Source: an uncultured Algibacter sp. (GTDB taxonomy: Bacteria > Bacteroidota > Bacteroidia > Flavobacteriales > Flavobacteriaceae). Taken from it: a stretch of 64,000 nt of DNA. How positions within the stretch are numbered: the first letter of the stretch is position 1; each line of letters opens with the position of its first letter. The notes below the pieces were generated by a model that saw only the letters and a list, made by a program, of their open reading frames with translations, was not told the DNA's origin and ran no database searches. Shown here one piece after another: positions 1-64,000 of the stretch. The position numbers and the translations under genes are program-made. The stretch covers positions 1 to 64,000 of the forward strand of contig NZ_CANKXK010000009.1 in NCBI RefSeq assembly GCF_947487605.1. The letters run 5' to 3'.

Positions 1-39
1 ACTCAGCTCGTTTTTGTAAAACTTTGCTGAGTTTTTTTA
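1..39 (+). terminator. Rho-independent terminator at the left edge
   Basis: The arms ACTCAGC and GCTGAGT enclose an inner GTTTT/AAAAC stem, and a run of seven T follows directly. It would end transcription of a gene lying to the left of the window. The gene it serves cannot be seen. Confidence 0.7.
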
Positions 40-90
40 TTCTATTTTTATAAATCAACTTACTTCTGAAAGTGCCTGTTTTAGCAAATA

Positions 91-120
91 AAAAACCCAA
101 GAATTAATTTCTTGGGTTTT
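91..120 (-). terminator. Terminator downstream of tRNA-Met
   Basis: A near-perfect hairpin, AAAACCCAAGAA / TTTCTTGGGTTTT with a TTAA loop, lies just past the 3' end of the minus-strand tRNA. A- and T-runs on both sides make it usable in both directions. Confidence 0.7.
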
Positions 121-133
121 CTGTTAATAAATG

Positions 134-207
134 TAGCGAGAGGGGGGCACGATCCCCCGACCTCCGGGTTATGAATCCGACGCTCTAACCAGCTGAGCTA
201 CCTCGCC
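134..207 (-). tRNA. tRNA-Met (anticodon CAT)
   Basis: On the minus strand the sequence folds into a full cloverleaf. The D-arm is GCTCAGCTGGTTAGAGC, the anticodon loop TTCATAA, and the T-stem GGGGG/CCCCC. The acceptor stem has G-U pairs at both ends. The 3' CCA is not encoded. The T-loop reads ATCGTGC, so the usual T54/A58 pair appears swapped to A54/T58, and pair 31-39 is A-C. A CAT anticodon can belong to elongator Met, initiator Met or Ile2. Initiator features (unpaired 1-72 and three G-C pairs in the anticodon stem) are not seen, so elongator Met is most likely. It has its own promoter and terminator. Confidence 0.92.
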
Positions 208-221
208 ATAATTTAAGGCTG

Positions 222-251
222 CAAATATAAAAACAATATTAATGCTTACAA
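222..251 (-). promoter_or_regulatory. Bacteroidota-type promoter of tRNA-Met
   Basis: Reading the minus strand, TTG (249-251) is followed after exactly 19 nt by TATATTTG (222-229). This fits the TTG-N19-TAnnTTTG consensus of the primary sigma factor in Bacteroidota. The -7 box lies about 15 nt before the mature tRNA 5' end. Confidence 0.65.
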
Positions 252-340
252 ACATTACTTTAGTAAAATATTATTAAAAATAGTTGTATAACTTATCAAT
301 TAATGTATATATTGAGCATCATATTATTTAATGTTTACTT

Positions 341-733
341 ATGGACGATAAAGTTAAATTTGAAATAGAGTTTCCTATTCATGCATCACCTCAGTTGTTG
401 TATCAATATATATCGACACCTTCTGGTTTATCTGAATGGTTTTCTGATAATGTAAATTCTAGAGGCGAACTATTTACTTTTATTTGGGATGATAGCGAAG
501 AACAGGCTAAATTATTAAGTAAAAAAAGTGGTGAGCGTGTTAAGTTTAGATGGGTTGAACATGAAGAAGAAGAACTTTCTTGTTATTTTGAAATTCGTAT
601 TCAAGTAGACGAAATCACCAAAGATGTATCGCTAATGATTACCGATTTTGCAGATGAAGATGAAGTCGATGAAGCAAAAATGCTGTGGGATAATCAGATA
701 TCCGATTTAAAACAGGTTTTAGGCTCAGCCTAA
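341..733 (+). CDS. START-like (SRPBCC superfamily) domain protein
   Basis: This 130-residue protein has the helix-grip pattern seen in small AHSA1/START-like proteins of Bacteroidota. The opening strand is VKFEIEFPIHASPQLLYQYISTPSG, an SGLSEWF segment follows, and the C-terminal half ends in a long helix (DEAKMLWDNQISDLKQVL). There is no signal peptide or membrane segment, so it is cytosolic. The family probably binds a hydrophobic ligand, but neither ligand nor pathway is known. It starts at an ATG about 90 nt right of the tRNA promoter. A terminator beginning 30 nt after its stop separates it from the aminotransferase gene. Confidence 0.8.
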   Translation: MDDKVKFEIEFPIHASPQLLYQYISTPSGLSEWFSDNVNSRGELFTFIWDDSEEQAKLLSKKSGERVKFRWVEHEEEELSCYFEIRIQVDEITKDVSLMITDFADEDEVDEAKMLWDNQISDLKQVLGSA

Positions 734-762
734 ATTTATAATACATTTTAAATTATATTTGT

Positions 763-797
763 CCAGCTCAAAATTTTTAAACGAGCTGGATTTTTTT
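763..797 (+). terminator. Terminator after the START-like gene
   Basis: CCAGCTC (763-769) pairs with GAGCTGG (783-789) and is followed by A and seven T. The ORF-track start at 759 (TTG) lies just before this hairpin, which argues against that start for the next gene. Confidence 0.8.
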
Positions 798-1640
798 ATG
801 ATAAATTTTAACGGAACTATTCAAGAAGAAAACACGAAGTTATCTATTAAAAATAGAGGATATGCTTATGGTGATGCATTATTTGAAACAATTAAATCTG
901 TTTATGGAAAACTATTGTTTTGGGAGGATCATTATTTTAGATTGATGGCTTCTATGCGTATAATGCGAATGGAAATCCCCATGAATTTTACCATGGAATA
1001 TCTTGAAGAACAAATTCAAAAGACATTAATAGCATCTCAATTAGAAAAAGTTACCACCCGAGTGAAATTAACTGTACACCGAAATGAAGGTGGTTTATAT
1101 TTACCAGATAGCAATGATATTAGTTTTATAATTACGGTAAAGATTGTTGATTCCGATTTTTACTTATTTAATGACAATGCTTACGAAGTTGATTTATTTA
1201 AGGACTATTATGTGTCAATTGGCTTACTTTCTACATTAAAAACTAACAATAAAGCTTTAAATGTTATTGGAAGTATATATTCTAAGGAAAACAACTTAGA
1301 TAATTGTTTGATTCTTAATACCAATAAAATGGTAGTTGAAGCATTAAATGGCAACCTATTTCTTGTAAAAGAGAATGTAATAAAAACACCGCCTATAAGC
1401 GATGGCTGTCTTAAAGGTGTTATGCGCAAACAAATTATTGAAATAATAAACAGTATTCCTGAATATGAAGTTATAGAAGAATCTATTTCACCATTCGAAT
1501 TGCAAAAAGCAGATGAACTGTTTATAACTAATGTTATTGCCGGAATTCAACCAGTAACCAAATATAGAAAGAAACAATTCTCTAATATTGTTTCGAAATC
1601 ACTGCTTCAAAAATTGAATATAAAAGTGAGGTTGAACTAG
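798..1640 (+). CDS. Class IV PLP-dependent aminotransferase (BCAT/ADC-lyase fold)
   Basis: This 280-residue protein belongs to the fold-type IV PLP enzymes: branched-chain aminotransferase, D-amino acid aminotransferase and aminodeoxychorismate lyase (PabC). Visible family features are RGYAYGDALFETI near the N-terminus, LKTNNKALNVI holding the likely PLP lysine, and the late ELFITNVIAGIQPV block that binds the cofactor phosphate. The substrate cannot be fixed from sequence; a PabC-like role in folate synthesis is possible. The start was moved from the track TTG at 759 to the ATG at 798, because a terminator lies between them and MINFNG is the usual N-terminus. It converges with yqgE, and both stop codons share one CTAG. 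Confidence 0.85.
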   Translation: MINFNGTIQEENTKLSIKNRGYAYGDALFETIKSVYGKLLFWEDHYFRLMASMRIMRMEIPMNFTMEYLEEQIQKTLIASQLEKVTTRVKLTVHRNEGGLYLPDSNDISFIITVKIVDSDFYLFNDNAYEVDLFKDYYVSIGLLSTLKTNNKALNVIGSIYSKENNLDNCLILNTNKMVVEALNGNLFLVKENVIKTPPISDGCLKGVMRKQIIEIINSIPEYEVIEESISPFELQKADELFITNVIAGIQPVTKYRKKQFSNIVSKSLLQKLNIKVRLN

Positions 1641-2197
1641 TTGTAACTAGGATTTTCTGGTGCGTTAGACCATATGCTGTATTCGCCACCAAGTTCTAGC
1701 ATTTTTTCTTTCCAGAATGTTTCATAATCTTTTTCGATAATATTTTTTTTGTAAATATTTTCCGAAATAAGCCATGAATTTGCTTTAAGTTCATTTTCTA
1801 ACTGGTCGGAATCCCAACCTGAGTAGCCAAGAAAAAAGCGAATATCATTTTCCTTTATCCTTTTGTTTGCAATAAGTTCAGCAACTTTTGAAAAATCACC
1901 ACCCCAGAAAATACCAAGTGAAATTTCAATACTGTTTGGAATTAAATCGGGTACCTTATGTATAAAATATAAATTATCCTGTTCTACAGGGCCGCCATTA
2001 TAAACTTTATAATTGGCATCAATTTCTGGAACTAAATCGTTGATACTATATTCTAACGGTTTATTAAGAATAAAACCAATAGAGCCTTCGGGGTTATGAT
2101 CGGCCAACAATACAATAGAGCGATTAAAGGAAACGTCTCCAATTATTGCTGGTTCTGCGATTAACAAATTACCTTTTTCTGGTTTTGCCGAAGTCAT
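1637..2197 (-). CDS. YqgE/AlgH family protein (UPF0301)
   Basis: A 186-residue protein of the YqgE/AlgH family. The N-terminus GNLLIAEPAI..DVSFNRSIVLLADHNPEGSIGFILNKPL is the signature block, and GGPV and FFLGYSGWDSDQLENEL are the two other conserved stretches. It is a cytosolic protein of unknown biochemical role; AlgH in Pseudomonas was linked to alginate regulation. The length is normal. It stands as a single gene between the aminotransferase, which converges on it tail to tail, and the HU gene on the same strand. Confidence 0.9.
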   Translation of the reverse strand: MTSAKPEKGNLLIAEPAIIGDVSFNRSIVLLADHNPEGSIGFILNKPLEYSINDLVPEIDANYKVYNGGPVEQDNLYFIHKVPDLIPNSIEISLGIFWGGDFSKVAELIANKRIKENDIRFFLGYSGWDSDQLENELKANSWLISENIYKKNIIEKDYETFWKEKMLELGGEYSIWSNAPENPSYN

Positions 2198-2270
2198 AAA
2201 CTTGAGTAATTTAATATTTAAATCTAAGATTTATTTATTAAAAATGCAACTACCAACTATTAATAAACAA

Positions 2271-2297
2271 AAATGCCTTCAAAATTGAAGGCATTTT
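2271..2297 (-). terminator. Terminator of the HU gene
   Basis: AAATGCCTTC (2271-2280) pairs with GAAGGCATTT (2287-2296). On the minus strand the hairpin is followed by a T-rich run. It lies 22 nt past the HU stop codon. Confidence 0.75.
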
Positions 2298-2318
2298 ATA
2301 AAATATTTAAAAAGTAAA

Positions 2319-2591
2319 TTAGTTTACTGCGCTAGATAAATCTGAACCAGCTTTAAACTTTACTACGTTTTTTGCTTTTATTTTTATAGTAGCTCCTGTT
2401 TGAGGGTTTCTTCCTTCTCTTGCAGCTCTTCTTGAAACTGACCAAGAACCGAAACCAACTAAAGAAACTCTGTTACCTTTTTGTAAAGCGCCTTCAATTT
2501 CTATTAGAGCACACTCTAAAGCTTTTTTTGCAGCTGCTTTAGTAATTCCAGCGTGTTCTGCCATTGCGTCGATTAAATCTGTTTTGTTCAT
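2319..2591 (-). CDS. HU-family nucleoid DNA-binding protein
   Basis: A 90-residue histone-like protein starting MNKTDLIDAMAEHAGITKAAAKKAL. It contains the conserved VSLVGFGSWSVSRRAAREGRNPQTGATIKIKAKNVVKFKAG block that forms the beta arms. The arm residues RNPQTG, which insert into the minor groove, are intact. It binds and bends DNA as a dimer and compacts the nucleoid. The length is typical. A well-formed promoter lies about 55 nt upstream and a terminator directly downstream, so it is a single-gene transcript. Confidence 0.96.
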   Translation of the reverse strand: MNKTDLIDAMAEHAGITKAAAKKALECALIEIEGALQKGNRVSLVGFGSWSVSRRAAREGRNPQTGATIKIKAKNVVKFKAGSDLSSAVN

Positions 2592-2646
2592 AATATAAAT
2601 TTTAATTATTAATAAATTGGTTAAACAATTTTTGTTAAATCCTCTA

Positions 2647-2676
2647 CAAATTTATACGGATTATGCAACCATGCAA
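2647..2676 (-). promoter_or_regulatory. Promoter of the HU gene
   Basis: On the minus strand TTG (2674-2676) and TAAATTTG (2647-2654) are separated by exactly 19 nt. This fits the Bacteroidota TTG-N19-TAnnTTTG pattern. It predicts a leader of about 50 nt. Confidence 0.7.
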
Positions 2677-2780
2677 GTAATAGCAAGCGAAATGCATGCT
2701 ATTGTTGATAACTTGATGCATTTGTTAATAACGGAAGTGTATTTTATCGATGTTTTATTAATATCAGTGATAGTAGGGCT

Positions 2781-3728
2781 TCAGAGAACTTTAGCATTAG
2801 AATCAAAATGATATCCATTTAGAAGTGATTTTACATCCATTTTACGTTTACCAGGAAGCTTAATTTCTATCAAATTTATATAACCACCTGCTACAGCTAT
2901 CTTTAATTCTTTTTTATTAGATATAATGTTACCAATGGGTAATTTATGTTCAAAAATTTCTTTTTCAGATTTATAAATTTTAATATCAAAAGAATCATCA
3001 CCATTAATTATTGAAGTATAAGCAGCAGGGTACGGACTCAAGCCACGAATCTTATTATATATATTGTCTATAGAATCTGTCCAGTCTATTTTACAGTTAT
3101 CACGATTAAGTTTATAAGCTGTTTTTAAATCTGGGATATCTATTTGTGGTGTAGTATTAACTTTATTCTTTTTAATTAAGGAAACAGTTTTTAAAACGAG
3201 CTCACTTCCTAATAGCATTAATTTATCATGGAGGCTTCCTGCATCTTTCTTAGAATCAATTGGGGTTTCTTCCTGCAAAATCATTTCTCCTGTATCAATC
3301 TTATCGTCAATAAAGAATGTAGAAACACCTGTTTTTGTTTCACCATTAATAATAGCCCAATTTATGGGAGCTGCACCACGATAGTTTGGTAATAAGGATG
3401 CATGTAAATTAAAAGTGCCATACTTGGGCATTTGCCAAACAACTTTGGGTAACATTCTAAAAGCTACCACTATTTGTAAATTAGCATTTAGATATTCTAA
3501 TGCTTTTATAAAATGGTCGTCTTTTAAATTTGTAGGCTGTAGAATATTTAAACCTTGCGATTTTGAATATACTTTCACGGCACTTTCATGTAACTTACGA
3601 CCGCGACCAGCAGGCTTATCTGGAGCTGTAATAACACCTACAATATTATAGTTGTTTTTAACCAAAGCTTTTAAAGTATTAACCGCAAAGTCGGGAGTTC
3701 CCATAAATATAATTCTTAAATCCCTCAT
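2781..3728 (-). CDS. fmt: Methionyl-tRNA formyltransferase
   Basis: This 315-residue enzyme transfers a formyl group from 10-formyl-THF to Met-tRNA(fMet) before translation initiation. The N-terminus IIFMGTPDFAV, the block NLHASLLPNYRGAAPINWA with the catalytic Asn and His, the SLLPxYRG motif, and IDTGEMI with the catalytic Asp are all intact. The C-terminal OB-like domain follows. The start codon overlaps the recQ stop by 4 nt (ATGA), which indicates translational coupling in the order ATPase-recQ-fmt. The formate-THF ligase gene lies in the same window but in a separate transcript. Confidence 0.96.
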   Translation of the reverse strand: MRDLRIIFMGTPDFAVNTLKALVKNNYNIVGVITAPDKPAGRGRKLHESAVKVYSKSQGLNILQPTNLKDDHFIKALEYLNANLQIVVAFRMLPKVVWQMPKYGTFNLHASLLPNYRGAAPINWAIINGETKTGVSTFFIDDKIDTGEMILQEETPIDSKKDAGSLHDKLMLLGSELVLKTVSLIKKNKVNTTPQIDIPDLKTAYKLNRDNCKIDWTDSIDNIYNKIRGLSPYPAAYTSIINGDDSFDIKIYKSEKEIFEHKLPIGNIISNKKELKIAVAGGYINLIEIKLPGKRKMDVKSLLNGYHFDSNAKVL

Positions 3729-5629
3729 AAATGACTTAATTTATATGTGTTTGTTTTTGTTAGACGTATAATATCGTGTTCTAGTAAAATAGCTAGTGTT
3801 TCTTTAATGTCTTTTTCTGAAAAGTCTAAAGCTGAAACCATAGCTCTTGATGACTGTTCTTCAACTTCTAGTAATTCTATTATACATTTTTTTATAGAAT
3901 TTATATCTTTAGAAGCGTTATTTTTTTTTGATTTAAGGCAAACAGTACAAATACCACAAGGTTCTATTTCTTTTTCACCAAAATAGGCGAGTAGCTGCGT
4001 GCTTTTGCAAACGGTATCATTTTCAGTATAGTCAAGAATCGCTTTTACCTGTTCTTGTTTTAGCTTGTTTTGTTGCTCAATAATTGTAGCAATACGATTA
4101 ATGGTTTTGTCATCTTCTCTTGGCTGAATAAAGGTTACTTGAGCATCTGTTTTTGCTAAATGTAAATTTATAATGCCATCATTTTCTAATTGTTGGAGGA
4201 TCTTGATAACATGAGATTCAGATGTTGAAGCTTTTTCAGCAACTCTAATAGTATTTATTTTAGTGTTGTGGTCAAAAATACCACCATAAACACGTAGCAT
4301 GGATTTAACCGTTAAAACTAAGTCTTGATGTGTTTCTAAATAATTAAATAGAGAAGGACTCGATATTATAAATTGAACCGAAACATTATTTTTAAATTGC
4401 TTAGAAAGGTTAATAACACTATTTCTATCTAGTAATAGTAATGCATTATATGTTAAAATAGTACTGAATTTATAGGTTTTGCAAAATGAATTAAAATTAA
4501 AATCATGTACAGTAAAAGCGCCTTCACCATAAGAAATTTGAAAGTAGTTACATAGTTTTCTATATACCTGTTTTACAAAATCAACAGATGGCAATACTTT
4601 TAAAAATTGATTTTTAACTAAAACTTCATCACTATTGTTTTTCAATAAAATAGCGAATGCTTTATCGCCATTTCTTCCCGCGCGACCGGCTTCTTGAAAA
4701 TAACTTTCAATACTTTCTGGTAAATTAATATGGATAACCGTTTTTACATCTGGTTTATCAATTCCCATACCAAAGGCATTTGTAGCTACCATAACTTGGC
4801 TTTGGTTATTAAGCCAGAGATTCATATTATCTTCTTTTTCATTATTCGATAAGCCGCCATGATAAAAAGTTGCAGAAATATTTTTCGATTTTAAAAAAGA
4901 GGATAGTTCTATAGTTAGTTTTCTGTTTCTAACATAGATAATTGATGATGCCTTATGCTTCTTTAAAATGGACTCAATACGATAGTATTTATCGTTTTCA
5001 TGTAAGACCATATAAGCTAAATTGGAACGAAAAAAAGATTGTTTAAAGATTTTTGGTTGAATAAAATCGAGTTCTTTGGTAATGTCTTTAATAATATGTG
5101 TTCTTGCAGAAGCAGTAAGCGCAATTACATTTACAGTGGGATGCAATTGTCTTAATAATACAATATTCTTATAAGCTGGTCTAAAATCGTTACCCCATTG
5201 CGAAATACAATGTGCCTCATCTACAGCAATTAAATTTACATGCATTTGTTTGATGCGATCCTGCACCAATTCTTGTTGTAAACGTTCTGGAGATAGATAT
5301 AAAAATTTATAATTTCCATAAATACAATTATCTAAAAGCGTATCTAAGTCGTTAAAAGAAATACCGCTCGTAAGTGCCATCGCTTTTATGCCTTTTGCTT
5401 GTAGCGCTTTTACTTGGTCTTTCATTAATGCTACCAACGGCGATACAACAATGCAAATACCGTCTTTGGCTAATGCAGGTATTTGAAAGCAAACCGATTT
5501 ACCGCCACCTGTTGGTAATAAAGCAAACGTGTCTTCTCCTTCAATTACAGCATTAATAATGGCTTCTTGTTGAGGTCTAAATGCTGTAAAATTCCAATAA
5601 CGCTCTAATATGTTTACAGGATGAGTCAA
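3725..5629 (-). CDS. recQ: ATP-dependent DNA helicase RecQ
   Basis: A 634-residue superfamily 2 helicase that unwinds DNA 3' to 5' in recombination and repair. Helicase motifs in order are FRPQQEAI (motif 0), LPTGGGKSVCFQ (Walker A), VDEAHCISQWGNDFRP (DEAH plus aromatic-rich loop), LTASA, the YHGGL region, MGIDKPDV and QEAGRAGRNG. The C-terminal part has a zinc-binding pattern, with Cys residues at NDTVCKST and CGICTVC, and a winged helix. No clear HRDC domain follows, so it is a shorter RecQ type. It sits 5 nt after the AAA ATPase gene and overlaps fmt. Confidence 0.95.
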   Translation of the reverse strand: MTHPVNILERYWNFTAFRPQQEAIINAVIEGEDTFALLPTGGGKSVCFQIPALAKDGICIVVSPLVALMKDQVKALQAKGIKAMALTSGISFNDLDTLLDNCIYGNYKFLYLSPERLQQELVQDRIKQMHVNLIAVDEAHCISQWGNDFRPAYKNIVLLRQLHPTVNVIALTASARTHIIKDITKELDFIQPKIFKQSFFRSNLAYMVLHENDKYYRIESILKKHKASSIIYVRNRKLTIELSSFLKSKNISATFYHGGLSNNEKEDNMNLWLNNQSQVMVATNAFGMGIDKPDVKTVIHINLPESIESYFQEAGRAGRNGDKAFAILLKNNSDEVLVKNQFLKVLPSVDFVKQVYRKLCNYFQISYGEGAFTVHDFNFNSFCKTYKFSTILTYNALLLLDRNSVINLSKQFKNNVSVQFIISSPSLFNYLETHQDLVLTVKSMLRVYGGIFDHNTKINTIRVAEKASTSESHVIKILQQLENDGIINLHLAKTDAQVTFIQPREDDKTINRIATIIEQQNKLKQEQVKAILDYTENDTVCKSTQLLAYFGEKEIEPCGICTVCLKSKKNNASKDINSIKKCIIELLEVEEQSSRAMVSALDFSEKDIKETLAILLEHDIIRLTKTNTYKLSHL

Positions 5630-5634
5630 TGAGT

Positions 5635-6189
5635 TTATAGACTATTTATGATATGATTTGTACGCTCTTCTATACTACCAAAAGGAACTTCAATAATATT
5701 ATACCCAAATTTTTTATAAGTATGCTCTAGATGGTCATGAATTTTCAATACTTCATCAAAACTTTCAAATCGACCACTGTCGGGTTTATATATTGCTTTC
5801 CATGGCGGAAGTAAAAAGACATCTGTATACATATGCTTATTACAAGCATTTGTAAATAAGTCTCCATATTCTTGATTAAAGAAGTCCATATAAGCCAAAA
5901 CATCTGGGATACCACGGTCAAAAAAACAAGTTTCTTCACTTAAAGAATCCACTTGTTTAAATTGATTAATTCGGCCATTTAGTAACCGTGTATTAAAATC
6001 TAATGGGTCTTTAGCAAAAACAATTGGGTTAGAAATATGGGTTGAAACATCTACTTCCTTTTTGGCTTCAGAAGTTAATGATCTTATAACTTCGTCAAAA
6101 CAATAAAATCCTTTTGCTTTTAAAGCATTTATAACCGAGGTTTTTCCTGTTCCTGCACTACCTGTAATTACAATTTTTTTTGTATTCAA
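5635..6189 (-). CDS. Small AAA_28-type ATPase/kinase
   Basis: A 184-residue P-loop protein beginning MNTKKIVITGSAGTGKTSVI, with Walker A GSAGTGKT. FDEVIRSL follows, then CFFDRGIPDVLAYMDF, which is a DxGxxD-like pattern seen in predicted ATPases of the AAA_28 family (related to NadR-type kinase domains). It is cytosolic with no membrane segment. Its substrate is not known. It is the first gene of an apparent operon with recQ (5-nt gap) and fmt, but it is probably a passenger rather than a repair factor. Confidence 0.8.
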   Translation of the reverse strand: MNTKKIVITGSAGTGKTSVINALKAKGFYCFDEVIRSLTSEAKKEVDVSTHISNPIVFAKDPLDFNTRLLNGRINQFKQVDSLSEETCFFDRGIPDVLAYMDFFNQEYGDLFTNACNKHMYTDVFLLPPWKAIYKPDSGRFESFDEVLKIHDHLEHTYKKFGYNIIEVPFGSIEERTNHIINSL

Positions 6190-6385
6190 TTCAACATTAT
6201 TTGCTGTAAAAATCGGAATTTAACTGCTATAAAAAAAATAGAAAGGAAACCGACATGATTAAAATTATTATTAAAATTTAAGGCAATGATTATTTTAAAT
6301 ATTAAAGGATACATGAAACAATAAAAAAAACAATAAAATAAATTCATGAAACTGTATATTTGTTGCTTAAAAATTGACAAAGAGC

Positions 6386-6673
6386 ATGCCTTCAAATTCA
6401 GAAGAATTTTATAAAAAACTAAGAGTCCAATTATACGATACCGCTTTATGGCCTTCGGAGTATCTGTATAAATTTATAGTAACAACCAATTCAGAAAAAA
6501 TAGAGCAAATAGAATCGCTTTTCGATAACATGGGGGCTGTAATAAACACAAAAGAATCTAAGAACGGAAAATACACCAGTGTTTCTATTAATGTAAAGAT
6601 GAAAAACCCAGATGCAGTAATAGAAAAATATAAAGAAGTTTCAGAAAAAGTTGAGGGCGTGATAAGCCTATAG
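6386..6673 (+). CDS. DUF493 family protein (YbeD-like)
   Basis: A 95-residue ACT-like alpha/beta protein with the DUF493 pattern: WPSEYLYKFIVTTN, a middle VSINVKMKNPDAVIEKY, and a final VEGVISL. Its E. coli relative YbeD is a small fold protein whose exact role is unsettled. The track start at 6374 is a TTG; the ATG at 6386 (MPSNSEEF) is preferred because it precedes the conserved region. A TATATTTG box lies about 24 nt upstream (6355-6362), but no -33 TTG was found at the usual distance. Confidence 0.85.
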   Translation: MPSNSEEFYKKLRVQLYDTALWPSEYLYKFIVTTNSEKIEQIESLFDNMGAVINTKESKNGKYTSVSINVKMKNPDAVIEKYKEVSEKVEGVISL

Positions 6674-6739
6674 TTTTTTTTTGTATTTTGCGCTTGCATA
6701 GCAACTACATGCACAAACATTTAACTCTACACATTTATT

Positions 6740-7381
6740 TTGATAGATAATTTAGAATACAACACAGAGCGTGAACATTTAATAATTCCAGAATACGGAC
6801 GTCATTTACAGAAAATGATTAATCACGCTAAAAGTCGCGAAACAAAAGAAGAGCGCGATAAATTAGCAAAAGCCATTATATCTGTAATGGGAAATTTACA
6901 ACCGCATTTAAGGGATGTTCCAGACTTTCAACATAAGCTTTGGGATCAGCTTTTTATCATGTCTAATTTCGAATTAGATGCCGACTCGCCATACCCAAAA
7001 CCAACTAGGGAAGTTTTTGAAGAAGCACCAGAGCCTTTAAAATATCCTCAAAACCATCCGAAGTACCGTTTTTATGGTAATAATATAAAAACCATGATTG
7101 ATGTGGCTATGACATGGGAAGAAGGCGAATTAAAAGAAGCCTTGACCTATACCATTGCAAATCACATGAAAAAGTGTTTCTTGAACTGGAATAAAGACAC
7201 GGTTGAAGACGGCGTTATTTTTAATCATTTATTTGAATTATCTGATGGTAACATTGACTTACGAAACTCGGAAGAAGATTTATCAGATTCTACAAGTTTA
7301 ATGCGTACAAAAACTAAGTATAGTACTAATAAAAAAGGTGGCCATAAGAAAAATACCAACCGTCAAAGAAAACGCTACTAA
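6740..7381 (+). CDS. DUF4290 domain-containing protein
   Basis: A 213-residue protein family found in Bacteroidota, recognised from LEYNTEREHLIIPEYGRHLQKMI and the HPKYRFYGNNIKTMID block. The C-terminus is a Lys/Arg/Asn-rich tail (KKGGHKKNTNRQRKRY) that may bind nucleic acid or be disordered. Function is unknown. The frame is closed by a stop at 6722, and the only usual start codon before the conserved block is TTG at 6740, so a non-ATG start is likely. It lies 5 nt before murA, and the two are probably co-transcribed. Confidence 0.85.
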   Translation: MIDNLEYNTEREHLIIPEYGRHLQKMINHAKSRETKEERDKLAKAIISVMGNLQPHLRDVPDFQHKLWDQLFIMSNFELDADSPYPKPTREVFEEAPEPLKYPQNHPKYRFYGNNIKTMIDVAMTWEEGELKEALTYTIANHMKKCFLNWNKDTVEDGVIFNHLFELSDGNIDLRNSEEDLSDSTSLMRTKTKYSTNKKGGHKKNTNRQRKRY

Positions 7382-7386
7382 CATTT

Positions 7387-8697
7387 ATGGGAACATTTAA
7401 AATTGAAGGAGGCCACCAATTAAAAGGAAGCATTCAGCCTCAAGGCGCCAAAAATGAGGCGCTTCAAGTTTTATGTGCGGTTTTATTAACGCCAGAAGTG
7501 GTTACCATTAATAACATTCCAGATATTATAGATGTAAATAAGCTTATAAAACTTCTTGAAAAACTAGGCGTTAAAATTGAAAAATTAGGACAAGGTTCTT
7601 ATTCGTTTCAAGCAGATGAGGTAAACTTAAAATATTTAGAATCCGATCAATTTAAAATAGACGGTAGAGGACTTCGAGGCTCTATAATGATTGTTGGCCC
7701 TTTATTAGCACGCTTTGGAAAAGGTTATATCCCGAAACCAGGTGGCGATAAAATTGGTCGTCGTAGGTTAGATACTCACTTTGAAGGACTTATTAAACTA
7801 GGAGCTAAATTTGGTTATAGTAGAGAAGATCAATTTTATGGTGTTGAAGCTAAAAGACTAAAAGGAACTTACATGCTTCTTGAAGAAGCATCGGTTACAG
7901 GAACAGCAAACATTGTTATGGCAGCTGTATTAGCCGAAGGACAAACAACTATTTACAACGCAGCTTGCGAACCTTACCTCCAGCAATTATGTAAAATGCT
8001 GAATAGAATGGGAGCAAAAATTAGCGGTGTAGGTTCTAATAAACTCATTATAGATGGTGTTGAAAGTTTAGGCGGTACAGACCATAAGTTACTGCCAGAT
8101 ATGATTGAAATTGGCAGTTGGATAGGATTAGCAGCTATGACTAAGAGTGAGCTTACCATAACCAATGTGTCATGGAATGATTTAGGCTTAATACCAGAAA
8201 CATTTAGAAAACTTGGTATCACTGTTGAAAAACAGGGGGACGATATTCATATTCCTGCACATACTGATGGGTATGAAATACAAAGTTTTATTGATGGTTC
8301 TATTCTAACTATTTCTGATGCACCATGGCCTGGGTTTACGCCAGATTTGTTGAGTATTATTTTAGTAGTGGCGACTCAAGCTAGAGGTAGTGTTTTAATT
8401 CATCAAAAAATGTTTGAAAGTCGCTTATTCTTTGTAGATAAGTTAATAGATATGGGCGCTAAAATTATTTTATGTGACCCACATCGTGCTACGGTAATTG
8501 GTCATGATTATAAATCGACTTTAAAAGCCACTACCATGACATCTCCAGATATTCGTGCAGGGGTGTCGTTGTTAATTGCAGCGCTTTCAGCTAAAGGGAC
8601 TTCAACTATCCAAAACATTGAGCAGATCGATCGTGGTTACGAGCGCATTGCTGAGCGACTACGTGCTATTGGTGCTAAGATTGAGAGGGTAGATTAA
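7387..8697 (+). CDS. murA: UDP-N-acetylglucosamine 1-carboxyvinyltransferase
   Basis: This 436-residue enzyme adds enolpyruvate from PEP to UDP-GlcNAc, the first committed step of peptidoglycan synthesis. The opening FKIEGGHQLKGSIQPQGAKNEAL, the RGSIMIVGPLLARFG segment, PGFTPDLLS, and the final GYERIAERLRAIGAKIERV are typical. The mobile loop reads PKPGGDKIGRR, so residue 121 is Asp where most MurA have the Cys that reacts with fosfomycin. Natural Cys-to-Asp MurAs elsewhere (mycobacteria, chlamydia) are active and fosfomycin-insensitive. It follows the DUF4290 gene by 5 nt. Confidence 0.96.
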   Translation: MGTFKIEGGHQLKGSIQPQGAKNEALQVLCAVLLTPEVVTINNIPDIIDVNKLIKLLEKLGVKIEKLGQGSYSFQADEVNLKYLESDQFKIDGRGLRGSIMIVGPLLARFGKGYIPKPGGDKIGRRRLDTHFEGLIKLGAKFGYSREDQFYGVEAKRLKGTYMLLEEASVTGTANIVMAAVLAEGQTTIYNAACEPYLQQLCKMLNRMGAKISGVGSNKLIIDGVESLGGTDHKLLPDMIEIGSWIGLAAMTKSELTITNVSWNDLGLIPETFRKLGITVEKQGDDIHIPAHTDGYEIQSFIDGSILTISDAPWPGFTPDLLSIILVVATQARGSVLIHQKMFESRLFFVDKLIDMGAKIILCDPHRATVIGHDYKSTLKATTMTSPDIRAGVSLLIAALSAKGTSTIQNIEQIDRGYERIAERLRAIGAKIERVD

Positions 8698-8730
8698 TTA
8701 ACTATTATTTTTATACATTTTCGTATGCAG

Positions 8731-9318
8731 TTATTTGTTGTATGCGCCTTTGCCTAATCTATTATTACTCATATAAACCATTAAATCACGAAAAATTATT
8801 CGTTGAATCAGTTTTAATTTTATCAGGTTGTCAATATGATTTTGAATTTCTTGTCTTGACGAAACAGTGATTTTCTTATTACGACCTTGTTTAGTAGGTG
8901 AGTTCTTTAGTGCAAGTAATTCAGTTGGTTCAATTTCGTTTGTCTGCTTGTTTATTCTAGAGCCGAGTTGGTAATTTGAATGCAGCAAATCATTTCTAAC
9001 TTGAATTTGTTTATCAAACTGTTTTTTGAAATCATTTATTCTTTTTAGAATGTCATTCCCAGATATTTTATCTCCATCATTATCATTTATTAATTCGTTG
9101 CATATTTGTTCATAACAGTTTAATAAAGGTCCAGCGGTGAAAACCTTTTGACCAAATATAACATCAGATAATCCCCATTGTTCAAGTCCAACGTATTGTA
9201 GAATTGCACTGCAGTCAAATCGTATCCATTCTAATATTGATTCAAATTCCACAACAAAGAGTCCAATGGACGCAAGTTGATTATTAATTTGAATATCAAA
9301 GTTTTTCGATTTTTTCAT
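8731..9318 (-). CDS. Unrecognised protein with HEPN-like RNxxxH motif
   Basis: A 195-residue protein with no family I recognise. It is rich in predicted helices and has no signal peptide or membrane segment. Around residues 128-135 it reads VRNDLLHS, which matches the RNxxxH active-site pattern of HEPN-domain RNases common in toxins and anti-phage proteins. Many unrelated helical proteins also carry such a string. The gene points opposite to murA and lies beside another unrecognised gene. Together they interrupt an otherwise housekeeping stretch, which suggests a variable insertion. Confidence 0.6.
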   Translation of the reverse strand: MKKSKNFDIQINNQLASIGLFVVEFESILEWIRFDCSAILQYVGLEQWGLSDVIFGQKVFTAGPLLNCYEQICNELINDNDGDKISGNDILKRINDFKKQFDKQIQVRNDLLHSNYQLGSRINKQTNEIEPTELLALKNSPTKQGRNKKITVSSRQEIQNHIDNLIKLKLIQRIIFRDLMVYMSNNRLGKGAYNK

Positions 9319-9378
9319 AATTGCATAGAACTTTAATGATATATTTCCGTTTCAATGACTTATTATTATTCTGAGTAT

Positions 9379-10161
9379 TTATTCCATTAATTCAATTTGA
9401 AACTTTGTTGCACTAAATGCAGATTCTAGACCTTTTAGATTAGATTCAGACTTATTGGTTTCAAATAATTCATTCAAATATTCGATTTGTTTAATAACAT
9501 TGTTTTTATCTCTTTGGAAAATTTGATATTTCAAAAGAATTAAATTAGTCATAATATTATCTGATATACTCAAGTCGCTTTCCTTTAGAGCTTTGTTAAT
9601 AGTGCTTTTTATCTCAGTATCGTTCTCTGATAATTCATCGAAAAGATAAGCGTTTGCTAAATCGGGATTATTCATATTCGAATAATCATTTTTATCAGAC
9701 ATATCTTTTCTATAAGTCATTTTGTTTCCATTAAGAAAATACCATCTGGTATAGGAATCATTCTCCATTTTTATTTCTTTTTCAAATATTCTTTCCTTTA
9801 CACTCCAATTGGTAAAAGCAATTAAAAGCTCGGTTCCGTCATCTTTTTTTAAAATCGCTATTTTGATTATATAATTTTTTTTGCCTGGTTTTTCAATTTC
9901 AATTTCTAATGTGGTTTCTACTGAAACATATTTTTTGATAGCTTTCAATATAGATGAAACATCCTCTGGGCTAGCATCTGGAAATAAGTTCTCTCTCAAG
10001 AACAAATCAATATATAAATAATGAGTCAGATAGAAATCATCCATTTTTAGGTAGTTTGATTCCTTAAGATTATCTGATTTTATTGTTATTTTCTCTGATT
10101 GAGCATATCCAATGTTAGTGAACAAGAATAATAATGATATTGTAAATAGTCTTTTATGCAT
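9379..10161 (-). CDS. Exported protein of unknown function
   Basis: This 260-residue protein starts with a clear signal peptide (MHKRLFTISLLFLFTNIGYAQ, cleaved after the AQ region). The mature part is hydrophilic and rich in Lys, Glu and Asn, with no cysteine pairs or known motif. The central region (LEIEIEKPGKKNYIIKIAILKKDDGTELLIAF) looks like beta strands, and the C-terminal third looks helical. It probably sits in the periplasm. It lies upstream of, and on the same strand as, the HEPN-like gene with a 60-nt gap. I do not recognise the family. Confidence 0.65.
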   Translation of the reverse strand: MHKRLFTISLLFLFTNIGYAQSEKITIKSDNLKESNYLKMDDFYLTHYLYIDLFLRENLFPDASPEDVSSILKAIKKYVSVETTLEIEIEKPGKKNYIIKIAILKKDDGTELLIAFTNWSVKERIFEKEIKMENDSYTRWYFLNGNKMTYRKDMSDKNDYSNMNNPDLANAYLFDELSENDTEIKSTINKALKESDLSISDNIMTNLILLKYQIFQRDKNNVIKQIEYLNELFETNKSESNLKGLESAFSATKFQIELME

Positions 10162-10246
10162 ATTTCTTTTTTTGGTATAAAAACCGTAAAGCTAAATTAG
10201 AATTTTCGTACTCAAAAACCAATACATACTTATACTATATTTAATA

Positions 10247-11914
10247 TTAGAATAACCCAGTAATCTCACCATCATCTTTAATATCAATATTTTCAGAAGC
10301 AGGATGTGCTGGTAACCCTGGCATGCGCATAATATCACCCGTTATAGGAATTAAAAACCCTGCACCGGCAGCAATTTCAATTTCTCTAACCGTAATAATA
10401 AAATCTTTAGGACGCCCCAGTAGTTTTGGGTTGTCGGACAACGATTTTTGAGTTTTAGCAATACATACAGGAAGATGATCTAATCCTAAATTAGTAATCT
10501 TTCTTAAATGCGCTTTTGCTTTGGCTGTATAATCTACATGTTCTGCTCCGTAAATTTCTGTAGCTATTGTTTCTATTTTAGAAGTTACCGAGGATTTCCA
10601 GTCGTATAATGGTTTAAAATCAGATTTGTTTTCGTCCACGATATCTATAACATGTTGTGCGAGTTCTAGGGCGCCTTCGCCACCTTTTGCCCACACATCT
10701 GCTAAAGCCACACGAATGCCTTTTGAGGCTGCAAATTCTTTTATGACGTTAATTTCAGCGTCGCTATCAGATACAAACTTATTTATGGCTATTACTGGAG
10801 ACACTTTGAACTTAAATATATTTTCTAGATGTTTTTCTAAATTTGGAAACCCATTTTTAAGGGCGTCAACATCTGGAGTGGTGAGTGATTTTAAATCGGC
10901 ACCTCCATGATATTTTAAGGCACGTATAGTTGTTGTAAGAACAACAGCTTTTGGTTTTAGTCCAGCACTTTGGCATTTAATATCAAAGAATTTTTCTGCG
11001 CCTAGGTCAAACCCAAAACCAGCTTCGGTAACCGTATATTCAGAATGTGTCATACCCATCAAGGTGGCAATAACGGTATTGGTGCCTTGTGCAATATTAG
11101 CGAATGGTCCACCGTGTATTATAGCAGGATTGCCCTCAATGGTCTGAACTAAATTAGACTTAATAGCATCTTTGAGTAAGGCAGTCATAGCACCTTCAGC
11201 CTTTAAATCTTTTGCGTAAATAGGTGTTTTATCGAAAGTGTAACCAATAAAAATATTACCTAATCGTTTTTTTAGGTCGGTGAGGTTTTCAGCTAAACAA
11301 AGAATAGCCATTATTTCTGAGGCAGCTGTAATATCGAAACCAGTTTCTCTTGGAACTCCAGAAGTGGTTCCTCCTAAACCCACAATGACACGTCGCAATG
11401 CGCGGTCGTTCATATCTATAACACGTTTCCAACCAATGGTTCTTGGGTCAATACGTAAGGATGTTGTTTTACTCTGAATATTATTATCAATAATTGCAGA
11501 CAATAAATTGTGTGCTTTTTCTATTGCAGAAAAGTCGCCTGTAAAATGAAGATTGATGTCCTCCATAGGCAGTACTTGCGAATAACCACCACCTGTGGCG
11601 CCACCTTTAATTCCAAATACAGGACCTAAAGAGGGTTCTCTTAAAACGACGGTTGTTTTCTTATTTAAACGATTTAAACCTTCAGATAAACCAATAGACA
11701 TGGTTGTTTTTCCTTCACCTGCTGGTGTTGGGGAAATAGCCGAAACTAATATAAGATTACTTTTGGAGGCTTTCTGTTTGTTTATTGTTTGTAAAGGAAG
11801 TTTCGCTTTATGCTTACCATACATTTCAATATCATCAGAAGGTATTCCAAATTTTTCTGAGATTTCCGATATATGTTTTAGAGTAATGGTTTTGGCTATT
11901 TCTAAGTCAGTCAT
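10247..11914 (-). CDS. fhs: Formate--tetrahydrofolate ligase
   Basis: This 555-residue cytosolic enzyme joins formate to THF using ATP to give 10-formyl-THF. The signature segments are present: TPAGEGKTTMSIGL (P-loop), FGIKGGATGGGYSQVLPMEDINLHFTGD, GPFANIAQGTNTV and FDIKCQSAGLKPKAVVLTTTIRALKYHGG. The length is standard. The gene stands alone, with about 300 nt of repeat-bearing spacer upstream and the unrecognised exported protein gene downstream. Its product is the formyl donor for the Fmt encoded near 3 kb. Confidence 0.97.
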   Translation of the reverse strand: MTDLEIAKTITLKHISEISEKFGIPSDDIEMYGKHKAKLPLQTINKQKASKSNLILVSAISPTPAGEGKTTMSIGLSEGLNRLNKKTTVVLREPSLGPVFGIKGGATGGGYSQVLPMEDINLHFTGDFSAIEKAHNLLSAIIDNNIQSKTTSLRIDPRTIGWKRVIDMNDRALRRVIVGLGGTTSGVPRETGFDITAASEIMAILCLAENLTDLKKRLGNIFIGYTFDKTPIYAKDLKAEGAMTALLKDAIKSNLVQTIEGNPAIIHGGPFANIAQGTNTVIATLMGMTHSEYTVTEAGFGFDLGAEKFFDIKCQSAGLKPKAVVLTTTIRALKYHGGADLKSLTTPDVDALKNGFPNLEKHLENIFKFKVSPVIAINKFVSDSDAEINVIKEFAASKGIRVALADVWAKGGEGALELAQHVIDIVDENKSDFKPLYDWKSSVTSKIETIATEIYGAEHVDYTAKAKAHLRKITNLGLDHLPVCIAKTQKSLSDNPKLLGRPKDFIITVREIEIAAGAGFLIPITGDIMRMPGLPAHPASENIDIKDDGEITGLF

Positions 11915-12077
11915 AAGCTATAGAATTATGTGAAAAAATTAAACTGACTTAAATGTATGAAATTTGTAAATGATGTTATGTGATTTTTATCATTTTCAGT
12001 ATGGTTGAGGAGTTAATTGACGTGTATTAGGTCTAGGTATAAATATGTGTGTCAATAAATTAGTTACAGATGTTAGG

Positions 12078-12138
12078 TTGAGCGCAGACCAAACCTCATT
12101 AGAATAGATGAATTTTGAAACCTTTCGACTGCACTCAA
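12078..12138. repeat. Intergenic inverted repeat (degenerate small element)
   Basis: TTGAGCGCAG (12078-12087) and CTGCACTCAA (12129-12138) form an inverted repeat with one mismatch. The right arm lies in CTTTCGACTGCACTCAAGG, a string resembling repeated intergenic elements I recall from Flavobacteriaceae genomes. It lies between the photolyase gene end and the fhs promoter region. The rest of this spacer of about 300 nt shows no convincing gene. Confidence 0.45.
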
Positions 12139-12211
12139 GGAGAAAAATTTTGTTATTAGGTCTTTGGTAAATTAAAATCAAATTTTAGGTCGAACTCACA
12201 TTATTTAGGCA

Positions 12212-13516
12212 CTAATTTAAAGCCTCTTTATAAACTAACAAACAACGTTCGCGTGCAAATTTATGATTTACTATCGGCTGAGGATAGGTTAGTTCTTGAA
12301 AATCGGGAACCCATCTTTTAATGTATTCTAAGTTTTTATCAAACTTTTGTATTTGCGTTGTTGGATTAAAAATCCTGAAATAAGGCGCTGCATCTACACC
12401 ACAACCTGCTACCCATTGCCAGTTTCCAATATTGCTAGCCATTTCGTAATCGTGAAGTTTTTCGGCAAAATAGGCTTCACCCCAACGCCAATCGATGAGT
12501 AAATGTTTACATAAAAAACTACCTACCAACATACGAACCCGATTGTGCATGAATCCAGTTTCGTTTAATTGTCGCATGCCTGCATCGACTAGTGGATAGC
12601 CTGTTTTACCTTCGCACCATGCTTTAAATTCAGTTTCATTATTACGCCATTCGATGCGATCATATTTTGGTTTAAAGCTTGTATTGGTCGTATGCGGAAA
12701 GTGCCAAAGAATTTGCATAAAAAACTCACGCCAAATGAGTTCTTGCCAAAAGATTTCATTGTTTTCAGCAATCGCTTTTCGAATCATTTTACGAACACTA
12801 ACCGTTCCAAAACGAAGATGAGATCCTAGCTTAGAGGTGCTGTCTTTAGCTGGATAATTTCTAGTCGCTTCATACTGTTGAATAAGTACAGGTGTTACTG
12901 TGTATGGTTCTATTTTTTGGTTAGTTTTTTTAAACCCAACATCAGCTAGACTTAAATTGGCAAGTTGATTATTCTTTAACAAATTATCAAGATTATTTTC
13001 TGATGGAAATGAGTTCGCATCGCTATCTCTAAAGTTTGCTTTCCATTTTTTCATGTAGGGTGTATAGACCAAATAGGGCGTGCCATCGTTTTTTACAACA
13101 TCGCCTTTTTCAAAAATAACTTGATCTTTAAATGTTTTAAAACTTACGCTATTTTCAGCTAAAAAAGATTTTATTGCTTCATCGCGTGCTTGGGCATAAG
13201 GTTCGTAATCGTGATTTGTGTAAATCTCATGAATATTATATTCTTTAACTAAATTGGTGAAAATATTTTTTGGTTTCCCATGATAAATTGCAATACTACT
13301 ATTATACTTACCTTGTAAGTTCTTGCATATTTTTTGAAGCGTTTCATGTATAAATGTAACACGCGCATCATTTCTGGGTAATTTATCTAAAATTTCAGAA
13401 TCAAAAATAAAAATTGGTAAAACGGGGTGTTCTGATTTTAATGCTTTATAAAGACCAGCATTATCATCAAGTCTTAGATCACGTCTAAACCAGAATATGT
13501 TTATAGGTTTCTTCAT
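12212..13516 (-). CDS. Deoxyribodipyrimidine photolyase / cryptochrome family
   Basis: A 434-residue flavoprotein. The N-terminal antenna domain begins NIFWFRRDLRLDDNAGL. The FAD domain includes KLGSHLRFGTVSVR, WQELIWREFFMQIL, GYPLVDAGMRQLNETGFMHNRVRM and NWQWVAGCGVDAAPYFRIFNP. This matches class I CPD photolyases, which repair UV dimers with blue light. A cryptochrome role cannot be excluded. It is the last gene of a co-directional block whose other members handle oxidative or light stress. A 104-nt gap with remnant repeats separates it from the SRPBCC gene. Confidence 0.92.
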   Translation of the reverse strand: MKKPINIFWFRRDLRLDDNAGLYKALKSEHPVLPIFIFDSEILDKLPRNDARVTFIHETLQKICKNLQGKYNSSIAIYHGKPKNIFTNLVKEYNIHEIYTNHDYEPYAQARDEAIKSFLAENSVSFKTFKDQVIFEKGDVVKNDGTPYLVYTPYMKKWKANFRDSDANSFPSENNLDNLLKNNQLANLSLADVGFKKTNQKIEPYTVTPVLIQQYEATRNYPAKDSTSKLGSHLRFGTVSVRKMIRKAIAENNEIFWQELIWREFFMQILWHFPHTTNTSFKPKYDRIEWRNNETEFKAWCEGKTGYPLVDAGMRQLNETGFMHNRVRMLVGSFLCKHLLIDWRWGEAYFAEKLHDYEMASNIGNWQWVAGCGVDAAPYFRIFNPTTQIQKFDKNLEYIKRWVPDFQELTYPQPIVNHKFARERCLLVYKEALN

Positions 13517-13537
13517 TTAAATGTAATTGTCACATCG

Positions 13538-13609
13538 AGTGATTTTTATAAAAAATCGTATAGAGATTCAGTTATTGATACAATTCCAATAAAACTGAAA
13601 TTACTCGAA
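13538..13609. repeat. Degenerate intergenic repeat/hairpin between SRPBCC and photolyase genes
   Basis: The spacer contains GATTTTT/AAAAATC (13541-13557) and flanking TCGAGT and ACTCGA strings in opposite orientation. It resembles the stress-block intergenic repeat type seen near 12.1 kb and may be a decayed copy. There is no T-run suited to a terminator. Confidence 0.3.
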
Positions 13610-13620
13610 CTAGCTTTAAA

Positions 13621-14082
13621 TTAATATTTACCAAATAGTTCTTCAAGTTTTTCAGTACGATAATTGAATATTTCCTCTAGTTTAGGCTTCACTAAAATAG
13701 GGTGTGCGAGTTGCCCTAGGAAACCAAATGGCACCTTATAGTCAACAATATCTTCCATTTCTACACCACCATCAATTTTATGTATAAAATGTTTATGATG
13801 CCATAACGCATAAGGACCAAAACGTTGTTCGTCAACAAAGTAATTTTTGTCAATACTATGGGTTATTTCTGTTACCCATTTAGTTTTGATGCCTAAGACA
13901 GGAGTTACAATATATTGAATTATTTGGCCAGAATACATAGGTCTATCGGCTCCAGATAAAATATGAAACCCCATATAATCGGGTGTAATTATTTTAAGGT
14001 TTTTAGGGTTTGATAAAAAATCCCAAGCTTCGTCAATTGTTATTGGAAGATTCTGTTTTTTATGTAGTCTATATATTTTCAT
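13621..14082 (-). CDS. SRPBCC family protein (CDI/coenzyme Q-binding-like)
   Basis: A 153-residue START-like protein (MKIYRLHKKQNLPITIDEAWDFLSNPKNLKIITPDYMGF). The NPxNLxxITPxxMGF pattern matches SRPBCC proteins annotated as ligand-binding or cell-division-inhibitor-like and often found near photolyase and NAD-epimerase genes. FGPYALWHHKHFIHKIDGGVEMEDIVDYKVPFG is the second conserved stretch. It has no signal peptide. It presumably binds a lipid or a hydrophobic pigment or oxidation product, but this is inferred from the fold only. It sits between photolyase and tspO. Confidence 0.82.
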   Translation of the reverse strand: MKIYRLHKKQNLPITIDEAWDFLSNPKNLKIITPDYMGFHILSGADRPMYSGQIIQYIVTPVLGIKTKWVTEITHSIDKNYFVDEQRFGPYALWHHKHFIHKIDGGVEMEDIVDYKVPFGFLGQLAHPILVKPKLEEIFNYRTEKLEELFGKY

Positions 14083-14126
14083 TAATAATGTTTTTTTATT
14101 TCCTCGAAAAAGGGAATCTCAGTAAT

Positions 14127-14588
14127 TTAATTATTCCATAAAATATAACCGTTTAATGAAGTGGCAATGCATAGCCAGATTAAATAGGGTAGTATCAATA
14201 TCGTTTTTGCTCCAAGTTCTTTGCTATAAGAAATTGTAAAAATGCTAACTACAATGGTTAAAAGCAGAATGATGGTAAAGCCAATGCCAATTAAGTGCTG
14301 ATTAAAAAAAGCATAGTTCCAGATAACGTTTAAGATAAATTGTATACTGAACAAGCCTATTACTGTTACGTTGGGTTTTAATTTATACAAATACGCCATA
14401 TATAGAGAAAAACAAATCATTATGGTTGTCCAAGCAACGCCAAAAACCCATCCAGGAGGTGTCCATGGTGCTTGGTTTAAATTTGTGTACCATTCCGTTT
14501 GTGGTCCATTATTCATAAGTAGACTTCCAACGTATAACGCACCAAAGTTTATAATTAGAAAGATAGTATTGTACTTAAACAGCTTCAT
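14127..14588 (-). CDS. tspO: TspO/MBR family membrane protein
   Basis: A 153-residue, five-helix membrane protein. Trp-rich stretches typical of TspO are visible: NGPQTEWYTNLNQAPWTPPGWVFGVAWTTIM, NVIWNYAFF and LPYLIWLCIATSLNGYILW. Bacterial TspO binds porphyrins and related ligands and takes part in light and oxidative stress responses. Its start lies inside the 3' end of the Lacal_2735-type gene (14-nt overlap), so the two are translationally linked. Its position among photolyase, peroxidase and ABC1 kinase genes fits a tetrapyrrole or photo-oxidative stress role. Confidence 0.92.
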   Translation of the reverse strand: MKLFKYNTIFLIINFGALYVGSLLMNNGPQTEWYTNLNQAPWTPPGWVFGVAWTTIMICFSLYMAYLYKLKPNVTVIGLFSIQFILNVIWNYAFFNQHLIGIGFTIILLLTIVVSIFTISYSKELGAKTILILPYLIWLCIATSLNGYILWNN

Positions 14589-14751
14589 TCTTAAAGCTAT
14601 TTATTTGTTCTGCGATTAATTGTGCCTGTGCGTATTTTTCGTCACTTGCAGCTCTATTAATACTGGACAGTTTATGCCATTCTTGCATAAGTTGTTTAAA
14701 CTTCTCTTCTAATTTTTCTTTTTTTGATTTCTTTTTAAATAATCCGAACAT
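14575..14751 (-). CDS. Lacal_2735 family small protein
   Basis: This 58-residue gene was missed by the ORF track. The protein reads MFGLFKKKSKKEKLEEKFKQ at the start, then LSSINRAASDEKYAQAQLIAEQI. It resembles the Lacal_2735 small proteins of Flavobacteriaceae, recognised by MFGLFKKKS and a charged helix. It is cytosolic, highly charged and probably one helical hairpin. Function is unknown. It lies 5 nt after the peroxidase gene and its 3' end overlaps tspO, so it belongs to the same transcript. Confidence 0.8.
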   Translation of the reverse strand: MFGLFKKKSKKEKLEEKFKQLMQEWHKLSSINRAASDEKYAQAQLIAEQINSFKNEAV

Positions 14752-14756
14752 AGCAT

Positions 14757-15293
14757 TTATTTTAAATGTTTAACAATTTTTGGACTAAGCGGATTTGTAG
14801 AGGAGAGGTAGTAATCTACTAAGTTGCCACTTGTATCAATTAAATATTTTTGAAAATTCCATTTTACTGAAGATGTCTTTACAGCATTATTCACTTTTTG
14901 AGTTAACCAAGTGTAAAGCTGGTGTTGATGTTTCCCTTTTGTATCAATTTTTTCAGTGATTAAAAATGTAACACCATAATTTATTTCACAAAAGAATTGA
15001 ATATCCTTTGAAGTACCAGGTTCTTGATTACCAAACTGATTACATGGTACCCCAACAATTTCAAGTTTATCCTGATGGTTTTTATATAGTGATTGCAACT
15101 GTTTATACTGCGAAGTAAACCCACACTTGGATGCTACATTTACAAACAAGATGTATTTTTCTTTAAACTTCGATAAATCAATTGGTTTACTGCTAATTGC
15201 ATTAATTTTTATGTCGTAAATAGAATTTAGGCTTAATTTTTTTTCAAAATTATTAGAGCCTAAGTTAGGCGTAAGCGCTTTTAATACATTCAT
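14757..15293 (-). CDS. Glutathione peroxidase family (thiol peroxidase)
   Basis: This 178-residue protein has the GPx motifs NVASKCGFT (peroxidatic Cys), GVPCNQFGNQEPGT (Gln and the second conserved block) and VKWNFQKYLI (Trp-Asn). Together these give the Cys/Gln/Trp/Asn catalytic set. It is the cysteine rather than selenocysteine form. Such enzymes reduce lipid or hydrogen peroxides, usually with thioredoxin in bacteria. About 25 residues precede the usual fold start, without a clear signal peptide. It lies 4 nt after the SDR gene. Confidence 0.93.
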   Translation of the reverse strand: MNVLKALTPNLGSNNFEKKLSLNSIYDIKINAISSKPIDLSKFKEKYILFVNVASKCGFTSQYKQLQSLYKNHQDKLEIVGVPCNQFGNQEPGTSKDIQFFCEINYGVTFLITEKIDTKGKHQHQLYTWLTQKVNNAVKTSSVKWNFQKYLIDTSGNLVDYYLSSTNPLSPKIVKHLK

Positions 15294-15297
15294 AAAT

Positions 15298-15981
15298 TTA
15301 TAATTTAAAGCTTACTATACCGCAATCCATTTCGAAAATTTGACCTGATATAGATGATGAATTTTTAGATAATAGAAACTCAGCCATATCTGCAACTTCT
15401 TCGGGAGATAGGATTTTTTTGAGAGGATGGCGTTCTTTGATGTTTTCAATCATTTTTTCGTTCCTAAGTAGTTTCGCAGAAAGGTTAGTATCAGTTACTG
15501 TAGGTGCGATGGCGTTTATTCGAATATTTGGCGTTAATTCGGCTCCTAAAGATTTTACCAATCCTTCAACGCCAGCTTTAGAAGTAGCAATACTAGCGTG
15601 ATATGGCATTCCTAGTTTTGCTGCTACCGTACTAAAGAGTATGATAGATGGATTATTACCATTCTTTAGAATTGGTAAATATTTTTGAATAGAAATAACA
15701 GCTCCCAATACATTGATTTCAAAATCATTTTTAAAATCTTCAATGCTTAAGCGAGAAATTGGTTTTAAATTAATACTGCCTGGACAGTAAACTAAACCAT
15801 CTGCATTTTTAATTTTTGGTAATTTATCTTGGGTAATATCGCAACTATAGTGAGTTAGATTGTCATGCGATATATCTGGAATACTCCGGCTAATGTTAAT
15901 AACGTTGCAATACGTTAATAATTTAGCAATTATGGCTTTACCAATGCCCTTACTTCCACCAACTACTATTATTGTTTTCAT
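15298..15981 (-). CDS. SDR family protein lacking the catalytic Tyr
   Basis: A 227-residue Rossmann protein of the short-chain dehydrogenase/reductase superfamily. The cofactor motif GGSKGIGKAI and the DTNLSAKLL and ISGQIFEMDCG blocks are typical. In the active-site segment FSTVAAKLGMPYHASIATSKAGVEGL the Ser and Lys are present, but the YxxxK Tyr is replaced by Ile (IATSK). Similar Tyr-less SDRs are, from memory, found near photolyase genes in other bacteria. It may be a non-classical reductase or a binding protein. It is part of the stress block and is followed by the peroxidase gene after 4 nt. Confidence 0.85.
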   Translation of the reverse strand: MKTIIVVGGSKGIGKAIIAKLLTYCNVINISRSIPDISHDNLTHYSCDITQDKLPKIKNADGLVYCPGSINLKPISRLSIEDFKNDFEINVLGAVISIQKYLPILKNGNNPSIILFSTVAAKLGMPYHASIATSKAGVEGLVKSLGAELTPNIRINAIAPTVTDTNLSAKLLRNEKMIENIKERHPLKKILSPEEVADMAEFLLSKNSSSISGQIFEMDCGIVSFKL

Positions 15982-16004
15982 GGGTTTCAGGGCATTTTAA
16001 ATTT

Positions 16005-16220
16005 TTATGGCCTGCCCTTTAGCCTTTTTTCAATTTTTTGTTTTATAACTGTTAAGCGCTTCATGAGATCCATTAATTCAGGATCTTTGTTCTCTTTATA
16101 AAGGTCATTAATACTTAATATTAAACTTTTAACCTCTCTAGAAGATTCAATACGCTCGCTAGTTGTTTTAAACGTATGTCTGCGTTGTTCGAACTCTAAA
16201 GCTTTGTCAATAATTTCCAT
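16005..16220 (-). CDS. Small charged protein, paralogue A
   Basis: A 71-residue, Lys/Glu-rich, probably helical protein. It starts at MEIIDKALEFEQRRHTFKTT; the track start at 16277 adds an unlikely N-terminus that its neighbour does not share. It ends MDLMKRLTVIKQKIEKRLKGRP. It is clearly paralogous to the next gene upstream: ALEFEQR, SREVKSLIL, LMKRLTVIK and EKRLKGR are shared. Neither family nor function is recognised. There are no cysteines, signal peptide or membrane segment. Confidence 0.75.
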   Translation of the reverse strand: MEIIDKALEFEQRRHTFKTTSERIESSREVKSLILSINDLYKENKDPELMDLMKRLTVIKQKIEKRLKGRP

Positions 16221-16375
16221 AATTCTAATCTTACTATAATTTTTATAAAATGCACTAATATATGCACATTTTCGCAATATAATAAATTATAGAAGATTAC
16301 CTATTTTTATGTCGATTTATTAGTTAAATTTTAATAGTTCAATTAACTAGCCTCTTGTTTTTGATAGTTATACTA

Positions 16376-16594
16376 TTATAAAAGACGTCCCTTCAATCGC
16401 TTCTCAACTTTTCGTTTTATCACAGTTAAACGCTTCATGATTTCCATAATTTTTTCATCTTTTTTAACCTTGTAAATTTGATTTAAATCTAAGATTAATG
16501 CTTTCGCTTCTCTAGAAATTTTTACACGATCGCTAGTTGAAAGTGACCTCATTTTTCTTTGTTCAAATTCTAATGCTCTGTTTATTAATTCCAT
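16376..16594 (-). CDS. Small charged protein, paralogue B
   Basis: A 72-residue protein, MELINRALEFEQRKMRSLST through MEIMKRLTVIKRKVEKRLKGRLL. It aligns over its whole length with the gene just downstream, so the pair arose by tandem duplication. The shared C-terminal pattern (x)MKRLTVIKxKxEKRLKGR is strongly basic and amphipathic, which would suit a protein- or nucleic-acid-binding helix. The 155-nt spacer between the two genes is AT-rich and holds nothing else I can name. It is embedded in the photo-oxidative stress block. Confidence 0.75.
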   Translation of the reverse strand: MELINRALEFEQRKMRSLSTSDRVKISREAKALILDLNQIYKVKKDEKIMEIMKRLTVIKRKVEKRLKGRLL

Positions 16595-16669
16595 ATTATT
16601 AACTGTTTAAATAATTTTTTAATTCTGTGATTTTTTCTCAAGTATTATATTTTCAATCAGGATAAACGT

Positions 16670-18139
16670 TTATATAGATGAGATACTCTCTGAGGTAAGT
16701 CTATTTTTATGTGATTCAACTTTTACAAGTTTATTAATCATTCCGGAAAAAATGAACCCATGAAAAGGTAGAACAAAGTACCAGTATAATCTGCCCCAAA
16801 GTCCGCGAGGTCTAAATGTTGCCGTTTGCTTTAATTTGTTATTTTCTATTTTAAATTCTAACCAAGCCTCACCTGGTAATCGCATTTCAGCATAAAGAAG
16901 TAGTTTTTGTTGTGCTTTATTTGCAAAAATAACACGCCAAAAATCTAAAGCATCACCAGCGTTTAATTCTGTTGGACTTGTACGTCCACGTCTTAATCCA
17001 ATGCCACCAAAGAGTTTATCGATATAGCCTCTAATACGCCATAAAATATTGCCGTAGTACCACCCATTTGTTCCGCCAATACACCATATTTTATCAATGG
17101 TTTCGTTTGAGTCAATAACTTCACGTTCTTTATAATCTTTAAAGCAGCCAAATTTTGGAACATTTACATATTTGTGTAAACGGTTTCTTAAGTGACCGCT
17201 ACTTATCATAGAATCTTTCCAGCTGGAAACAATACTATTTTGTTCAATTTTTTCAAACGCTAATTCAACGGCAGCTTTATAAGTTATAGGTTCTACTTCT
17301 AAAAGTGTATTTATTTCACTTGGTTTTCCAATTATTTGAACACCCATACTATCAACTAAGGATGATGCCAATTTGTATGAGGTAGATGTTACAAAATACA
17401 ACCAATACGATGATAATTTTGGTGTCATTACAGGAACTGTGAAAATGCGCCGTTTTAATTTCCGTACTTCTGCGAATTGCAAGAGCATCTGTTTGTAAGT
17501 GATAACTTCTGGACCAAACACATCATAAGCTTTGTTGTAGACAACTTGGTTTCCTGCAGCCCTAGATAAAAAAGCTAAGACATCTCTAACCGCCAAAGGT
17601 TGGGTTTTCGTATTTAGCCATTTAGGAGCAATCATAAACGGTAATTTCTCCACCAAATCTCTTATTATTTCAAATGAAGAACTACCCGAACCAACGATAA
17701 TTCCTGCTTTGAAAATGGTTAAAGCATAGGATTCTGAAGCTAAACATTGTTCAACATTTTTTCTAGATTCTAAATGCTTTGAAAGTTCAACTTCATTTGT
17801 AATGCCACTTAAATAGATAACCTGTTCAGTATTTGTAGTTTCAATGTAGTTTTTAAAATTTATAGCGCAACGTTCTTCAAGAGATTCAAAATCTTTCGAA
17901 GAGTTAGACATAGAATGAATTAAATAATAAGCAACATCAATTTTTTTTGGAATATTTTGAAGAGTCTCTGGTTTTAAAAAGTCAGCTTCAATCACATAGA
18001 CATTTTCATCTTCGAAATAGCTCTTTTCTGCTCTTAATCTATCACGTACAACACATATAACTGTATGTCCTTCATTTAATAAAAAAGGGATAAGACGTTT
18101 GCCTATGTAGCCTGTTGCACCAGTTACAAGAATATTCAT
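16670..18139 (-). CDS. NAD(P)-binding SDR with C-terminal DUF2867
   Basis: This 489-residue protein has an atypical SDR/NmrA-like domain (ILVTGATGYIGKRLIPFLL, residues 1-300). A C-terminal DUF2867 domain follows (GGTNGWYYGNILWRIRGYIDKLFGGIGLRRGRTSP through GLWGRLYWYFVLPFHGFIF). The C-terminal segment is aromatic-rich and may touch the membrane. Such fusions are widespread in aerobes and often adjoin photolyase and flavin reductase genes; their substrate is unknown. The gene overlaps the flavin reductase by 4 nt, so translation is coupled. Confidence 0.88.
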   Translation of the reverse strand: MNILVTGATGYIGKRLIPFLLNEGHTVICVVRDRLRAEKSYFEDENVYVIEADFLKPETLQNIPKKIDVAYYLIHSMSNSSKDFESLEERCAINFKNYIETTNTEQVIYLSGITNEVELSKHLESRKNVEQCLASESYALTIFKAGIIVGSGSSSFEIIRDLVEKLPFMIAPKWLNTKTQPLAVRDVLAFLSRAAGNQVVYNKAYDVFGPEVITYKQMLLQFAEVRKLKRRIFTVPVMTPKLSSYWLYFVTSTSYKLASSLVDSMGVQIIGKPSEINTLLEVEPITYKAAVELAFEKIEQNSIVSSWKDSMISSGHLRNRLHKYVNVPKFGCFKDYKEREVIDSNETIDKIWCIGGTNGWYYGNILWRIRGYIDKLFGGIGLRRGRTSPTELNAGDALDFWRVIFANKAQQKLLLYAEMRLPGEAWLEFKIENNKLKQTATFRPRGLWGRLYWYFVLPFHGFIFSGMINKLVKVESHKNRLTSESISSI

Positions 18140-18768
18140 ATCTGTTGTATTAATTCCTTTGGTCTTTGGTAACCAAAGCGTGTTTTGTTTTCTGGTATAG
18201 TGTAACCATCTAATCCATTTATGGCTGCAACTTCCGCTTTAGATAGGTTAATAAATCCATCATTTTCAACAAGATTATCTTTAATATACAGCCCTTTTAC
18301 CTTACCGATAACTAGGATGGTGTTATTCGCTTTAATTTCATATTCTTCAACAAATTCCATTTCTATTTGAACAGGAACACCTTTTACAAATGGTGCCAAA
18401 AATTCCGGTTTGAATTCCGGTTCTAAATTGGTAACATCAAACTCTGAAATATCTCTATCATATTTTGCAGAAGTATGATGCGCTTCGATAATAATATTTT
18501 TGTGAATATGATTGATGGTGTAAAACCCTGTTGCTTTTATATTTTCGTACGTATTCCTTAACACGGTTGTTGGTCTTACAAAAAAACCAAGCATGGCAGG
18601 ACTTGAACCAACATGAGTTACTGAGCTGAATACAGATACATTTTCAATGCCACTTTCTGAAATAGAACCTATTAAATTAGCGGACTTATAGCCTGAACAA
18701 CTATTTATCAAATTGATTTTATAAACGTGATCTAAGTCTTGTATGTCTGCTTCACTAAAGTATTTCAT
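18136..18768 (-). CDS. Flavin reductase family protein (FMN-binding split barrel)
   Basis: A 210-residue protein of the flavin reductase-like superfamily. NLINSCSGYKSANLIGSISESGIENVSVFSSVTHVGSSPAMLGFFVRP is the FMN-binding split-barrel opening, and TGFYTINHI is the second conserved strand. It probably binds FMN and uses NAD(P)H, but the partner is unknown. It overlaps the DUF2867 SDR gene by 4 nt downstream and starts 1 nt after the ABC1 kinase gene. All three are very likely made from one mRNA headed by the TetR gene. Confidence 0.87.
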   Translation of the reverse strand: MKYFSEADIQDLDHVYKINLINSCSGYKSANLIGSISESGIENVSVFSSVTHVGSSPAMLGFFVRPTTVLRNTYENIKATGFYTINHIHKNIIIEAHHTSAKYDRDISEFDVTNLEPEFKPEFLAPFVKGVPVQIEMEFVEEYEIKANNTILVIGKVKGLYIKDNLVENDGFINLSKAEVAAINGLDGYTIPENKTRFGYQRPKELIQQI

Positions 18769-18769
18769 A

Positions 18770-20083
18770 TTAAGATAACTTTAGATAATTATTAATTTGG
18801 ATGTCTTTGGCTTTTAAGTCGAACATTAAATTATACAAACCAAAGAATGTTCTATTGATGTAAATGAAATGTTTAGACCCTCGGTTACCATTCATTTTTT
18901 TTAAGTCAGTGCTTTTTGAATAACGCTCACCTAATTCTGCAATTTTCCCAAAGAATTCAGCATCTGAGAAATCGAAAGTGTCTTGATGAAACGGCTGTGT
19001 GAAAAGGCTTAGCATTTCATGAAACATCTCAGTAAAAAAGGCTATTTCTTGGCTAGAATCATCCTCTCGAAGAATTTCAAGTTCATAAAGTTTTGAAACA
19101 AAGTATTCTTTATTGTTTATATTCTCTGGTTTTGCAAGCTCAAAATAAGGAGTGTAAAATTCGTCAGGGATCGATTTCATACACCCGAAATCAAGTGCAA
19201 TTAATTCTCCTTTTTCAGAAATAAGGAAGTTACCAGGGTGTGGATCTGCATGTACCTTTTTTAAGTTATGAATCTGGTACATGCAAAAATCCCATAGTGC
19301 CTGCCCTAACTTATGTGCTTTCTCTTGGTCTCTATTATACGCCGTAAATTCCGAAAGGTGTTCACCATGCATATAATCCATAGTAATGATACGTTCAGAA
19401 GAAAAGTCTTCATAATATTTCGGAAACTTTAAATTTGAAATATGAGCGCAAGCATTGGCAATTTCTTTACTATGTTCAACTTCCAAAATATAATTCGTTT
19501 CCTCAGATAATTTGTTTTCTACTTCTTTAAAATACTTATCTGAATCTTTTCCTTTAATGTTGAACATGCTCATAGCCACAGGTTTTACCATAGCTAAATC
19601 TGATGCAATACTTTCCGCAACTCCTGGATATTGGATTTTCACAGCAAGTTTTTTCCCATTCTTAGTTGCCATGTGCACCTGACCGATGCTGGCAGCATTC
19701 ACAGAAGTTGCGTTGAAAGTATCAAATAGTTCATTTGGATGTTTTCCAAAATATTTTTTAAATGTTTTTATAACTAGAGGGGGTGATAGTGGCGGTACAG
19801 AAAATTGGGCTAAAGAGAATTTCTCTACATAAGCCTGCGGCATTATGCTCTTTTCCATACTAAGCATTTGAGCTACCTTAAGTGCACTACCTTTTAATTG
19901 TTTCAACCCGTCATAAATATCTGAGGCATTATTCTGATTCAGCCGTTTTTTTGCTTCCTCCTCCGTATTTACAATTTTATCACCGTAATATTTTAAATAA
20001 TTCACACCAACTTTAGCCCCAGTTGATACTAATTTACTGGCTCTTTGAATTTTTGATGTCGGTATGTTATCTATAGTTTTCAT
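18770..20083 (-). CDS. ABC1/AarF/UbiB family atypical kinase
   Basis: This 437-residue protein has a UbiB/COQ8-type kinase-like fold. Motifs are LKGSALKVAQMLSMEKSIMP (family A-rich/KxGQ region, here KVAQ), LAVKIQYPGV (Lys of the VAIK-like motif), ITMDYMHGEHL, HADPHPGNFL (catalytic loop) and ALDFGCMK (metal-binding DFG). Relatives act as ATPases supporting isoprenoid quinone or lipid metabolism. No C-terminal membrane helices are evident, unlike proteobacterial UbiB. It sits 10 nt after the TetR gene and 1 nt before the flavin reductase gene. Confidence 0.9.
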   Translation of the reverse strand: MKTIDNIPTSKIQRASKLVSTGAKVGVNYLKYYGDKIVNTEEEAKKRLNQNNASDIYDGLKQLKGSALKVAQMLSMEKSIMPQAYVEKFSLAQFSVPPLSPPLVIKTFKKYFGKHPNELFDTFNATSVNAASIGQVHMATKNGKKLAVKIQYPGVAESIASDLAMVKPVAMSMFNIKGKDSDKYFKEVENKLSEETNYILEVEHSKEIANACAHISNLKFPKYYEDFSSERIITMDYMHGEHLSEFTAYNRDQEKAHKLGQALWDFCMYQIHNLKKVHADPHPGNFLISEKGELIALDFGCMKSIPDEFYTPYFELAKPENINNKEYFVSKLYELEILREDDSSQEIAFFTEMFHEMLSLFTQPFHQDTFDFSDAEFFGKIAELGERYSKSTDLKKMNGNRGSKHFIYINRTFFGLYNLMFDLKAKDIQINNYLKLS

Positions 20084-20093
20084 TTGTTTCCTT

Positions 20094-20750
20094 TTAATTC
20101 ATTTGAAATTTTTCTTTGAATAAGAATTTACCTAGGTCCAAAACACTTTTCAATGGAGCTATATCCAAAACATCAAAAGTGGTGTTAACAGATTTTTCAA
20201 TAAATATGTCTGTTTTTTCAAATGAAGTTGAAGTATCATCCAACCAAAACTTCATGGTCATTAGTAGCTGTAACCAAGCGGATTCTTTTAGGGCATTATC
20301 CTGAATTTTTTCAAACTGTTCTTGTTTAATATCCAACATTTGAATTCCTAATTCACTAACATAATGTGTGAAATGTTGCTTTAGTCCAGATAACATTTTC
20401 AAACCTTTGAGATTTTTACTGTATTTATCTAAAACATGCTTTACGTAACTTCTGTTTGCTGTTAGGTTTTCAAAAAATGTGTAATAAAAACTTAAGAGTT
20501 TGTTTCTTGCATCAAAAATTTCGTAGTCTTCACTTTTTTGAAGTGCATTAATTGAATTTGTATAGAATGCTTCAAAGATTCCTTTTTCTATAGCTTCAAA
20601 AGAAGCGAAATGTGCATAGAAATTTACTTCTTCAAAATTGTTCATTTTTGAAAAGGCAAATACTGTTTTTGGATTAGCATCATGCTCTAAAACATAATCC
20701 ATATAGCACGTGATTATATCGTTTTTGGAAATTGCTTTTTTCTTTGCCAT
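20094..20750 (-). CDS. TetR/AcrR family transcriptional regulator
   Basis: This 218-residue protein has an N-terminal TetR-type HTH (ISKNDIITCYMDYVLEHDANPKTVFAFSKMNNFEEVNFYAHFASFEAIEKGIFEAFY) and a helical ligand-binding C-terminal region. It is the first gene of the ABC1-flavin reductase-DUF2867 SDR operon. An 8-bp inverted repeat lies 31 nt upstream of its start, as expected for autoregulation. The ligand is unknown. It is the only regulator in the stress block, so it is a good candidate for its control. Confidence 0.85.
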   Translation of the reverse strand: MAKKKAISKNDIITCYMDYVLEHDANPKTVFAFSKMNNFEEVNFYAHFASFEAIEKGIFEAFYTNSINALQKSEDYEIFDARNKLLSFYYTFFENLTANRSYVKHVLDKYSKNLKGLKMLSGLKQHFTHYVSELGIQMLDIKQEQFEKIQDNALKESAWLQLLMTMKFWLDDTSTSFEKTDIFIEKSVNTTFDVLDIAPLKSVLDLGKFLFKEKFQMN

Positions 20751-20780
20751 ACTGTTTGAATTTATGGTAAAGATATAAAA

Positions 20781-20810
20781 TGTTTAACAAATATTAAAAT
20801 AAGTTAAACA
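20781..20810 (-). promoter_or_regulatory. Candidate TetR operator upstream of the regulator gene
   Basis: TGTTTAAC (20781-20788) and GTTAAACA (20803-20810) form a perfect 8-bp inverted repeat with a 14-nt AT-only spacer. It lies 31-60 nt upstream of the TetR start codon, where an autoregulatory operator is expected. Confidence 0.5.
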
Positions 20811-20848
20811 AAATAACATATAGAACTATAAGAATTTCTTATTGAAAT

Positions 20849-21505
20849 TTAGCAACACTGGTCATCCTTAACCAATTTACAACTAGAAACAGCGGCAATA
20901 GCACCCAAAATAGGTGCAGAAATATAAAGCCATAAGTATTGGAAATTTCCTGTAAAAATAGCAGGAGCTATAGAACGAATAGGGTTCATAGATGCTTTTG
21001 TCATGGGGCCAGCAAACATAGCTTCAAGCAGAATAACACCTCCTACAGCAATTCCTGCCATGATTCCTATTTCTTTACTGCCTGTGGAAACATTAATAAT
21101 TACAATCATTAAAAAGAATGTGAGTAGAAATTCTAAAATAGCTGCTTTGTATGGGGGGAAACCATCTGCTGGCGTTGTTTCTCCTAAAAATTGACTTTCG
21201 GGAAACAGAAACCAAAGTAGAAAAGCTGCGAAAATGGCTCCAATTGCTTGTGCCGTAATATATTTTGGGACTTTGTTCCAAGCAAATTTTTTGGAAAAGG
21301 CAAAGCCTATTGTTACTGCTGGATTAAAATGTGCTCCAGATATTTCGCCAAAAGCATAAATCATGGCCATTACTATAAGCCCCCAAGTTGCAGCAACTCC
21401 AACATGAGAAACGTTTCCGCCAGTTATTTCGTTAATGGTCATGGCACCACAACCACAAAAAACCATAGCGAAAGTGCCTATTGTCTCTGCCAAATATTGT
21501 TTCAT
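20849..21505 (-). CDS. MIP family aquaporin
   Basis: A channel of 218 residues, about six membrane helices. It begins MKQYLAETIGTFAMVFCGCGAM. The first half-helix motif is canonical (SGAHFNPAVTIGF); the second reads TKASMNPIRSIAPA, giving NPI instead of NPA, with the pore Arg retained. It passes water or small neutral solutes. The C-terminus ends KDDQCC. The start was moved from 21523 to 21505 because a TATATTTG box overlaps the track start. It is separate from the TetR operon, although it lies just upstream on the same strand. Confidence 0.9.
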   Translation of the reverse strand: MKQYLAETIGTFAMVFCGCGAMTINEITGGNVSHVGVAATWGLIVMAMIYAFGEISGAHFNPAVTIGFAFSKKFAWNKVPKYITAQAIGAIFAAFLLWFLFPESQFLGETTPADGFPPYKAAILEFLLTFFLMIVIINVSTGSKEIGIMAGIAVGGVILLEAMFAGPMTKASMNPIRSIAPAIFTGNFQYLWLYISAPILGAIAAVSSCKLVKDDQCC

Positions 21506-21520
21506 GTCTTTTGTTTTGTG

Positions 21521-21528
21521 CAAATATA
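21521..21528 (-). promoter_or_regulatory. Possible -7 box of the aquaporin gene
   Basis: The minus strand reads TATATTTG, matching TAnnTTTG, 15 nt before the ATG at 21505. No TTG is found at the right distance upstream. If used, it gives a leader of only about 10 nt and rules out the track start. Confidence 0.4.
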
Positions 21529-21621
21529 CAATGTCTTATTTTAAGCTTTTGTTAACAATAATAGGAAAGAGATTTGTTAAATTTATTGAATTGAAAACCT
21601 AATCATTAAAAAATATACAAA

Positions 21622-22470
21622 ATGAAAAAATTACTACTAAGTTTATTAGCATTGCTCCTTTTTTTCTCTCTGAATGCACAAGTTAAAACGCCAGCACCTA
21701 GTCCTTTTGCTAAATTGGAACAAAAAGTTGGATTAACAGATGTAACTATCGAATATTCTAGACCTGGAGTTAAAGGTAGAAGTGTTTTTGGTAATTTAGT
21801 TCCTTATGGTAAAATATGGAGAACTGGTGCTAATGCTAGAACAAAAATTACATTTAGTACAGACGCTACAATAGATGGACAGACTTTAAAAGCAGGGTCC
21901 TATTCTATATTTACTATTCCTAATGCGGAATCATGGGATGTTGTTTTTTACAATGACGGAAAAGAATTTGGTACACCCAAGGAGTTAGATGATGCACATG
22001 TAGCAGCTAAAACAACTGCTAAGTCGTATCCAATTCCGTTTAATGTAGAAACTTTTGCAATGGATATAAATAACATTACTAATAGTGGAGGACGTCTTGA
22101 ATTTATTTGGGAGAAGACCTATGTTGCAGTTCCTTTTACTGTACCAACAGATGATGCTGTATTGGCTAGTATTAATAATGTAATGAGTGGTCCTGGAGTT
22201 AATGACTATTTCTCTTCTGCTGTATATTATTTACAAGAAGGGAAAGATATTGATAAAGCAAAAGAATGGATTGACAAAGCAGTTGAAATGACTAAGGACA
22301 AACCGCGTTTTTGGGTATTAAGACAACAGTCGGTAATTCATGCCAAAGCGGGTAGTAAAGATACTGCTATCGCTGCTGCAAAAGCGTCACTTATGCATGC
22401 TGAAAAGGCTGGAAACGACGATTATGTAAAGATGAATAAAGATTCTCTTAAAGAGTGGGGAGCAATGTAA
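21622..22470 (+). CDS. Exported DUF2911 domain protein with TPR-like tail
   Basis: This 282-residue protein has a signal peptide (MKKLLLSLLALLLFFSLNAQ). A DUF2911 domain follows: TDVTIEYSRPGVKGRSVFGNLVPYGKIWRTGANARTKITFS. The C-terminal 100 residues look like TPR-type helices (AKEWIDKAVEMTKDKPRFWVLRQQSVIHAKAG). The family is common in Bacteroidota and its function is unknown. It is a single gene with its own terminator, convergent with the Gfo/Idh operon. Confidence 0.88.
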   Translation: MKKLLLSLLALLLFFSLNAQVKTPAPSPFAKLEQKVGLTDVTIEYSRPGVKGRSVFGNLVPYGKIWRTGANARTKITFSTDATIDGQTLKAGSYSIFTIPNAESWDVVFYNDGKEFGTPKELDDAHVAAKTTAKSYPIPFNVETFAMDINNITNSGGRLEFIWEKTYVAVPFTVPTDDAVLASINNVMSGPGVNDYFSSAVYYLQEGKDIDKAKEWIDKAVEMTKDKPRFWVLRQQSVIHAKAGSKDTAIAAAKASLMHAEKAGNDDYVKMNKDSLKEWGAM

Positions 22471-22491
22471 TTTGTTGAAATTATAATTTTT

Positions 22492-22519
22492 AAAGCGTAA
22501 TTCGAGAGAGTTGCGCTTT
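22492..22519 (+). terminator. Terminator of the DUF2911 gene
   Basis: AAAGCGTAA pairs with TTGCGCTTT (one G-U pair) and is followed by a T-run. It sits between convergent genes and may serve both directions. Confidence 0.7.
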
Positions 22520-22520
22520 T

Positions 22521-23510
22521 TTATTTGTATTTTAAATTGATATGTTTTCTAACATCATCGAGGGTCTCGATAAGTTGCTTGCTAAACTCAAAAGACATCA
22601 CATTACTTTCCGTTTTTCCTTGACGAAGTAAGTTATTAAAATGAATTATCTCGTAATTATATCCTCTAGTTTGGTAATTGAAATCTAATGTTTTGCTTTT
22701 ACCATCGGCTATAACAGTAACTGTTGTTGGTCCATGAAATCCGCTATTTATTTTTATGGTACCTTTTTCACAATTAAAAATGGCCTCACTAGGAGTATCT
22801 TCTAATAGTGTGCTTTTTAAATAAGCTTTCACGCTGCTATCATATTCAAAAATTATATCGCATGAAGAGTCTGCTCCATTCTCAAAATATGTAGCAGTTG
22901 CTTCAATATTTTGCGGCTTTCCCAAAGCAGATAAAGCAGCAAATATTGGATAGATACCAATATCTAGCAAACTGCCGCCACCTAATGATTTATTAAATAA
23001 TCTAGATGAATTATCAAATGCTCTGAAAAATCCAAAATCGGCTTCAAGCTTTAAGAGTTTTCCGTAAGTCTTGTTAACTAATTCTTTTAAAACGTATTGA
23101 TAATGTGGTAAGAAGTATGTCCATAATGCTTCCATTAAAAGAACATTTTTTTGTTTAGCAACTGAAATCATTGTTAATACTTCTTCTGCATTCATAGCAA
23201 AAGGTTTTTCGCATAATACTGCAATACCATTTTCTATACAGAGTAAGGAGTTTTCTTTATGAAAAGCATGTGGAGTTGCTATATAAACAGCATCAATATT
23301 TGGGTCTTTTGTTAAGGCTTCATAACTAGTATACCATTTTTTGGCATTATATTTTGACGCAAAAGTATTGGCTTTTTCTTCTGAACGTGATGCTACTGCA
23401 TACAATTTAGCATCATCAACTTTTAATAAGTCTTGGGTAAATTTATGAGCGATGTTCCCTAAACCTATAATGCCCCAGTTAATTATTTGCTTTGAGGTTT
23501 GTTTGGTCAT
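22521..23510 (-). CDS. Gfo/Idh/MocA family NAD(P)-dependent oxidoreductase
   Basis: A protein of 329 residues with an N-terminal Rossmann fold (NWGIIGLGNIAHKFTQDL). The catalytic EKPFAMNAEEV motif follows, and the C-terminal domain has GGGSLLDIGIYPIF. These enzymes oxidise or reduce sugars and related polyols, but the exact substrate is unknown. The start was moved from 23543 to the ATG at 23510 (MTKQTSKQ), which shortens the overlap with the SSS transporter gene to 32 nt. It ends the PIG-L / micropeptide / transporter operon, which suggests a role in using an amino sugar or similar compound. Confidence 0.88.
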   Translation of the reverse strand: MTKQTSKQIINWGIIGLGNIAHKFTQDLLKVDDAKLYAVASRSEEKANTFASKYNAKKWYTSYEALTKDPNIDAVYIATPHAFHKENSLLCIENGIAVLCEKPFAMNAEEVLTMISVAKQKNVLLMEALWTYFLPHYQYVLKELVNKTYGKLLKLEADFGFFRAFDNSSRLFNKSLGGGSLLDIGIYPIFAALSALGKPQNIEATATYFENGADSSCDIIFEYDSSVKAYLKSTLLEDTPSEAIFNCEKGTIKINSGFHGPTTVTVIADGKSKTLDFNYQTRGYNYEIIHFNNLLRQGKTESNVMSFEFSKQLIETLDDVRKHINLKYK

Positions 23511-25302
23511 GATTTTTATAAAATAGCTGGATAATAGCAGCAATTAAGATAACTAAAATACAACCAAATAAATTAAGCCATAGGTAAGGCATCCAATCGT
23601 ACCACCAACCAATTAAAACTATGACTTGTGTAATTATTGCTGCTGAAAAAACAGCGTTACCTTTAATAAATTTGAAGAAAAATGCTAACAGAAAAATACC
23701 TAAAACATTACCATAAAAAATGGATCCAATAATATTAACTAGTTGTATTAAATTTTCTGCAAGATTAGCAAAACAAGCAATAATTATAGCAACAATTCCC
23801 CATATAAGTGTGAATATTTTTGTGGCTTTAACCATATGTTGTTCATCTTTTTCTTCTCTTAAATTTCTTCCGTATAAATCTATTGATGTAATGGTAGCTA
23901 ATGCATTTATCTCTGAAGCAGTTGAGGACATAGCAGCAGAAAGTATTACAGCAAGGAGTAAACCTATAAGACCTTTGGGTAGATATTTGAGAATAAATGT
24001 AATAAACATATAATCCCTATCATTAGTTTGTGTGTCTTTAGAAGCTTCTATATACCAGTCTTTTATTTCAGCTTCTTTCTCTTTAAAGGCATCACTCTTA
24101 TTATTTTTAAAAGCTAGTAGTTCAGAATTTAATCTATCATATTTACTTGCATAGGCGGTATCAATAGCTCTTTTAATTAAATATTTAGACTCTAATCGAT
24201 GTGTTTTTTCGATGCTATCTAATACAAATATGTCTTCCCTTAAGTTATCATTTTCGCTTTTAGATAGTTGAATACTTAAAGCTTTCTTTTTATTAAAAAG
24301 AACATTTTGTTTTTCTTGAAGGTCTTTATATTGTTGTGAATATTCCGAAGCTAAAACTTTTTCAGTAGAAGAATCTATAAAATTTAAAGGTGCTGGATTA
24401 AATTGATAAAAGACAAATACCATGATGCCTACAAGTAAAATAAAGAACTGCATAGGTACTTTTAATAAACCATTAAAGATTAATCCCATTTGCATTTGCT
24501 TCATAGACTTGCCAGAAAGATAGCGCTGTACTTGACTTTGGTCGGTACCAAAATAGGCAAGAGCAAGAAAGGTGCCGCCAATTAATCCAGACCAAACGGT
24601 ATATCTATTTTCTAAATCGAAAGAAAAATCTAAAACATCCATTCTTCCACTAGCCCCAGCTATGTCGAGAGCCTTAGTAAATGAAACATCTTCTGGAATT
24701 AAGTTTAAAATAATAAATAATGCAGCTATCATTCCAGCAAAAATGACAAACATTTGCTGTTTTTGAGTTACTGTTACAGCTTTAGTTCCACCCGAAACCG
24801 TATAAATGATAACTAAAATTCCTATAACAATATTTAGATAAGTAATATTCCAACCTAAAACTACAGATAAAATTATTGCAGGGGCAAAAATAGTAATACC
24901 TGCCGCTAAGCCACGTTGTATTAAAAATAAGATAGCCGTGAGGCTTCTGGTTTTTAAGTCGAAACGGTTTTCTAAAAACTCATAAGCAGTATATACTTTT
25001 AAACGATGATATAGTGGTATAAAAACTAAGCAAATTATTACCATCGCAATTGGGAGTCCGAAGTAAAATTGAACAAAACCCATTCCGTCTGAAAATGCTT
25101 GACCCGTAGTAGATAAGAAAGTAATGGCACTGGCTTGAGTAGCCATAACCGATAAGCCAATGGTCCACCAACGTGTTGTGTTTCCGCCTTTTACGTAATC
25201 TTGAACGCTTTTACTGCCTCTGGTTTTCCAAGTACCATAGCCAACTATAGTAAGTAATGTAGTAAGTAAAACAACCCAATCAATCCAATTTAGTGTTTGC
25301 AT
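23479..25302 (-). CDS. Sodium:solute symporter (SSS family) with coiled-coil insertion
   Basis: This 607-residue permease has about 13 membrane helices. It begins NWIDWVVLLTTLLTIVGYGTWKTRGSKSVQDYVKGGNTTRWWTIGLSVMATQASAITFLSTTG, which contains the Na+-site region of SSS proteins. Between two helices (about residues 305-430) lies a long charged, probably coiled-coil stretch (QYKDLQEKQNVLFNKKKALSIQLSKSENDN...) that most family members lack. The substrate is not predictable; the neighbours suggest a sugar derivative. It follows the 36-residue membrane peptide by 4 nt and overlaps the Gfo/Idh gene. Confidence 0.9.
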   Translation of the reverse strand: MQTLNWIDWVVLLTTLLTIVGYGTWKTRGSKSVQDYVKGGNTTRWWTIGLSVMATQASAITFLSTTGQAFSDGMGFVQFYFGLPIAMVIICLVFIPLYHRLKVYTAYEFLENRFDLKTRSLTAILFLIQRGLAAGITIFAPAIILSVVLGWNITYLNIVIGILVIIYTVSGGTKAVTVTQKQQMFVIFAGMIAALFIILNLIPEDVSFTKALDIAGASGRMDVLDFSFDLENRYTVWSGLIGGTFLALAYFGTDQSQVQRYLSGKSMKQMQMGLIFNGLLKVPMQFFILLVGIMVFVFYQFNPAPLNFIDSSTEKVLASEYSQQYKDLQEKQNVLFNKKKALSIQLSKSENDNLREDIFVLDSIEKTHRLESKYLIKRAIDTAYASKYDRLNSELLAFKNNKSDAFKEKEAEIKDWYIEASKDTQTNDRDYMFITFILKYLPKGLIGLLLAVILSAAMSSTASEINALATITSIDLYGRNLREEKDEQHMVKATKIFTLIWGIVAIIIACFANLAENLIQLVNIIGSIFYGNVLGIFLLAFFFKFIKGNAVFSAAIITQVIVLIGWWYDWMPYLWLNLFGCILVILIAAIIQLFYKNHDQTNLKANN

Positions 25303-25306
25303 AATT

Positions 25307-25417
25307 TTAAAACCATTTCATTATAAAATAAAACACTAATATGTAAATAGCATTGGCTATTAAAACTATGGAGTATAGTTTGAGCCAAGGTTGTTTAGGT
25401 TGTTTGTCTTTGGTCAT
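25307..25417 (-). CDS. 36-residue single-helix membrane peptide in the SSS operon
   Basis: This small ORF is absent from the track: ATG at 25417 and TAA at 25307. The peptide begins MTKDKQPKQPWLKLYS, followed by a hydrophobic helix (IVLIANAIYILVFYFIMKWF). It lies 3 nt after the PIG-L stop and 4 nt before the SSS start, so it fills an otherwise empty gap with operon spacing. The basic N-terminus and single helix suggest an inner-membrane peptide, perhaps a transporter partner. I do not know the family. Confidence 0.72.
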   Translation of the reverse strand: MTKDKQPKQPWLKLYSIVLIANAIYILVFYFIMKWF

Positions 25418-25420
25418 AAA

Positions 25421-27943
25421 TTAATCGTTTAGTTTGGCTTCCGATTTTAATTCTTCTTTTCCAATAGAAAGCATATTTGCAAAAAGCCTATATGCTCCCG
25501 AAACACCAGCTGGAAATTCTCGAAAAAAGCTTAATCCTGTATAAATGTAGTATCCCTTTCCATATTGAGCGACAAGCAGGCTACCATCTTTGGCAGATTC
25601 TCCTTTATCGTTCATGGAAAGGATAGGAGTGTAGGCATCATCCCATTCATTTGGGAAATATAAACCGCGTTCTTGTGTCCAACCTTTAAAATCTTTTTGA
25701 GTGATTTTATTGGGAAAATTTAAAACAGGGTGTCCTGGATTTAGAAAACGAACTTCAGCATTTTCATCAGTAACTCGATCTCTTGATAGTTTTAGTTTGT
25801 AAGGAGTCAAGTCGTTAACTTTTATCCCATAACTTGTATTGTATTGTACAATCATATTACCACCTTTGGCAACAAAGTCAAATAGTATTTTTTGTTTAAA
25901 CTTTAAATCTTCAACAGTATTATAAGCTCTAATTCCAAGAACAACAGCATCAAATCTTCTTAATGTTTCGGCATTAATTTCATTTGGTTTTAAAACACGA
26001 ACATTATAGCCTATTTGTTCGAGGCTTTCTGGAACAACATCACCAGCACCTTGGATATAGGCTATGTTTTCACCTTTCTTTTTAATATCTAAGCGTACAA
26101 TTTTACTTTTGTTAGGTAATAGAACTGTTTGAAGCGGTATATGTTCGTAGTTAATTTCAATAAGTTCCTTTGAGTAATTGTTATCGTTAATATTAACAAT
26201 AGGACTAATAAACCCTTCACTTTGATTTTTAGGAGGAATAATAGTAAATATTAATGTTTGCTCTTCTCCTTTATTAGCAATATTTATTTTTTGTTGCGCA
26301 GGATATACGCTCCAATCGTTCGGGTGACTAACTTTTACAGAACCTTCTATATTATCGCGTCCAGCTTTTACAATCACCTCGATATCATGCTGATTATCAC
26401 TATCTAAAATGATAACTTTTTCGGTGATTTTTACAGAAACTTCTGGTATAATTTCAAAAGGACGATATAATTCACCTTTATCTGGTTTAGAATAACGCTG
26501 TATTATAGGTTTAGTTATTGTTATTGGTACATTGTTAACTAGTAAATTAAAGTCGATAGTATAGGTTCTTGGAGTTTCAGGTAAGCCAATTAAATTTTTA
26601 TTATCTACTTTATACATTCCTAAGGAACCTTTATTTGTTAACCAATATGGTGTGGTTGGTTTAGCAGAACTAGGAATTTTTATAACTTCTTTAAATGGGT
26701 ATTTAATGTTATTTTTTAAAACTATTTTCTTTGAAATGTTTAAATCTTCATTATTACTTAAACTCACAAGCGTGATAGCTAATTCACTTCTATTAAGCGC
26801 TTCAATATTTAGGTTTACAGTTTCGTTAGGAGTTGCCCAATTAGTTTCGGCTGAAGCTTCCAAATAAAGACCAGCACACATTTCGATGATAGATTTTAGT
26901 TCTTTTGTTTTTTGCGTTTTCCAATGTTTATTATCAATTTTTTGAAGCAATTTGAATGCTTCAAGGAGTTGAGGGATGTGCTTTGAAGGGTTTTTAAAAT
27001 TGAAATTAGTTTCAATCGTACTTAAAATATTACCAACAGCTTTTCCACCTTTAACACGATTCCAAGACGTATCAATACCTTCAAAAACGTCTTTGTTATT
27101 AACCAAAGGTTCTCCTTTTAAAAATTCAATATATTCTTGTTGAGATCCGCGTTGTGCCATACGTCCAAAGCCTTGACATAGATGCTGACTGCTTGCTAAA
27201 GAAGCTAATTCATTGTTAGATAAGCCTTTTTGTGGGTAATACGTGCCAATATCGAAACTAAGCATATTACTTTTATCAACTTTATCGAATTCCTCTCTGC
27301 TGCCATAACGCCACCAACTTGTATTATAAAACAAACGTTTTGGTTGCCATAGGCTTGTATATTTTAGTTGATATGTGTAAGCGGACTTATCATTAGCGAG
27401 ATCAAAAGCTTCTAAACTTAACATAGCAGATGTGGTATGATGCCCATGTGAACGGCCTGGTGTTCTATGATCGAATCTGTTAATAATAACATCGGGCTTA
27501 AATCTTCTAACAGCTAATACGACATCGCTAAGTACTTGGTCTTTGTTCCAGATTTCTAATGTCTCATCTGGGTGTTTTGAGTAACCAAAATCGTTAGCTC
27601 TTGTAAACATTTGTTCGCCACCATCAACGCTTCTCGCGGCTAACAATTCTTGTGTTCTAATAACACCTAAAAGTTCTCTAATTTCTGGCCCAATTAGGTT
27701 TTGCCCACCATCACCTCGTGTAAGAGACAAGTAGGCTGTTCTAGCTTTTACATGGTTAGACATGTATGAAATTAGCCGTGTATTTTCATCATCTGGATGT
27801 GCAGCGACGTATAAAACTGAACCTAGGAAATTAAGTTTTTGAATGGATTCGTAAATTTCTGATGAAGAAGGTGTTTTTGGTTTTTGGGCTTGAATAGTAA
27901 GCGTAAAAACGAATATAAATAAGTAAAGAAGCTGTCTTTGCAT
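25421..27943 (-). CDS. Secreted PIG-L family deacetylase, multidomain
   Basis: This 840-residue protein has a signal peptide (MQRQLLYLFIFVFTLTIQAQ). An N-terminal PIG-L domain follows, with the zinc motif AAHPDDE, LTRGDGGQ, the TRAND block and HGHHTTSAM. The middle is beta-rich (NEW3-like repeats, residues 400-640). The C-terminal part looks like a class I glutamine amidotransferase-like domain (VLGIRAYNT ... GGNMIVQYNTSYG). PIG-L enzymes remove N-acetyl groups from GlcNAc-type sugars, so it probably deacetylates an exported or environmental glycan. It heads an operon with a micropeptide, a Na+ symporter and a Gfo/Idh oxidoreductase. Confidence 0.9.
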   Translation of the reverse strand: MQRQLLYLFIFVFTLTIQAQKPKTPSSSEIYESIQKLNFLGSVLYVAAHPDDENTRLISYMSNHVKARTAYLSLTRGDGGQNLIGPEIRELLGVIRTQELLAARSVDGGEQMFTRANDFGYSKHPDETLEIWNKDQVLSDVVLAVRRFKPDVIINRFDHRTPGRSHGHHTTSAMLSLEAFDLANDKSAYTYQLKYTSLWQPKRLFYNTSWWRYGSREEFDKVDKSNMLSFDIGTYYPQKGLSNNELASLASSQHLCQGFGRMAQRGSQQEYIEFLKGEPLVNNKDVFEGIDTSWNRVKGGKAVGNILSTIETNFNFKNPSKHIPQLLEAFKLLQKIDNKHWKTQKTKELKSIIEMCAGLYLEASAETNWATPNETVNLNIEALNRSELAITLVSLSNNEDLNISKKIVLKNNIKYPFKEVIKIPSSAKPTTPYWLTNKGSLGMYKVDNKNLIGLPETPRTYTIDFNLLVNNVPITITKPIIQRYSKPDKGELYRPFEIIPEVSVKITEKVIILDSDNQHDIEVIVKAGRDNIEGSVKVSHPNDWSVYPAQQKINIANKGEEQTLIFTIIPPKNQSEGFISPIVNINDNNYSKELIEINYEHIPLQTVLLPNKSKIVRLDIKKKGENIAYIQGAGDVVPESLEQIGYNVRVLKPNEINAETLRRFDAVVLGIRAYNTVEDLKFKQKILFDFVAKGGNMIVQYNTSYGIKVNDLTPYKLKLSRDRVTDENAEVRFLNPGHPVLNFPNKITQKDFKGWTQERGLYFPNEWDDAYTPILSMNDKGESAKDGSLLVAQYGKGYYIYTGLSFFREFPAGVSGAYRLFANMLSIGKEELKSEAKLND

Positions 27944-27945
27944 AC

Positions 27946-27974
27946 GGTTTTTAGTTAGCTAAAAACCAAATATA
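27946..27974 (-). promoter_or_regulatory. Palindrome and -7 box before the PIG-L operon
   Basis: The arms GGTTTTTAG (27946-27954) and CTAAAAACC (27959-27967) form a perfect 9-bp dyad with a TTAG spacer. It abuts a minus-strand TATATTTG box (27967-27974) and ends 2 nt before the start codon. A repressor bound here would cover the transcription start. No -33 TTG is seen. Confidence 0.45.
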
Positions 27975-28033
27975 GGAAAGTTATGAGAGGGTTGGTTAGC
28001 TTTTAATGTTTCTTTAACTTTAAATGAAATAAT

Positions 28034-28555
28034 CTAATTGTCATGCCCAATAGCGTCTTTTTTAACTAGAGTTACAGCCTTCTGAAGCATTAAATTGTTA
28101 GGGTAAGTCACTAAATCACCATTATCTAAACGAAGGTGTAATTGAAAAGCTCGAATGTCTTCAATAATAGCCTCAATAGGAAAATCTTTATCATGGATAT
28201 TAATTTTGTCACCAACTTTATAAGGAAAGTTAAAAAACATTATGATGCCAGAAGTAACATTACTTAATATAGACCAAATAGCAAAAAGCGCAATGCCTAA
28301 AATAGCAAAAATAGAAGAGAATAAAACTGCTAAGTCTTTAAATTGAGCTCCAAAAACAAATGCTTCAATAATCATGGCAATTAAAAAAAGAGTCACGGTT
28401 ACATAACGACGCATAAGTCGTATTCTAGCATCATTTATGCCGTTTTTTTTAGCTATTTTAGTAATGGTAAAATGCGAGATAAACCTAATTATTAACAATG
28501 AAATAATTACAATTCCAGATATAATAAATTCGTTTTGATAGTTGCTTAAAAACAT
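28034..28555 (-). CDS. Short MscS-like mechanosensitive channel protein
   Basis: A 173-residue membrane protein with three N-terminal helices. The pore-helix and beta-domain region of MscS follows: LFSSIFAILGIALFAIWSILSNVTSGIIMFFNFPYKVGDKINI. It stops soon after the beta domain (VTYPNNLMLQKAV), so the C-terminal alpha/beta cage of MscS is missing. It probably forms a small conductance channel against osmotic shock. It lies 51 nt after the lipoprotein gene at the end of the 33.2-28 kb operon. Confidence 0.88.
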   Translation of the reverse strand: MFLSNYQNEFIISGIVIISLLIIRFISHFTITKIAKKNGINDARIRLMRRYVTVTLFLIAMIIEAFVFGAQFKDLAVLFSSIFAILGIALFAIWSILSNVTSGIIMFFNFPYKVGDKINIHDKDFPIEAIIEDIRAFQLHLRLDNGDLVTYPNNLMLQKAVTLVKKDAIGHDN

Positions 28556-28606
28556 AACTTTTAGATTAAGGTTTCATGCAAAGATACACTCAAAATGAAA
28601 ATAAAA

Positions 28607-29551
28607 TTAGTTTAATTTAAGCGTTTCCCTAAGAATTTCATCTGTGTTACTATTCTTTTGCCAATAAGCAGATTTTATGGTTTTAATTTTGGTTGCTCTT
28701 GTTGTTAAAATTTGAGAATTTGGTCCAAACCCACTTTTAAAAGTCTCTTCCCAACTCAAAACATCGTAAGGGAAATTACTGTTAAAAACAATGGCTAAAG
28801 TTCTATTTAATTCTGGGTAGTTTAAAGTATAAGTATTCTTATTTATTGTTGCAGATGCTTTATATGTTTTTATAGGTACGTGTTGCAGTCTAGCAAACTC
28901 GAATGATGGAATTATATCTAAATTGCCAATAGGTAAAGACTTTGGATTAATGCGTAGTTGTGTCCATAATTCATTTTCTAAAATCGATTTTTCTAGCTTT
29001 AAATTTTTATCAGCTTCCCCCTCAAAATACGAATGAGATATCACTTCAAATTTATCTCTATTGTTTAGCTGTGCATAAACATGACCACACCATTCTTGCA
29101 TAGAGCTGGATATTTTTACAGCATGTTTGTTGTTTGAAACAGGGTAGAAGGTGCTCTGCATAATAGAATAGGGATATACACCAGTATTAAACTTTTTTGT
29201 AGCATTTAGTTTTAGCACGGGAATATTATTACTATTTCTGCTATCTGTTTTTACTTGTATATTTGGTAAAAAATCTTCAGTCACGTAAATTAATACAGCT
29301 GTTCCTTCCCTTATTTCTCCATAACGTGCTTGTTCTAATTTATAAGAAGATATTTCGGCTTCTCCAGCATACCAATAATCTTTAAAATCTTTTGGAAGCT
29401 CCTTTTTATTAAAAACCTTTTCATCTTCAACTGTGTTAGACGAATTAATTGCCAAATCTTTAGGTTGTTTTTCATCTTTACAGGATACGAGTAACATTAA
29501 AATCCCAATGATTGCCCATAAGATTAGTTTGGCTTTAATAATTTTATTCAT
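28607..29551 (-). CDS. Lipoprotein of unknown function
   Basis: A 314-residue protein with a lipoprotein signal (ILWAIIGILMLLVSC, lipobox LVSC) followed by a low-complexity linker. The mature domain has YWYAGEAEISSYKLEQARYGEIREGTAVLIYVTEDF and QEWCGHVYAQLN. I recall similar proteins next to maf genes in Flavobacteriaceae, sometimes mis-named after Maf because of that position. I see no sign of the Maf fold. It is anchored to a membrane facing the periplasm, and its role is unknown. It lies 30 nt after maf. Confidence 0.75.
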   Translation of the reverse strand: MNKIIKAKLILWAIIGILMLLVSCKDEKQPKDLAINSSNTVEDEKVFNKKELPKDFKDYWYAGEAEISSYKLEQARYGEIREGTAVLIYVTEDFLPNIQVKTDSRNSNNIPVLKLNATKKFNTGVYPYSIMQSTFYPVSNNKHAVKISSSMQEWCGHVYAQLNNRDKFEVISHSYFEGEADKNLKLEKSILENELWTQLRINPKSLPIGNLDIIPSFEFARLQHVPIKTYKASATINKNTYTLNYPELNRTLAIVFNSNFPYDVLSWEETFKSGFGPNSQILTTRATKIKTIKSAYWQKNSNTDEILRETLKLN

Positions 29552-29581
29552 TGCTAGAGTTTTAGCTATAAAGTTACAAAG

Positions 29582-30175
29582 CTAAGAGGGTTCTGCAATG
29601 GTGTTTAACGTTTTGTAAACAAGATGTATTGGTAATCCCATAACATTAAAATAAGAGCCTTGTATTTTGGTAACACCAATTTGCCCTATCCATTCTTGAA
29701 TACCATATGCTCCAGCTTTATCGAAAGGTTTAAAGGTGTTTATGTAGTGCCAAATTTCTTCATCAGATAAATGCTTAAAAGTTACTTTTGTTATGTTATG
29801 AAGAGTTTTTTCAAAGTTAAGTGTAGTAAAACAAACAGAAGTAATAACCTCATGAGTAGCATTGCTTAAAGATTTTAAAATACTAAAAGCTTCATTTTTA
29901 TCTCTTGGTTTACCCAATGCTTTATTATTATGCCAAACAATAGTGTCGCTTGTTATTAGAATGTCTTTTGGTTTTAATTCTTCTTTAAAGGGTAATGCCT
30001 TTAATTGCGCTAGATAATTACTTATTTCAAAATGGGTTAATCTGTTTGGATATTCTTCTTTTACTGGTTTTAGTCTCACTTCAAAATCTAAATCCAAATT
30101 TTTGAAAAACGCTTGCCTTCTAGGAGATCCTGAAGCTAAAATTATATGATAATTTTTTAGTTTTTTATTGAGCAT
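29582..30175 (-). CDS. maf: Maf-family nucleoside triphosphate pyrophosphatase
   Basis: This 197-residue house-cleaning enzyme hydrolyses dTTP/UTP or modified nucleotides. The typical blocks are ILASGSPRRQAFF, DILITSDTIVWHNNKALGKPRD, the HEVITSVCF strand, FDKAGAYGIQEW and YFNVMGLPIHLVY. The length is normal. Its start overlaps the UbiA stop by 1 nt, indicating co-translation in a dense operon. The exact nucleotide preference (YhdE- or YceF-type) is not decided here. Confidence 0.94.
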   Translation of the reverse strand: MLNKKLKNYHIILASGSPRRQAFFKNLDLDFEVRLKPVKEEYPNRLTHFEISNYLAQLKALPFKEELKPKDILITSDTIVWHNNKALGKPRDKNEAFSILKSLSNATHEVITSVCFTTLNFEKTLHNITKVTFKHLSDEEIWHYINTFKPFDKAGAYGIQEWIGQIGVTKIQGSYFNVMGLPIHLVYKTLNTIAEPS

Positions 30176-31089
30176 TAATTTAGAATTACAAACTTGTATA
30201 AAAGTAACGAAAGCATCCCAAAAAGCATGATTAATTTATAAACGCTACTTATATGATGAAATTCGCTTTTTGTTTTAGCTGTAAATAGTTTAATAGAATT
30301 ATAAATTAATGGACCTACAATTAAAAGCAGAAAGTAACTAACAGCTATAGGTTGTTTGTATAGGCTTGAATTAATATAATATATGATACCGAGTAATGGT
30401 ATAAAGTTTAAAATAATTAAAAAATTTTTGGAGCGTTCTCTGCCAATAGCTATTGGTAAGGTATTCATGCCTGCTTTGTAATCGCCATCTATGTCTTCAA
30501 TATCTTTTGCTATTTCTCTAAGTAAATTAATGATGAAAGCAAACAGAGCATAATCAAATATTACTTTGAAAAACGTTAATTGCGTTTGTTTATTTAAAGA
30601 TGTTATTGATGGAAGTAATTCAAATATGCCAACAAAAATAAGACTTAACGCTACAAGAATAGAAATAATAATATTACCTACTAAAAGTGTGCGTTTTAAA
30701 TAAGTGGCATAAATATAAAGCAATACAGAAACTATTACAAATAGTGAAAAGAAAGCACTTTTTTCAACTAAGTGTGATAGGTAAAACCCTAAACCAACCC
30801 CAGTAACATTAAAAATAATAAACAAATTATAAGCGTTTTTTTCTGAAATATTTTTACCAACAATTAGCTTATTCGGTTTGTTTATAGCATCTGTTTCGGT
30901 ATCGCTTATATCGTTTATAATATTACCAGCAGCAGCAATACAAATGGTAGCTAGTATTAAGATTGAAATTCCGACACCATTCAAACTAGTATTGACGCCA
31001 AACGGTTCTAATAAAGCATATTTAATAAGTAGTTGCACTAAAGCAATCATTAATAAATTTTTCCAGCGGATGAGGTTTAAAAGTTTCAT
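30175..31089 (-). CDS. UbiA family prenyltransferase
   Basis: A 304-residue integral membrane prenyltransferase with about nine helices. The two Asp-rich motifs are NDISDTETDAINKPNK and DIEDIDGDYKAGMNTLPI. In Bacteroidota, proteins of this type are often annotated as geranylgeranylglycerol-phosphate geranylgeranyltransferase; a menaquinone-type substrate is another option. It overlaps both neighbours by 1 nt (TonB-like gene upstream, maf downstream). The substrate remains an inference. Confidence 0.87.
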   Translation of the reverse strand: MKLLNLIRWKNLLMIALVQLLIKYALLEPFGVNTSLNGVGISILILATICIAAAGNIINDISDTETDAINKPNKLIVGKNISEKNAYNLFIIFNVTGVGLGFYLSHLVEKSAFFSLFVIVSVLLYIYATYLKRTLLVGNIIISILVALSLIFVGIFELLPSITSLNKQTQLTFFKVIFDYALFAFIINLLREIAKDIEDIDGDYKAGMNTLPIAIGRERSKNFLIILNFIPLLGIIYYINSSLYKQPIAVSYFLLLIVGPLIYNSIKLFTAKTKSEFHHISSVYKLIMLFGMLSLLLYKFVILN

Positions 31090-31958
31090 TAATCTTGCAC
31101 ATGAAAAATGAATGGGAAACTATATTTTGAATTCACATTTTTACCATTATTCTTAGCTGGTATAAATCTAGGAAGCAGATTAATTGTATGACTTATTTCG
31201 TCACTTAATTCAGGATTTTTTGATTCTATTTTTATGTTGACAACATTTCCTTCTTTATCAATTATAAAATGAATTTTATTTTTAAGTCTACCAGTTAAAC
31301 CTATGTTAGAGGCAATCTCAGGATTAAACTTTCTAGAGAAAAACCACGTAATTGTTTGTGATACACATCTCTTTAAAAGGGCTTTGTCTTTTAAGTGAGA
31401 ACAATTATAGGTTTTTGCGGGGATATTTATATCATCGGAAATGATATCATTTTCATCAATACTTACGTATGTAAACGGTTTATTATATAATAAAGTTTTA
31501 ACTGATTGTATTGAATTCTTATTAATCTTTAGTTTACAAGAGTTTTCATTTTTTTTTAGCTTAAGTCGAGCTCCAATAAAATTGAAAAGTAAAAAATTAT
31601 TTTCCTGATTTGCTTGGATATATAAGATATTTGATGACTTCTTTTTATTTCCTATACTTATGATATTGTTTTCAGTATTGTAGTATAAAACCTTATTAAA
31701 TATATCATGGTTAAATGGTAAAGGTGTTGTTTTTTCAGTTTTTATTTCAACCAATCCATTTTTACTGAAAGCAAAATTTATGGTTTGAAAAAATGAAGAT
31801 ATTGAATTAATTTTGTCTCTATCAACAGCCTCAAATATTTTTGAATCTACATCAACTTCATTAACTTCCCAAAGCCCTGTTAATGTTTTATTAGTTATGT
31901 TTTGAGAAAACATTTGATTAAATGAAACAATGAGTAATATAATTTGTAGTTTTTTCAT
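31089..31958 (-). CDS. Exported protein with TonB-like C-terminal domain
   Basis: This 289-residue protein has a signal peptide (MKKLQIILLIVSFNQMFSQ). A lipocalin-like N-terminal part follows (LTGLWEVNEVDVD). The C-terminal segment GLTGRLKNKIHFIIDKEGNVVNIKIESKNPELSDEISHTINLLPRFIPAKNNGK is the TonB C-terminal-like fold common in Bacteroidota exported proteins. There is no membrane anchor or proline-rich linker, so it is unlikely to be an energy transducer. Its role is unknown. It sits within the lipid/Maf operon and overlaps the UbiA start by 1 nt. Confidence 0.75.
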   Translation of the reverse strand: MKKLQIILLIVSFNQMFSQNITNKTLTGLWEVNEVDVDSKIFEAVDRDKINSISSFFQTINFAFSKNGLVEIKTEKTTPLPFNHDIFNKVLYYNTENNIISIGNKKKSSNILYIQANQENNFLLFNFIGARLKLKKNENSCKLKINKNSIQSVKTLLYNKPFTYVSIDENDIISDDINIPAKTYNCSHLKDKALLKRCVSQTITWFFSRKFNPEIASNIGLTGRLKNKIHFIIDKEGNVVNIKIESKNPELSDEISHTINLLPRFIPAKNNGKNVNSKYSFPFIFHVQD

Positions 31959-31970
31959 TATGCCTTTTTC

Positions 31971-32501
31971 TTAATCATATTTAGCCCCAAAATTTCCACT
32001 CCACTTACCTTGAACTTTTAATACTTGCTCAATAACGTCGCGCACCGCACCTTTACCACCTTTTTTATGAGATACGTATTTTGAAATATTTTTAATTTCT
32101 GGAACAGCATCCTGTGGGCAACATGGTAAACCAATACCTTTCATGACGGGGTAATCTGGAATATCATCACCCATGTATAATGCGTTTTCAGATTTTATGT
32201 CTTTTTTGCTGAAATAATCATCTAGTTGCTCAATTTTATTATGAGCACCAAGATAAATATCTGTAATCCCTAAACCTTTTAAACGAACACGAACACCTTC
32301 ATTCGATCCGCCTGAAATAATACACACGTTATAACCCATATCAACCGCGGTTTTGAGTGCGTAGCCATCTTTTATGTTCATGGTTCTTAACATGTCTCCA
32401 GTAGCAGTAATATGAACTGTTCCATCTGTTAGTACACCATCAACATCAAAAATAAATGTTGTGATATGGTTTAGGTATTCTTTATAACTTTTTTCTTCCA
32501 T
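31971..32501 (-). CDS. KdsC-type HAD phosphatase
   Basis: A 176-residue HAD-III phosphatase. FIFDVDGVLTDGTV carries the two catalytic Asp, CIISGG the motif II Ser, and MGDDIPDYPVM motif IV. This is the KDO-8-phosphate phosphatase (KdsC) type, but the gene is not next to other KDO genes, so the substrate is uncertain. There is no separate cap domain. It starts inside the 3' end of the DUF2520 gene (20-nt overlap). The same gene pair is familiar to me from other Flavobacteriaceae. Confidence 0.88.
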   Translation of the reverse strand: MEEKSYKEYLNHITTFIFDVDGVLTDGTVHITATGDMLRTMNIKDGYALKTAVDMGYNVCIISGGSNEGVRVRLKGLGITDIYLGAHNKIEQLDDYFSKKDIKSENALYMGDDIPDYPVMKGIGLPCCPQDAVPEIKNISKYVSHKKGGKGAVRDVIEQVLKVQGKWSGNFGAKYD

Positions 32502-33249
32502 GGGTTTGCTGTATTGAACTTGTTAAGAGCTTATAAATGTCTTTATGATGATTGCTTTCTAAAGTTTTTAAGTGCTTTTTAATGGTTTTTATATCATTGC
32601 GCTTTGCTGGCCCTGTTTGTGCCATGTAAGGTGATATATCTTGTATTTTCTTAGCAGTCTCTAAGATAAGTGGTTTTAATAAATCGAATTCTGCTCCTTG
32701 GCTTTCTGTTATTTCATGGCCAACTCTATACAGTTGGTTCGTAAAATTATTCACAAAAACAGCAGCTAAATGCAAAACGCGTCTTTGATCGCTATTTACT
32801 TTTTTTAAAGGACTTCCAATACTCAAAGCAAGCTCCTTTAGAATGTGATAATCAGATTTATTGATAGTTTCAATACAAATAGGGACATTAGCAAAATTCA
32901 TTTTAGCACCTTTGCTAAAGGTTTGCAAAGGATAAAAAACACCTCGTTTGTGTTTCTTATCAAGGTCGTAAACATTCACGCTTCCAGAAGTATGCACCAC
33001 TAATTTATCTTTTAATGACAATTGCTTAGATAAAGAAGCAATAGCATCATCGCTAACTGCCAAAATATAGACATCGGCATCTTTTAGCATTGATAAATCA
33101 TCTGTAGTAGTAACCTCGTTTTTATATTGCTTTATAGAATCAATACTTCTGTTAAACCATTGAATTACAGAAATATTATCAGATTCTTTAAAAGCCTTAA
33201 ATAAGTGTGTCGCAACATTGCCTGCGCCAAGAATGACAACTGAAACCAT
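32482..33249 (-). CDS. Rossmann-like / DUF2520 domain protein
   Basis: This 255-residue protein has a Rossmann N-terminal domain (VVILGAGNVATHLFKAF) and a DUF2520 C-terminal helical domain (LHLAAVFVNNFTNQLYRVG and IKPLILETAKKI-type region). Its architecture resembles ketopantoate reductase and 6-phosphogluconate dehydrogenase, so NAD(P) binding is expected. The substrate is unknown. It is the first gene of the long operon that runs leftward to mscS. Confidence 0.88.
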   Translation of the reverse strand: MVSVVILGAGNVATHLFKAFKESDNISVIQWFNRSIDSIKQYKNEVTTTDDLSMLKDADVYILAVSDDAIASLSKQLSLKDKLVVHTSGSVNVYDLDKKHKRGVFYPLQTFSKGAKMNFANVPICIETINKSDYHILKELALSIGSPLKKVNSDQRRVLHLAAVFVNNFTNQLYRVGHEITESQGAEFDLLKPLILETAKKIQDISPYMAQTGPAKRNDIKTIKKHLKTLESNHHKDIYKLLTSSIQQTHGRKKL

Positions 33250-33294
33250 ACTGCTAAAATAGGTAATAAAACCATATTTAAAAACCTATTGTCT

Positions 33295-33302
33295 TATCTT
33301 TG
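33295..33302 (+). promoter_or_regulatory. Possible -7 box of the haemoglobin gene
   Basis: TATCTTTG matches TAnnTTTG and ends 5 nt before the ATG at 33308. Use of this box would give a leaderless or nearly leaderless mRNA. No -33 TTG lies at the usual distance. Confidence 0.35.
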
Positions 33303-33307
33303 TTATT

Positions 33308-33712
33308 ATGGACAAAAAGGATATTAATACAAGAGAGGATGTCTTTTTACTGGTGTCATCTTTTTATAAAAAAGTAAGACTTGATAGTGTTTTAGGTCCT
33401 TTCTTCAACGATGTGATTAAGGATTGGGATGCGCATTTAGATAGACTAACCACATTTTGGGAAACGAGCTTATTTATGACGCGAAAACTGGAGCATAAGT
33501 ATTATGGAGACCCTCTTAAAGCTCACGTAAAAGTTGATAAAGAGAATAATAATAGTATTACCGAGTTACATTTTGGTTTATGGCTGAACCTATGGTTTGA
33601 AACCATTGAAGAACTCTTTAAAGGAGATAACGCCGAAAATGCTAAAAGACGCGCCAGAAAAATGGGAACCTTTTTGCATTTAAAAATATTTGAAGCGAGA
33701 ATAAAAAAGTAG
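33308..33712 (+). CDS. Group III truncated haemoglobin
   Basis: A 134-residue globin of the short 2/2 type. VSSFYKKVRLDSVLGPFFNDVI covers helices A-B. LTTFWETSLFMTRKLEHKYYGDPLKAHVKVD covers the E region. HFGLWLNLWFETIEELFKG carries the proximal His and Trp pattern of group III. It binds haem and probably O2, NO or peroxides in the cytosol. It stands alone, divergent from the DUF2520 operon and about 150 nt before ccsBA, with a simple-repeat tract between. Confidence 0.92.
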   Translation: MDKKDINTREDVFLLVSSFYKKVRLDSVLGPFFNDVIKDWDAHLDRLTTFWETSLFMTRKLEHKYYGDPLKAHVKVDKENNNSITELHFGLWLNLWFETIEELFKGDNAENAKRRARKMGTFLHLKIFEARIKK

Positions 33713-33726
33713 GCAGTAATCAGTTT

Positions 33727-33788
33727 GCAGTCGCAGTCGCAGTCTCCCGTCATCGGTCTTCAGTCTTCAGTCTTCGGTCTTCGGTCTT
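33727..33788. repeat. Simple tandem repeat tract (GCAGTC hexamers and CRGTCTT heptamers)
   Basis: GCAGTC occurs three times in a row (33727-33744). After a short break, five tandem heptamers follow: CGGTCTT, CAGTCTT, CAGTCTT, CGGTCTT, CGGTCTT (33754-33788). It is non-coding and lies between the haemoglobin and ccsBA genes. Confidence 0.85.
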
Positions 33789-33833
33789 CAAACTTTTCCA
33801 ACACTTTAACACCTCAAAACAAACATAAATCCC

Positions 33834-33841
33834 TAAATTTG
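33834..33841 (+). promoter_or_regulatory. Possible -7 box of ccsBA
   Basis: TAAATTTG lies 26 nt before the ccsBA ATG, directly after the repeat tract. The -33 TTG is not evident at 18-20 nt. Confidence 0.4.
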
Positions 33842-33867
33842 CACGACCTTAAAATTGGGTTGTAATT

Positions 33868-36800
33868 ATGAAAAAAAGACTTGCCAATATTTTCTTTTCT
33901 ACCAGACTTACTGCTTTCTTATTTATTGTCTTTGCAGCTGCCATGGCTACAGGAACAATTCTTGATGCTGGACAAGAAACATCGCCAACTCCATATACTA
34001 GAAACTTAATTTATAATGCGTGGTGGTTTGAAGCAATCATGGTATTCTTCATTATTAATTTCACAGGAAATGTTTTTAGATTCAGACTTTATAAGAAAGA
34101 AAAGTGGGCGACATTCATATTACACCTAGCATTTATTTTTATTCTCTTAGGAGCTTTTATAACACGTTATGCGAGTTTTGAGGGGATGATGGCTATTCGA
34201 GAGGGTGCTACAGAGAACGCATTTCTATCTCAAAAAACATATGTAACCGCTCAAATTGTTGGTGATTACGAAATTGATGGGCAATTACAACAACGCTATT
34301 TAGAAACTGAAGTCGATTTCTCAGCACGTTTGGATAACGATTTTAAAGTTACAACAGACTACAATAAGCAACCAATTTCTATTGAATTGGAAAAGTTTAT
34401 TAAAGGTGCTGAAGAAGATATTGTTCCAAATGATACTGGTGAAGAATACCTTAAAATTGTTGAAGCAGGAGGTAGTGGACCACATAATCACTTTTTAAAA
34501 GTTGGACAAGTGCAAAGTATTCATAACATTCTTTTTGCATTAAACAAACCAACCGAAGGTGCTATAAATATTACCTATACAGAGAATTCACTTTTAATTA
34601 AATCTCCATTTGAAGGTGAGTTTCTTACTATGGCAACCATGACTCAAGGAAAACTTGTAAAAGATAGCTTGCAACCTTTAGCATTGCGTTCGCGTTATAT
34701 TATTGGCAATATGCAGATGGTATTTCCAAAACCTGTAGTTAAGGGTGTTTTTGATGTGGTTCAAAAATCACAAATACTTAAGAATGATGAAGATGGTGTG
34801 GTGTTAAAAGTGACTGCAAATGATGAAACTAAGCATGTTGGATTACTTGGAGGCAAAGGCATGAATAACCCATTAAAACAAGTTGAAATAGGCGGTTTAG
34901 ATTTTGCTTTAAGATATGGTTCAAAAGTATTAGAATTACCATTTTCAATAAAGCTTAACGACTTTGAAGCAGAACGTTACCCGGGTACAGAAAGAGGCTA
35001 TTCGGCGTATTCTAGTGAGGTTACCGTTATTGACAATGAGGAGGGCGATTTCGATTATAAGATATTTATGAATAACATTTTGGATCATCGCGGGTATCGA
35101 TTTTTTCAATCTGGTTTCGATCCCGATGAGAAAGGAACCATTCTTTCTGTAAATCATGACTACTGGGGAACGCTTATTACCTACATTGGGTACTTTATGT
35201 TATATTTTGGTTTGATGGTTATTTTGTTTTCAAAGCATTCGCGTTTTGGCGATTTAAAAAAGCAATTGGAAAAGGTTAAAAAGAAGAAAGCAAAATTGTT
35301 TGCTATAATGCTATTATGTTTTGGATTACAAGCTGTGGCACAAGAGCATTCTGTAAACGATGGGCACGACCATTCAAAACCGAGTAAGGCTCAAATAGAT
35401 TCTATATTAAAAGCGAATATTACTCCTAAGGAGCATGCTAACAAATTTGGACATTTAGTTATTCAAGATTTAAGCGGACGTATGATGCCGGTGAACACCT
35501 ATGCTTCAGAGATGTTGCGAAAGTTAAGTAAGTATGATACTTACAACGATTTTGATGCAAATCAAGTATTCTTATCCATTCAAGAAAGTCCAATGCTATG
35601 GTATAATGTACCAATCATTTATTTGAAGCTTAAAAAAGGGGATTCCATTAGAAAACTTATTGGTGTTAGCAAGGACGAAAAGTATGTAAGACTAGCCGAT
35701 TTCTTTTCAGACATGGGAGAATATAAATTAGCGCCTTTTTTAGATGAAGCTTACAAAGCACAAGTGCCTAATGGATTTCAGAAAGAGTTTAAAGAAACCG
35801 ATCAGCGTGTAAATTTACTTTACAATACTATTGAAGGGATGTCATTAAAGATTTTCCCAATCCCAGATGATGAAAATAATAAATGGATTTCTAATTACGA
35901 TTATAGAAGTGGTAACTACAAAATTCAAGATTCACTTTATCAAAATTTTATAAAGAATGGATTTAGAGCTTATCTATTTACGCTTAATCAAGCAAAACAA
36001 TCTGGTGACTATAAAGAAACTGAAAAACTTTTAGCAGCATTCAAAAAAACGCAGCATCGTTATGGTGGCGAAGTCATGCTTAGCGATGATAAAGTAAAAA
36101 CTGAAGTGCTTTACAACAAATATGACATTTTTAAAAAGCTATTTAGTTGGTACTTATACGCTGGAAGCTTATTGTTCATTCTGCTCATTATTCAGATATT
36201 TAATGACTTAAATAAAGTTATAAACACCTCAGTTACGGTTTTTAAATTTGTGATTCTAGGGTTGTTTTTATTACATACAGCTGGATTAATTGTACGCTGG
36301 TACATTTCTGGTCATGCACCTTGGAGTGATGCTTACGAGTCTATGATTTATGTGGCATGGGCTACAATGTTTTTTGGATTAGCATTCGGCAGAAAAAGTG
36401 ATTTAACCATAGCTTCAACTGCTTTTGTTACAGCAATGATTTTAATGATTGCTCATTGGAATTGGATGGATCCAGCCATTGCAAACCTACAACCCGTTTT
36501 AAATAGCTATTGGCTAATGATACATGTAGCAGTTATTGTGGCAAGTTATGGACCATTTACTTTAGGAATGATTCTAGGAGTTGTGAGTTTACTACTCATG
36601 ATTTTTACGAATAAGAAGAACAAAAAGAAAATGGCTTTAAACATCAAGGAGCTTACCATAATTAATGAAATGGCTTTAACGGTTGGCTTGGTTATGTTAA
36701 CCATTGGAAACTTTTTAGGAGGTATGTGGGCTAACGAGAGTTGGGGACGCTATTGGGGTTGGGATCCCAAAGAAACTTGGGCACTTATTAGTATTATGAT

Positions 36801-37053
36801 ATACGCTTTTGTAATTCATATGCGTTTGGTTCCTGGTTTGCGTAGCCGCTGGTTTTATAACTTGATGTCTATCGTAGCCTTTGCAAGTATTCTTATGACG
36901 TATTTTGGTGTAAATTTCTATTTAGCTGGCTTACATAGTTACGCAAGTGGCGATCAAATAGTAAGCGTAAAATTTATAAGCATAGCCTGTGCTATAGTTA
37001 CGGTTTTAGGATTCTTTGCATACAGAGGATATGCTAAACATTACCAAAAGTAA
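33868..37053 (+). CDS. ccsBA: Fused cytochrome c biogenesis protein CcsBA (ResB-CcsA)
   Basis: A 1061-residue membrane protein fusing ResB (CcsB, N-terminal half: TRLTAFLFIVFAAAMATGTILD and a second hydrophobic pair near residues 430-450) with CcsA (C-terminal third). The CcsA part carries the haem-handling WWD-type segment GGMWANESWGRYWGWDPKETWALI. A long periplasmic region lies between. It exports haem and attaches it to CxxCH motifs of c-type cytochromes (system II). Its clients would include the dihaem cytochrome at 53.3 kb. The size matches Bacteroidota fusions. Confidence 0.95.
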   Translation: MKKRLANIFFSTRLTAFLFIVFAAAMATGTILDAGQETSPTPYTRNLIYNAWWFEAIMVFFIINFTGNVFRFRLYKKEKWATFILHLAFIFILLGAFITRYASFEGMMAIREGATENAFLSQKTYVTAQIVGDYEIDGQLQQRYLETEVDFSARLDNDFKVTTDYNKQPISIELEKFIKGAEEDIVPNDTGEEYLKIVEAGGSGPHNHFLKVGQVQSIHNILFALNKPTEGAINITYTENSLLIKSPFEGEFLTMATMTQGKLVKDSLQPLALRSRYIIGNMQMVFPKPVVKGVFDVVQKSQILKNDEDGVVLKVTANDETKHVGLLGGKGMNNPLKQVEIGGLDFALRYGSKVLELPFSIKLNDFEAERYPGTERGYSAYSSEVTVIDNEEGDFDYKIFMNNILDHRGYRFFQSGFDPDEKGTILSVNHDYWGTLITYIGYFMLYFGLMVILFSKHSRFGDLKKQLEKVKKKKAKLFAIMLLCFGLQAVAQEHSVNDGHDHSKPSKAQIDSILKANITPKEHANKFGHLVIQDLSGRMMPVNTYASEMLRKLSKYDTYNDFDANQVFLSIQESPMLWYNVPIIYLKLKKGDSIRKLIGVSKDEKYVRLADFFSDMGEYKLAPFLDEAYKAQVPNGFQKEFKETDQRVNLLYNTIEGMSLKIFPIPDDENNKWISNYDYRSGNYKIQDSLYQNFIKNGFRAYLFTLNQAKQSGDYKETEKLLAAFKKTQHRYGGEVMLSDDKVKTEVLYNKYDIFKKLFSWYLYAGSLLFILLIIQIFNDLNKVINTSVTVFKFVILGLFLLHTAGLIVRWYISGHAPWSDAYESMIYVAWATMFFGLAFGRKSDLTIASTAFVTAMILMIAHWNWMDPAIANLQPVLNSYWLMIHVAVIVASYGPFTLGMILGVVSLLLMIFTNKKNKKKMALNIKELTIINEMALTVGLVMLTIGNFLGGMWANESWGRYWGWDPKETWALISIMIYAFVIHMRLVPGLRSRWFYNLMSIVAFASILMTYFGVNFYLAGLHSYASGDQIVSVKFISIACAIVTVLGFFAYRGYAKHYQK

Positions 37054-37134
37054 GGTTTTAAACATTTTAATATTCTTTTTATTTATAAACTTCATTTGTG
37101 TTAATTTTGGTTTTCATTAAACAATTTAGGACAC

Positions 37135-37575
37135 ATGAAAATATTCAAAGAATTTAAGGAGTTCGCCGTAAAAGGTAATATGATGGATATGGCCATCGGT
37201 ATTATAATAGGAGCTGCTTTTAATAAGGTAATCGATGTTTTGGTTAAGATGGTGTTTCTACCGCCATTATCTTTATTAACCGATGGTGTAAATTTTCAAG
37301 ATAAACGTATTATTTTAAGAGAAGCCCTTGCTGATACTTCTGGAGCTGTAATAACAGACGAAGTGGCAATTGGTTATGGTTCGCTTGTAGAAGCTTTTTT
37401 AGATTTCATTATAATTGGCTTTACGGTATTTATTGTGGTTAAATTTATGAACCGACTACGCAATAAAGCCCAAGACACCAAAGACGAAACTGTTGCTACA
37501 CCAAAAGATATTGAATTACTAACAAAGCTCAACGAATTAATGGAAGAGCAAAATGCTTTGTTGAAATCTAAGTGA
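37135..37575 (+). CDS. mscL: Large-conductance mechanosensitive channel MscL
   Basis: A 146-residue channel with two membrane helices. The N-terminal KEFKEFAVKGNMMDMAIGIIIGAAFNKVIDVLV covers the amphipathic helix and TM1 pore lining. LVEAFLDFIIIGFTVFIVVKFMNRL is TM2, and a C-terminal helix follows. It opens under membrane tension to release solutes. A TAATTTTG box lies about 25 nt upstream. A small basic protein gene follows after 2 nt, probably on the same mRNA. Confidence 0.95.
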   Translation: MKIFKEFKEFAVKGNMMDMAIGIIIGAAFNKVIDVLVKMVFLPPLSLLTDGVNFQDKRIILREALADTSGAVITDEVAIGYGSLVEAFLDFIIIGFTVFIVVKFMNRLRNKAQDTKDETVATPKDIELLTKLNELMEEQNALLKSK

Positions 37576-37577
37576 TT

Positions 37578-37733
37578 ATGGCTAAAAAAGGAAGTGAGAA
37601 AAACACTAAAAGCAAAGCTAAACATGCTAGGTTAGTAACGCAAAAGAAAAATAAAAAGAAAGCTGAAGAGGCATTAAGAAAAGAACGTTTGAAAAATATT
37701 GTCAAAAAAATGAAAGAAAATTCGAGTAGTTGA
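37578..37733 (+). CDS. Small lysine-rich basic protein
   Basis: This 51-residue ORF, absent from the track, starts 2 nt after the mscL stop. It reads MAKKGSEKNTKSKAKHARLV, then a run of Lys/Glu, ending VKKMKENSSS. About a third of its residues are lysine, and there are no aromatic or cysteine residues. It could bind RNA or the ribosome, or be disordered; function is unknown. The tight spacing suggests co-translation with mscL. Confidence 0.68.
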   Translation: MAKKGSEKNTKSKAKHARLVTQKKNKKKAEEALRKERLKNIVKKMKENSSS

Positions 37734-37786
37734 ATAAAAGTTTTAAATTTATAGCTTTCAAATTTTAACAAACCAAATTTAAAATC

Positions 37787-38677
37787 ATGCGCAAACTAAC
37801 CATCGCTTTATTACTGTTTTTTTCTTTTCATATAAATGCTCAAGAAGCAGATTCATTATCTATTAACTTAGAACAATATCAAAGTGTCTTAGATAGTATC
37901 AATAATTCATTTACTTATGAATATGGAAGTATTAATTTAGATGATGGATTAGCCGTTTTAAATGTCCCTCAAGGTTTTAAGTTTTTAAATGGAGAACAAA
38001 GCAGTTATGTTTTGACAGAGTTATGGGGTAATCCTCCTGGTGAAACCATTGGATTGCTTTTTCCAGAAGACATGTCGCCAATGCATGATGCATTTACCTA
38101 TTGTGTCGAAATTGAATATTCAGAAGAGGGTTATATAGATGATGAAGATGCCGAAGATTTAAATTACGACGATTTACTAGAAGAAATGCAAGAAGATATC
38201 ATAGCTTCTAATCCGCAACGCATCGAGCAAGGGTATGGATCTATGGAACTTATTGGTTGGGCATCTCAGCCTTATTACGATAAAGAAAGTAAAAAACTGC
38301 ATTGGGCTAAAGAATTAAAATTTGAAGGCACAGATATTAATACCTTAAATTATAATATTAGAGTATTAGGTAGAAAAGGCTATCTTAATTTAAATGCTAT
38401 TGGAGATATTGATATGCTCGATACTTTTAATGCTGATAGAGACAATATTTTACACAGTGTAGAATTTACAGCGGGTAATAGATATTCCGATTTTAATCCA
38501 GACATCGATGAGGTGGCAGCTTATGGTATTGGTGGATTGATAGCTGGAAAAATATTAGCCAAAGCAGGTTTCTTTGCTTTAATTTTAAAATTCTGGAAGT
38601 TTATTGCTATTGGAGCAGTTGCTCTTTTTAGCGCATTTAGAAAGAAAATATTTGGAGGAGGGAAAGAAGAAGTATAG
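37787..38677 (+). CDS. Exported DUF2167 membrane-anchored protein
   Basis: This 296-residue protein has a signal peptide (MRKLTIALLLFFSFHINAQ). A DUF2167 domain follows: YEYGSINLDDGLAVLNVPQGFKFLNGEQSSYVLTELWGNPPGE. One or two C-terminal helices (GIGGLIAGKILAKAGFFALILKFWKFIAIGAVALFSAF) and a basic end complete it. It is therefore a periplasmic domain anchored in the membrane. Function is unknown in all organisms I recall. It lies after mscL and the basic protein but may have its own promoter. Confidence 0.85.
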   Translation: MRKLTIALLLFFSFHINAQEADSLSINLEQYQSVLDSINNSFTYEYGSINLDDGLAVLNVPQGFKFLNGEQSSYVLTELWGNPPGETIGLLFPEDMSPMHDAFTYCVEIEYSEEGYIDDEDAEDLNYDDLLEEMQEDIIASNPQRIEQGYGSMELIGWASQPYYDKESKKLHWAKELKFEGTDINTLNYNIRVLGRKGYLNLNAIGDIDMLDTFNADRDNILHSVEFTAGNRYSDFNPDIDEVAAYGIGGLIAGKILAKAGFFALILKFWKFIAIGAVALFSAFRKKIFGGGKEEV

Positions 38678-38753
38678 AAATTTTAAAGATTGTAAGTTAT
38701 AGTAATTGTGATAGATTTGTCCAAATTGTATAAAGAAGGATAATTTAACATAG

Positions 38754-39410
38754 CTAAAATAGTTGCTCTAGCTTGTTAAAAGCAATTTCTTTAAAATCTT
38801 TAATTACCATATTGGCTTTTGAATAGTCTTGATTTTTAGAATGAAAACTATCAAAACCTACACAGAAAATACCTGCTGCTTTTGCGGCTTCAACACCGTT
38901 TGTTGAATCTTCAATAACTATACATTCGTCTTTAGAAAAACCAGAAGCTTCTGCTGCCTTTATAAAAATTTCTGGATGAGGTTTTGATTGTTTTAAGTCG
39001 CCACCACTAAGTTTAGCTATAAAATATTGGTTTAAATCAAAACGGTCAAAAATTTGATTGATACTCGTCATAGCAGCGGAAGAAGCCAGTACCAAAGTGA
39101 GTCCATTACTATGATAATCTTTTATTAAATCTAAAACCCCTTCAATAAGTCCTAAATCAGAATTGCTATAAAAAAAGTGTTTGTAGTATTTACGCTTTAA
39201 AGCGACTAATGTTTCTGGAGATTCATCAAGATTAAAATGATCGCATAAACGCTTGCAAATATTAATGGTGGATTGTCCTGTGAAAGATTCGTAAAGTTCA
39301 GTTGAAACCTCAATACCAACTTCATCAAACATATCGTGGTAGGCTTTATTATGCATAGGTTCACTATCTATAATAACACCATCCATATCAAAAATAACTG
39401 CTTTTAACAT
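38754..39410 (-). CDS. HAD superfamily phosphatase (beta-phosphoglucomutase-like)
   Basis: A 218-residue HAD subfamily IA protein. AVIFDMDGVIIDSEPMH carries the DxD nucleophile motif, VLASSA motif II, and KPHPEIF with VIEDSTNGVEAAKAAG motifs III-IV. The helical cap lies between residues 15 and 85. It most resembles beta-phosphoglucomutases and sugar-phosphate phosphatases. The exact substrate is unknown. It stands alone, convergent with DUF2167. Confidence 0.88.
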   Translation of the reverse strand: MLKAVIFDMDGVIIDSEPMHNKAYHDMFDEVGIEVSTELYESFTGQSTINICKRLCDHFNLDESPETLVALKRKYYKHFFYSNSDLGLIEGVLDLIKDYHSNGLTLVLASSAAMTSINQIFDRFDLNQYFIAKLSGGDLKQSKPHPEIFIKAAEASGFSKDECIVIEDSTNGVEAAKAAGIFCVGFDSFHSKNQDYSKANMVIKDFKEIAFNKLEQLF

Positions 39411-39560
39411 TTCTAAAATTTTTTGGCGAAGATAAAATAATAGGCATTCTTAGCCTAAGGACATTTTGTGGTTTTAAATAAAATTGTCATATTTGTTCCT
39501 TATGATTGTTTAATTGAAAATGAGTTCATCAATGCAGAGCATTGAGGATTCCGTTGAAAT

Positions 39561-39585
39561 TGTCATTTCCGTGCAAACGGGAATC
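39561..39585. repeat. Degenerate intergenic repeat (TGTCATTTCCGTGCAAACGGGAATC type)
   Basis: The 297-nt spacer before the MATE gene contains a short hairpin (TTCCGT..ACGGGAA) inside a string resembling common bacterial intergenic repeats of the form GTCATTCCC-N-GGGAATC. The rest of the spacer shows no convincing gene. Confidence 0.35.
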
Positions 39586-39707
39586 AAAAAATATAAGCTT
39601 TTATAATTTTTATTTCAACATCGTTCTCGCGTCGAGGTTCTCTCGAGCAAAACAAAAGCTAAGTGCTATGTGCATTTGGCAATGTTCTATATTTAATTAT
39701 TTCAAAA

Positions 39708-41114
39708 ATGCAATCAAATAAAATTTCTTTTAAACAATTTCTTCAATATTTTAAAATAGCTGTAAGAGGTAAAGCGCAAGATTTTACTTCTGGTAGTATT
39801 CGTAGGGCTGTTTTTATGCTCTCAATACCTATGATTCTAGAAATGCTCATGGAATCCATATTCGCTTTGGTAGATATCATGTACGTCTCTCAAGTAAGTG
39901 TTAATGCTGTCGCTACAATTGGCTTAACTGAATCTGTTATTACTCTGGTGTATGCAGTAGCCATAGGATTAAGTATGGCAGCTACAGCTGTGGTAGCAAG
40001 AAGGGTGGGAGAAAAGGATTTAAAAGGCGCTTCTAATGCCGCAGTACAAGTTATCTTTTTAGGTGTTTTTGTAGCTGCTATTATAAGTGTTATAGGGATT
40101 ATATATCCAAAAGAAATACTGGGTTTAATGGGAGGCGAACCCGAATTAATAGCTGAAGGTTATGGTTATACGCAAGTCCTATTAGGAGGAAATGTAACCA
40201 TTATGCTTTTATTTTTAATTAATGCTATTTTTCGTGGAGCAGGGGATGCCTCTATAGCGATGTGGACGCTCGTGTTGTCAAACGGACTTAACATAATACT
40301 TGACCCAATGTTTATTTTTGGTTTCGGACCTATTCCTGCTTATGGTGTTGAAGGAGCAGCTATAGCTACAACTATAGGTAGAGGGACAGCAGTACTATTC
40401 CAGTTGGCCATTTTATTTTTCGGTTTTAGTAAAATAAAAATAGCTGTTAAAGATTTAGTATTACAAATAGGAGTGATGTTGAATTTGATAAAGGTATCGC
40501 TTGGAGGCATTGGTCAGTTTTTAATAGGAACATCATCTTGGGTGTTTTTAATGCGTATTATGAGTGAGTTTGGTAGCGAAGTATTAGCAGGTTATACCAT
40601 TGCTATTCGTGTTATGATGTTTACGCTAATGCCAGCATGGGGAATGAGTAATGCTGCTGCTACTTTGGTAGGGCAAAACTTAGGAGCTCAAAAACCCGAA
40701 CGCGCAGAACAGTCGGTTTGGAAAACAGGAAAATATAGTGCTATTTTTATGGGAATGGTTTCCATAATTTATTTGGTTTTTGCGCCTCAAATTATAGTGC
40801 TATTTAATGCTACACCAGATGTTGTGAAATACGGTAGTTTATGTTTGCGTATTATTGCAGCTGGTTACATTTTTTACGGTTATGGTATGGTGGTAATCAA
40901 TGCTTTTAATGGAGCAGGAGACACCAAAACACCAACATATATTAACTTTGTTTGCTTTTGGTTGCTACAACTACCATTTGCGTACCTTATGGCTATAACA
41001 CTTGATTTTGGACCTTCGGGTGTATTTTGGGCAATTACTTTAGCTGAAGTGTTAATTGCTATTGTGGCTATTATTTGGTTTAAAAAAGGCCACTGGAAAA
41101 AAGTAGAAGTTTAA
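39708..41114 (+). CDS. MATE family efflux transporter
   Basis: This 468-residue transporter has 12 predicted helices in two halves (SIPMILEMLMESIFALVDIMYVSQVSVNAVATIGLTESV, and in the second half FLIGTSSWVFLMRIMSEFGSEVLAGYTIAIRVMMFTLMPAWGMSNAAATLVGQNLGA). It exports organic cations or drugs against Na+ or H+. The track start at 39663 is a GTG 15 codons upstream; the ATG at 39708 (MQSNKISF) is preferred. It is followed 85 nt later by rlmF on the same strand. Confidence 0.92.
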   Translation: MQSNKISFKQFLQYFKIAVRGKAQDFTSGSIRRAVFMLSIPMILEMLMESIFALVDIMYVSQVSVNAVATIGLTESVITLVYAVAIGLSMAATAVVARRVGEKDLKGASNAAVQVIFLGVFVAAIISVIGIIYPKEILGLMGGEPELIAEGYGYTQVLLGGNVTIMLLFLINAIFRGAGDASIAMWTLVLSNGLNIILDPMFIFGFGPIPAYGVEGAAIATTIGRGTAVLFQLAILFFGFSKIKIAVKDLVLQIGVMLNLIKVSLGGIGQFLIGTSSWVFLMRIMSEFGSEVLAGYTIAIRVMMFTLMPAWGMSNAAATLVGQNLGAQKPERAEQSVWKTGKYSAIFMGMVSIIYLVFAPQIIVLFNATPDVVKYGSLCLRIIAAGYIFYGYGMVVINAFNGAGDTKTPTYINFVCFWLLQLPFAYLMAITLDFGPSGVFWAITLAEVLIAIVAIIWFKKGHWKKVEV

Positions 41115-41199
41115 TATTTAAAAACGATAAATAACCATCAAGACAAGTACAAATTTCCATCCGAAGAACAAGCATAAATCTGGATATGATTTTGAAGCT

Positions 41200-42015
41200 T
41201 TGTGTAGTGTGTTTCCAGATGTAATGCCTTTTGTTTTTGAAAATAAATATCAAACAAAAACGATAGATTTTGCTAACCCAAAAGCTGTTAAAGCACTAAA
41301 CACAGCTTTGTTGTTTAAAGATTATAATATAACGTTTTGGGAGTTTCCAGATACTAATTTATGCCCGCCTATTCCAGGGCGGGTGGATTATATTCATCAT
41401 GTTGCTGATTTATTAAAATCATCAAAAATCACAAACGATATACATGTTTTAGACATTGGTACGGGAGCAAGTTGTATCTATCCCATTTTAGGAAACGCAG
41501 AATATAATTGGCGTTTCGTAGCAACTGATATTGATAAAAACTCATTGAAATTTGCTCAGAAAATCATCGATAAAAATAATTTGAATGATGCAATTATTTT
41601 ACGCCATCAAAAAGAGGTGTCACAAGTTTTTAAAGGTGTTTTAAATACAGAGGATGCTTTTTCGGTATCTATTTGTAATCCACCTTTTTATAAATCTGAA
41701 GCCGAAGCATTAGATGCAACTTCAAGTAAACTAAAGGGTTTGAAGAAGGGTGATAAATCAGTTATTAGAAACTTCTCTGGAACTCAAAATGAACTTTGGT
41801 ATAAAGGTGGAGAAAAAGCATTTATTCATAACTATCTTTACGAAAGTTCATTGTATAAAAACCAATGCATTTGGTTTACAACCTTAGTTTCGAAAAAGGA
41901 TTTGGTAAAAGGCATATACATGTCTTTAAAGAAATTAGGAGCTACAGATATTAAAACTATTACTATGGGGCAAGGGAATAAAATATCAAGAATTGTAGCT
42001 TGGTCTTATAAATGA
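41200..42015 (+). CDS. rlmF: 23S rRNA (adenine-1618-N6)-methyltransferase RlmF
   Basis: A SAM-dependent methyltransferase with VLDIGTGASCIYPILG (SAM site) and SICNPPFYKSEAEA (NPPF catalytic motif). KALNTALL and TKTIDFANP near the start are also RlmF-like. The listed start is the track TTG, but the family N-terminus is readable in frame upstream: HPKNKHKSGYDFEAL from about 41158. That frame has no ATG, GTG or TTG before its stop at 41128; only ATA (41131) and ATC (41137) are available. The true start is therefore unusual or damaged, and the full protein is probably about 14-23 residues longer. Confidence 0.88.
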   Translation: MCSVFPDVMPFVFENKYQTKTIDFANPKAVKALNTALLFKDYNITFWEFPDTNLCPPIPGRVDYIHHVADLLKSSKITNDIHVLDIGTGASCIYPILGNAEYNWRFVATDIDKNSLKFAQKIIDKNNLNDAIILRHQKEVSQVFKGVLNTEDAFSVSICNPPFYKSEAEALDATSSKLKGLKKGDKSVIRNFSGTQNELWYKGGEKAFIHNYLYESSLYKNQCIWFTTLVSKKDLVKGIYMSLKKLGATDIKTITMGQGNKISRIVAWSYK

Positions 42016-42019
42016 ATAA

Positions 42020-42054
42020 GTATCGAAAACTACATTTTGCGTAGCTTTCGATAC
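42020..42054. terminator. Bidirectional hairpin between rlmF and DUF2490
   Basis: GTATCGAAAACTAC pairs with GTAGCTTTCGATAC (one mismatch) around a 7-nt loop, between two convergent genes. The following T-run is short, so the terminator call is moderate. Confidence 0.5.
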
Positions 42055-42084
42055 CATTTTCAATTGAATGTCACTCCAAATATT

Positions 42085-42765
42085 TTATGTTTTCTTTCTT
42101 AAATCCATTTTATAAAACAGTCCTAATTGTAACCTGTGCAAGCTTAACTTTTTAATAGCTCTATTGAGGTAACCAACTTGAATATTTACAGATTTTGAGG
42201 CATTAATACCCAAAGCGGTATAAAAGCGATTCTCTGAAAAAGCATCTACTTTTTTGGTTTGAAGAGTTGTAAGATATTCATTGTGAATACGGATGAAGAA
42301 GGTTTTATCAAGCGCTATCTTGGTACCTAGTCTATAACGTAGTCTATTATGTGTAACGTTTGGTCCAGATTTGTTAAGAAAACGGTGTTCCACTCTAAAC
42401 CTATGGTCTATAGGAAGTTTAAATAGTTTATGTTTATAACCAACCTGTTCAGATAAACGATTTTCAAAAGTATGTGCCCCATTTGTTTCGAAGCCACTAT
42501 CAATATCTGCATATCCGTAAGCTAATGTAGTCGTCAATTTTGGTGTTACATAATAGTTTATTGAGAGGTTGTATAAAATAAAGTTGAAGTTATCCACAAA
42601 TTCATAGTCCCAAGCTTGAATTAAAGTACTAATACTTGTTTTGTCAGAAATTTTATGATTTCCAAAAAAAGTAAACCAAGAGCCTAATTTTTCCTCAACA
42701 GGTGATTGAGCAAAAGTGCTGTTAAAACTTAAAATAAGTAATAAAAGGGCGATATTACGTTTCAT
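42085..42765 (-). CDS. Exported DUF2490 protein (outer-membrane barrel-like)
   Basis: A protein of 226 residues starting MKRNIALLLLILSFNSTFAQ (signal peptide). The mature part is all beta, with alternating strands (FILYNLSINYYVTPKLTTTLAYGYAD, HRFRVEHRFLNKSG, NIQVGYLNRAIKKLSLHRLQLGLFYKM) typical of DUF2490 barrels in Bacteroidota. It is probably in the outer membrane; its role is unknown. The start was moved from 42828 to 42765, since the track start lies on the far side of the pckA terminator. Confidence 0.85.
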   Translation of the reverse strand: MKRNIALLLLILSFNSTFAQSPVEEKLGSWFTFFGNHKISDKTSISTLIQAWDYEFVDNFNFILYNLSINYYVTPKLTTTLAYGYADIDSGFETNGAHTFENRLSEQVGYKHKLFKLPIDHRFRVEHRFLNKSGPNVTHNRLRYRLGTKIALDKTFFIRIHNEYLTTLQTKKVDAFSENRFYTALGINASKSVNIQVGYLNRAIKKLSLHRLQLGLFYKMDLRKKT

Positions 42766-42793
42766 ATCAAATGAAGTTAAGTAAATGAAATAT

Positions 42794-42820
42794 AAAAGGA
42801 GCTCCATTCGAGCTCCTTTT
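42794..42820 (-). terminator. Terminator of pckA
   Basis: A perfect 11-bp stem, AAAAGGAGCTC / GAGCTCCTTTT, with a CATTC loop. It lies 19 nt past the pckA stop and ahead of the DUF2490 start. Confidence 0.85.
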
Positions 42821-42839
42821 ATGGTCAAATAAGAACCTA

Positions 42840-44465
42840 TTAAAAGTGTTCGTGTAAGTGATGGTGTTCATCAATTAGTGGTCCACCTTCAATAATTTGT
42901 TCTGATGCTTGATGCGCAAATTTTTCAAAGTTTAGGTGGAATGAATGTGCTAGTTGAATAGCTTTACCCACATATGCACCTTTTTGCAACCAAGTATTCA
43001 TTGGATCTAAAATCTCAGTTGGTACACCAGGACAGTATTTCGGCATATATAATCCGAATATAAAGTTTTGTTCGTAATCAACATTGTCTAAATCCCCATT
43101 AAGGATTGCAGTAATCATGGCTCTTGTGTATTTTAATTTTATACGAGATCCCACACCGTAAGGTCCTGCGCTCCATCCTGTGTTTATTAACCAAACATTT
43201 ACACCAGCTTCAGTCATTTTTTTACTTAACATTTCGCCATATACAGTTGGGTGTAATGGCATAAATGGTTCTCCAAAACATGCAGAGAAAGATGGTACTG
43301 GTTCAGTAATTCCAGCTTCTGTTCCAGCTACTTTTGCAGTATAACCAGAGATGAAATGGTAAGCTGCTTGTCCAGGTGTTAATTTAGATACTGGAGGTAA
43401 TACACCAAAAGCATCACAGGTTAAGAAGAAAATATTCTTAGGATTTTTTGCGTATAAGGTCTCTTGAATGTTATCAATATGATAAATAGGATAACTTACA
43501 CGAGTGTTTTGCGTAATAGTACTATCTTCATAGTCTGGTTCTCCATCATCTTTAAAAACGACATTTTCAAGAAGTGCTCCTGGTTTAACAGCTCTAAAGA
43601 TATCTGGTTCTTTTTCTTCTGTTAGGTCAATTACTTTTGCATAGCATCCACCTTCAAAGTTAAAAATGGTATTGTCTGGAGTCCAACCATGTTCATCATC
43701 ACCAATTAGTTTTCTTTCTGGGTCTGCAGATAAAGTGGTTTTTCCTGTACCAGATAATCCAAAGAAAATAGCAGTATCTCCAAATTTACCAACATTAGCA
43801 GAACAGTGCATAGGTAATACGTTTTTTTCGGTTGGTAAAATTAAATTTAAAGCAGAAAATATGCCTTTTTTCATCTCACCAGTATAAGCCGAACCTCCTA
43901 CTAATGCAATTTTTTGTGTAAAGTTTAAAATAGAGAAGTTACCTTGACGAATGCCATATGCTTTTGGGTCTGGACATTCATATCCAGGAGCACAAAGAAT
44001 TAGCCAATCTTCTTTAAAGTTTTCTAGTTCTTTTTCGCTTGGTCTTAAAAACATATTATAAATAAACATATTAGACCATGGTAATTCGGTAACTGTTCTA
44101 ATATTTGTTCTGTATTCAGGTTCTGCACAAACATAGCCATCTCTAGCATAGATTTCTTTTCCAGAAAGGTATTTAGCTATTTCATTTTTAAGCTTGTCGA
44201 AGTTTTCTGGTGAAACCGGTTTATTTGTTTTTCCCCACCAAACTTTATCTGCTGTGTAGGCATCTTTAACTAAAAAACGGTCTTTAGGAGATCGTCCTGT
44301 AAATTTCCCTGTGTTAATGGCAAGTGTTCCATTTGCTGTTTCTTTACCCAGTCCTTTGTCAATGGTAATTTGCTGAAGTTCCTTTGGTGATAAATTCCAA
44401 TTTACTTTAACGTCTTTGATACCGTATTGGTTCAAGTCGGGATGTTTTGTTGCTGTTGTTTCCAT
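42840..44465 (-). CDS. pckA: Phosphoenolpyruvate carboxykinase (ATP)
   Basis: This 541-residue enzyme turns oxaloacetate and ATP into PEP and CO2 for gluconeogenesis. The key motifs are present: GKFTGRSPKDRF near the N-terminus, GLSGTGKTTLSADPERKLIGDDEHGW (kinase P-loop and metal site), NFEGGCYAKVI, and SRIKLKYTRAMITA. The end is His-rich (DEHHHLHEHF). The length is typical of the ATP form. The gene follows an SLC13 carrier gene with a 37-nt gap, so dicarboxylate uptake and gluconeogenesis may be co-expressed. Confidence 0.97.
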   Translation of the reverse strand: METTATKHPDLNQYGIKDVKVNWNLSPKELQQITIDKGLGKETANGTLAINTGKFTGRSPKDRFLVKDAYTADKVWWGKTNKPVSPENFDKLKNEIAKYLSGKEIYARDGYVCAEPEYRTNIRTVTELPWSNMFIYNMFLRPSEKELENFKEDWLILCAPGYECPDPKAYGIRQGNFSILNFTQKIALVGGSAYTGEMKKGIFSALNLILPTEKNVLPMHCSANVGKFGDTAIFFGLSGTGKTTLSADPERKLIGDDEHGWTPDNTIFNFEGGCYAKVIDLTEEKEPDIFRAVKPGALLENVVFKDDGEPDYEDSTITQNTRVSYPIYHIDNIQETLYAKNPKNIFFLTCDAFGVLPPVSKLTPGQAAYHFISGYTAKVAGTEAGITEPVPSFSACFGEPFMPLHPTVYGEMLSKKMTEAGVNVWLINTGWSAGPYGVGSRIKLKYTRAMITAILNGDLDNVDYEQNFIFGLYMPKYCPGVPTEILDPMNTWLQKGAYVGKAIQLAHSFHLNFEKFAHQASEQIIEGGPLIDEHHHLHEHF

Positions 44466-44502
44466 TTTGATTTAATTTAAAAGGTTCTTATTAATATTTA
44501 AT

Positions 44503-46344
44503 TTAAAAGGGCCATATTATTGGCACAAGTATTAGTGACACAATTAGAAATAAAAGTAGAAGTGGTGCGCCTACTTTTAAGTAATTCATAAATTTATATC
44601 CACCTGCCGTCATTACCATAGCATTTGTTGTTGTCCCGATAGGTGTTAAAAAAGCTGTCGAGGCGCTAATTGCAACTACAATCATAAACGGTTCTGGCGA
44701 AAGACTTAATGAGTTGGCTGCAAGAATAGCTATTGGTGCCATTAGTACAGCTGTAGCAGAGTTGTTAATTACTTGGCTAAAAGTTGTTGTTAGCATGAAT
44801 ACCCCACCTAAAAGTACAATGGGATGAATGCTTCCTAAATAGTCTACAAGTCCGTTGGCAATTAATTGAGCGGTTCCAGTTTTTTGCAAGGCAATACCCA
44901 TAGGTATCATAGCAGCAATCATAACTACGCTTGTCCAACTAATTCCTTTGTATGCTTTGTTAATTGGAACACAACCTGTTAATAGAATAATGCCAGCAGA
45001 AATTAAAGCTGCAATCGACCCTGGTACTATTTTAAATACCATGAAAATAATCATTAGTATTAATGCGCCTAGGGCAATAAATGATTTTGGACTTAAACTT
45101 TCAACGTTCTTAGCCATACCTTCTGGACTGCCAATGATAACTAAGTTTTCATGTTGTTTTTTCAAATCTTCAATATGCTCCCAAGTACCTCTTATTAAAA
45201 AGGCATCTCCAGCTTTTACAATAATTTCTTTTTCTAGTATCGGTTTTTTATTTCTTGAAGCTGCTAGTAATTGAATACCAAATCGTTTAAAGTAGTCTCC
45301 TAATTTGTATTTTCTACCAACAAGAATAGAGTTTGGGTTTACAATAATTTCAGTCATTCCAACCTCTTGATTTATAAGATTATGCTTCAGTTCGTCTGTA
45401 ATTGGTTCTAGAGGCAAAAGTCCTAATCTAAACGTAATCATCATTCTGTTAATAGCTTCAGTATCTCCTTTTACAGTAATTATGTCGTGATACATAAACT
45501 CTGTGCTAGGATCTGGAAACTCAATAAATGTTGGTATTTTTTTTAATAGATTTGGATGCCTTCTTCTAATACGAATAATAGAGACGTTGTATTTTTTTTC
45601 AAATTGCCATGCTTCTATTTTGGTGTTTAATAAGGGCGAAATGGATCTAACACGTAATCGGTAATAACCACTATCAATTTTATAGGCTTCAATCCAATTG
45701 TGTAGTGTAGATTCTATATTAACAGGCTTGTTGTTTGTTTTGTTTTTTGGTAATAGCTTATGGCCAACATATCTAAAGTAAACCAAAGCAATGATTAATA
45801 ATGGCAAGCCAATTAATGCAAATTCAAAGAATGAAAACCCTTCAAAACCTGCTTCAATAAGTGCATTACTAGCAATAATGTTAGGAGGTGTTCCAGTTAA
45901 TGTTAAAAGCCCCCCAGTATTAGAGCCAAAAGCTACAGGCATGAGCATTTTAGAAGGTAAAGTACCTATGCTCCAAGCAGATGAAATGGTTAAAGGCATT
46001 AATGTAGCTACGGTTCCCGTATTACTAACAAATCCAGAAAGTATACCAGCACCTAGTGTTACAATTACTAAAAGTTTAGGAACACTTTTGCCAGCCCACT
46101 CTACAAACTTTTTACCCGCCATGGCAGTCCAACCGGTTTGTGCAATGCCTTCTCCAATAATAAAAAGGGCTGCAATCATTATAACAGTAGGATTACTAAA
46201 GCCACTTAATGTTTCATTAGCGTCTAAAATGCCAGTTAAAAATAAACTAATCATAGATATTAGTGCTACAATATCTGGTGTAAACTTTCCCCAAACAAAG
46301 AGACCAATGGTGATAATTAATATGAGAAGCATTAAATAGATCAT
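44503..46344 (-). CDS. SLC13 / DASS family permease with RCK (TrkA-C) domains
   Basis: A 613-residue membrane carrier. An N-terminal helix set (LIITIGLFVWGKFTPDIVALISMISLFLTGILDANETLSGFSNPTVIMIAALFIIGEGIAQTGW) includes the family SNT motif (FVSNTGTVATLMPL). Two cytosolic TrkA-C-like domains follow (residues about 210-390), then a second helix set (VINNSATAVLMAPIAI; GTTTNAMVMTAGGYKF). It probably takes up dicarboxylates, sulfate or similar anions with Na+. It lies directly upstream of pckA, and a 15-nt repeat occurs on each side of the gap. Confidence 0.9.
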   Translation of the reverse strand: MIYLMLLILIITIGLFVWGKFTPDIVALISMISLFLTGILDANETLSGFSNPTVIMIAALFIIGEGIAQTGWTAMAGKKFVEWAGKSVPKLLVIVTLGAGILSGFVSNTGTVATLMPLTISSAWSIGTLPSKMLMPVAFGSNTGGLLTLTGTPPNIIASNALIEAGFEGFSFFEFALIGLPLLIIALVYFRYVGHKLLPKNKTNNKPVNIESTLHNWIEAYKIDSGYYRLRVRSISPLLNTKIEAWQFEKKYNVSIIRIRRRHPNLLKKIPTFIEFPDPSTEFMYHDIITVKGDTEAINRMMITFRLGLLPLEPITDELKHNLINQEVGMTEIIVNPNSILVGRKYKLGDYFKRFGIQLLAASRNKKPILEKEIIVKAGDAFLIRGTWEHIEDLKKQHENLVIIGSPEGMAKNVESLSPKSFIALGALILMIIFMVFKIVPGSIAALISAGIILLTGCVPINKAYKGISWTSVVMIAAMIPMGIALQKTGTAQLIANGLVDYLGSIHPIVLLGGVFMLTTTFSQVINNSATAVLMAPIAILAANSLSLSPEPFMIVVAISASTAFLTPIGTTTNAMVMTAGGYKFMNYLKVGAPLLLLFLIVSLILVPIIWPF

Positions 46345-46429
46345 ATTTTAAATTAGTTTATTAGATTTAACCGTTATATGGCATTTAATAAATATAGTGT
46401 AAAATTAGGATGGATTGACGTTAATTATT

Positions 46430-46443
46430 ATGACGAATGTCAT
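46430..46443. promoter_or_regulatory. Perfect palindrome ATGAC-N4-GTCAT in the divergent region
   Basis: ATGAC (46430-46434) and GTCAT (46439-46443) flank GAAT in the 270-nt space between the SLC13 gene and bshB1. It is a candidate regulator site. Its length is short enough to arise by chance. Confidence 0.35.
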
Positions 46444-46509
46444 GCTTTTAAATAGCTAGGCATTTTTCAATTATTGTTATATTTAAGAGTTAATTTGTGA
46501 TAAAAGTAT

Positions 46510-46529
46510 TTACGAAGACGTTTTCGTAA
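46510..46529. promoter_or_regulatory. 20-bp dyad TTACGAA-N6-TTCGTAA upstream of bshB1
   Basis: Perfect 7-bp arms are separated by GACGTT, about 86 nt upstream of the bshB1 ATG. It is a strong candidate operator for bshB1 or for the divergent SLC13-pckA unit. Its TTACGA half resembles the sites at 58.77-58.81 kb, but the spacing differs. Confidence 0.5.
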
Positions 46530-46614
46530 TAGTGAGTTATAAGATATTCGAAAAGTTTATTAAATAATTTACCTTTATCACTTATAAGAGTTACCAAAAA
46601 AAAGAATTTTTTAT

Positions 46615-47337
46615 ATGAAATTAGACATATTAGCTATAGGTGCACATCCAGATGATGTTGAATTAGGTTGTGGAGCAACTATAGCAAAAGAGATAGCCAA
46701 TGGGAAAAAGGTTGGTATTATTGATTTAACTCGGGGCGAATTAGGTACTAGAGGTACTGCAGAAACTAGGGATGAAGAATCTTTTAATGCGGGCAAAATC
46801 TTAGGTGTAAAAATGCGTACAAATATGGAGTTTGCTGATGGCTTTTTTGTGAATGATAAAAAACATCAACTAGAAATTATAAAAATGATTCGTAAATACA
46901 AGCCAGAACTTGTTATTTGTAATGCGGTTGATGATAGACATATAGACCACGGAAAAGGGAGTAAGCTAGTTAGTGATGCGTGTTTTTTAAGTGGCTTATT
47001 AAAAATTGACACTAAAATAGAAGATGAAGATGAATGGCAAGAACCTTGGAGGCCAAAGCAAGTATACCATTATATTCAATGGAAAAATTTAACACCCGAT
47101 TTAATTGTTGATGTTTCAGGGTATATGGATAAAAAGTTAGAAGCTGTTTTTGCATATAAAACCCAATTTTATGATGCCAATAGCAATGAGCCAGAAACGC
47201 CTATATCGAGTAAAAATTTTGCCGATAGTGTTATGTATCGTGCTAATGATTTGGGGCGCTTAGTTGGTGTTGAATACGGTGAAGGTTTTACTGTAGAACG
47301 ATTAGTGGCTGTGGATAGCTTATTTCATTTAAAGTAG
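46615..47337 (+). CDS. bshB1: Bacillithiol biosynthesis deacetylase BshB1
   Basis: A 240-residue PIG-L-fold zinc deacetylase. It contains DILAIGAHPDDVELGCGATIAK (zinc His/Asp), DLTRGELGTRGT, EFADGFF and DDRHIDHGKGSKL. It removes the acetyl group from GlcNAc-malate, the second step of bacillithiol synthesis. The organism therefore probably uses bacillithiol as a low-molecular-weight thiol. There is no signal peptide, unlike the PIG-L enzyme at 25.4 kb. It is a single gene facing away from SLC13-pckA. Confidence 0.95.
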   Translation: MKLDILAIGAHPDDVELGCGATIAKEIANGKKVGIIDLTRGELGTRGTAETRDEESFNAGKILGVKMRTNMEFADGFFVNDKKHQLEIIKMIRKYKPELVICNAVDDRHIDHGKGSKLVSDACFLSGLLKIDTKIEDEDEWQEPWRPKQVYHYIQWKNLTPDLIVDVSGYMDKKLEAVFAYKTQFYDANSNEPETPISSKNFADSVMYRANDLGRLVGVEYGEGFTVERLVAVDSLFHLK

Positions 47338-47370
47338 TTACATATTCCAGATAAAATATTAAAAAAGTCT

Positions 47371-47401
47371 TTGTAGATAAGATTGAAATAAATTACATTT
47401 G
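47371..47401 (+). promoter_or_regulatory. Promoter of tRNA-His
   Basis: TTG (47371-47373) and TACATTTG (47394-47401) are spaced by 20 nt, matching the Bacteroidota consensus. The box ends 50 nt before the tRNA, leaving a leader to be processed. Confidence 0.65.
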
Positions 47402-47451
47402 CACCTGTCTGCCGACAAAGGTAGGTACGCATTGAGAAATGCAGTTACACG

Positions 47452-47525
47452 GTGGTTGTAGCTCAGTTGGTTAGAGCATTGGTTTGTGGTACCAAGGGTC
47501 GCCGGTTCGAATCCGGTCTTCCACC
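47452..47525 (+). tRNA. tRNA-His (anticodon GTG)
   Basis: The cloverleaf is complete: D-arm GCTCAGTTGGTTAGAGC, anticodon GTG at 47486-47488, T-arm GCCGG TTCGAAT CCGGT. A G precedes position 1 and can serve as the G-1 that marks tRNA-His. Acceptor pairs 5-68 and 6-67 are U-U mismatches, which I recall as usual in Bacteroidota tRNA-His. The 3' end continues as CCA-like sequence. Confidence 0.95.
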
Positions 47526-47535
47526 CAAAAAGTAA

Positions 47536-47566
47536 AAGCCTTTCAAGAAATTGAAAGGCTTTTTTT
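47536..47566 (+). terminator. Terminator of tRNA-His
   Basis: A perfect 11-bp stem, AAGCCTTTCAA / TTGAAAGGCTT, with a GAAA loop followed by seven or more T. It lies just after the tRNA and before the convergent peptidase gene. Confidence 0.88.
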
Positions 47567-47584
47567 GTTATTCGTAAATATAAT

Positions 47585-48598
47585 TTAATCTAGTTTTACT
47601 CGTTCATCACGATTAGCCAGCTCCCAAGCGGTGTGAAAAATTAACCGCGCTCTAGTTTCTAAAAAGGCATAATTTATTTTATCTGGTGTGTCGCTTGGTC
47701 TATGATAATCATCATGCGTTCCATTAAAATAAAAGATAACAGGAATATTATTTTTTGCAAAGTTGTAATGGTCTGAACGATAATAGAAACGGTTTGGATC
47801 GTTATCGTCATTATAGGTATAATCGAACTCCATGTTAAAGTACTGTTTATTAACCGCCTCAGATACATTGTGCAATTCTTTACTTAATTTATCCGAACCT
47901 ATTAAATATAAATAATTGTCTTTGCCTTCATGTTTTGGGTCGATGCGACCAATCATATCTATATTAAGATTGGCAATTGTGTTTTTTAAAGGAAAAACAG
48001 GATCAACATCGGCGTAATATCTTGAGCCAAAAAGGCCGATTTCTTCACCAGTAACATGTAAGAATAAAATAGAACGTTTAGGGCCATTACCCTTGTTTTT
48101 TGCTTCTTTAAAAGCTTCAGCAATTTCAATCATGGCAACTGTTCCAGAGCCATCATCATCTGCACCATTATTAATATCTCCATTGCCTGAGATTCCTATA
48201 TGATCTAAGTGAGACGAAATAACAATAATTTCATCTAGTTTTTCAGAACCTTTTATGTAAGCCAAAACATTTTCAGAATCTTTAATATTGCTTTTGTTGA
48301 AGTATGAAGCTGGTATTTCTTGAAAATAGTCGTCTTTTCCTAAGGGCGAAGGTACGCCCATTTTAATGTATTGGGTCTTTATAAATTCAACTGCTTTTTT
48401 TTGCCCAGGCTCCCCAGTTTTTCTACCCTCAAATTCATTTGAAGCATAAGTAAAAAGCATTGTTTTTAGTTCGTCTGCGGTAATAGTCTTAGCAAATTCA
48501 GTAACACCTTCAACATTTTTTGAAGATTTATTGTTTTGTGAAGAACTGCATGATATTACTAGCAATGACGTGCATAATATTAAAGCTATTTTTTTCAT
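47585..48598 (-). CDS. M28 family zinc peptidase, lipoprotein (copy 1)
   Basis: A 337-residue metallopeptidase with a lipoprotein signal (MKKIALILCTSLLVISC). A linker follows, then the M28 catalytic domain: VISSHLDHIG, NNGADDDGSGTVAMIEIAEAF (bridging Asp), LHVTGEEIGLFGS (Glu-Glu), NIDMIGRID and DDYHRPSDTPDKI (final His). All zinc ligands appear intact. It is anchored facing the periplasm or outside and would cut N-terminal residues from peptides. A clear paralogue lies 125 nt upstream on the same strand. Confidence 0.92.
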   Translation of the reverse strand: MKKIALILCTSLLVISCSSSQNNKSSKNVEGVTEFAKTITADELKTMLFTYASNEFEGRKTGEPGQKKAVEFIKTQYIKMGVPSPLGKDDYFQEIPASYFNKSNIKDSENVLAYIKGSEKLDEIIVISSHLDHIGISGNGDINNGADDDGSGTVAMIEIAEAFKEAKNKGNGPKRSILFLHVTGEEIGLFGSRYYADVDPVFPLKNTIANLNIDMIGRIDPKHEGKDNYLYLIGSDKLSKELHNVSEAVNKQYFNMEFDYTYNDDNDPNRFYYRSDHYNFAKNNIPVIFYFNGTHDDYHRPSDTPDKINYAFLETRARLIFHTAWELANRDERVKLD

Positions 48599-48723
48599 TG
48601 GATACTATCTGTTTTTAAAATCAAATCTAATAAACCATGATATTAGTTAAGTATAGTCTATCTAATTCAGGATTTATTGGCTAATAATACAAAAATGCGA
48701 ACTAACTTTAAGTCTGTTTTAGT

Positions 48724-49776
48724 CTATTTTAACAAAACATTTTCCTTATCTGTGGCTAACCTATTAGGCTGATTTGCTATTTGCCATGCAGTTGCAAAAA
48801 TAAGTCTAGCTCTTTTTTGTAATAGTGCGTAATTTATTTTGTCTGGTGTGTCTGTGCTTTTATGATAATCTTCGTGCTCTCCGTTAAAATAAAAAATAAC
48901 TGGAATACCATGTTTTGCAAAATTATAATGATCTGATCGTGAGTAATATTGATTTCTATCGCGCTCAGAATTATAACGATAATCTATATTAATATTATAG
49001 TAAGTATTATTTACTGTTTCCGAAATATAGTGTAGCTCCTTACTAAGCCTATTCGAGCCTATAAGATAAATATAGTTTTCATTGTTTTCATGAATTTGGT
49101 CAACGCGCCCAATCATGTCAATATTTAGGTTTGCAATGGTATTTTTAAGAGGAAAAACAGGATGTTGCGTGTAAAATTCCGATCCCATTTTTCCAATTTC
49201 TTCAGCTGTTAAATGAAGAAATAAGATGCTTCTTTTTGGACCATAACCGTCTCTTTTGGCTTGGTTAAACGCTTGAGCTATTTCCATGATGGCTACTGTG
49301 CCAGATCCATCATCATCTGCACCATGATTAACTTTTCCATCTTCGGTAATGCCTAAATGGTCTAAATGGGCAGAAATAATAATTACTTCTTCTGGCTTTT
49401 CGGAACCTTTAATGAATGCTAAAACATTCTCCGAAGCTTTTATATCTTTAAAGAAAAAAGATTTAGGGATAATCTGGTAATAATTTGAACCTTCATAAGG
49501 TGAGGCTATTTCCTCATTAATGTAATAATCCTTCAGAAAATTTGCAGCCAACTTTTGTCCTAGTTCACCAACTTCTCTCCCTTGAAATTCATCTGATGAA
49601 AATTTATACAGATGCTTGCTCAATTCTTTACTAGTTATAGTATTTGCATATTTTACAACCTTAGTACTATCTACAAGTTTAATACTGTTTTTAAGGTTTT
49701 CAATTTTTGTGGAGTACTTTTCTGTGGCGCATGTCCCTAATAGTGTAAAAACAGACAGAATACAAAAGGCTTTCAT
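48724..49776 (-). CDS. M28 family zinc peptidase, lipoprotein (copy 2)
   Basis: This 350-residue paralogue of the neighbour has the same motifs: IISAHLDHLGITEDGKVNHGADDDGSGTVAIMEIAQAF, LHLTAEEIGKMGS, NIDMIGRV and EDYHKSTDTPDKINYALL. The signal sequence MKAFCILSVFTLLGTC has a lipobox-like LGTC. The zinc ligands appear intact. The two copies probably arose by tandem duplication; the N-terminal 60 residues have diverged most, which may reflect different substrate access. Confidence 0.92.
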   Translation of the reverse strand: MKAFCILSVFTLLGTCATEKYSTKIENLKNSIKLVDSTKVVKYANTITSKELSKHLYKFSSDEFQGREVGELGQKLAANFLKDYYINEEIASPYEGSNYYQIIPKSFFFKDIKASENVLAFIKGSEKPEEVIIISAHLDHLGITEDGKVNHGADDDGSGTVAIMEIAQAFNQAKRDGYGPKRSILFLHLTAEEIGKMGSEFYTQHPVFPLKNTIANLNIDMIGRVDQIHENNENYIYLIGSNRLSKELHYISETVNNTYYNINIDYRYNSERDRNQYYSRSDHYNFAKHGIPVIFYFNGEHEDYHKSTDTPDKINYALLQKRARLIFATAWQIANQPNRLATDKENVLLK

Positions 49777-49901
49777 GTGTAAATATTAATGATCACGTGT
49801 AACCAGCAAATAATTATTTCTGAGGGGATAAGAAAAGTTTTTTATGCTCGTTTCATTAAAAATGATGAGCAAATATATTAAAAAACGTAAAAAAACGACT
49901 A

Positions 49902-50258
49902 CTATTCTAAATTTATATCATCTAATTCAAGCTCCTCTAAATCTAGATCTTCAAGTTCTTCAATTGCTTCTTCTTTTGCCTCTTTTTCCTTTTCTATTAG
50001 TTCTTGGGTATCAGCTACTTCTGTAGTGTTAAAAATGGCTTTGTAAATAGTAATAGATAATGCTACTGCGGTAAGTAAAAATGTAAATTGAATAATTTTT
50101 TTTATTTGACCACTTTTTTTTGAAAAGTAAAAAGCTGCAATTCCAGATAAAAGAGCAAAAATAGCTGGAAAAATAGCTAGGTTTGAAACGGGTAATACAG
50201 ATAGTATAATAGCTAAAATGGAAGCTATTAAGGCTAAAATGGTAAATAGTTTTTGCAT
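49902..50258 (-). CDS. Small membrane protein with acidic tail
   Basis: A 118-residue protein with three hydrophobic segments (LFTILALIASILAIILSVLPVSNLAIFPAIFALLSGIAAFYF, then FTFLLTAVALSITIYKAIF). An acidic C-terminal coiled-coil-like tail follows (LIEKEKEAKEEAIEELEDLDLEELELDD). The tail probably faces the cytosol or periplasm as a docking segment. I do not recognise the family. It lies 10 nt after the DUF3108 gene, so the two are probably co-transcribed. Confidence 0.7.
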   Translation of the reverse strand: MQKLFTILALIASILAIILSVLPVSNLAIFPAIFALLSGIAAFYFSKKSGQIKKIIQFTFLLTAVALSITIYKAIFNTTEVADTQELIEKEKEAKEEAIEELEDLDLEELELDDINLE

Positions 50259-50268
50259 AATAAAAGTA

Positions 50269-51030
50269 TTAATTTTTTAATCCAGAAGCAGATTTTATTT
50301 TTAGCTCGCCACTACCAACAGGGATTTTAAATTTGGCATATACAAGAATTTTATTCTCATCTGCTGTAAGCCATAATAAATTATTATTACTTCCTTGTAG
50401 CACATTAGAATTCGATCCTATAGCCAATTTGTAACATTCTTTTGTGCCAATAGCTGTATTAATAGTTTCTTTTCCAAGATAGGTAATTTGTGCTTTTGTT
50501 TCTTTTCTGTCAAATATAATTGTGAACGATTTGCGTTGCCCGTTACTCATATTTTCATAATCAAACAATCTTATATTATATAAAGTAGATACAATGTCTT
50601 TTGTGCCAGCTCCAATAGAAACATTTTTCTTTTCTACATTATTGTTCTTTTTAGTTTGAACAGACTTTACGGTTTTTGTTTTATGGCTGAAGGTGTATTT
50701 CATAGCTTTATAATAGCTTCCTTCATTTATATCTCTATTGTATAAATAGGGTGTTAAGGTTTTGGGGTTTACATAACTTTCATATAAATCTCTAATCTTA
50801 AAAAAATTATCCCATTTACTGTAGGTAGCAGCAGTACATTTTAGTCTAAGTAGAGTTGCTTTCGATGTTTTTACTTCGCTAGTCTGCATAGTAACTTGAG
50901 CAATATTAGTTAATATACCAGACATATTATAACTAGCTGTATAGGTTAATTTTTCATTTGTTCCTATAGTACTATTTTGTGCTTGAGTAGCAAATGATAT
51001 TAAAAAAATTAAAAGAAGAGATATGCGCAT
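50269..51030 (-). CDS. Exported DUF3108 domain protein
   Basis: A protein of 253 residues that starts MRISLLLIFLISFATQAQ (signal peptide); the track start at 51072 adds a hydrophilic stretch before it and is unlikely. The mature domain is all-beta, with KLTYTASYNMSGILTNIAQVTMQ, FKIRDLYESYVNPKTLTPYLYNRDINEGSYYKAMKYTF and LGKETINTAIGTKECYKLAI. These are typical DUF3108 blocks. It is probably periplasmic or outer membrane with unknown role. A minus-strand TATTTTTG box lies about 50 nt upstream. Confidence 0.87.
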   Translation of the reverse strand: MRISLLLIFLISFATQAQNSTIGTNEKLTYTASYNMSGILTNIAQVTMQTSEVKTSKATLLRLKCTAATYSKWDNFFKIRDLYESYVNPKTLTPYLYNRDINEGSYYKAMKYTFSHKTKTVKSVQTKKNNNVEKKNVSIGAGTKDIVSTLYNIRLFDYENMSNGQRKSFTIIFDRKETKAQITYLGKETINTAIGTKECYKLAIGSNSNVLQGSNNNLLWLTADENKILVYAKFKIPVGSGELKIKSASGLKN

Positions 51031-51140
51031 TTTAGATAATAATTTTTTATTGTATAATGAAGCAGGATGCATTTATTGTGCCAAAAATACGATGCTTTGT
51101 ATAATTAAGCTAATTTTTTAATATGGCGATTTGTAAACCT

Positions 51141-51169
51141 TTGTTTAGCTGATAATTATCATATTTTTG
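51141..51169 (+). promoter_or_regulatory. Promoter of the universal stress protein gene
   Basis: TTG (51141-51143), an 18-nt spacer and TATTTTTG (51162-51169) match the Bacteroidota consensus. The track start at 51167 lies inside the -7 box, which supports the later ATG at 51209. Confidence 0.6.
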
Positions 51170-51208
51170 ATAGTTGATGTACATTATATTTATAAAAAAT
51201 ACTACATC

Positions 51209-52051
51209 ATGAAATCGATATTACTGCCAACAGATTTTTCGAAGAACTCGGTTAATGCCATACACTATGCTATGAACCTTTTTAAAGATGTAGAATGCCA
51301 ATTTTATATTCTGAATGTACAAAAAGCATCATCATTTTTAACAGACGATATGATGGTAGTTTCTTCTTCGGCTACTTTATATAATACCATTGTTGATGCA
51401 GCTAAAAAATCTATAACAAACATCATTTCAAAAATAGAAAAGAAATATGCTAATATGAATCATGAGTTTCACTCACTGGTTGATTATGATAATTTTATTG
51501 ATTCCATAAATCAAGTTTCAGAGAAGTTTGAAATTGATTTAATAGTTATGGGAACCAAGGGAGCCGCTGGTTTAGAAAAAATGATTTTTGGAAGTAATAC
51601 GGTACGTGTAATGCAGCGTTGTAATAAGCCAGTTTTAGCTATACCTAATGGTTGTAAATATCATGCAATAGACTCTGTGGTATTTGCGACAACAAACTTA
51701 AAGCAATTTAAAGTTGAAGATTTTAAGCCGCTAATCTATATTTTAAACACTGGAAATTCACAACTAGATATCTTGCATTTGGCAGACCAGAATCATATAG
51801 CTTATGATGCTTTTGATAATATGACGTTTTTTAATACTCACTTTACTAATGCTAATCACGAATTTATTGATACAAATAGCAAGGATTTGTTTAATACGGT
51901 TCATAATTATTTAATTAATAATAACATTAAAATGCTCTCAATAGTCAATAAAAAACACTCCTTTTTAGAACGATTGTTCAATAAACACGATGTTGAAACA
52001 TTTGGATTTAAAATTGATATTCCACTTTTAGTTATGCAAAGTTATAACTAG
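51209..52051 (+). CDS. Universal stress protein family (double UspA-like)
   Basis: A protein of 280 residues starting MKSILLPTDFSKNSVNAIHYAM, the classic UspA opening. VMGTKGAAGLEKMIFGSNTVRVMQRCNKPVLAIPNG completes the first domain with its ATP-type GxxG..G(S/T)NTxxVM motif. The second half is a degenerate UspA domain (CKYHAIDSVVFATTN...KIDIPLLVMQSY). Tandem USPs are common in Bacteroidota and respond to starvation or redox stress. It is convergent with the DsrE/cytochrome cassette and has its own promoter. Confidence 0.9.
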   Translation: MKSILLPTDFSKNSVNAIHYAMNLFKDVECQFYILNVQKASSFLTDDMMVVSSSATLYNTIVDAAKKSITNIISKIEKKYANMNHEFHSLVDYDNFIDSINQVSEKFEIDLIVMGTKGAAGLEKMIFGSNTVRVMQRCNKPVLAIPNGCKYHAIDSVVFATTNLKQFKVEDFKPLIYILNTGNSQLDILHLADQNHIAYDAFDNMTFFNTHFTNANHEFIDTNSKDLFNTVHNYLINNNIKMLSIVNKKHSFLERLFNKHDVETFGFKIDIPLLVMQSYN

Positions 52052-52093
52052 TCTATGGTGTTAAATAACTCAGAATCGTTTTTAGTAAAACAA

Positions 52094-52138
52094 AAAAAGA
52101 ATAAGGTCTAGTAGGTATTAACTAGACTTTATTCTTTT
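52094..52138. terminator. Bidirectional terminator between the USP gene and DsrE
   Basis: AAAGAATAAGGTCTAGT pairs with ACTAGACTTTATTCTTT (one G-U pair), a 17-bp stem with A/T runs on both sides. It serves the two convergent genes. Confidence 0.82.
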
Positions 52139-52155
52139 AAATAAAGAAGGAGTAA

Positions 52156-52575
52156 CTACTGTCCTTCTTTTATATATCCCCAGCCTTCATTTTGTTTCGT
52201 TACAATTTCTAGAATGCCATCGGGTACGCTTCTTACACCTTCAATAATATCTGAAGCTTCTGCCTTATGACGTTTCATTGTGCCTTCGCAAATAACAAAA
52301 TCGACATTGTTTTTTTGAATAAGATTAGCAATGTCTTCTGCTACCACAGACTTTTCCTTTAATACCATTTCCATAGCGCCACTATACATAACAACTTCAA
52401 ATTGTGAATTTGGATATGCTGCCGACATTGCTTTTACATGCCTAACGGTAGACTTATGAACACTTGTATTATTACTAGTAACGTCAAATACTATTTTAAC
52501 AGGTTCTTCTTGCGAAAAAGTTATTGCTGTAATAAGGCTCGCTATTAATAATGTGAAAATTTTTTTCATAATCAT
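52156..52575 (-). CDS. Exported DsrE family protein
   Basis: This 139-residue protein has a signal peptide (MKKIFTLLIASLITAITFSQ). A DsrE/DsrF-like fold follows: VKIVFDVTSNNTSVHKSTVRHVKAM, FEVVMYSGAMEMVL, NNVDFVICEGTMKRHK. The single mature cysteine (ICEGTM) is in the position of the DsrE active Cys. Related proteins carry or relay sulfur. It is the third gene of a tight operon after a dihaem cytochrome and a Tat-exported protein, so a periplasmic sulfur or redox role is likely. Confidence 0.85.
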   Translation of the reverse strand: MIMKKIFTLLIASLITAITFSQEEPVKIVFDVTSNNTSVHKSTVRHVKAMSAAYPNSQFEVVMYSGAMEMVLKEKSVVAEDIANLIQKNNVDFVICEGTMKRHKAEASDIIEGVRSVPDGILEIVTKQNEGWGYIKEGQ

Positions 52576-52585
52576 AATTGTTTAG

Positions 52586-53263
52586 TTATTCGCCTGCAAA
52601 AATATACCCACAACCTTTTGCTTGTGCTTTTCCAAGAGCCCATACGCCAGATGGCACTAATTCAATATCTGAAATAATACCCGCTACCCAGTCTTTGTAA
52701 ATTTCTTCGGCGTTTCCACCGTTTTTTTCTGCATATTTTCCACTATACACTTGGAGGGCTAAATTACAAACGCAAAAGAGAGCACCTCTTCCTTGCATTT
52801 CTTTAATGCCTCCAGGGCCGTTAATAGGGTAATCGCCATCTTGTGGTTCGTGCCATGGATTTCTTAGCGCAAAATCTTTTGTGTGATCTTTTACTCCGAA
52901 AAATTCGCCTAATTTATATTTTGCCCAAGTTTCATCATTTAATGCTAAAGGAATAGCGGAATGACGTAAAACGGACATTGCTGTTATGTCGGTATCTGGT
53001 GAATCTGTTGAATTGTGAGATAAGTAAAATGCCCAATTCCAAAGAATAGGTAAACCTGCATGTGGTGTCGAGCCATCATATACTATACGATGTGTGCCTT
53101 TAATTTTGTCGAACCAATTTTCTGTAGCTTTCATTCCTTTAACGTCAAAAGCTTTTGTGCTTGCGTAAATTGGATTTGCTAGCACAGATATTGTACTTGC
53201 TGTAGCTCCTAGGGCTAGGGCTCCTAAAAATTGCCGTCTTGAATTACTGTCATTTGTTTTCAT
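52586..53263 (-). CDS. Tat-exported protein of unknown function
   Basis: A 225-residue protein with a twin-arginine signal (SRRQFLGALALGATASTISVLANP). The mature part has conserved-looking ILWNWAFYLSHNSTDSP, HSAIPLALND and AQAKGCGYIFAGE, and a CVCNLALQ pair. Tat export implies folding in the cytosol, often with a cofactor. I do not recognise the family. Spacing (3 nt from the cytochrome gene, 10 nt to DsrE) shows it belongs to their operon. It may be a partner of the TsdA-like cytochrome. Confidence 0.78.
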   Translation of the reverse strand: MKTNDSNSRRQFLGALALGATASTISVLANPIYASTKAFDVKGMKATENWFDKIKGTHRIVYDGSTPHAGLPILWNWAFYLSHNSTDSPDTDITAMSVLRHSAIPLALNDETWAKYKLGEFFGVKDHTKDFALRNPWHEPQDGDYPINGPGGIKEMQGRGALFCVCNLALQVYSGKYAEKNGGNAEEIYKDWVAGIISDIELVPSGVWALGKAQAKGCGYIFAGE

Positions 53264-53266
53264 AAT

Positions 53267-54307
53267 TTACTTGGTTTTAGTTATATTGTATTCTTGTTTA
53301 TAAAATGCCATTATTGGCTGAAATGGTCCTAATTTATGTTGTTCAATAGGGAAGTTATCTGCATAAGGTGGGTAAGGTGTAGAAACGGGTTTTTTCTTTA
53401 TATCTGGAAAGTCTTTTTCTGGGTTTGATTTTTGAGGGCGATCGTGCATATTAATAAACCCTGCAACATCATAGGCTTCTTCATCGGTTAAAACAGGAGC
53501 ATCATATGTAGCAAGTTCAAATGGCATGTTTCCTTTTATAAATTTTGCTGCAGTAATAACTCGCGTCATGCCAGCGCCATTATTAAATGAATCGTCTCCC
53601 CAAAGAGGTGGGTATTCATAACTATAACCATCAGCGTATAATGTGCCTTGTCCATCTATTCCATGGCAAGTAACACAATGTTGGGTAAACACTTTTTTGC
53701 CATTATCAAGGTTTACTGCTCTATTAGGTATTTTAAGTTTTAAAAATCCTTTGCCTTTTATTTCTCCATCTTCTGGTGCAAACCGGCTTAACCATTTTAA
53801 ATAAGCAACCATGCCTTTCATTTCTTTACTTTCAAGTGGTAATACGCGTCCATTCATACTACGTTCCATGCAGCCATTTATACGTTCTTCTATAGTGCCG
53901 ATTTTATTTTCGCGCCCTCTAAATTGTGGAAACCTTTGTATGATTCCTATTAGTGGCGCAGAATATGGTTGTGTTCCTAAACCTAAATGGCAATTTCTAC
54001 AAGCTAACCTGTTATTTTGATACACCATATCTGGGTTTCCATTGTCTGTCCCTATATATTTTGGTGTTTTTTGAAATAGTTCGAATCCATATTTTAGAAG
54101 TTCATTGTCTTTAGAGTCTGGTAATGTTGAAACATCATAATTCATATAATAAATATTAGAAATCTTGTTTTTGGATTTAAACAAATCTAAAGGGATAACA
54201 TCGAAACAACAGCACAGAGTTAAGAAAGCGATTACTAATATTGAACCAAAGTACATAAATACTAGTCTTCTAATTTTTTTGTAAAACGGTGGTACTTCTT
54301 TGTTCAT
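53267..54307 (-). CDS. Dihaem c-type cytochrome, thiosulfate dehydrogenase (TsdA)-like
   Basis: This 346-residue protein has one N-terminal membrane helix (FMYFGSILVIAFLTLCCCF) and two haem sites, CRNCH and CVTCH. QRFPQFRGRENKIGTIEERINGCMERSMNGRVLP and MKGMVAYLKWL match TsdA and related periplasmic dihaem cytochromes that join thiosulfate to tetrathionate or do the reverse. Maturation would need the CcsBA encoded at 34-37 kb. It is the first gene of a three-gene operon with a Tat protein and a DsrE protein. The sulfur substrate is inferred only. Confidence 0.88.
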   Translation of the reverse strand: MNKEVPPFYKKIRRLVFMYFGSILVIAFLTLCCCFDVIPLDLFKSKNKISNIYYMNYDVSTLPDSKDNELLKYGFELFQKTPKYIGTDNGNPDMVYQNNRLACRNCHLGLGTQPYSAPLIGIIQRFPQFRGRENKIGTIEERINGCMERSMNGRVLPLESKEMKGMVAYLKWLSRFAPEDGEIKGKGFLKLKIPNRAVNLDNGKKVFTQHCVTCHGIDGQGTLYADGYSYEYPPLWGDDSFNNGAGMTRVITAAKFIKGNMPFELATYDAPVLTDEEAYDVAGFINMHDRPQKSNPEKDFPDIKKKPVSTPYPPYADNFPIEQHKLGPFQPIMAFYKQEYNITKTK

Positions 54308-54429
54308 AATTAATTAAAATAATTCGTTAAGGTTATATTAATTTAGGGTGTAATTTAACTATACCAGATAGCCGTTTAGACTATTAAGCTTTTGGAGCTA
54401 CTTTTTTAATTCTAGGAAGTGAATCAAAA

Positions 54430-54462
54430 AAAAATATTCTTGATTCGGAGAAGAATATTTTT
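54430..54462. terminator. Terminator downstream of the PFOR-like gene
   Basis: AAAAATATTCTT (54430-54441) pairs perfectly with AAGAATATTTTT (54451-54462), with A/T runs on both sides. It lies 59 nt past the PFOR-like stop and separates it from the cytochrome operon. Confidence 0.75.
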
Positions 54463-54520
54463 AAAAATATCTTCAATTTACAAAAAAGTATCTTTTTATA
54501 TCAATTTGTTTTGCGATTTG

Positions 54521-57500
54521 TCATTTTTTGTAAGTTAATTGCTTTTTGATTTTGTTATTTTGAATTAATTTAAACCTGTTAACAGGGGTAGAGAATGCCA
54601 TGTTTAAATACTTGTCAAATCTTCTATCTACTTGTTTTTGAATCTTTAATATTCGAGAATTATATACTTCTTTATTATTTTCGAATAATTTTGAAAAACG
54701 TTTCTCCAGTTTTAAATAGTCTCCAATTTTTATTGAAGGTATATTAGAATCTAACTGAAGTGTATTTAGTTTTTTTTCTGATTGTCTTGGATCGTTTCTA
54801 TATAATAGCCATTGGCCAGAATCTACTGCTGCTTTATGATATTGACTTGGATTTTTCATGTCGATACCATGAGAATCACTATGGCAATAGGCAATTATTA
54901 TGGATGGGCCATCAAAACTTTCTGCTTCATTAAAAGCTTTAAGAGTTTGGTCTTGGTCTGCACCAATAGCAACAGAAGCCACATATACATTATTGTAAGT
55001 CATTGCTAATAACCCTAAATCTTTCTTTTGTTTTTGTTTTCCATTATAGGCGAACTTTGTTTGTGCTCCGTAAGGTGTAGATTTAGAGGCTTGAGCGCCT
55101 GTATTATCGTAAACTTCGTTGTCTAAAACAAGAATATTTACATTGGCACCACTAGCCATAACATGATCTAGTCCACCATATCCAATGTCGTATGCCCAAC
55201 CATCACCACCAACTATCCATACACTTTTTTTAATTAAATTATCGACTACATTTAGCAATTGCTTTGCTACTGGAGATTGAATTTTTTTAAGCTGTTCTTT
55301 TAATGTTTCAACAAGTAATCGTTGATTACTAATTTCAGTTTCAGTTGTTTGTTCGTTATTTAGAATGTCGTGAACCAAATCGAAGTTTAATTGTGGTAAT
55401 AAGGATTCTAAAAGTTGTTTTGCTTTTTGTTTTTGTTGGTTTATTGAAATCCTAAAGCCTAGTCCAAATTCGGCATTATCTTCAAACAGTGAATTCGACC
55501 AAGCTGGACCGTGTCCGTTTTTATTTTGAGACCAAGGAGTTGTAGGTAAAGCACCTCCAAAAATAGAACTAGCACCTGTTGCGTTGGCAATTAACAATCT
55601 ATCGCCAAACAATTGGGTTATTAGTTTTAAATAGGGTGCTTCACTACAACCTTCAACACCACTTGAATATTTGAATAAAGGTTCTTGTAATTGTTGTTGA
55701 CTCACTTTTGTTGTATCAATTTTTGTTCTATCTAATTCTGGAATCGATTTAAAGTAATTCCAATTAGTTGTTTCTTTTTGTGTATTTTCACTTTTATTAA
55801 CCATTTTTAAAGCCTTAACAAGACAAGCATCAACACAATTATTACAGCTATTACATTGTTCGTGATTTATTTGAATTGTGTAATTCATTAAATCAAAATC
55901 TTCAGAGTTTATCTTTTTTAATGTATTAGGAGCTTCATTTGAAATTTCATCATCATATACTTTAATTCTTAAAGCAGCTTGAGGACATGCCATACTACAT
56001 GCACCACATTGTGTGCACAAATTTGAATCCCAATCGGGTATGTATTTACCAACCTGAAACGGATTGAATTTAGAAGTGTTGGTTTGAAAAGTCCCATCGG
56101 TAGGTAATAAGCTTACAGGTATACTGGTTTCGTTGTTTTTAAGCATTTTGCCTAAAAGGCTATTACTGAATTCGTTATCAAATTCTGATACAATAGATTC
56201 TTTTTTATACCCATATGAGGTATCAACGCTGTAGATAAAGTCTCTTAAATCAATTATAGATTCATCATAGATTAAATCTGTTTTAATAGCTAAGAAACAG
56301 GCATGAAGTTCAGAAATTGATTTTAAATTTGAAATATGATTTTCTCTGATTTCATCAAAATTTACAATCATTAGATTGATGTTTTTTTCAATTACTTGAT
56401 ATTGTTTGTTAGCAGATAAAGATTGCCAAAATGCTTTAGACGTTTGTGAAGTATTAACCAGTAATGTGCCTCCTGGTTTTAAATTGTTTATTGCGTTGTC
56501 GTTTTGTGCGAAGTATGCATTTTGGCAACCTATAAAATCGGCTTGTTTTATTAAATATGGGGCTTTTATTTGTTTATTGTTTATGCGTAAATGTGCTACA
56601 TTGCTTGAGTTTGATTTTTTATAATCTAGCTCTGTATAGCCTTGAACAAAAGTGTCGTCTATGTTTTCAATGAGTTTTAAAGTGTTTGTGAAACTCTTAG
56701 AAATAGCTTTGCTTTTATCTTGATAGAAAATAGCTTGATAAGCGTTGTTTTCTAGTTTTATATTTTCAGAATAGTCTAAACTCAAATTTTTAACATCGTC
56801 ATTTATTCCAATGGTGAAATTGTTTTTTGGAAATTCTAATTTTAAGTTTTTGAAAATAGCATGAACCATATTAGGGGTAAATTCTTTTGAAGACAACCCG
56901 TAGCGGCCTCCAACGGTTTTAGGAAAAACACTTAATTGATTATTCTGAAATGCCTTAGTGATAGATTGAAGCACATCTAAATATAGTGGTTCGCCAGAAG
57001 AACCAGGTTCTTTTGTTCTATCTAGAACTGCTATCGATTTTATTGATTTTGGTAACGCTTCAATTAGATGTTTTGTGCTAAATGGTCTAAACAATCTAAT
57101 TTTAATGAGTCCGAATTTTTCTCCTTGCTTGTTTAGCTGATTTATAGTTTCTTCTATAGTTTCAGTAGAGGAAGCTATTGAAATAATTAGTTGTTCTGCA
57201 TTTGAATGTCCTATATAGTCGAAAAGCTTGTATTTTCTGCCAGTTAGTGTCGCAAATAAATCCATGTGCTTTTGTACAATATTTGGGCAGTTATCATAGA
57301 ATAGGTTAGCAGCTTCTCTACTTTCAAAAAACACATCTGGCCCTTGAGCGCTTCCTCTAAGACCAGGTTTGTTTGGATTTAAAGCTCTATTTTTATGTTT
57401 AAGGATGGCATTTGAATCCATCATGAATTGAATGTTTGCATCAGAAACAGTTTCAATTTTAGATAATTCATGAGACGTTCTAAATCCGTCAAAAAAGTGA

Positions 57501-58006
57501 ATAAATGGAATTTGAGATTCTAATGATGCCGTTTGGGCTATTAGGGAAAAATCTTGTGCTTCTTGAACTGATGCACTAGCTAACATGGCATATCCAGATT
57601 GTCTTACAGCCATAATATCGCTATGGTCTCCAAATATTGATAGAGCATGTGTAGCAATACTTCTGGTTGCGACATGAATTACATTTGGTGTAAGTTCGCC
57701 CGCTATTTTATACATATTTGGTAGCATCAATAATAAGCCTTGAGATGCTGTGAATGTAGATACTAATGAACCTGTTTGTAAAGCTCCATGCATCGCGCCT
57801 GCAACACCTGCTTCACTTTGCATTTGAAATACAGAAGGAATATCTCCAAAACAGTTTAGCTTTTTTTCTGCACTATACTGCTCTACAAGTTCGCTCATTT
57901 CTGAAGCTGGAGTGATTGGGTATATTGGAAAAACCTCATTGGTTTTATAAGCAATTCTTGCAACGGCTTCGTTGGCTGTTAGAATGCTATATTTTGAAGT
58001 TTTCAT
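54521..58006 (-). CDS. Pyruvate:ferredoxin/flavodoxin oxidoreductase (NifJ)-like, degenerate proximal cluster
   Basis: This 1161-residue protein has the full domain order of one-chain PFOR. Retained features are VFPIYPITPASEMSE (pyruvate site), FQMQSEAGVAGAMHGAL (Glu), ATRSIATHALSIFGDHSDI (Arg), the domain VI clusters CTQCGACSMACP and CNSCNNCVDAC, and GGDGWAYDIGYGGLDHV with a TPP site. By recalled alignment, the proximal [4Fe-4S] Cys are largely gone: GVEGC for CxGC, ATGASS for ATGCSS, and YCHSDSHG for Y(A/T)PCINHG. The domain III glycine motif (GLGADGTVGANK type) is replaced by YQDKSKAISKSF. NTGGQ is NTGAQ. It follows osmC across a hairpin with no room for its own promoter. Confidence 0.9.
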   Translation of the reverse strand: MKTSKYSILTANEAVARIAYKTNEVFPIYPITPASEMSELVEQYSAEKKLNCFGDIPSVFQMQSEAGVAGAMHGALQTGSLVSTFTASQGLLLMLPNMYKIAGELTPNVIHVATRSIATHALSIFGDHSDIMAVRQSGYAMLASASVQEAQDFSLIAQTASLESQIPFIHFFDGFRTSHELSKIETVSDANIQFMMDSNAILKHKNRALNPNKPGLRGSAQGPDVFFESREAANLFYDNCPNIVQKHMDLFATLTGRKYKLFDYIGHSNAEQLIISIASSTETIEETINQLNKQGEKFGLIKIRLFRPFSTKHLIEALPKSIKSIAVLDRTKEPGSSGEPLYLDVLQSITKAFQNNQLSVFPKTVGGRYGLSSKEFTPNMVHAIFKNLKLEFPKNNFTIGINDDVKNLSLDYSENIKLENNAYQAIFYQDKSKAISKSFTNTLKLIENIDDTFVQGYTELDYKKSNSSNVAHLRINNKQIKAPYLIKQADFIGCQNAYFAQNDNAINNLKPGGTLLVNTSQTSKAFWQSLSANKQYQVIEKNINLMIVNFDEIRENHISNLKSISELHACFLAIKTDLIYDESIIDLRDFIYSVDTSYGYKKESIVSEFDNEFSNSLLGKMLKNNETSIPVSLLPTDGTFQTNTSKFNPFQVGKYIPDWDSNLCTQCGACSMACPQAALRIKVYDDEISNEAPNTLKKINSEDFDLMNYTIQINHEQCNSCNNCVDACLVKALKMVNKSENTQKETTNWNYFKSIPELDRTKIDTTKVSQQQLQEPLFKYSSGVEGCSEAPYLKLITQLFGDRLLIANATGASSIFGGALPTTPWSQNKNGHGPAWSNSLFEDNAEFGLGFRISINQQKQKAKQLLESLLPQLNFDLVHDILNNEQTTETEISNQRLLVETLKEQLKKIQSPVAKQLLNVVDNLIKKSVWIVGGDGWAYDIGYGGLDHVMASGANVNILVLDNEVYDNTGAQASKSTPYGAQTKFAYNGKQKQKKDLGLLAMTYNNVYVASVAIGADQDQTLKAFNEAESFDGPSIIIAYCHSDSHGIDMKNPSQYHKAAVDSGQWLLYRNDPRQSEKKLNTLQLDSNIPSIKIGDYLKLEKRFSKLFENNKEVYNSRILKIQKQVDRRFDKYLNMAFSTPVNRFKLIQNNKIKKQLTYKK

Positions 58007-58030
58007 GTGGTGGTGTTTTAGTGAGTTGAA

Positions 58031-58062
58031 AAAAATGGCTACTTTAATGAGTAGCCATTTTT
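58031..58062 (-). terminator. Terminator/attenuator between osmC and the PFOR-like gene
   Basis: A perfect 13-bp stem, AAAAATGGCTACT / AGTAGCCATTTTT, with a TTAATG loop and a T-run on the minus strand. Only about 24 nt separate it from the PFOR-like ATG, leaving no space for a promoter. It probably lets some transcripts through and sets a lower PFOR-like level. Confidence 0.75.
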
Positions 58063-58071
58063 AAAAAAGAT

Positions 58072-58626
58072 TTACTCTTTTACAATTTCAATTGAAACTG
58101 GAGTAGGGTTTGAAATCATATCAAACACTGGGGAGAATTTTGCCAACCTTTCTAATTGTTCAGCAGAAGCATCAGACTTAACTTTTAGTTGCATAGTAAT
58201 ACCATTGAAGCCAGTTCTTACTTCGGGATCTAAGCCTAAAAAGCCATGTAAATCGGCATTTCCCTTAATAGTTGATTGTGCGCCTTCTATTTCTATGCCA
58301 TTTGCTGCGGCATGGTATACCATTGCTCCTGTTAAGCAAGAGCTTAATGCGTGAAGGACTACTTCTGGAGGAGTCGCTGCCTCATCTTGCCCTAATAATA
58401 CTTGAGGGTGGCTACATTCCATAGTAAATGTTTCTTCTCGAGAAGCATCTTCTTGTCCAGCGCCATAAAAACTTTTAATACTTGATACACAATGTCCACC
58501 ATCTATCCAGTTGTTCTTAGCTCTAAATTCAAATTTTGCTAATTCTGGTTGCTCTTGAATGTGGTTAATAGTGTCTACCAATTGATCTACGTTTACGCCG
58601 TTTTTTACATTTGTTGTTGTAATCAT
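58072..58626 (-). CDS. OsmC family thiol peroxidase-like protein
   Basis: This 184-residue protein has the OsmC/Ohr fold and its two cysteines (TMECSHPQVLLGQDEAATPPEVVLHALSSCLTGAM). Family members reduce organic hydroperoxides or bind thiol or persulfide compounds. The YHAAANGIEIEGAQSTIKGNADLHGFLGL block is typical. It is the first gene behind a predicted sigma-54 promoter and an activator gene. A terminator-like hairpin lies between it and the PFOR-like gene. The pairing with an iron-sulfur enzyme suggests protection against, or use of, a reactive sulfur or oxygen species. Confidence 0.9.
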   Translation of the reverse strand: MITTTNVKNGVNVDQLVDTINHIQEQPELAKFEFRAKNNWIDGGHCVSSIKSFYGAGQEDASREETFTMECSHPQVLLGQDEAATPPEVVLHALSSCLTGAMVYHAAANGIEIEGAQSTIKGNADLHGFLGLDPEVRTGFNGITMQLKVKSDASAEQLERLAKFSPVFDMISNPTPVSIEIVKE

Positions 58627-58679
58627 TTTTTCTAAATTTTAATTATTAATTGATTTTTTTAAATGTTTGCTATGTTTAA

Positions 58680-64000: not shown

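Follow-up and report, generated by a model that had tools for sequence, protein, structure and literature searches.

Within the window, by which we mean the whole 64,000-nucleotide stretch of DNA that was analysed, the minus strand carries three successive genes for exported proteins, namely tsdA, a gene for a Tat-signal protein and, last, dsrE, and a terminator-like structure lies beyond the last of them:

53267-54307, minus strand: tsdA (gene 1), 346 aa, a membrane-anchored di-haem cytochrome c of the thiosulfate dehydrogenase / tetrathionate reductase family
52586-53263, minus strand: the middle gene (gene 2), 225 aa, a predicted Tat-exported DsrE-fold protein and distant relative of the NF052225 thiosulfate dehydrogenases
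52156-52575, minus strand: dsrE (gene 3), 139 aa, a Sec-exported DsrE/DsrF-like protein with its likely start at 52569
52095-52138, minus strand: a terminator-like hairpin with a T tract, 3' of dsrE, -17.9 kcal/mol, z = -5.7

The open reading frames of the window reproduce the tight arrangement of the original prediction, with intergenic gaps of 3 and 10 nt. Alignment showed that homologues of dsrE begin at the second methionine of the frame (MKK), and the true start may therefore be 52569, in which case the second gap becomes 16 nt. Because the hairpin follows dsrE and the gene upstream of tsdA, which has the same orientation and encodes a pyruvate:ferredoxin oxidoreductase (TIGR02176), is 213 nt distant, the trio looks like its own transcription unit. 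A sigma-70 scan of the locus scored close to shuffle level, so that we claim no promoter, and an Rfam scan of the locus returned no RNA element. Three different modes of export or anchoring had been predicted, and each was recovered: a membrane anchor on TsdA, an SRRxFLG Tat motif scoring above the TIGR01409 cut-off on the middle protein, and a Sec-type leader on DsrE. Around the trio, a universal stress protein gene (51167-52051, plus strand) converges on dsrE, and such genes recur near sulfur loci of this kind (also locus L103, 6593-7435, and locus L065, 1-391). Two similar exported peptidases are encoded in tandem at 47585-48598 and 48724-49776 on the minus strand, the second belonging to family M28 (Pfam); the pair looks like a duplication.

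Judged by its sequence, gene 1 is a genuine TsdA with predicted enzymatic activity. It combines a SoxA/TsdA domain with a cytochrome c domain (Pfam SoxA-TsdA_cyt-c, 3e-11; Cytochrom_C, 1e-13), carries two CxxCH haem motifs, and matches Allochromatium vinosum TsdA (AvTsdA) in the PDB with E = 6e-52. Residue roles were assigned by mapping the PDB alignment to AvTsdA onto the published haem-ligand and thiosulfate-binding residues (PMC6879331, PMC4423706) and by conservation across 21 homologues:

53987-54001, minus strand: haem 1 motif CRNCH, C103-H107, with H107 equivalent to AvTsdA His53 (sequence and alignments)
53870-53872, minus strand: Cys146, equivalent to AvTsdA Cys96, the haem-1 distal ligand and catalytic cysteine; invariant
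53663-53677, minus strand: haem 2 motif CVTCH, C211-H215, with H215 equivalent to AvTsdA His164 (sequence and alignments)
53525-53536, minus strand: haem 2 distal pocket K258-G-N260-M261, of Campylobacter type and not the A. vinosum Lys/Met switch (alignment)

The ligands of both haems (H107/C146 for haem 1, H215/M261 for haem 2) are invariant in the 21 homologues, as are R132, R142 and S150, which correspond to the published thiosulfate-binding Arg109, Arg119 and Ser127 (precursor numbering). Asn260 stands where A. vinosum has its switch residue Lys208, and Lys258 lies two residues earlier; the same pattern occurs in Campylobacter TsdA (K252/N254/M255), where the methionine is a ligand of haem 2 and direction is influenced by the environment (PMC5146829; see also PMC6879331). 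With a pocket of this type, the direction of the TsdA reaction is not readable from sequence. We weighed a reading in which the operon encodes a respiratory tetrathionate reductase system: TsdA would reduce tetrathionate to thiosulfate at low oxygen, and the role of the DsrE-fold proteins would be to bind the thiosulfate and sulfane so produced or to protect against them. In its favour, the K258-x-N260-M261 pocket is identical in type to that of Campylobacter jejuni TsdA, which is bifunctional and has been described as a tetrathionate reductase (PMC5146829, PMC6879331), and one distant genome (L117) has a gene for cytochrome bd oxidase next to the cassette. Against it, sequence does not reveal the direction of TsdA, the family homologous to the middle protein takes its name from thiosulfate oxidation, and the sulfide/persulfide oxidation cluster of this genome, described below, suggests that thiosulfate is made and consumed oxidatively. 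On balance we consider a reductase role unlikely. The N-terminus of gene 1 forms a membrane anchor, and some homologues have lipobox-like N-termini at this position. In Maribacter spongiicola (L020, 4948-5994) an apparent frameshift or sequencing error divides tsdA between two ORFs, with the other two genes intact.

At the other end of the trio, gene 3 combines a Sec-type leader with a DsrE domain recognized by Pfam (PF02635, 2.3e-6, 28.2 bits against a gathering cut-off of 22.7). Its profile found PDB entries 2pd2 (3e-15) and 1l1s (9e-14), and its AlphaFold model (pLDDT 94) matched 1l1s in Foldseek with a TM-score of 0.92 of target, YchN (1jx7) and DsrEFH (2hy5) also being matched at lower score. 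A single cysteine stands out in the alignment of 36 homologues:

52288-52290, minus strand: invariant Cys (C94, aligned numbering) that ends strand 3 in the DsrE model (36 homologues)

Separately, a Flavobacteriaceae metagenome-assembled genome (L040, 4208-5160) carries two tandem dsrE genes after the middle gene.

The original prediction had placed a sulfur-linked fold at each end of the trio and an unrecognised protein between them. That description needs revision: the middle protein itself has a predicted, divergent DsrE fold, and it is distantly homologous to NF052225, a family to which NCBI gives the name thiosulfate dehydrogenase. Its informative positions are as follows:

53234-53239, minus strand: R9-R10 of the SRRQFLG Tat motif (TIGR01409, 18.6 bits against a cut-off of 16.7; conservation)
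52766-52774, minus strand: C164-V-C166 at the end of strand 3; C166 is invariant, and the alignment pairs it with the invariant Cys of the NF052225 set
52610-52612, minus strand: C218, the third invariant Cys, just before the last strand (GCGYIF; alignment and model)

Among middle-protein homologues, R9 and R10 of the Tat motif SRRxFLG are nearly invariant and F12 is invariant. Pfam returned no domain beyond the Tat signal in the middle protein or its 43 homologues, and the Pfam DsrE models matched none of the 44 family members; matches to TM_PetC, YoeB and formate_TAT were dropped as leader or chance matches. Searches against the PDB with the single sequence and with the profile gave nothing credible, so that a fold search was required. 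An AlphaFold model built from the 44-sequence alignment placed 144 residues, most of the mature domain, at pLDDT >=90, and Foldseek assigned a probability of 1.00 to only three PDB entries, 1l1s, 2pd2 and the engineered 8uja, all of them DsrE-family structures, which gene 3 also matches in sequence and in fold. The modest E-values (~1e-3) and target TM-scores (0.66-0.68) indicate that the fold is a divergent one. The two predicted structures have a common strand order; in the middle protein a long stretch is inserted after strand 2 and before strand 3. In the AlphaFold models C166 ends strand 3 just as the gene 3 cysteine does. Compared as profiles, the middle family and gene 3 aligned over the last 31 columns only (prob 67), a similarity suggestive of relatedness that we do not use apart from the fold. 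On the strength of the structure model together with this C-terminal profile similarity, the middle protein is predicted to be a divergent DsrE-fold protein; two of the three exported proteins would then have a DsrE fold, each with an invariant cysteine ending strand 3 of its model. C164, C166 and C218 are invariant in the 44 middle-family sequences, and in a set reaching distant Bacteroidota C166, C218, R100, H101, W75, S205 and W208 remain invariant, with C164 present in 43/44.

A second line of evidence connects the middle protein to a family of thiosulfate dehydrogenases. The NCBIfam model NF052225 matched it with 23.6 bits (E 2.8e-5), far under the 300-bit cut-off, so that we treat it as a homologue and not a member and do not transfer the reaction. 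The same model weakly matched 43 of the 44 middle-family members (best 2e-7) and distant Bacteroidota proteins as well. For comparison we used aligned NF052225 members from Pseudomonadota plasmids, of which the Novosphingobium P6W protein scores 332.7 bits; hhalign of the middle family against this set gave prob 96.3 and E 1.5e-9 over 162 columns at ~25% identity and paired C166 with the sole invariant cysteine of the set. Behind the NF052225-type gene of Kozakia and of Gluconobacter come genes for a solute-binding protein and DoxD, the same order as tsd-sbp-doxD in Acidithiobacillus ferrooxidans (AFE_0042-0043-0044; PMC2754497); other plasmid NF052225 genes adjoin DsrE, TlpA and cytochromes c. 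From gene order, size and Tat signal we infer that NF052225 is the family of A. ferrooxidans Tsd (AFE_0042), a reported ~25 kDa thiosulfate dehydrogenase that reduces neither ubiquinone nor horse cytochrome c (PMC6335251). The plasmid proteins of this type (L061, L063-L069) go by the annotation 'transcriptional initiation protein Tat', a label that misleads and hides a family of exported putative thiosulfate dehydrogenases; their genes lie next to those for DoxD, DsbA/DsbD or cytochromes c. A 2019 review lists the structure and mechanism of the A. ferrooxidans-type enzyme as unresolved (PMC6335251), and the fold assignment suggests a hypothesis for it, namely a DsrE-fold protein using a strand-3 cysteine.

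This homology raises the question of whether the operon encodes two thiosulfate dehydrogenases, TsdA and, alongside it, the middle protein as an enzyme independent of cytochrome and assisted by DsrE as an accessory sulfur carrier, so that two routes would lead from thiosulfate to tetrathionate. The extent of the NF052225 alignment and the common strand-3 cysteine are consistent with such an enzyme, as are the acceptor properties of the A. ferrooxidans protein and the occurrence in some Algoriphagus of the middle gene without an adjoining tsdA. Against it, the middle protein scores far under the family cut-off, the NF052225 loci examined have a solute-binding protein and DoxD or cytochromes but no annotated tsdA, and it would be redundant for a single operon to encode two enzymes that catalyse the same reaction; we regard a parallel enzyme as a minority prospect, rather unlikely.

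The three-gene cluster occurs across many marine Bacteroidota, the closest named relative locus being that of Hyunsoonleella aestuarii (97% identity). The original prediction had proposed a synteny search as a check and had counted a lack of co-occurrence towards its refutation; the genes do co-occur elsewhere, so that this part of its own test left the prediction standing. Whole trios were adjacent at 29 of 35 loci with the middle gene in other genomes; the middle gene was accompanied by dsrE at two further loci and stood alone at four, all of the latter in Algoriphagus/Cyclobacteriaceae. A survey of 150 relatives found gene 2 in 11 genomes, tsdA in 18 and dsrE in 14, and the trio was adjacent in every genome with gene 2 (11/11); hypergeometric probabilities for co-occurrence of gene 2 with tsdA and with dsrE were 2e-12 and 2e-14, respectively, with phylogeny ignored. 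Five lone tsdA genes and two tsdA-dsrE pairs lacked the middle gene, which weighs against the reading favoured below. Distant families of the phylum present varied orders: gene 2 followed by tsdA (L114, L116), tsdA and gene 2 on opposite strands (L112), dsrE - gene 2 - tsdA and then the cytochrome bd oxidase gene (L117), and gene 2 without tsdA (L113, L115). Given the 29/35 adjacent loci, the 11/11 co-occurrence and an adjacency that is kept despite reshuffled order in distant families, the association of the three genes is more than chance. Within Flavobacteriaceae, the cassette-linked tsdA genes form their own clade and the lone tsdA genes a separate one, and the distance matrices of TsdA and the middle protein are correlated (r = 0.84), a value to which shared descent contributes.

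Six Algoriphagus/Cyclobacteriaceae loci (L021, L025, L043-L046) carry the middle gene without an adjoining tsdA, either with dsrE or alone. These and the other loci of this kind imply that the middle gene can act without a neighbouring tsdA, and they bear on whether the DsrE-fold pair belongs to thiosulfate turnover at all. The pair might instead provide a periplasmic defence against persulfide or polysulfide and be merely co-regulated with tsdA, a reading with which the middle gene-dsrE pairs at L021 and L044 would agree. DsrE-family proteins are sulfur carriers in several contexts, which fits a defence role as well. The tight adjacency to tsdA, rearranged repeatedly yet kept across families, and the correlated trees of TsdA and the middle protein argue against a separate function, and we judge it very unlikely.

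Sulfur genes accompany tsdA-dsrE elsewhere and are present in this genome at a distance from it. Two genomes from another family of the order place tsdA-dsrE, without gene 2, inside a sulfur cluster: that of L103 encodes two YeeE/YedE-type transporters, a Usp protein, rhodaneses and TauE (Pfam), and L104 is similar in order. In the genome under study, a separate sulfur cluster on contig C11, at about 97.5-106.3 kb (L124, 9499-18339), encodes an SQR-like flavoprotein, a DsrC-like protein, DsrE2, a cytochrome c, a Crp-type regulator, two YeeE/YedE-type transporters, TauE, and a metallo-beta-lactamase/rhodanese protein with the architecture of a persulfide dioxygenase. This predicted capacity for sulfide and persulfide oxidation makes thiosulfate a plausible internal product. 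A search of the genome for SoxY gave no match, and the control genomes gave no match either. Thiosulfate oxidation by marine Flavobacteria is cited in the literature (PMC12345210).

The assignment to a periplasmic sulfur pathway made in the original prediction is thus well supported by conservation of the TsdA active site, conserved synteny and the sulfur neighbours found elsewhere. The reading we favour, and hold to be the probable one with room for doubt, is that the operon encodes a module for thiosulfate and tetrathionate in the periplasm, with the DsrE-fold proteins handling sulfur on behalf of TsdA. TsdA, in the inner membrane, would interconvert thiosulfate and tetrathionate through the haem-1 cysteine and exchange electrons with the respiratory chain by way of haem 2. 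Both small exported proteins, the Tat protein and DsrE, would most likely bind or carry a sulfane or thiosulfonate group for TsdA via their strand-3 cysteines, a role ascribed to these invariant residues by analogy; transfer to TsdA may involve physical interaction between the proteins. The Tat protein may also oxidise thiosulfate itself, as reported for its distant Acidithiobacillus-type relatives. In a heterotrophic host, the physiological role of the module would probably be to oxidise thiosulfate left from the sulfide/persulfide oxidation encoded elsewhere in the genome.

In the papers searched we found no title or abstract that describes the trio, and no paper naming both TsdA and 'DsrE family protein'. 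The trio is real and conserved, a known enzyme with a set of partners, and its new part is the predicted DsrE-fold Tat protein with its link to a thiosulfate dehydrogenase family; as such it suggests that TsdA, a widespread sulfur enzyme, has a partner system that has gone undescribed. To our knowledge, the use of TsdA by heterotrophs is poorly known, and a conserved Bacteroidota partner set offers a concrete, testable unit with which to approach it.

Compared with AvTsdA and C. jejuni TsdA, gene 1 has the same di-haem build, His/Cys-ligated haem 1 and thiosulfate-binding Arg/Arg/Ser set, and like the C. jejuni enzyme it has a His/Met haem 2 of Campylobacter type, but it adds the N-terminal membrane anchor, a conserved ~45-residue C-terminal extension (PDFPDxKKKPVSTPYPPYAD-like) and two predicted DsrE-fold partners encoded downstream. 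DsrEFH (2hy5) and YchN (1jx7), which match gene 3 in fold, are cytoplasmic sulfur relay components, whereas the gene 3 product has a Sec leader and its gene is grouped with tsdA. MTH1491 (1l1s) and ST0148 (2pd2) have the fold predicted for both the middle protein and gene 3, and MTH1491 also has a cysteine at the end of strand 3; their deposited chains are ~110 aa without a leader, in contrast to the middle protein with its Tat leader and its insertion between strands 2 and 3. The NF052225 family resembles the middle protein in Tat signal, size, profile homology of the mature domain and strand-3 cysteine, and differs in its neighbours, which are a solute-binding protein and DoxD or cytochromes and not the tsdA that the middle gene adjoins. 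The Bacteroidota proteins have additional conserved Cys164 and Cys218, and Asn or Asp, not His, after the common cysteine. Tentatively, and with the balance against it, the two groups may represent branches of one haem-free exported DsrE-fold class that oxidises thiosulfate or carries thiosulfonate, one of NF052225/Acidithiobacillus type and the other a Bacteroidota branch dedicated to TsdA together with a second DsrE protein. If such a class exists, it would constitute a thiol-based periplasmic sulfur relay placed before a cytochrome, comparable to SoxYZ with SoxAX but built on an unrelated carrier.

Follow-up and report, generated by a model that had tools for sequence, protein, structure and literature searches.

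A flavobacterial PFOR homologue without most proximal-cluster ligands, encoded beside an OsmC-family protein, is probably a different enzyme

The proximal [4Fe-4S] cluster takes electrons from the TPP intermediate and is the only cluster that even the simplest OFORs have retained. The question raised by the window, that is, the whole stretch of 64,000 nucleotides from an uncultured Algibacter sp. that was analysed here, is what a PFOR homologue might do when most of the ligands of this cluster have gone. A first-pass annotation had described one open reading frame as PFOR-like, with three of the four proximal cysteines and a glycine motif of domain III lost, and had read the losses as the sign of a changed reaction. 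Literature searches returned no description of this protein, here called PFOR*, or of its operon.

54521..58006, minus strand: PFOR*, a proximal-cluster-less PFOR homologue (open reading frame of 1161 aa)

PFOR* matches TIGR02176 over its full length with 1361.6 bits, compared with a curated cut-off of 911.35; among solved structures, those of PFOR from Moorella thermoacetica and Desulfovibrio africanus come nearest, and a Foldseek search with a predicted model gave PFOR as the nearest fold. With PFOR/NifJ (TIGR02176; 6cin, 1b0p) it shares full-length homology, domain order, the TPP and pyruvate residues and the ligands of both ferredoxin-domain clusters, and it differs from them in the loss of three proximal-cluster cysteines (four in the relative L106) and of GSDGTVGANK in domain III, and in the change T991>N. 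The predicted model (pLDDT 74.3, pTM 0.55) was of low confidence at the TPP site, but a control model of a canonical PFOR, made with the same sequences as input (pLDDT 74.0, pTM 0.70), was equally poor there, so that the weak prediction does not point to divergence. PFOR* is the sole PFOR match in its own 3.38 Mb draft genome, which also encodes E1 components of 2-oxoacid dehydrogenases (PF00676) and RpoN (PF04552). A second family, of 1650 aa and remotely similar to PFOR (about 25% identity), was seen in some Flavobacteriaceae (L045 and G034:C2:122836-123906).

PFOR* was aligned to the solved PFORs 6cin, 7plm and 1b0p and to canonical flavobacterial PFORs, and the following sites were placed by that alignment. 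The numbering of the PFOR catalytic residues was carried over by the alignment.

56687..56722, minus strand: residues 429-440, site of the canonical domain III motif GLGSDGTVGANK
55823..56017, minus strand: ferredoxin-like domain, residues 664-728, with eight invariant Cys
55655..55657, minus strand: V784, replacing proximal-cluster ligand C812 (D. africanus numbering)
55646..55648, minus strand: C787, equivalent to C815, the single proximal ligand retained; Ser in L106
55571..55573, minus strand: A812, replacing ligand C840
55103..55210, minus strand: TPP/Mg motif GGDGWAYDIG...LDNEVYDNTG, residues 933-968, with T991>N963
54884..54886, minus strand: C1041, a new Cys two residues ahead of the lost C1071, in 27/35 covered rows
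54878..54880, minus strand: S1043, replacing ligand C1071

Three of the four proximal ligands are thus replaced (C812>V784, C840>A812, C1071>S1043) and C815 alone is kept, as the first-pass annotation had read from the sequence; the four cysteines that surround the TPP site of D. africanus PFOR are reduced to C787. The canonical SGACxGCGE, NATGCSS and AYSHCxxHG have become SSGVEGCSE, NATGASS and AYCHSDSHG, and in L106, among the matches listed, all four ligands are gone. The near-invariance of these cysteines in PFORs, which the first-pass annotation had taken as given, was found in the comparison set as well: C812, C815 and C840 are present in 105/105 canonical sequences, and C1071 is Cys in all 103 that cover that site. 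The domain III motif, presumably involved in CoA binding, is likewise lost: PFOR* reads QDKSKAISKSF where the 105 canonical sequences have GLGSDGTVGANK, and each differing site holds the canonical residue in 98-100% of them. A relocated cluster on C787 and C1041 was considered and rejected, since several PFOR* relatives have Ser, Thr or Ala in place of C1041 and L106 has no C787.

What has been kept is equally consistent, and here too the earlier reading held. T32, E65, R115, D935 and N968 (equivalents of T31, E64, R114, D963 and N996) are present in every variant row covering them, and the eight ferredoxin-domain cysteines are invariant in 37/37 rows. The TPP motif takes the form GDG...N in all PFOR* variants. 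In each of them the equivalent of T991, a further Mg ligand, is Asn, as it also is in the Sulfolobus OFOR (PMC5020499). The suggestion that PFOR* is a non-catalytic redox sensor or scaffold would be in keeping with the loss of two catalytic features from a protein that keeps its ferredoxin domain, but the residues for TPP, Mg and the 2-oxoacid vary no more than they do in active PFORs, and this makes such a role very improbable.

An important consideration is whether the losses are peculiar to one genome. Close homologues were found to share them: loss of the proximal ligands occurs in at least 34 distinct genomes, all Flavobacteriaceae, and in 0/105 canonical sequences, and chance is therefore excluded. 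The variants came from 32/301 sampled Flavobacteriaceae together with L102 and L106, which were among the matches listed in a scan of named-genome contigs with generic peptide patterns, a scan that sampled taxa outside the family rather than covering them exhaustively; the 36 non-query rows include two duplicate genomes (L100 and L101, identical to two of the 32). Named carriers include Kriegella aquimaris and Flagellimonas algicola, and no variant was seen outside the Flavobacteriaceae when 395 genomes were searched at class level, a sampling that was not exhaustive. A tree of 142 sequences places every variant in a single group (support 1.0, stem branch 0.42). Some genomes (G219, G196) carry a canonical PFOR alongside PFOR*, and in G156 the canonical gene is accompanied by a variant that is short and divergent. 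PFOR* appears to be a PFOR paralogue that, within the sampling, occurs in the Flavobacteriaceae alone.

The gene is under purifying selection, with dN/dS of about 0.13-0.15 (0.118/0.895 for the window gene against L002 and 0.042/0.279 for L003 against L004). Decay to a pseudogene was rejected on these ratios, a remnant in G005 being the sole broken copy; L031 is short and divergent and G067 has a fragment at a contig edge. Assembly or annotation error was excluded as the cause of the ligand loss by the recurrence of identical substitutions in the 34 or more genomes.

Around PFOR* the gene order amounts to a conserved predicted operon with its control elements, in the order class III cyclase, cNMP-binding sigma-54 activator, sigma-54 promoter, OsmC and PFOR*, and three further genes follow it in the window as an optional module.

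60777..62807, plus strand: class III adenylate/guanylate cyclase with TPR repeats, in divergent orientation (domain matches and gene order)
58811..60655, minus strand: sigma-54 activator (GAFTGA) with a cNMP-binding domain (domain matches)
58680..58696, minus strand: promoter of the sigma-54 type (-24/-12), TTGGCATAGCAAATGCA, in front of osmC (pattern match)
58072..58626, minus strand: OsmC-family thiol protein of 184 aa, the operon partner (domain match)
58489..58491, minus strand: OsmC C46, private to PFOR*-linked OsmC (alignment)
58336..58338, minus strand: OsmC C97 in the central helix, present in all OsmC homologues compared (alignment)
53267..54307, minus strand: TsdA-like dihaem cytochrome c with two CXXCH and GCMERS, optional module (domain match)
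52586..53263, minus strand: Tat-signal protein weakly like the thiosulfate dehydrogenase NF052225 (far below cut-off), optional module (profile match)
52156..52575, minus strand: DsrE-family protein, optional module (domain match)

The osmC gene lies directly upstream of PFOR* in all 25 tabulated variant loci. A sigma-54 activator gene is nearby in 23/25; its domains are cNMP-binding (PF00027), an AAA domain with GAFTGA in 23/23 and a weak Fis-type HTH, and a domain search detected no PAS domain. From the gene-order table, a class III cyclase gene stands nearby in most loci, apparently 23/25 with three short, putative members of the cluster counted; the cyclase bears TPR repeats or is part of a fusion with a hybrid histidine kinase. 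The -24/-12 element TGGCAYR-N4-WTGCW stands 59-73 bases ahead of osmC in 20/25 loci, and 0.3% of shuffled sequences score equally. Elsewhere in the window a second perfect TTGGCAN7TGCW match, TTGGCACAATAAATGCA, lies at 51068-51084 (minus strand) at the start of a DUF3108 open reading frame (50269-51072, minus strand), which is followed by a gene for a small membrane protein and two M28 peptidase genes; this group possibly belongs to the same sigma-54 regulon.

The partner belongs to the OsmC fold family (PF02566, 44.5 bits with a cut-off of 27.5; 2opl, 154.6 bits). C97 is present in 25/25 PFOR*-linked OsmCs. C46 was found in each of the 25 loci and also in L029, G221 and four named-genome loci; at its site nine paralogues have Asn or Val, and 2opl has Asn. 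A C-terminal resolving Cys was sought and not found in the operon OsmC, which has SPVFD at that site where E. coli OsmC presumably has CPV. By alignment, C46 would lie near the loop of Ohr that carries the catalytic Arg19, which in the closed state is 6 A (C-alpha) from the reactive Cys (PMC5962072). An ortholog of this OsmC (66-97% identical) occurs in 33/301 genomes, namely the 32/32 with an intact PFOR* and G221 (Fisher's exact test 2e-42, uncorrected for relatedness); G067 and G005, with their fragment and remnant, are without it, and an order-level search found none outside the Flavobacteriaceae. The link between PFOR* and OsmC is a genetic one.

The exceptional genome, G221 (L180), has the cyclase, the activator, OsmC with C46, a small gene in the DsrE position and a hybrid kinase-cyclase, with the TsdA-like and TSD-like genes directly after OsmC; there is no PFOR* in this operon, the genome having a canonical PFOR alone, elsewhere. 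Such an arrangement is one of the points in favour of a sulfur pathway, in which PFOR* would use a sulfur-containing 2-oxoacid or a persulfide acceptor together with TsdA, the Tat protein and DsrE, genes for which follow PFOR* in 5/25 loci; a further point is that some OsmC paralogues adjoin an O-acetylhomoserine sulfhydrylase-like gene. However, 20/25 loci are without the TsdA, TSD and DsrE genes and the substrate-contact residues are those of pyruvate PFORs, and we regard a sulfur pathway as improbable. The paralogues concerned (L184 and L185) also adjoin a gene for a Tat-signal protein, the sulfhydrylase-like gene having been judged from its start. The Tat-signal protein of the window (52586-53263, minus strand) fell into no Pfam family, and it adjoins the TsdA-like gene wherever it was seen.

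It is well supported by the sequence that PFOR* is not a CoA-dependent PFOR, and it has probably become a different enzyme. The changed reaction first suggested from the sequence is well supported, in that ligands and domain III motif are lost jointly, in one clade, under purifying selection and with the TPP and ferredoxin-domain residues invariant; the choice among another electron route, no CoA and a different 2-oxoacid is not decided by sequence, and the unchanged pyruvate-contact residues T32, R115 and N968 speak mildly against a very different substrate. With both the proximal cluster and the domain III motif gone, the radical PFOR route to acetyl-CoA would not be expected to operate. Oxidative decarboxylation by Sulfolobus OFOR1 depends on the cluster, but its conversion of pyruvate to acetaldehyde needs neither cluster nor CoA (PMC5020499), and TPP-dependent, CoA-free decarboxylation would therefore be expected for PFOR*. 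The ligand mutants of Sulfolobus tokodaii OFOR1 resemble PFOR* in having no proximal cluster and still decarboxylate pyruvate (PMC5020499), but they are engineered and have no ferredoxin domain, whereas the state of PFOR* is natural and conserved. The operon partner, the sigma-54 and cyclic-nucleotide control and the TsdA and DsrE genes redirect the question to the acceptor.

The reading that we tentatively prefer is neofunctionalisation to a TPP enzyme in which decarboxylation of a 2-oxoacid is followed by transfer of the hydroxyethyl unit, or of its electrons, to an acceptor other than CoA, perhaps the thiols of OsmC. Pyruvate or a close 2-oxoacid would be decarboxylated on TPP, and the hydroxyethyl carbanion would leave as an acyl group, as two electrons or as both. 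OsmC is the best genetic candidate for the acceptor because its Ohr relatives take electrons from lipoylated proteins (PMC5962072). Like the Ohr/OsmC peroxidases it would be an OsmC-family thiol protein tied to 2-oxoacid oxidation (PMC5962072), but it differs from them in having C46, in having no C-terminal resolving Cys and in a proposed partner that is PFOR* rather than a lipoylated protein. The OsmC thiols C46 and C97 could act as a redox pair, joining in a disulfide, with PFOR* as the 2-oxoacid-driven reductant of a putative OsmC peroxidase, so that PFOR* alone would do for OsmC what lipoylated proteins do for Ohr; the activator, putatively cNMP-responsive, would switch osmC and PFOR* on together. 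The most specific form of this proposal would be a new type of enzyme in the OFOR superfamily, a 2-oxoacid:OsmC oxidoreductase/acyltransferase: a PFOR-derived TPP enzyme, working with neither CoA nor a proximal cluster, would charge or reduce a dedicated two-cysteine OsmC, and this small protein would take the place of the lipoyl arm. This form is speculative and must be considered doubtful. Against the preferred reading, eight invariant ferredoxin cysteines would be superfluous in a plain non-oxidative enzyme or an acyl transferase, and in G221, where PFOR* is absent, OsmC does not depend on it.

Another proposal is that PFOR* is a plain non-oxidative TPP enzyme, a 2-oxoacid decarboxylase or carboligase yielding acetaldehyde, acetolactate or acetoin, with OsmC as an independent detoxification protein of the same regulon. 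The GDG...N motif of all variants is consistent with this, as is the formation of acetaldehyde by the POR of P. furiosus, although that activity is CoA-dependent (PMC4030962). It would, however, leave unexplained the invariance of the ferredoxin cysteines, the strict pairing with OsmC and the private Cys of the latter, and we consider it rather unlikely.

Alternatively PFOR* may still oxidise its substrate, with electrons leaving through the ferredoxin domain, the missing cluster bypassed by another metal, a flavin, the thiols of C787 and C1041 or a bound partner, and CoA replaced by water, phosphate or a protein thiol. The invariant ferredoxin domain, with 8/8 cysteines in all rows, is the strongest point in its favour, but there is no new set of cluster ligands at the site, C1041 not being universal and L106 being without C787 as well, and electrons without a relay would have more than 20 A to cross from TPP to the medial cluster. 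CoA-independence has a precedent in the family in oxalate oxidoreductase (5c4i), which has the OFOR fold and works without CoA (PMC5020499), but has three subunits and three [4Fe-4S] clusters and is remotely similar only. Such a bypass is accordingly judged unlikely.

The window gene scores far above the PFOR family cut-off, and automatic annotation will therefore credit such genes with a pyruvate:ferredoxin oxidation that their sequence does not support, and many marine flavobacteria carry PFOR*. If the link to OsmC is real, 2-oxoacid decarboxylation would be coupled to the chemistry of thiols or peroxides with no need for lipoate. A natural, conserved clade without the proximal cluster and the domain III motif, in which TPP and the ligands of two clusters are kept, suggests that PFOR can be converted to another use, and offers a way of testing which parts of the radical mechanism can be dispensed with.
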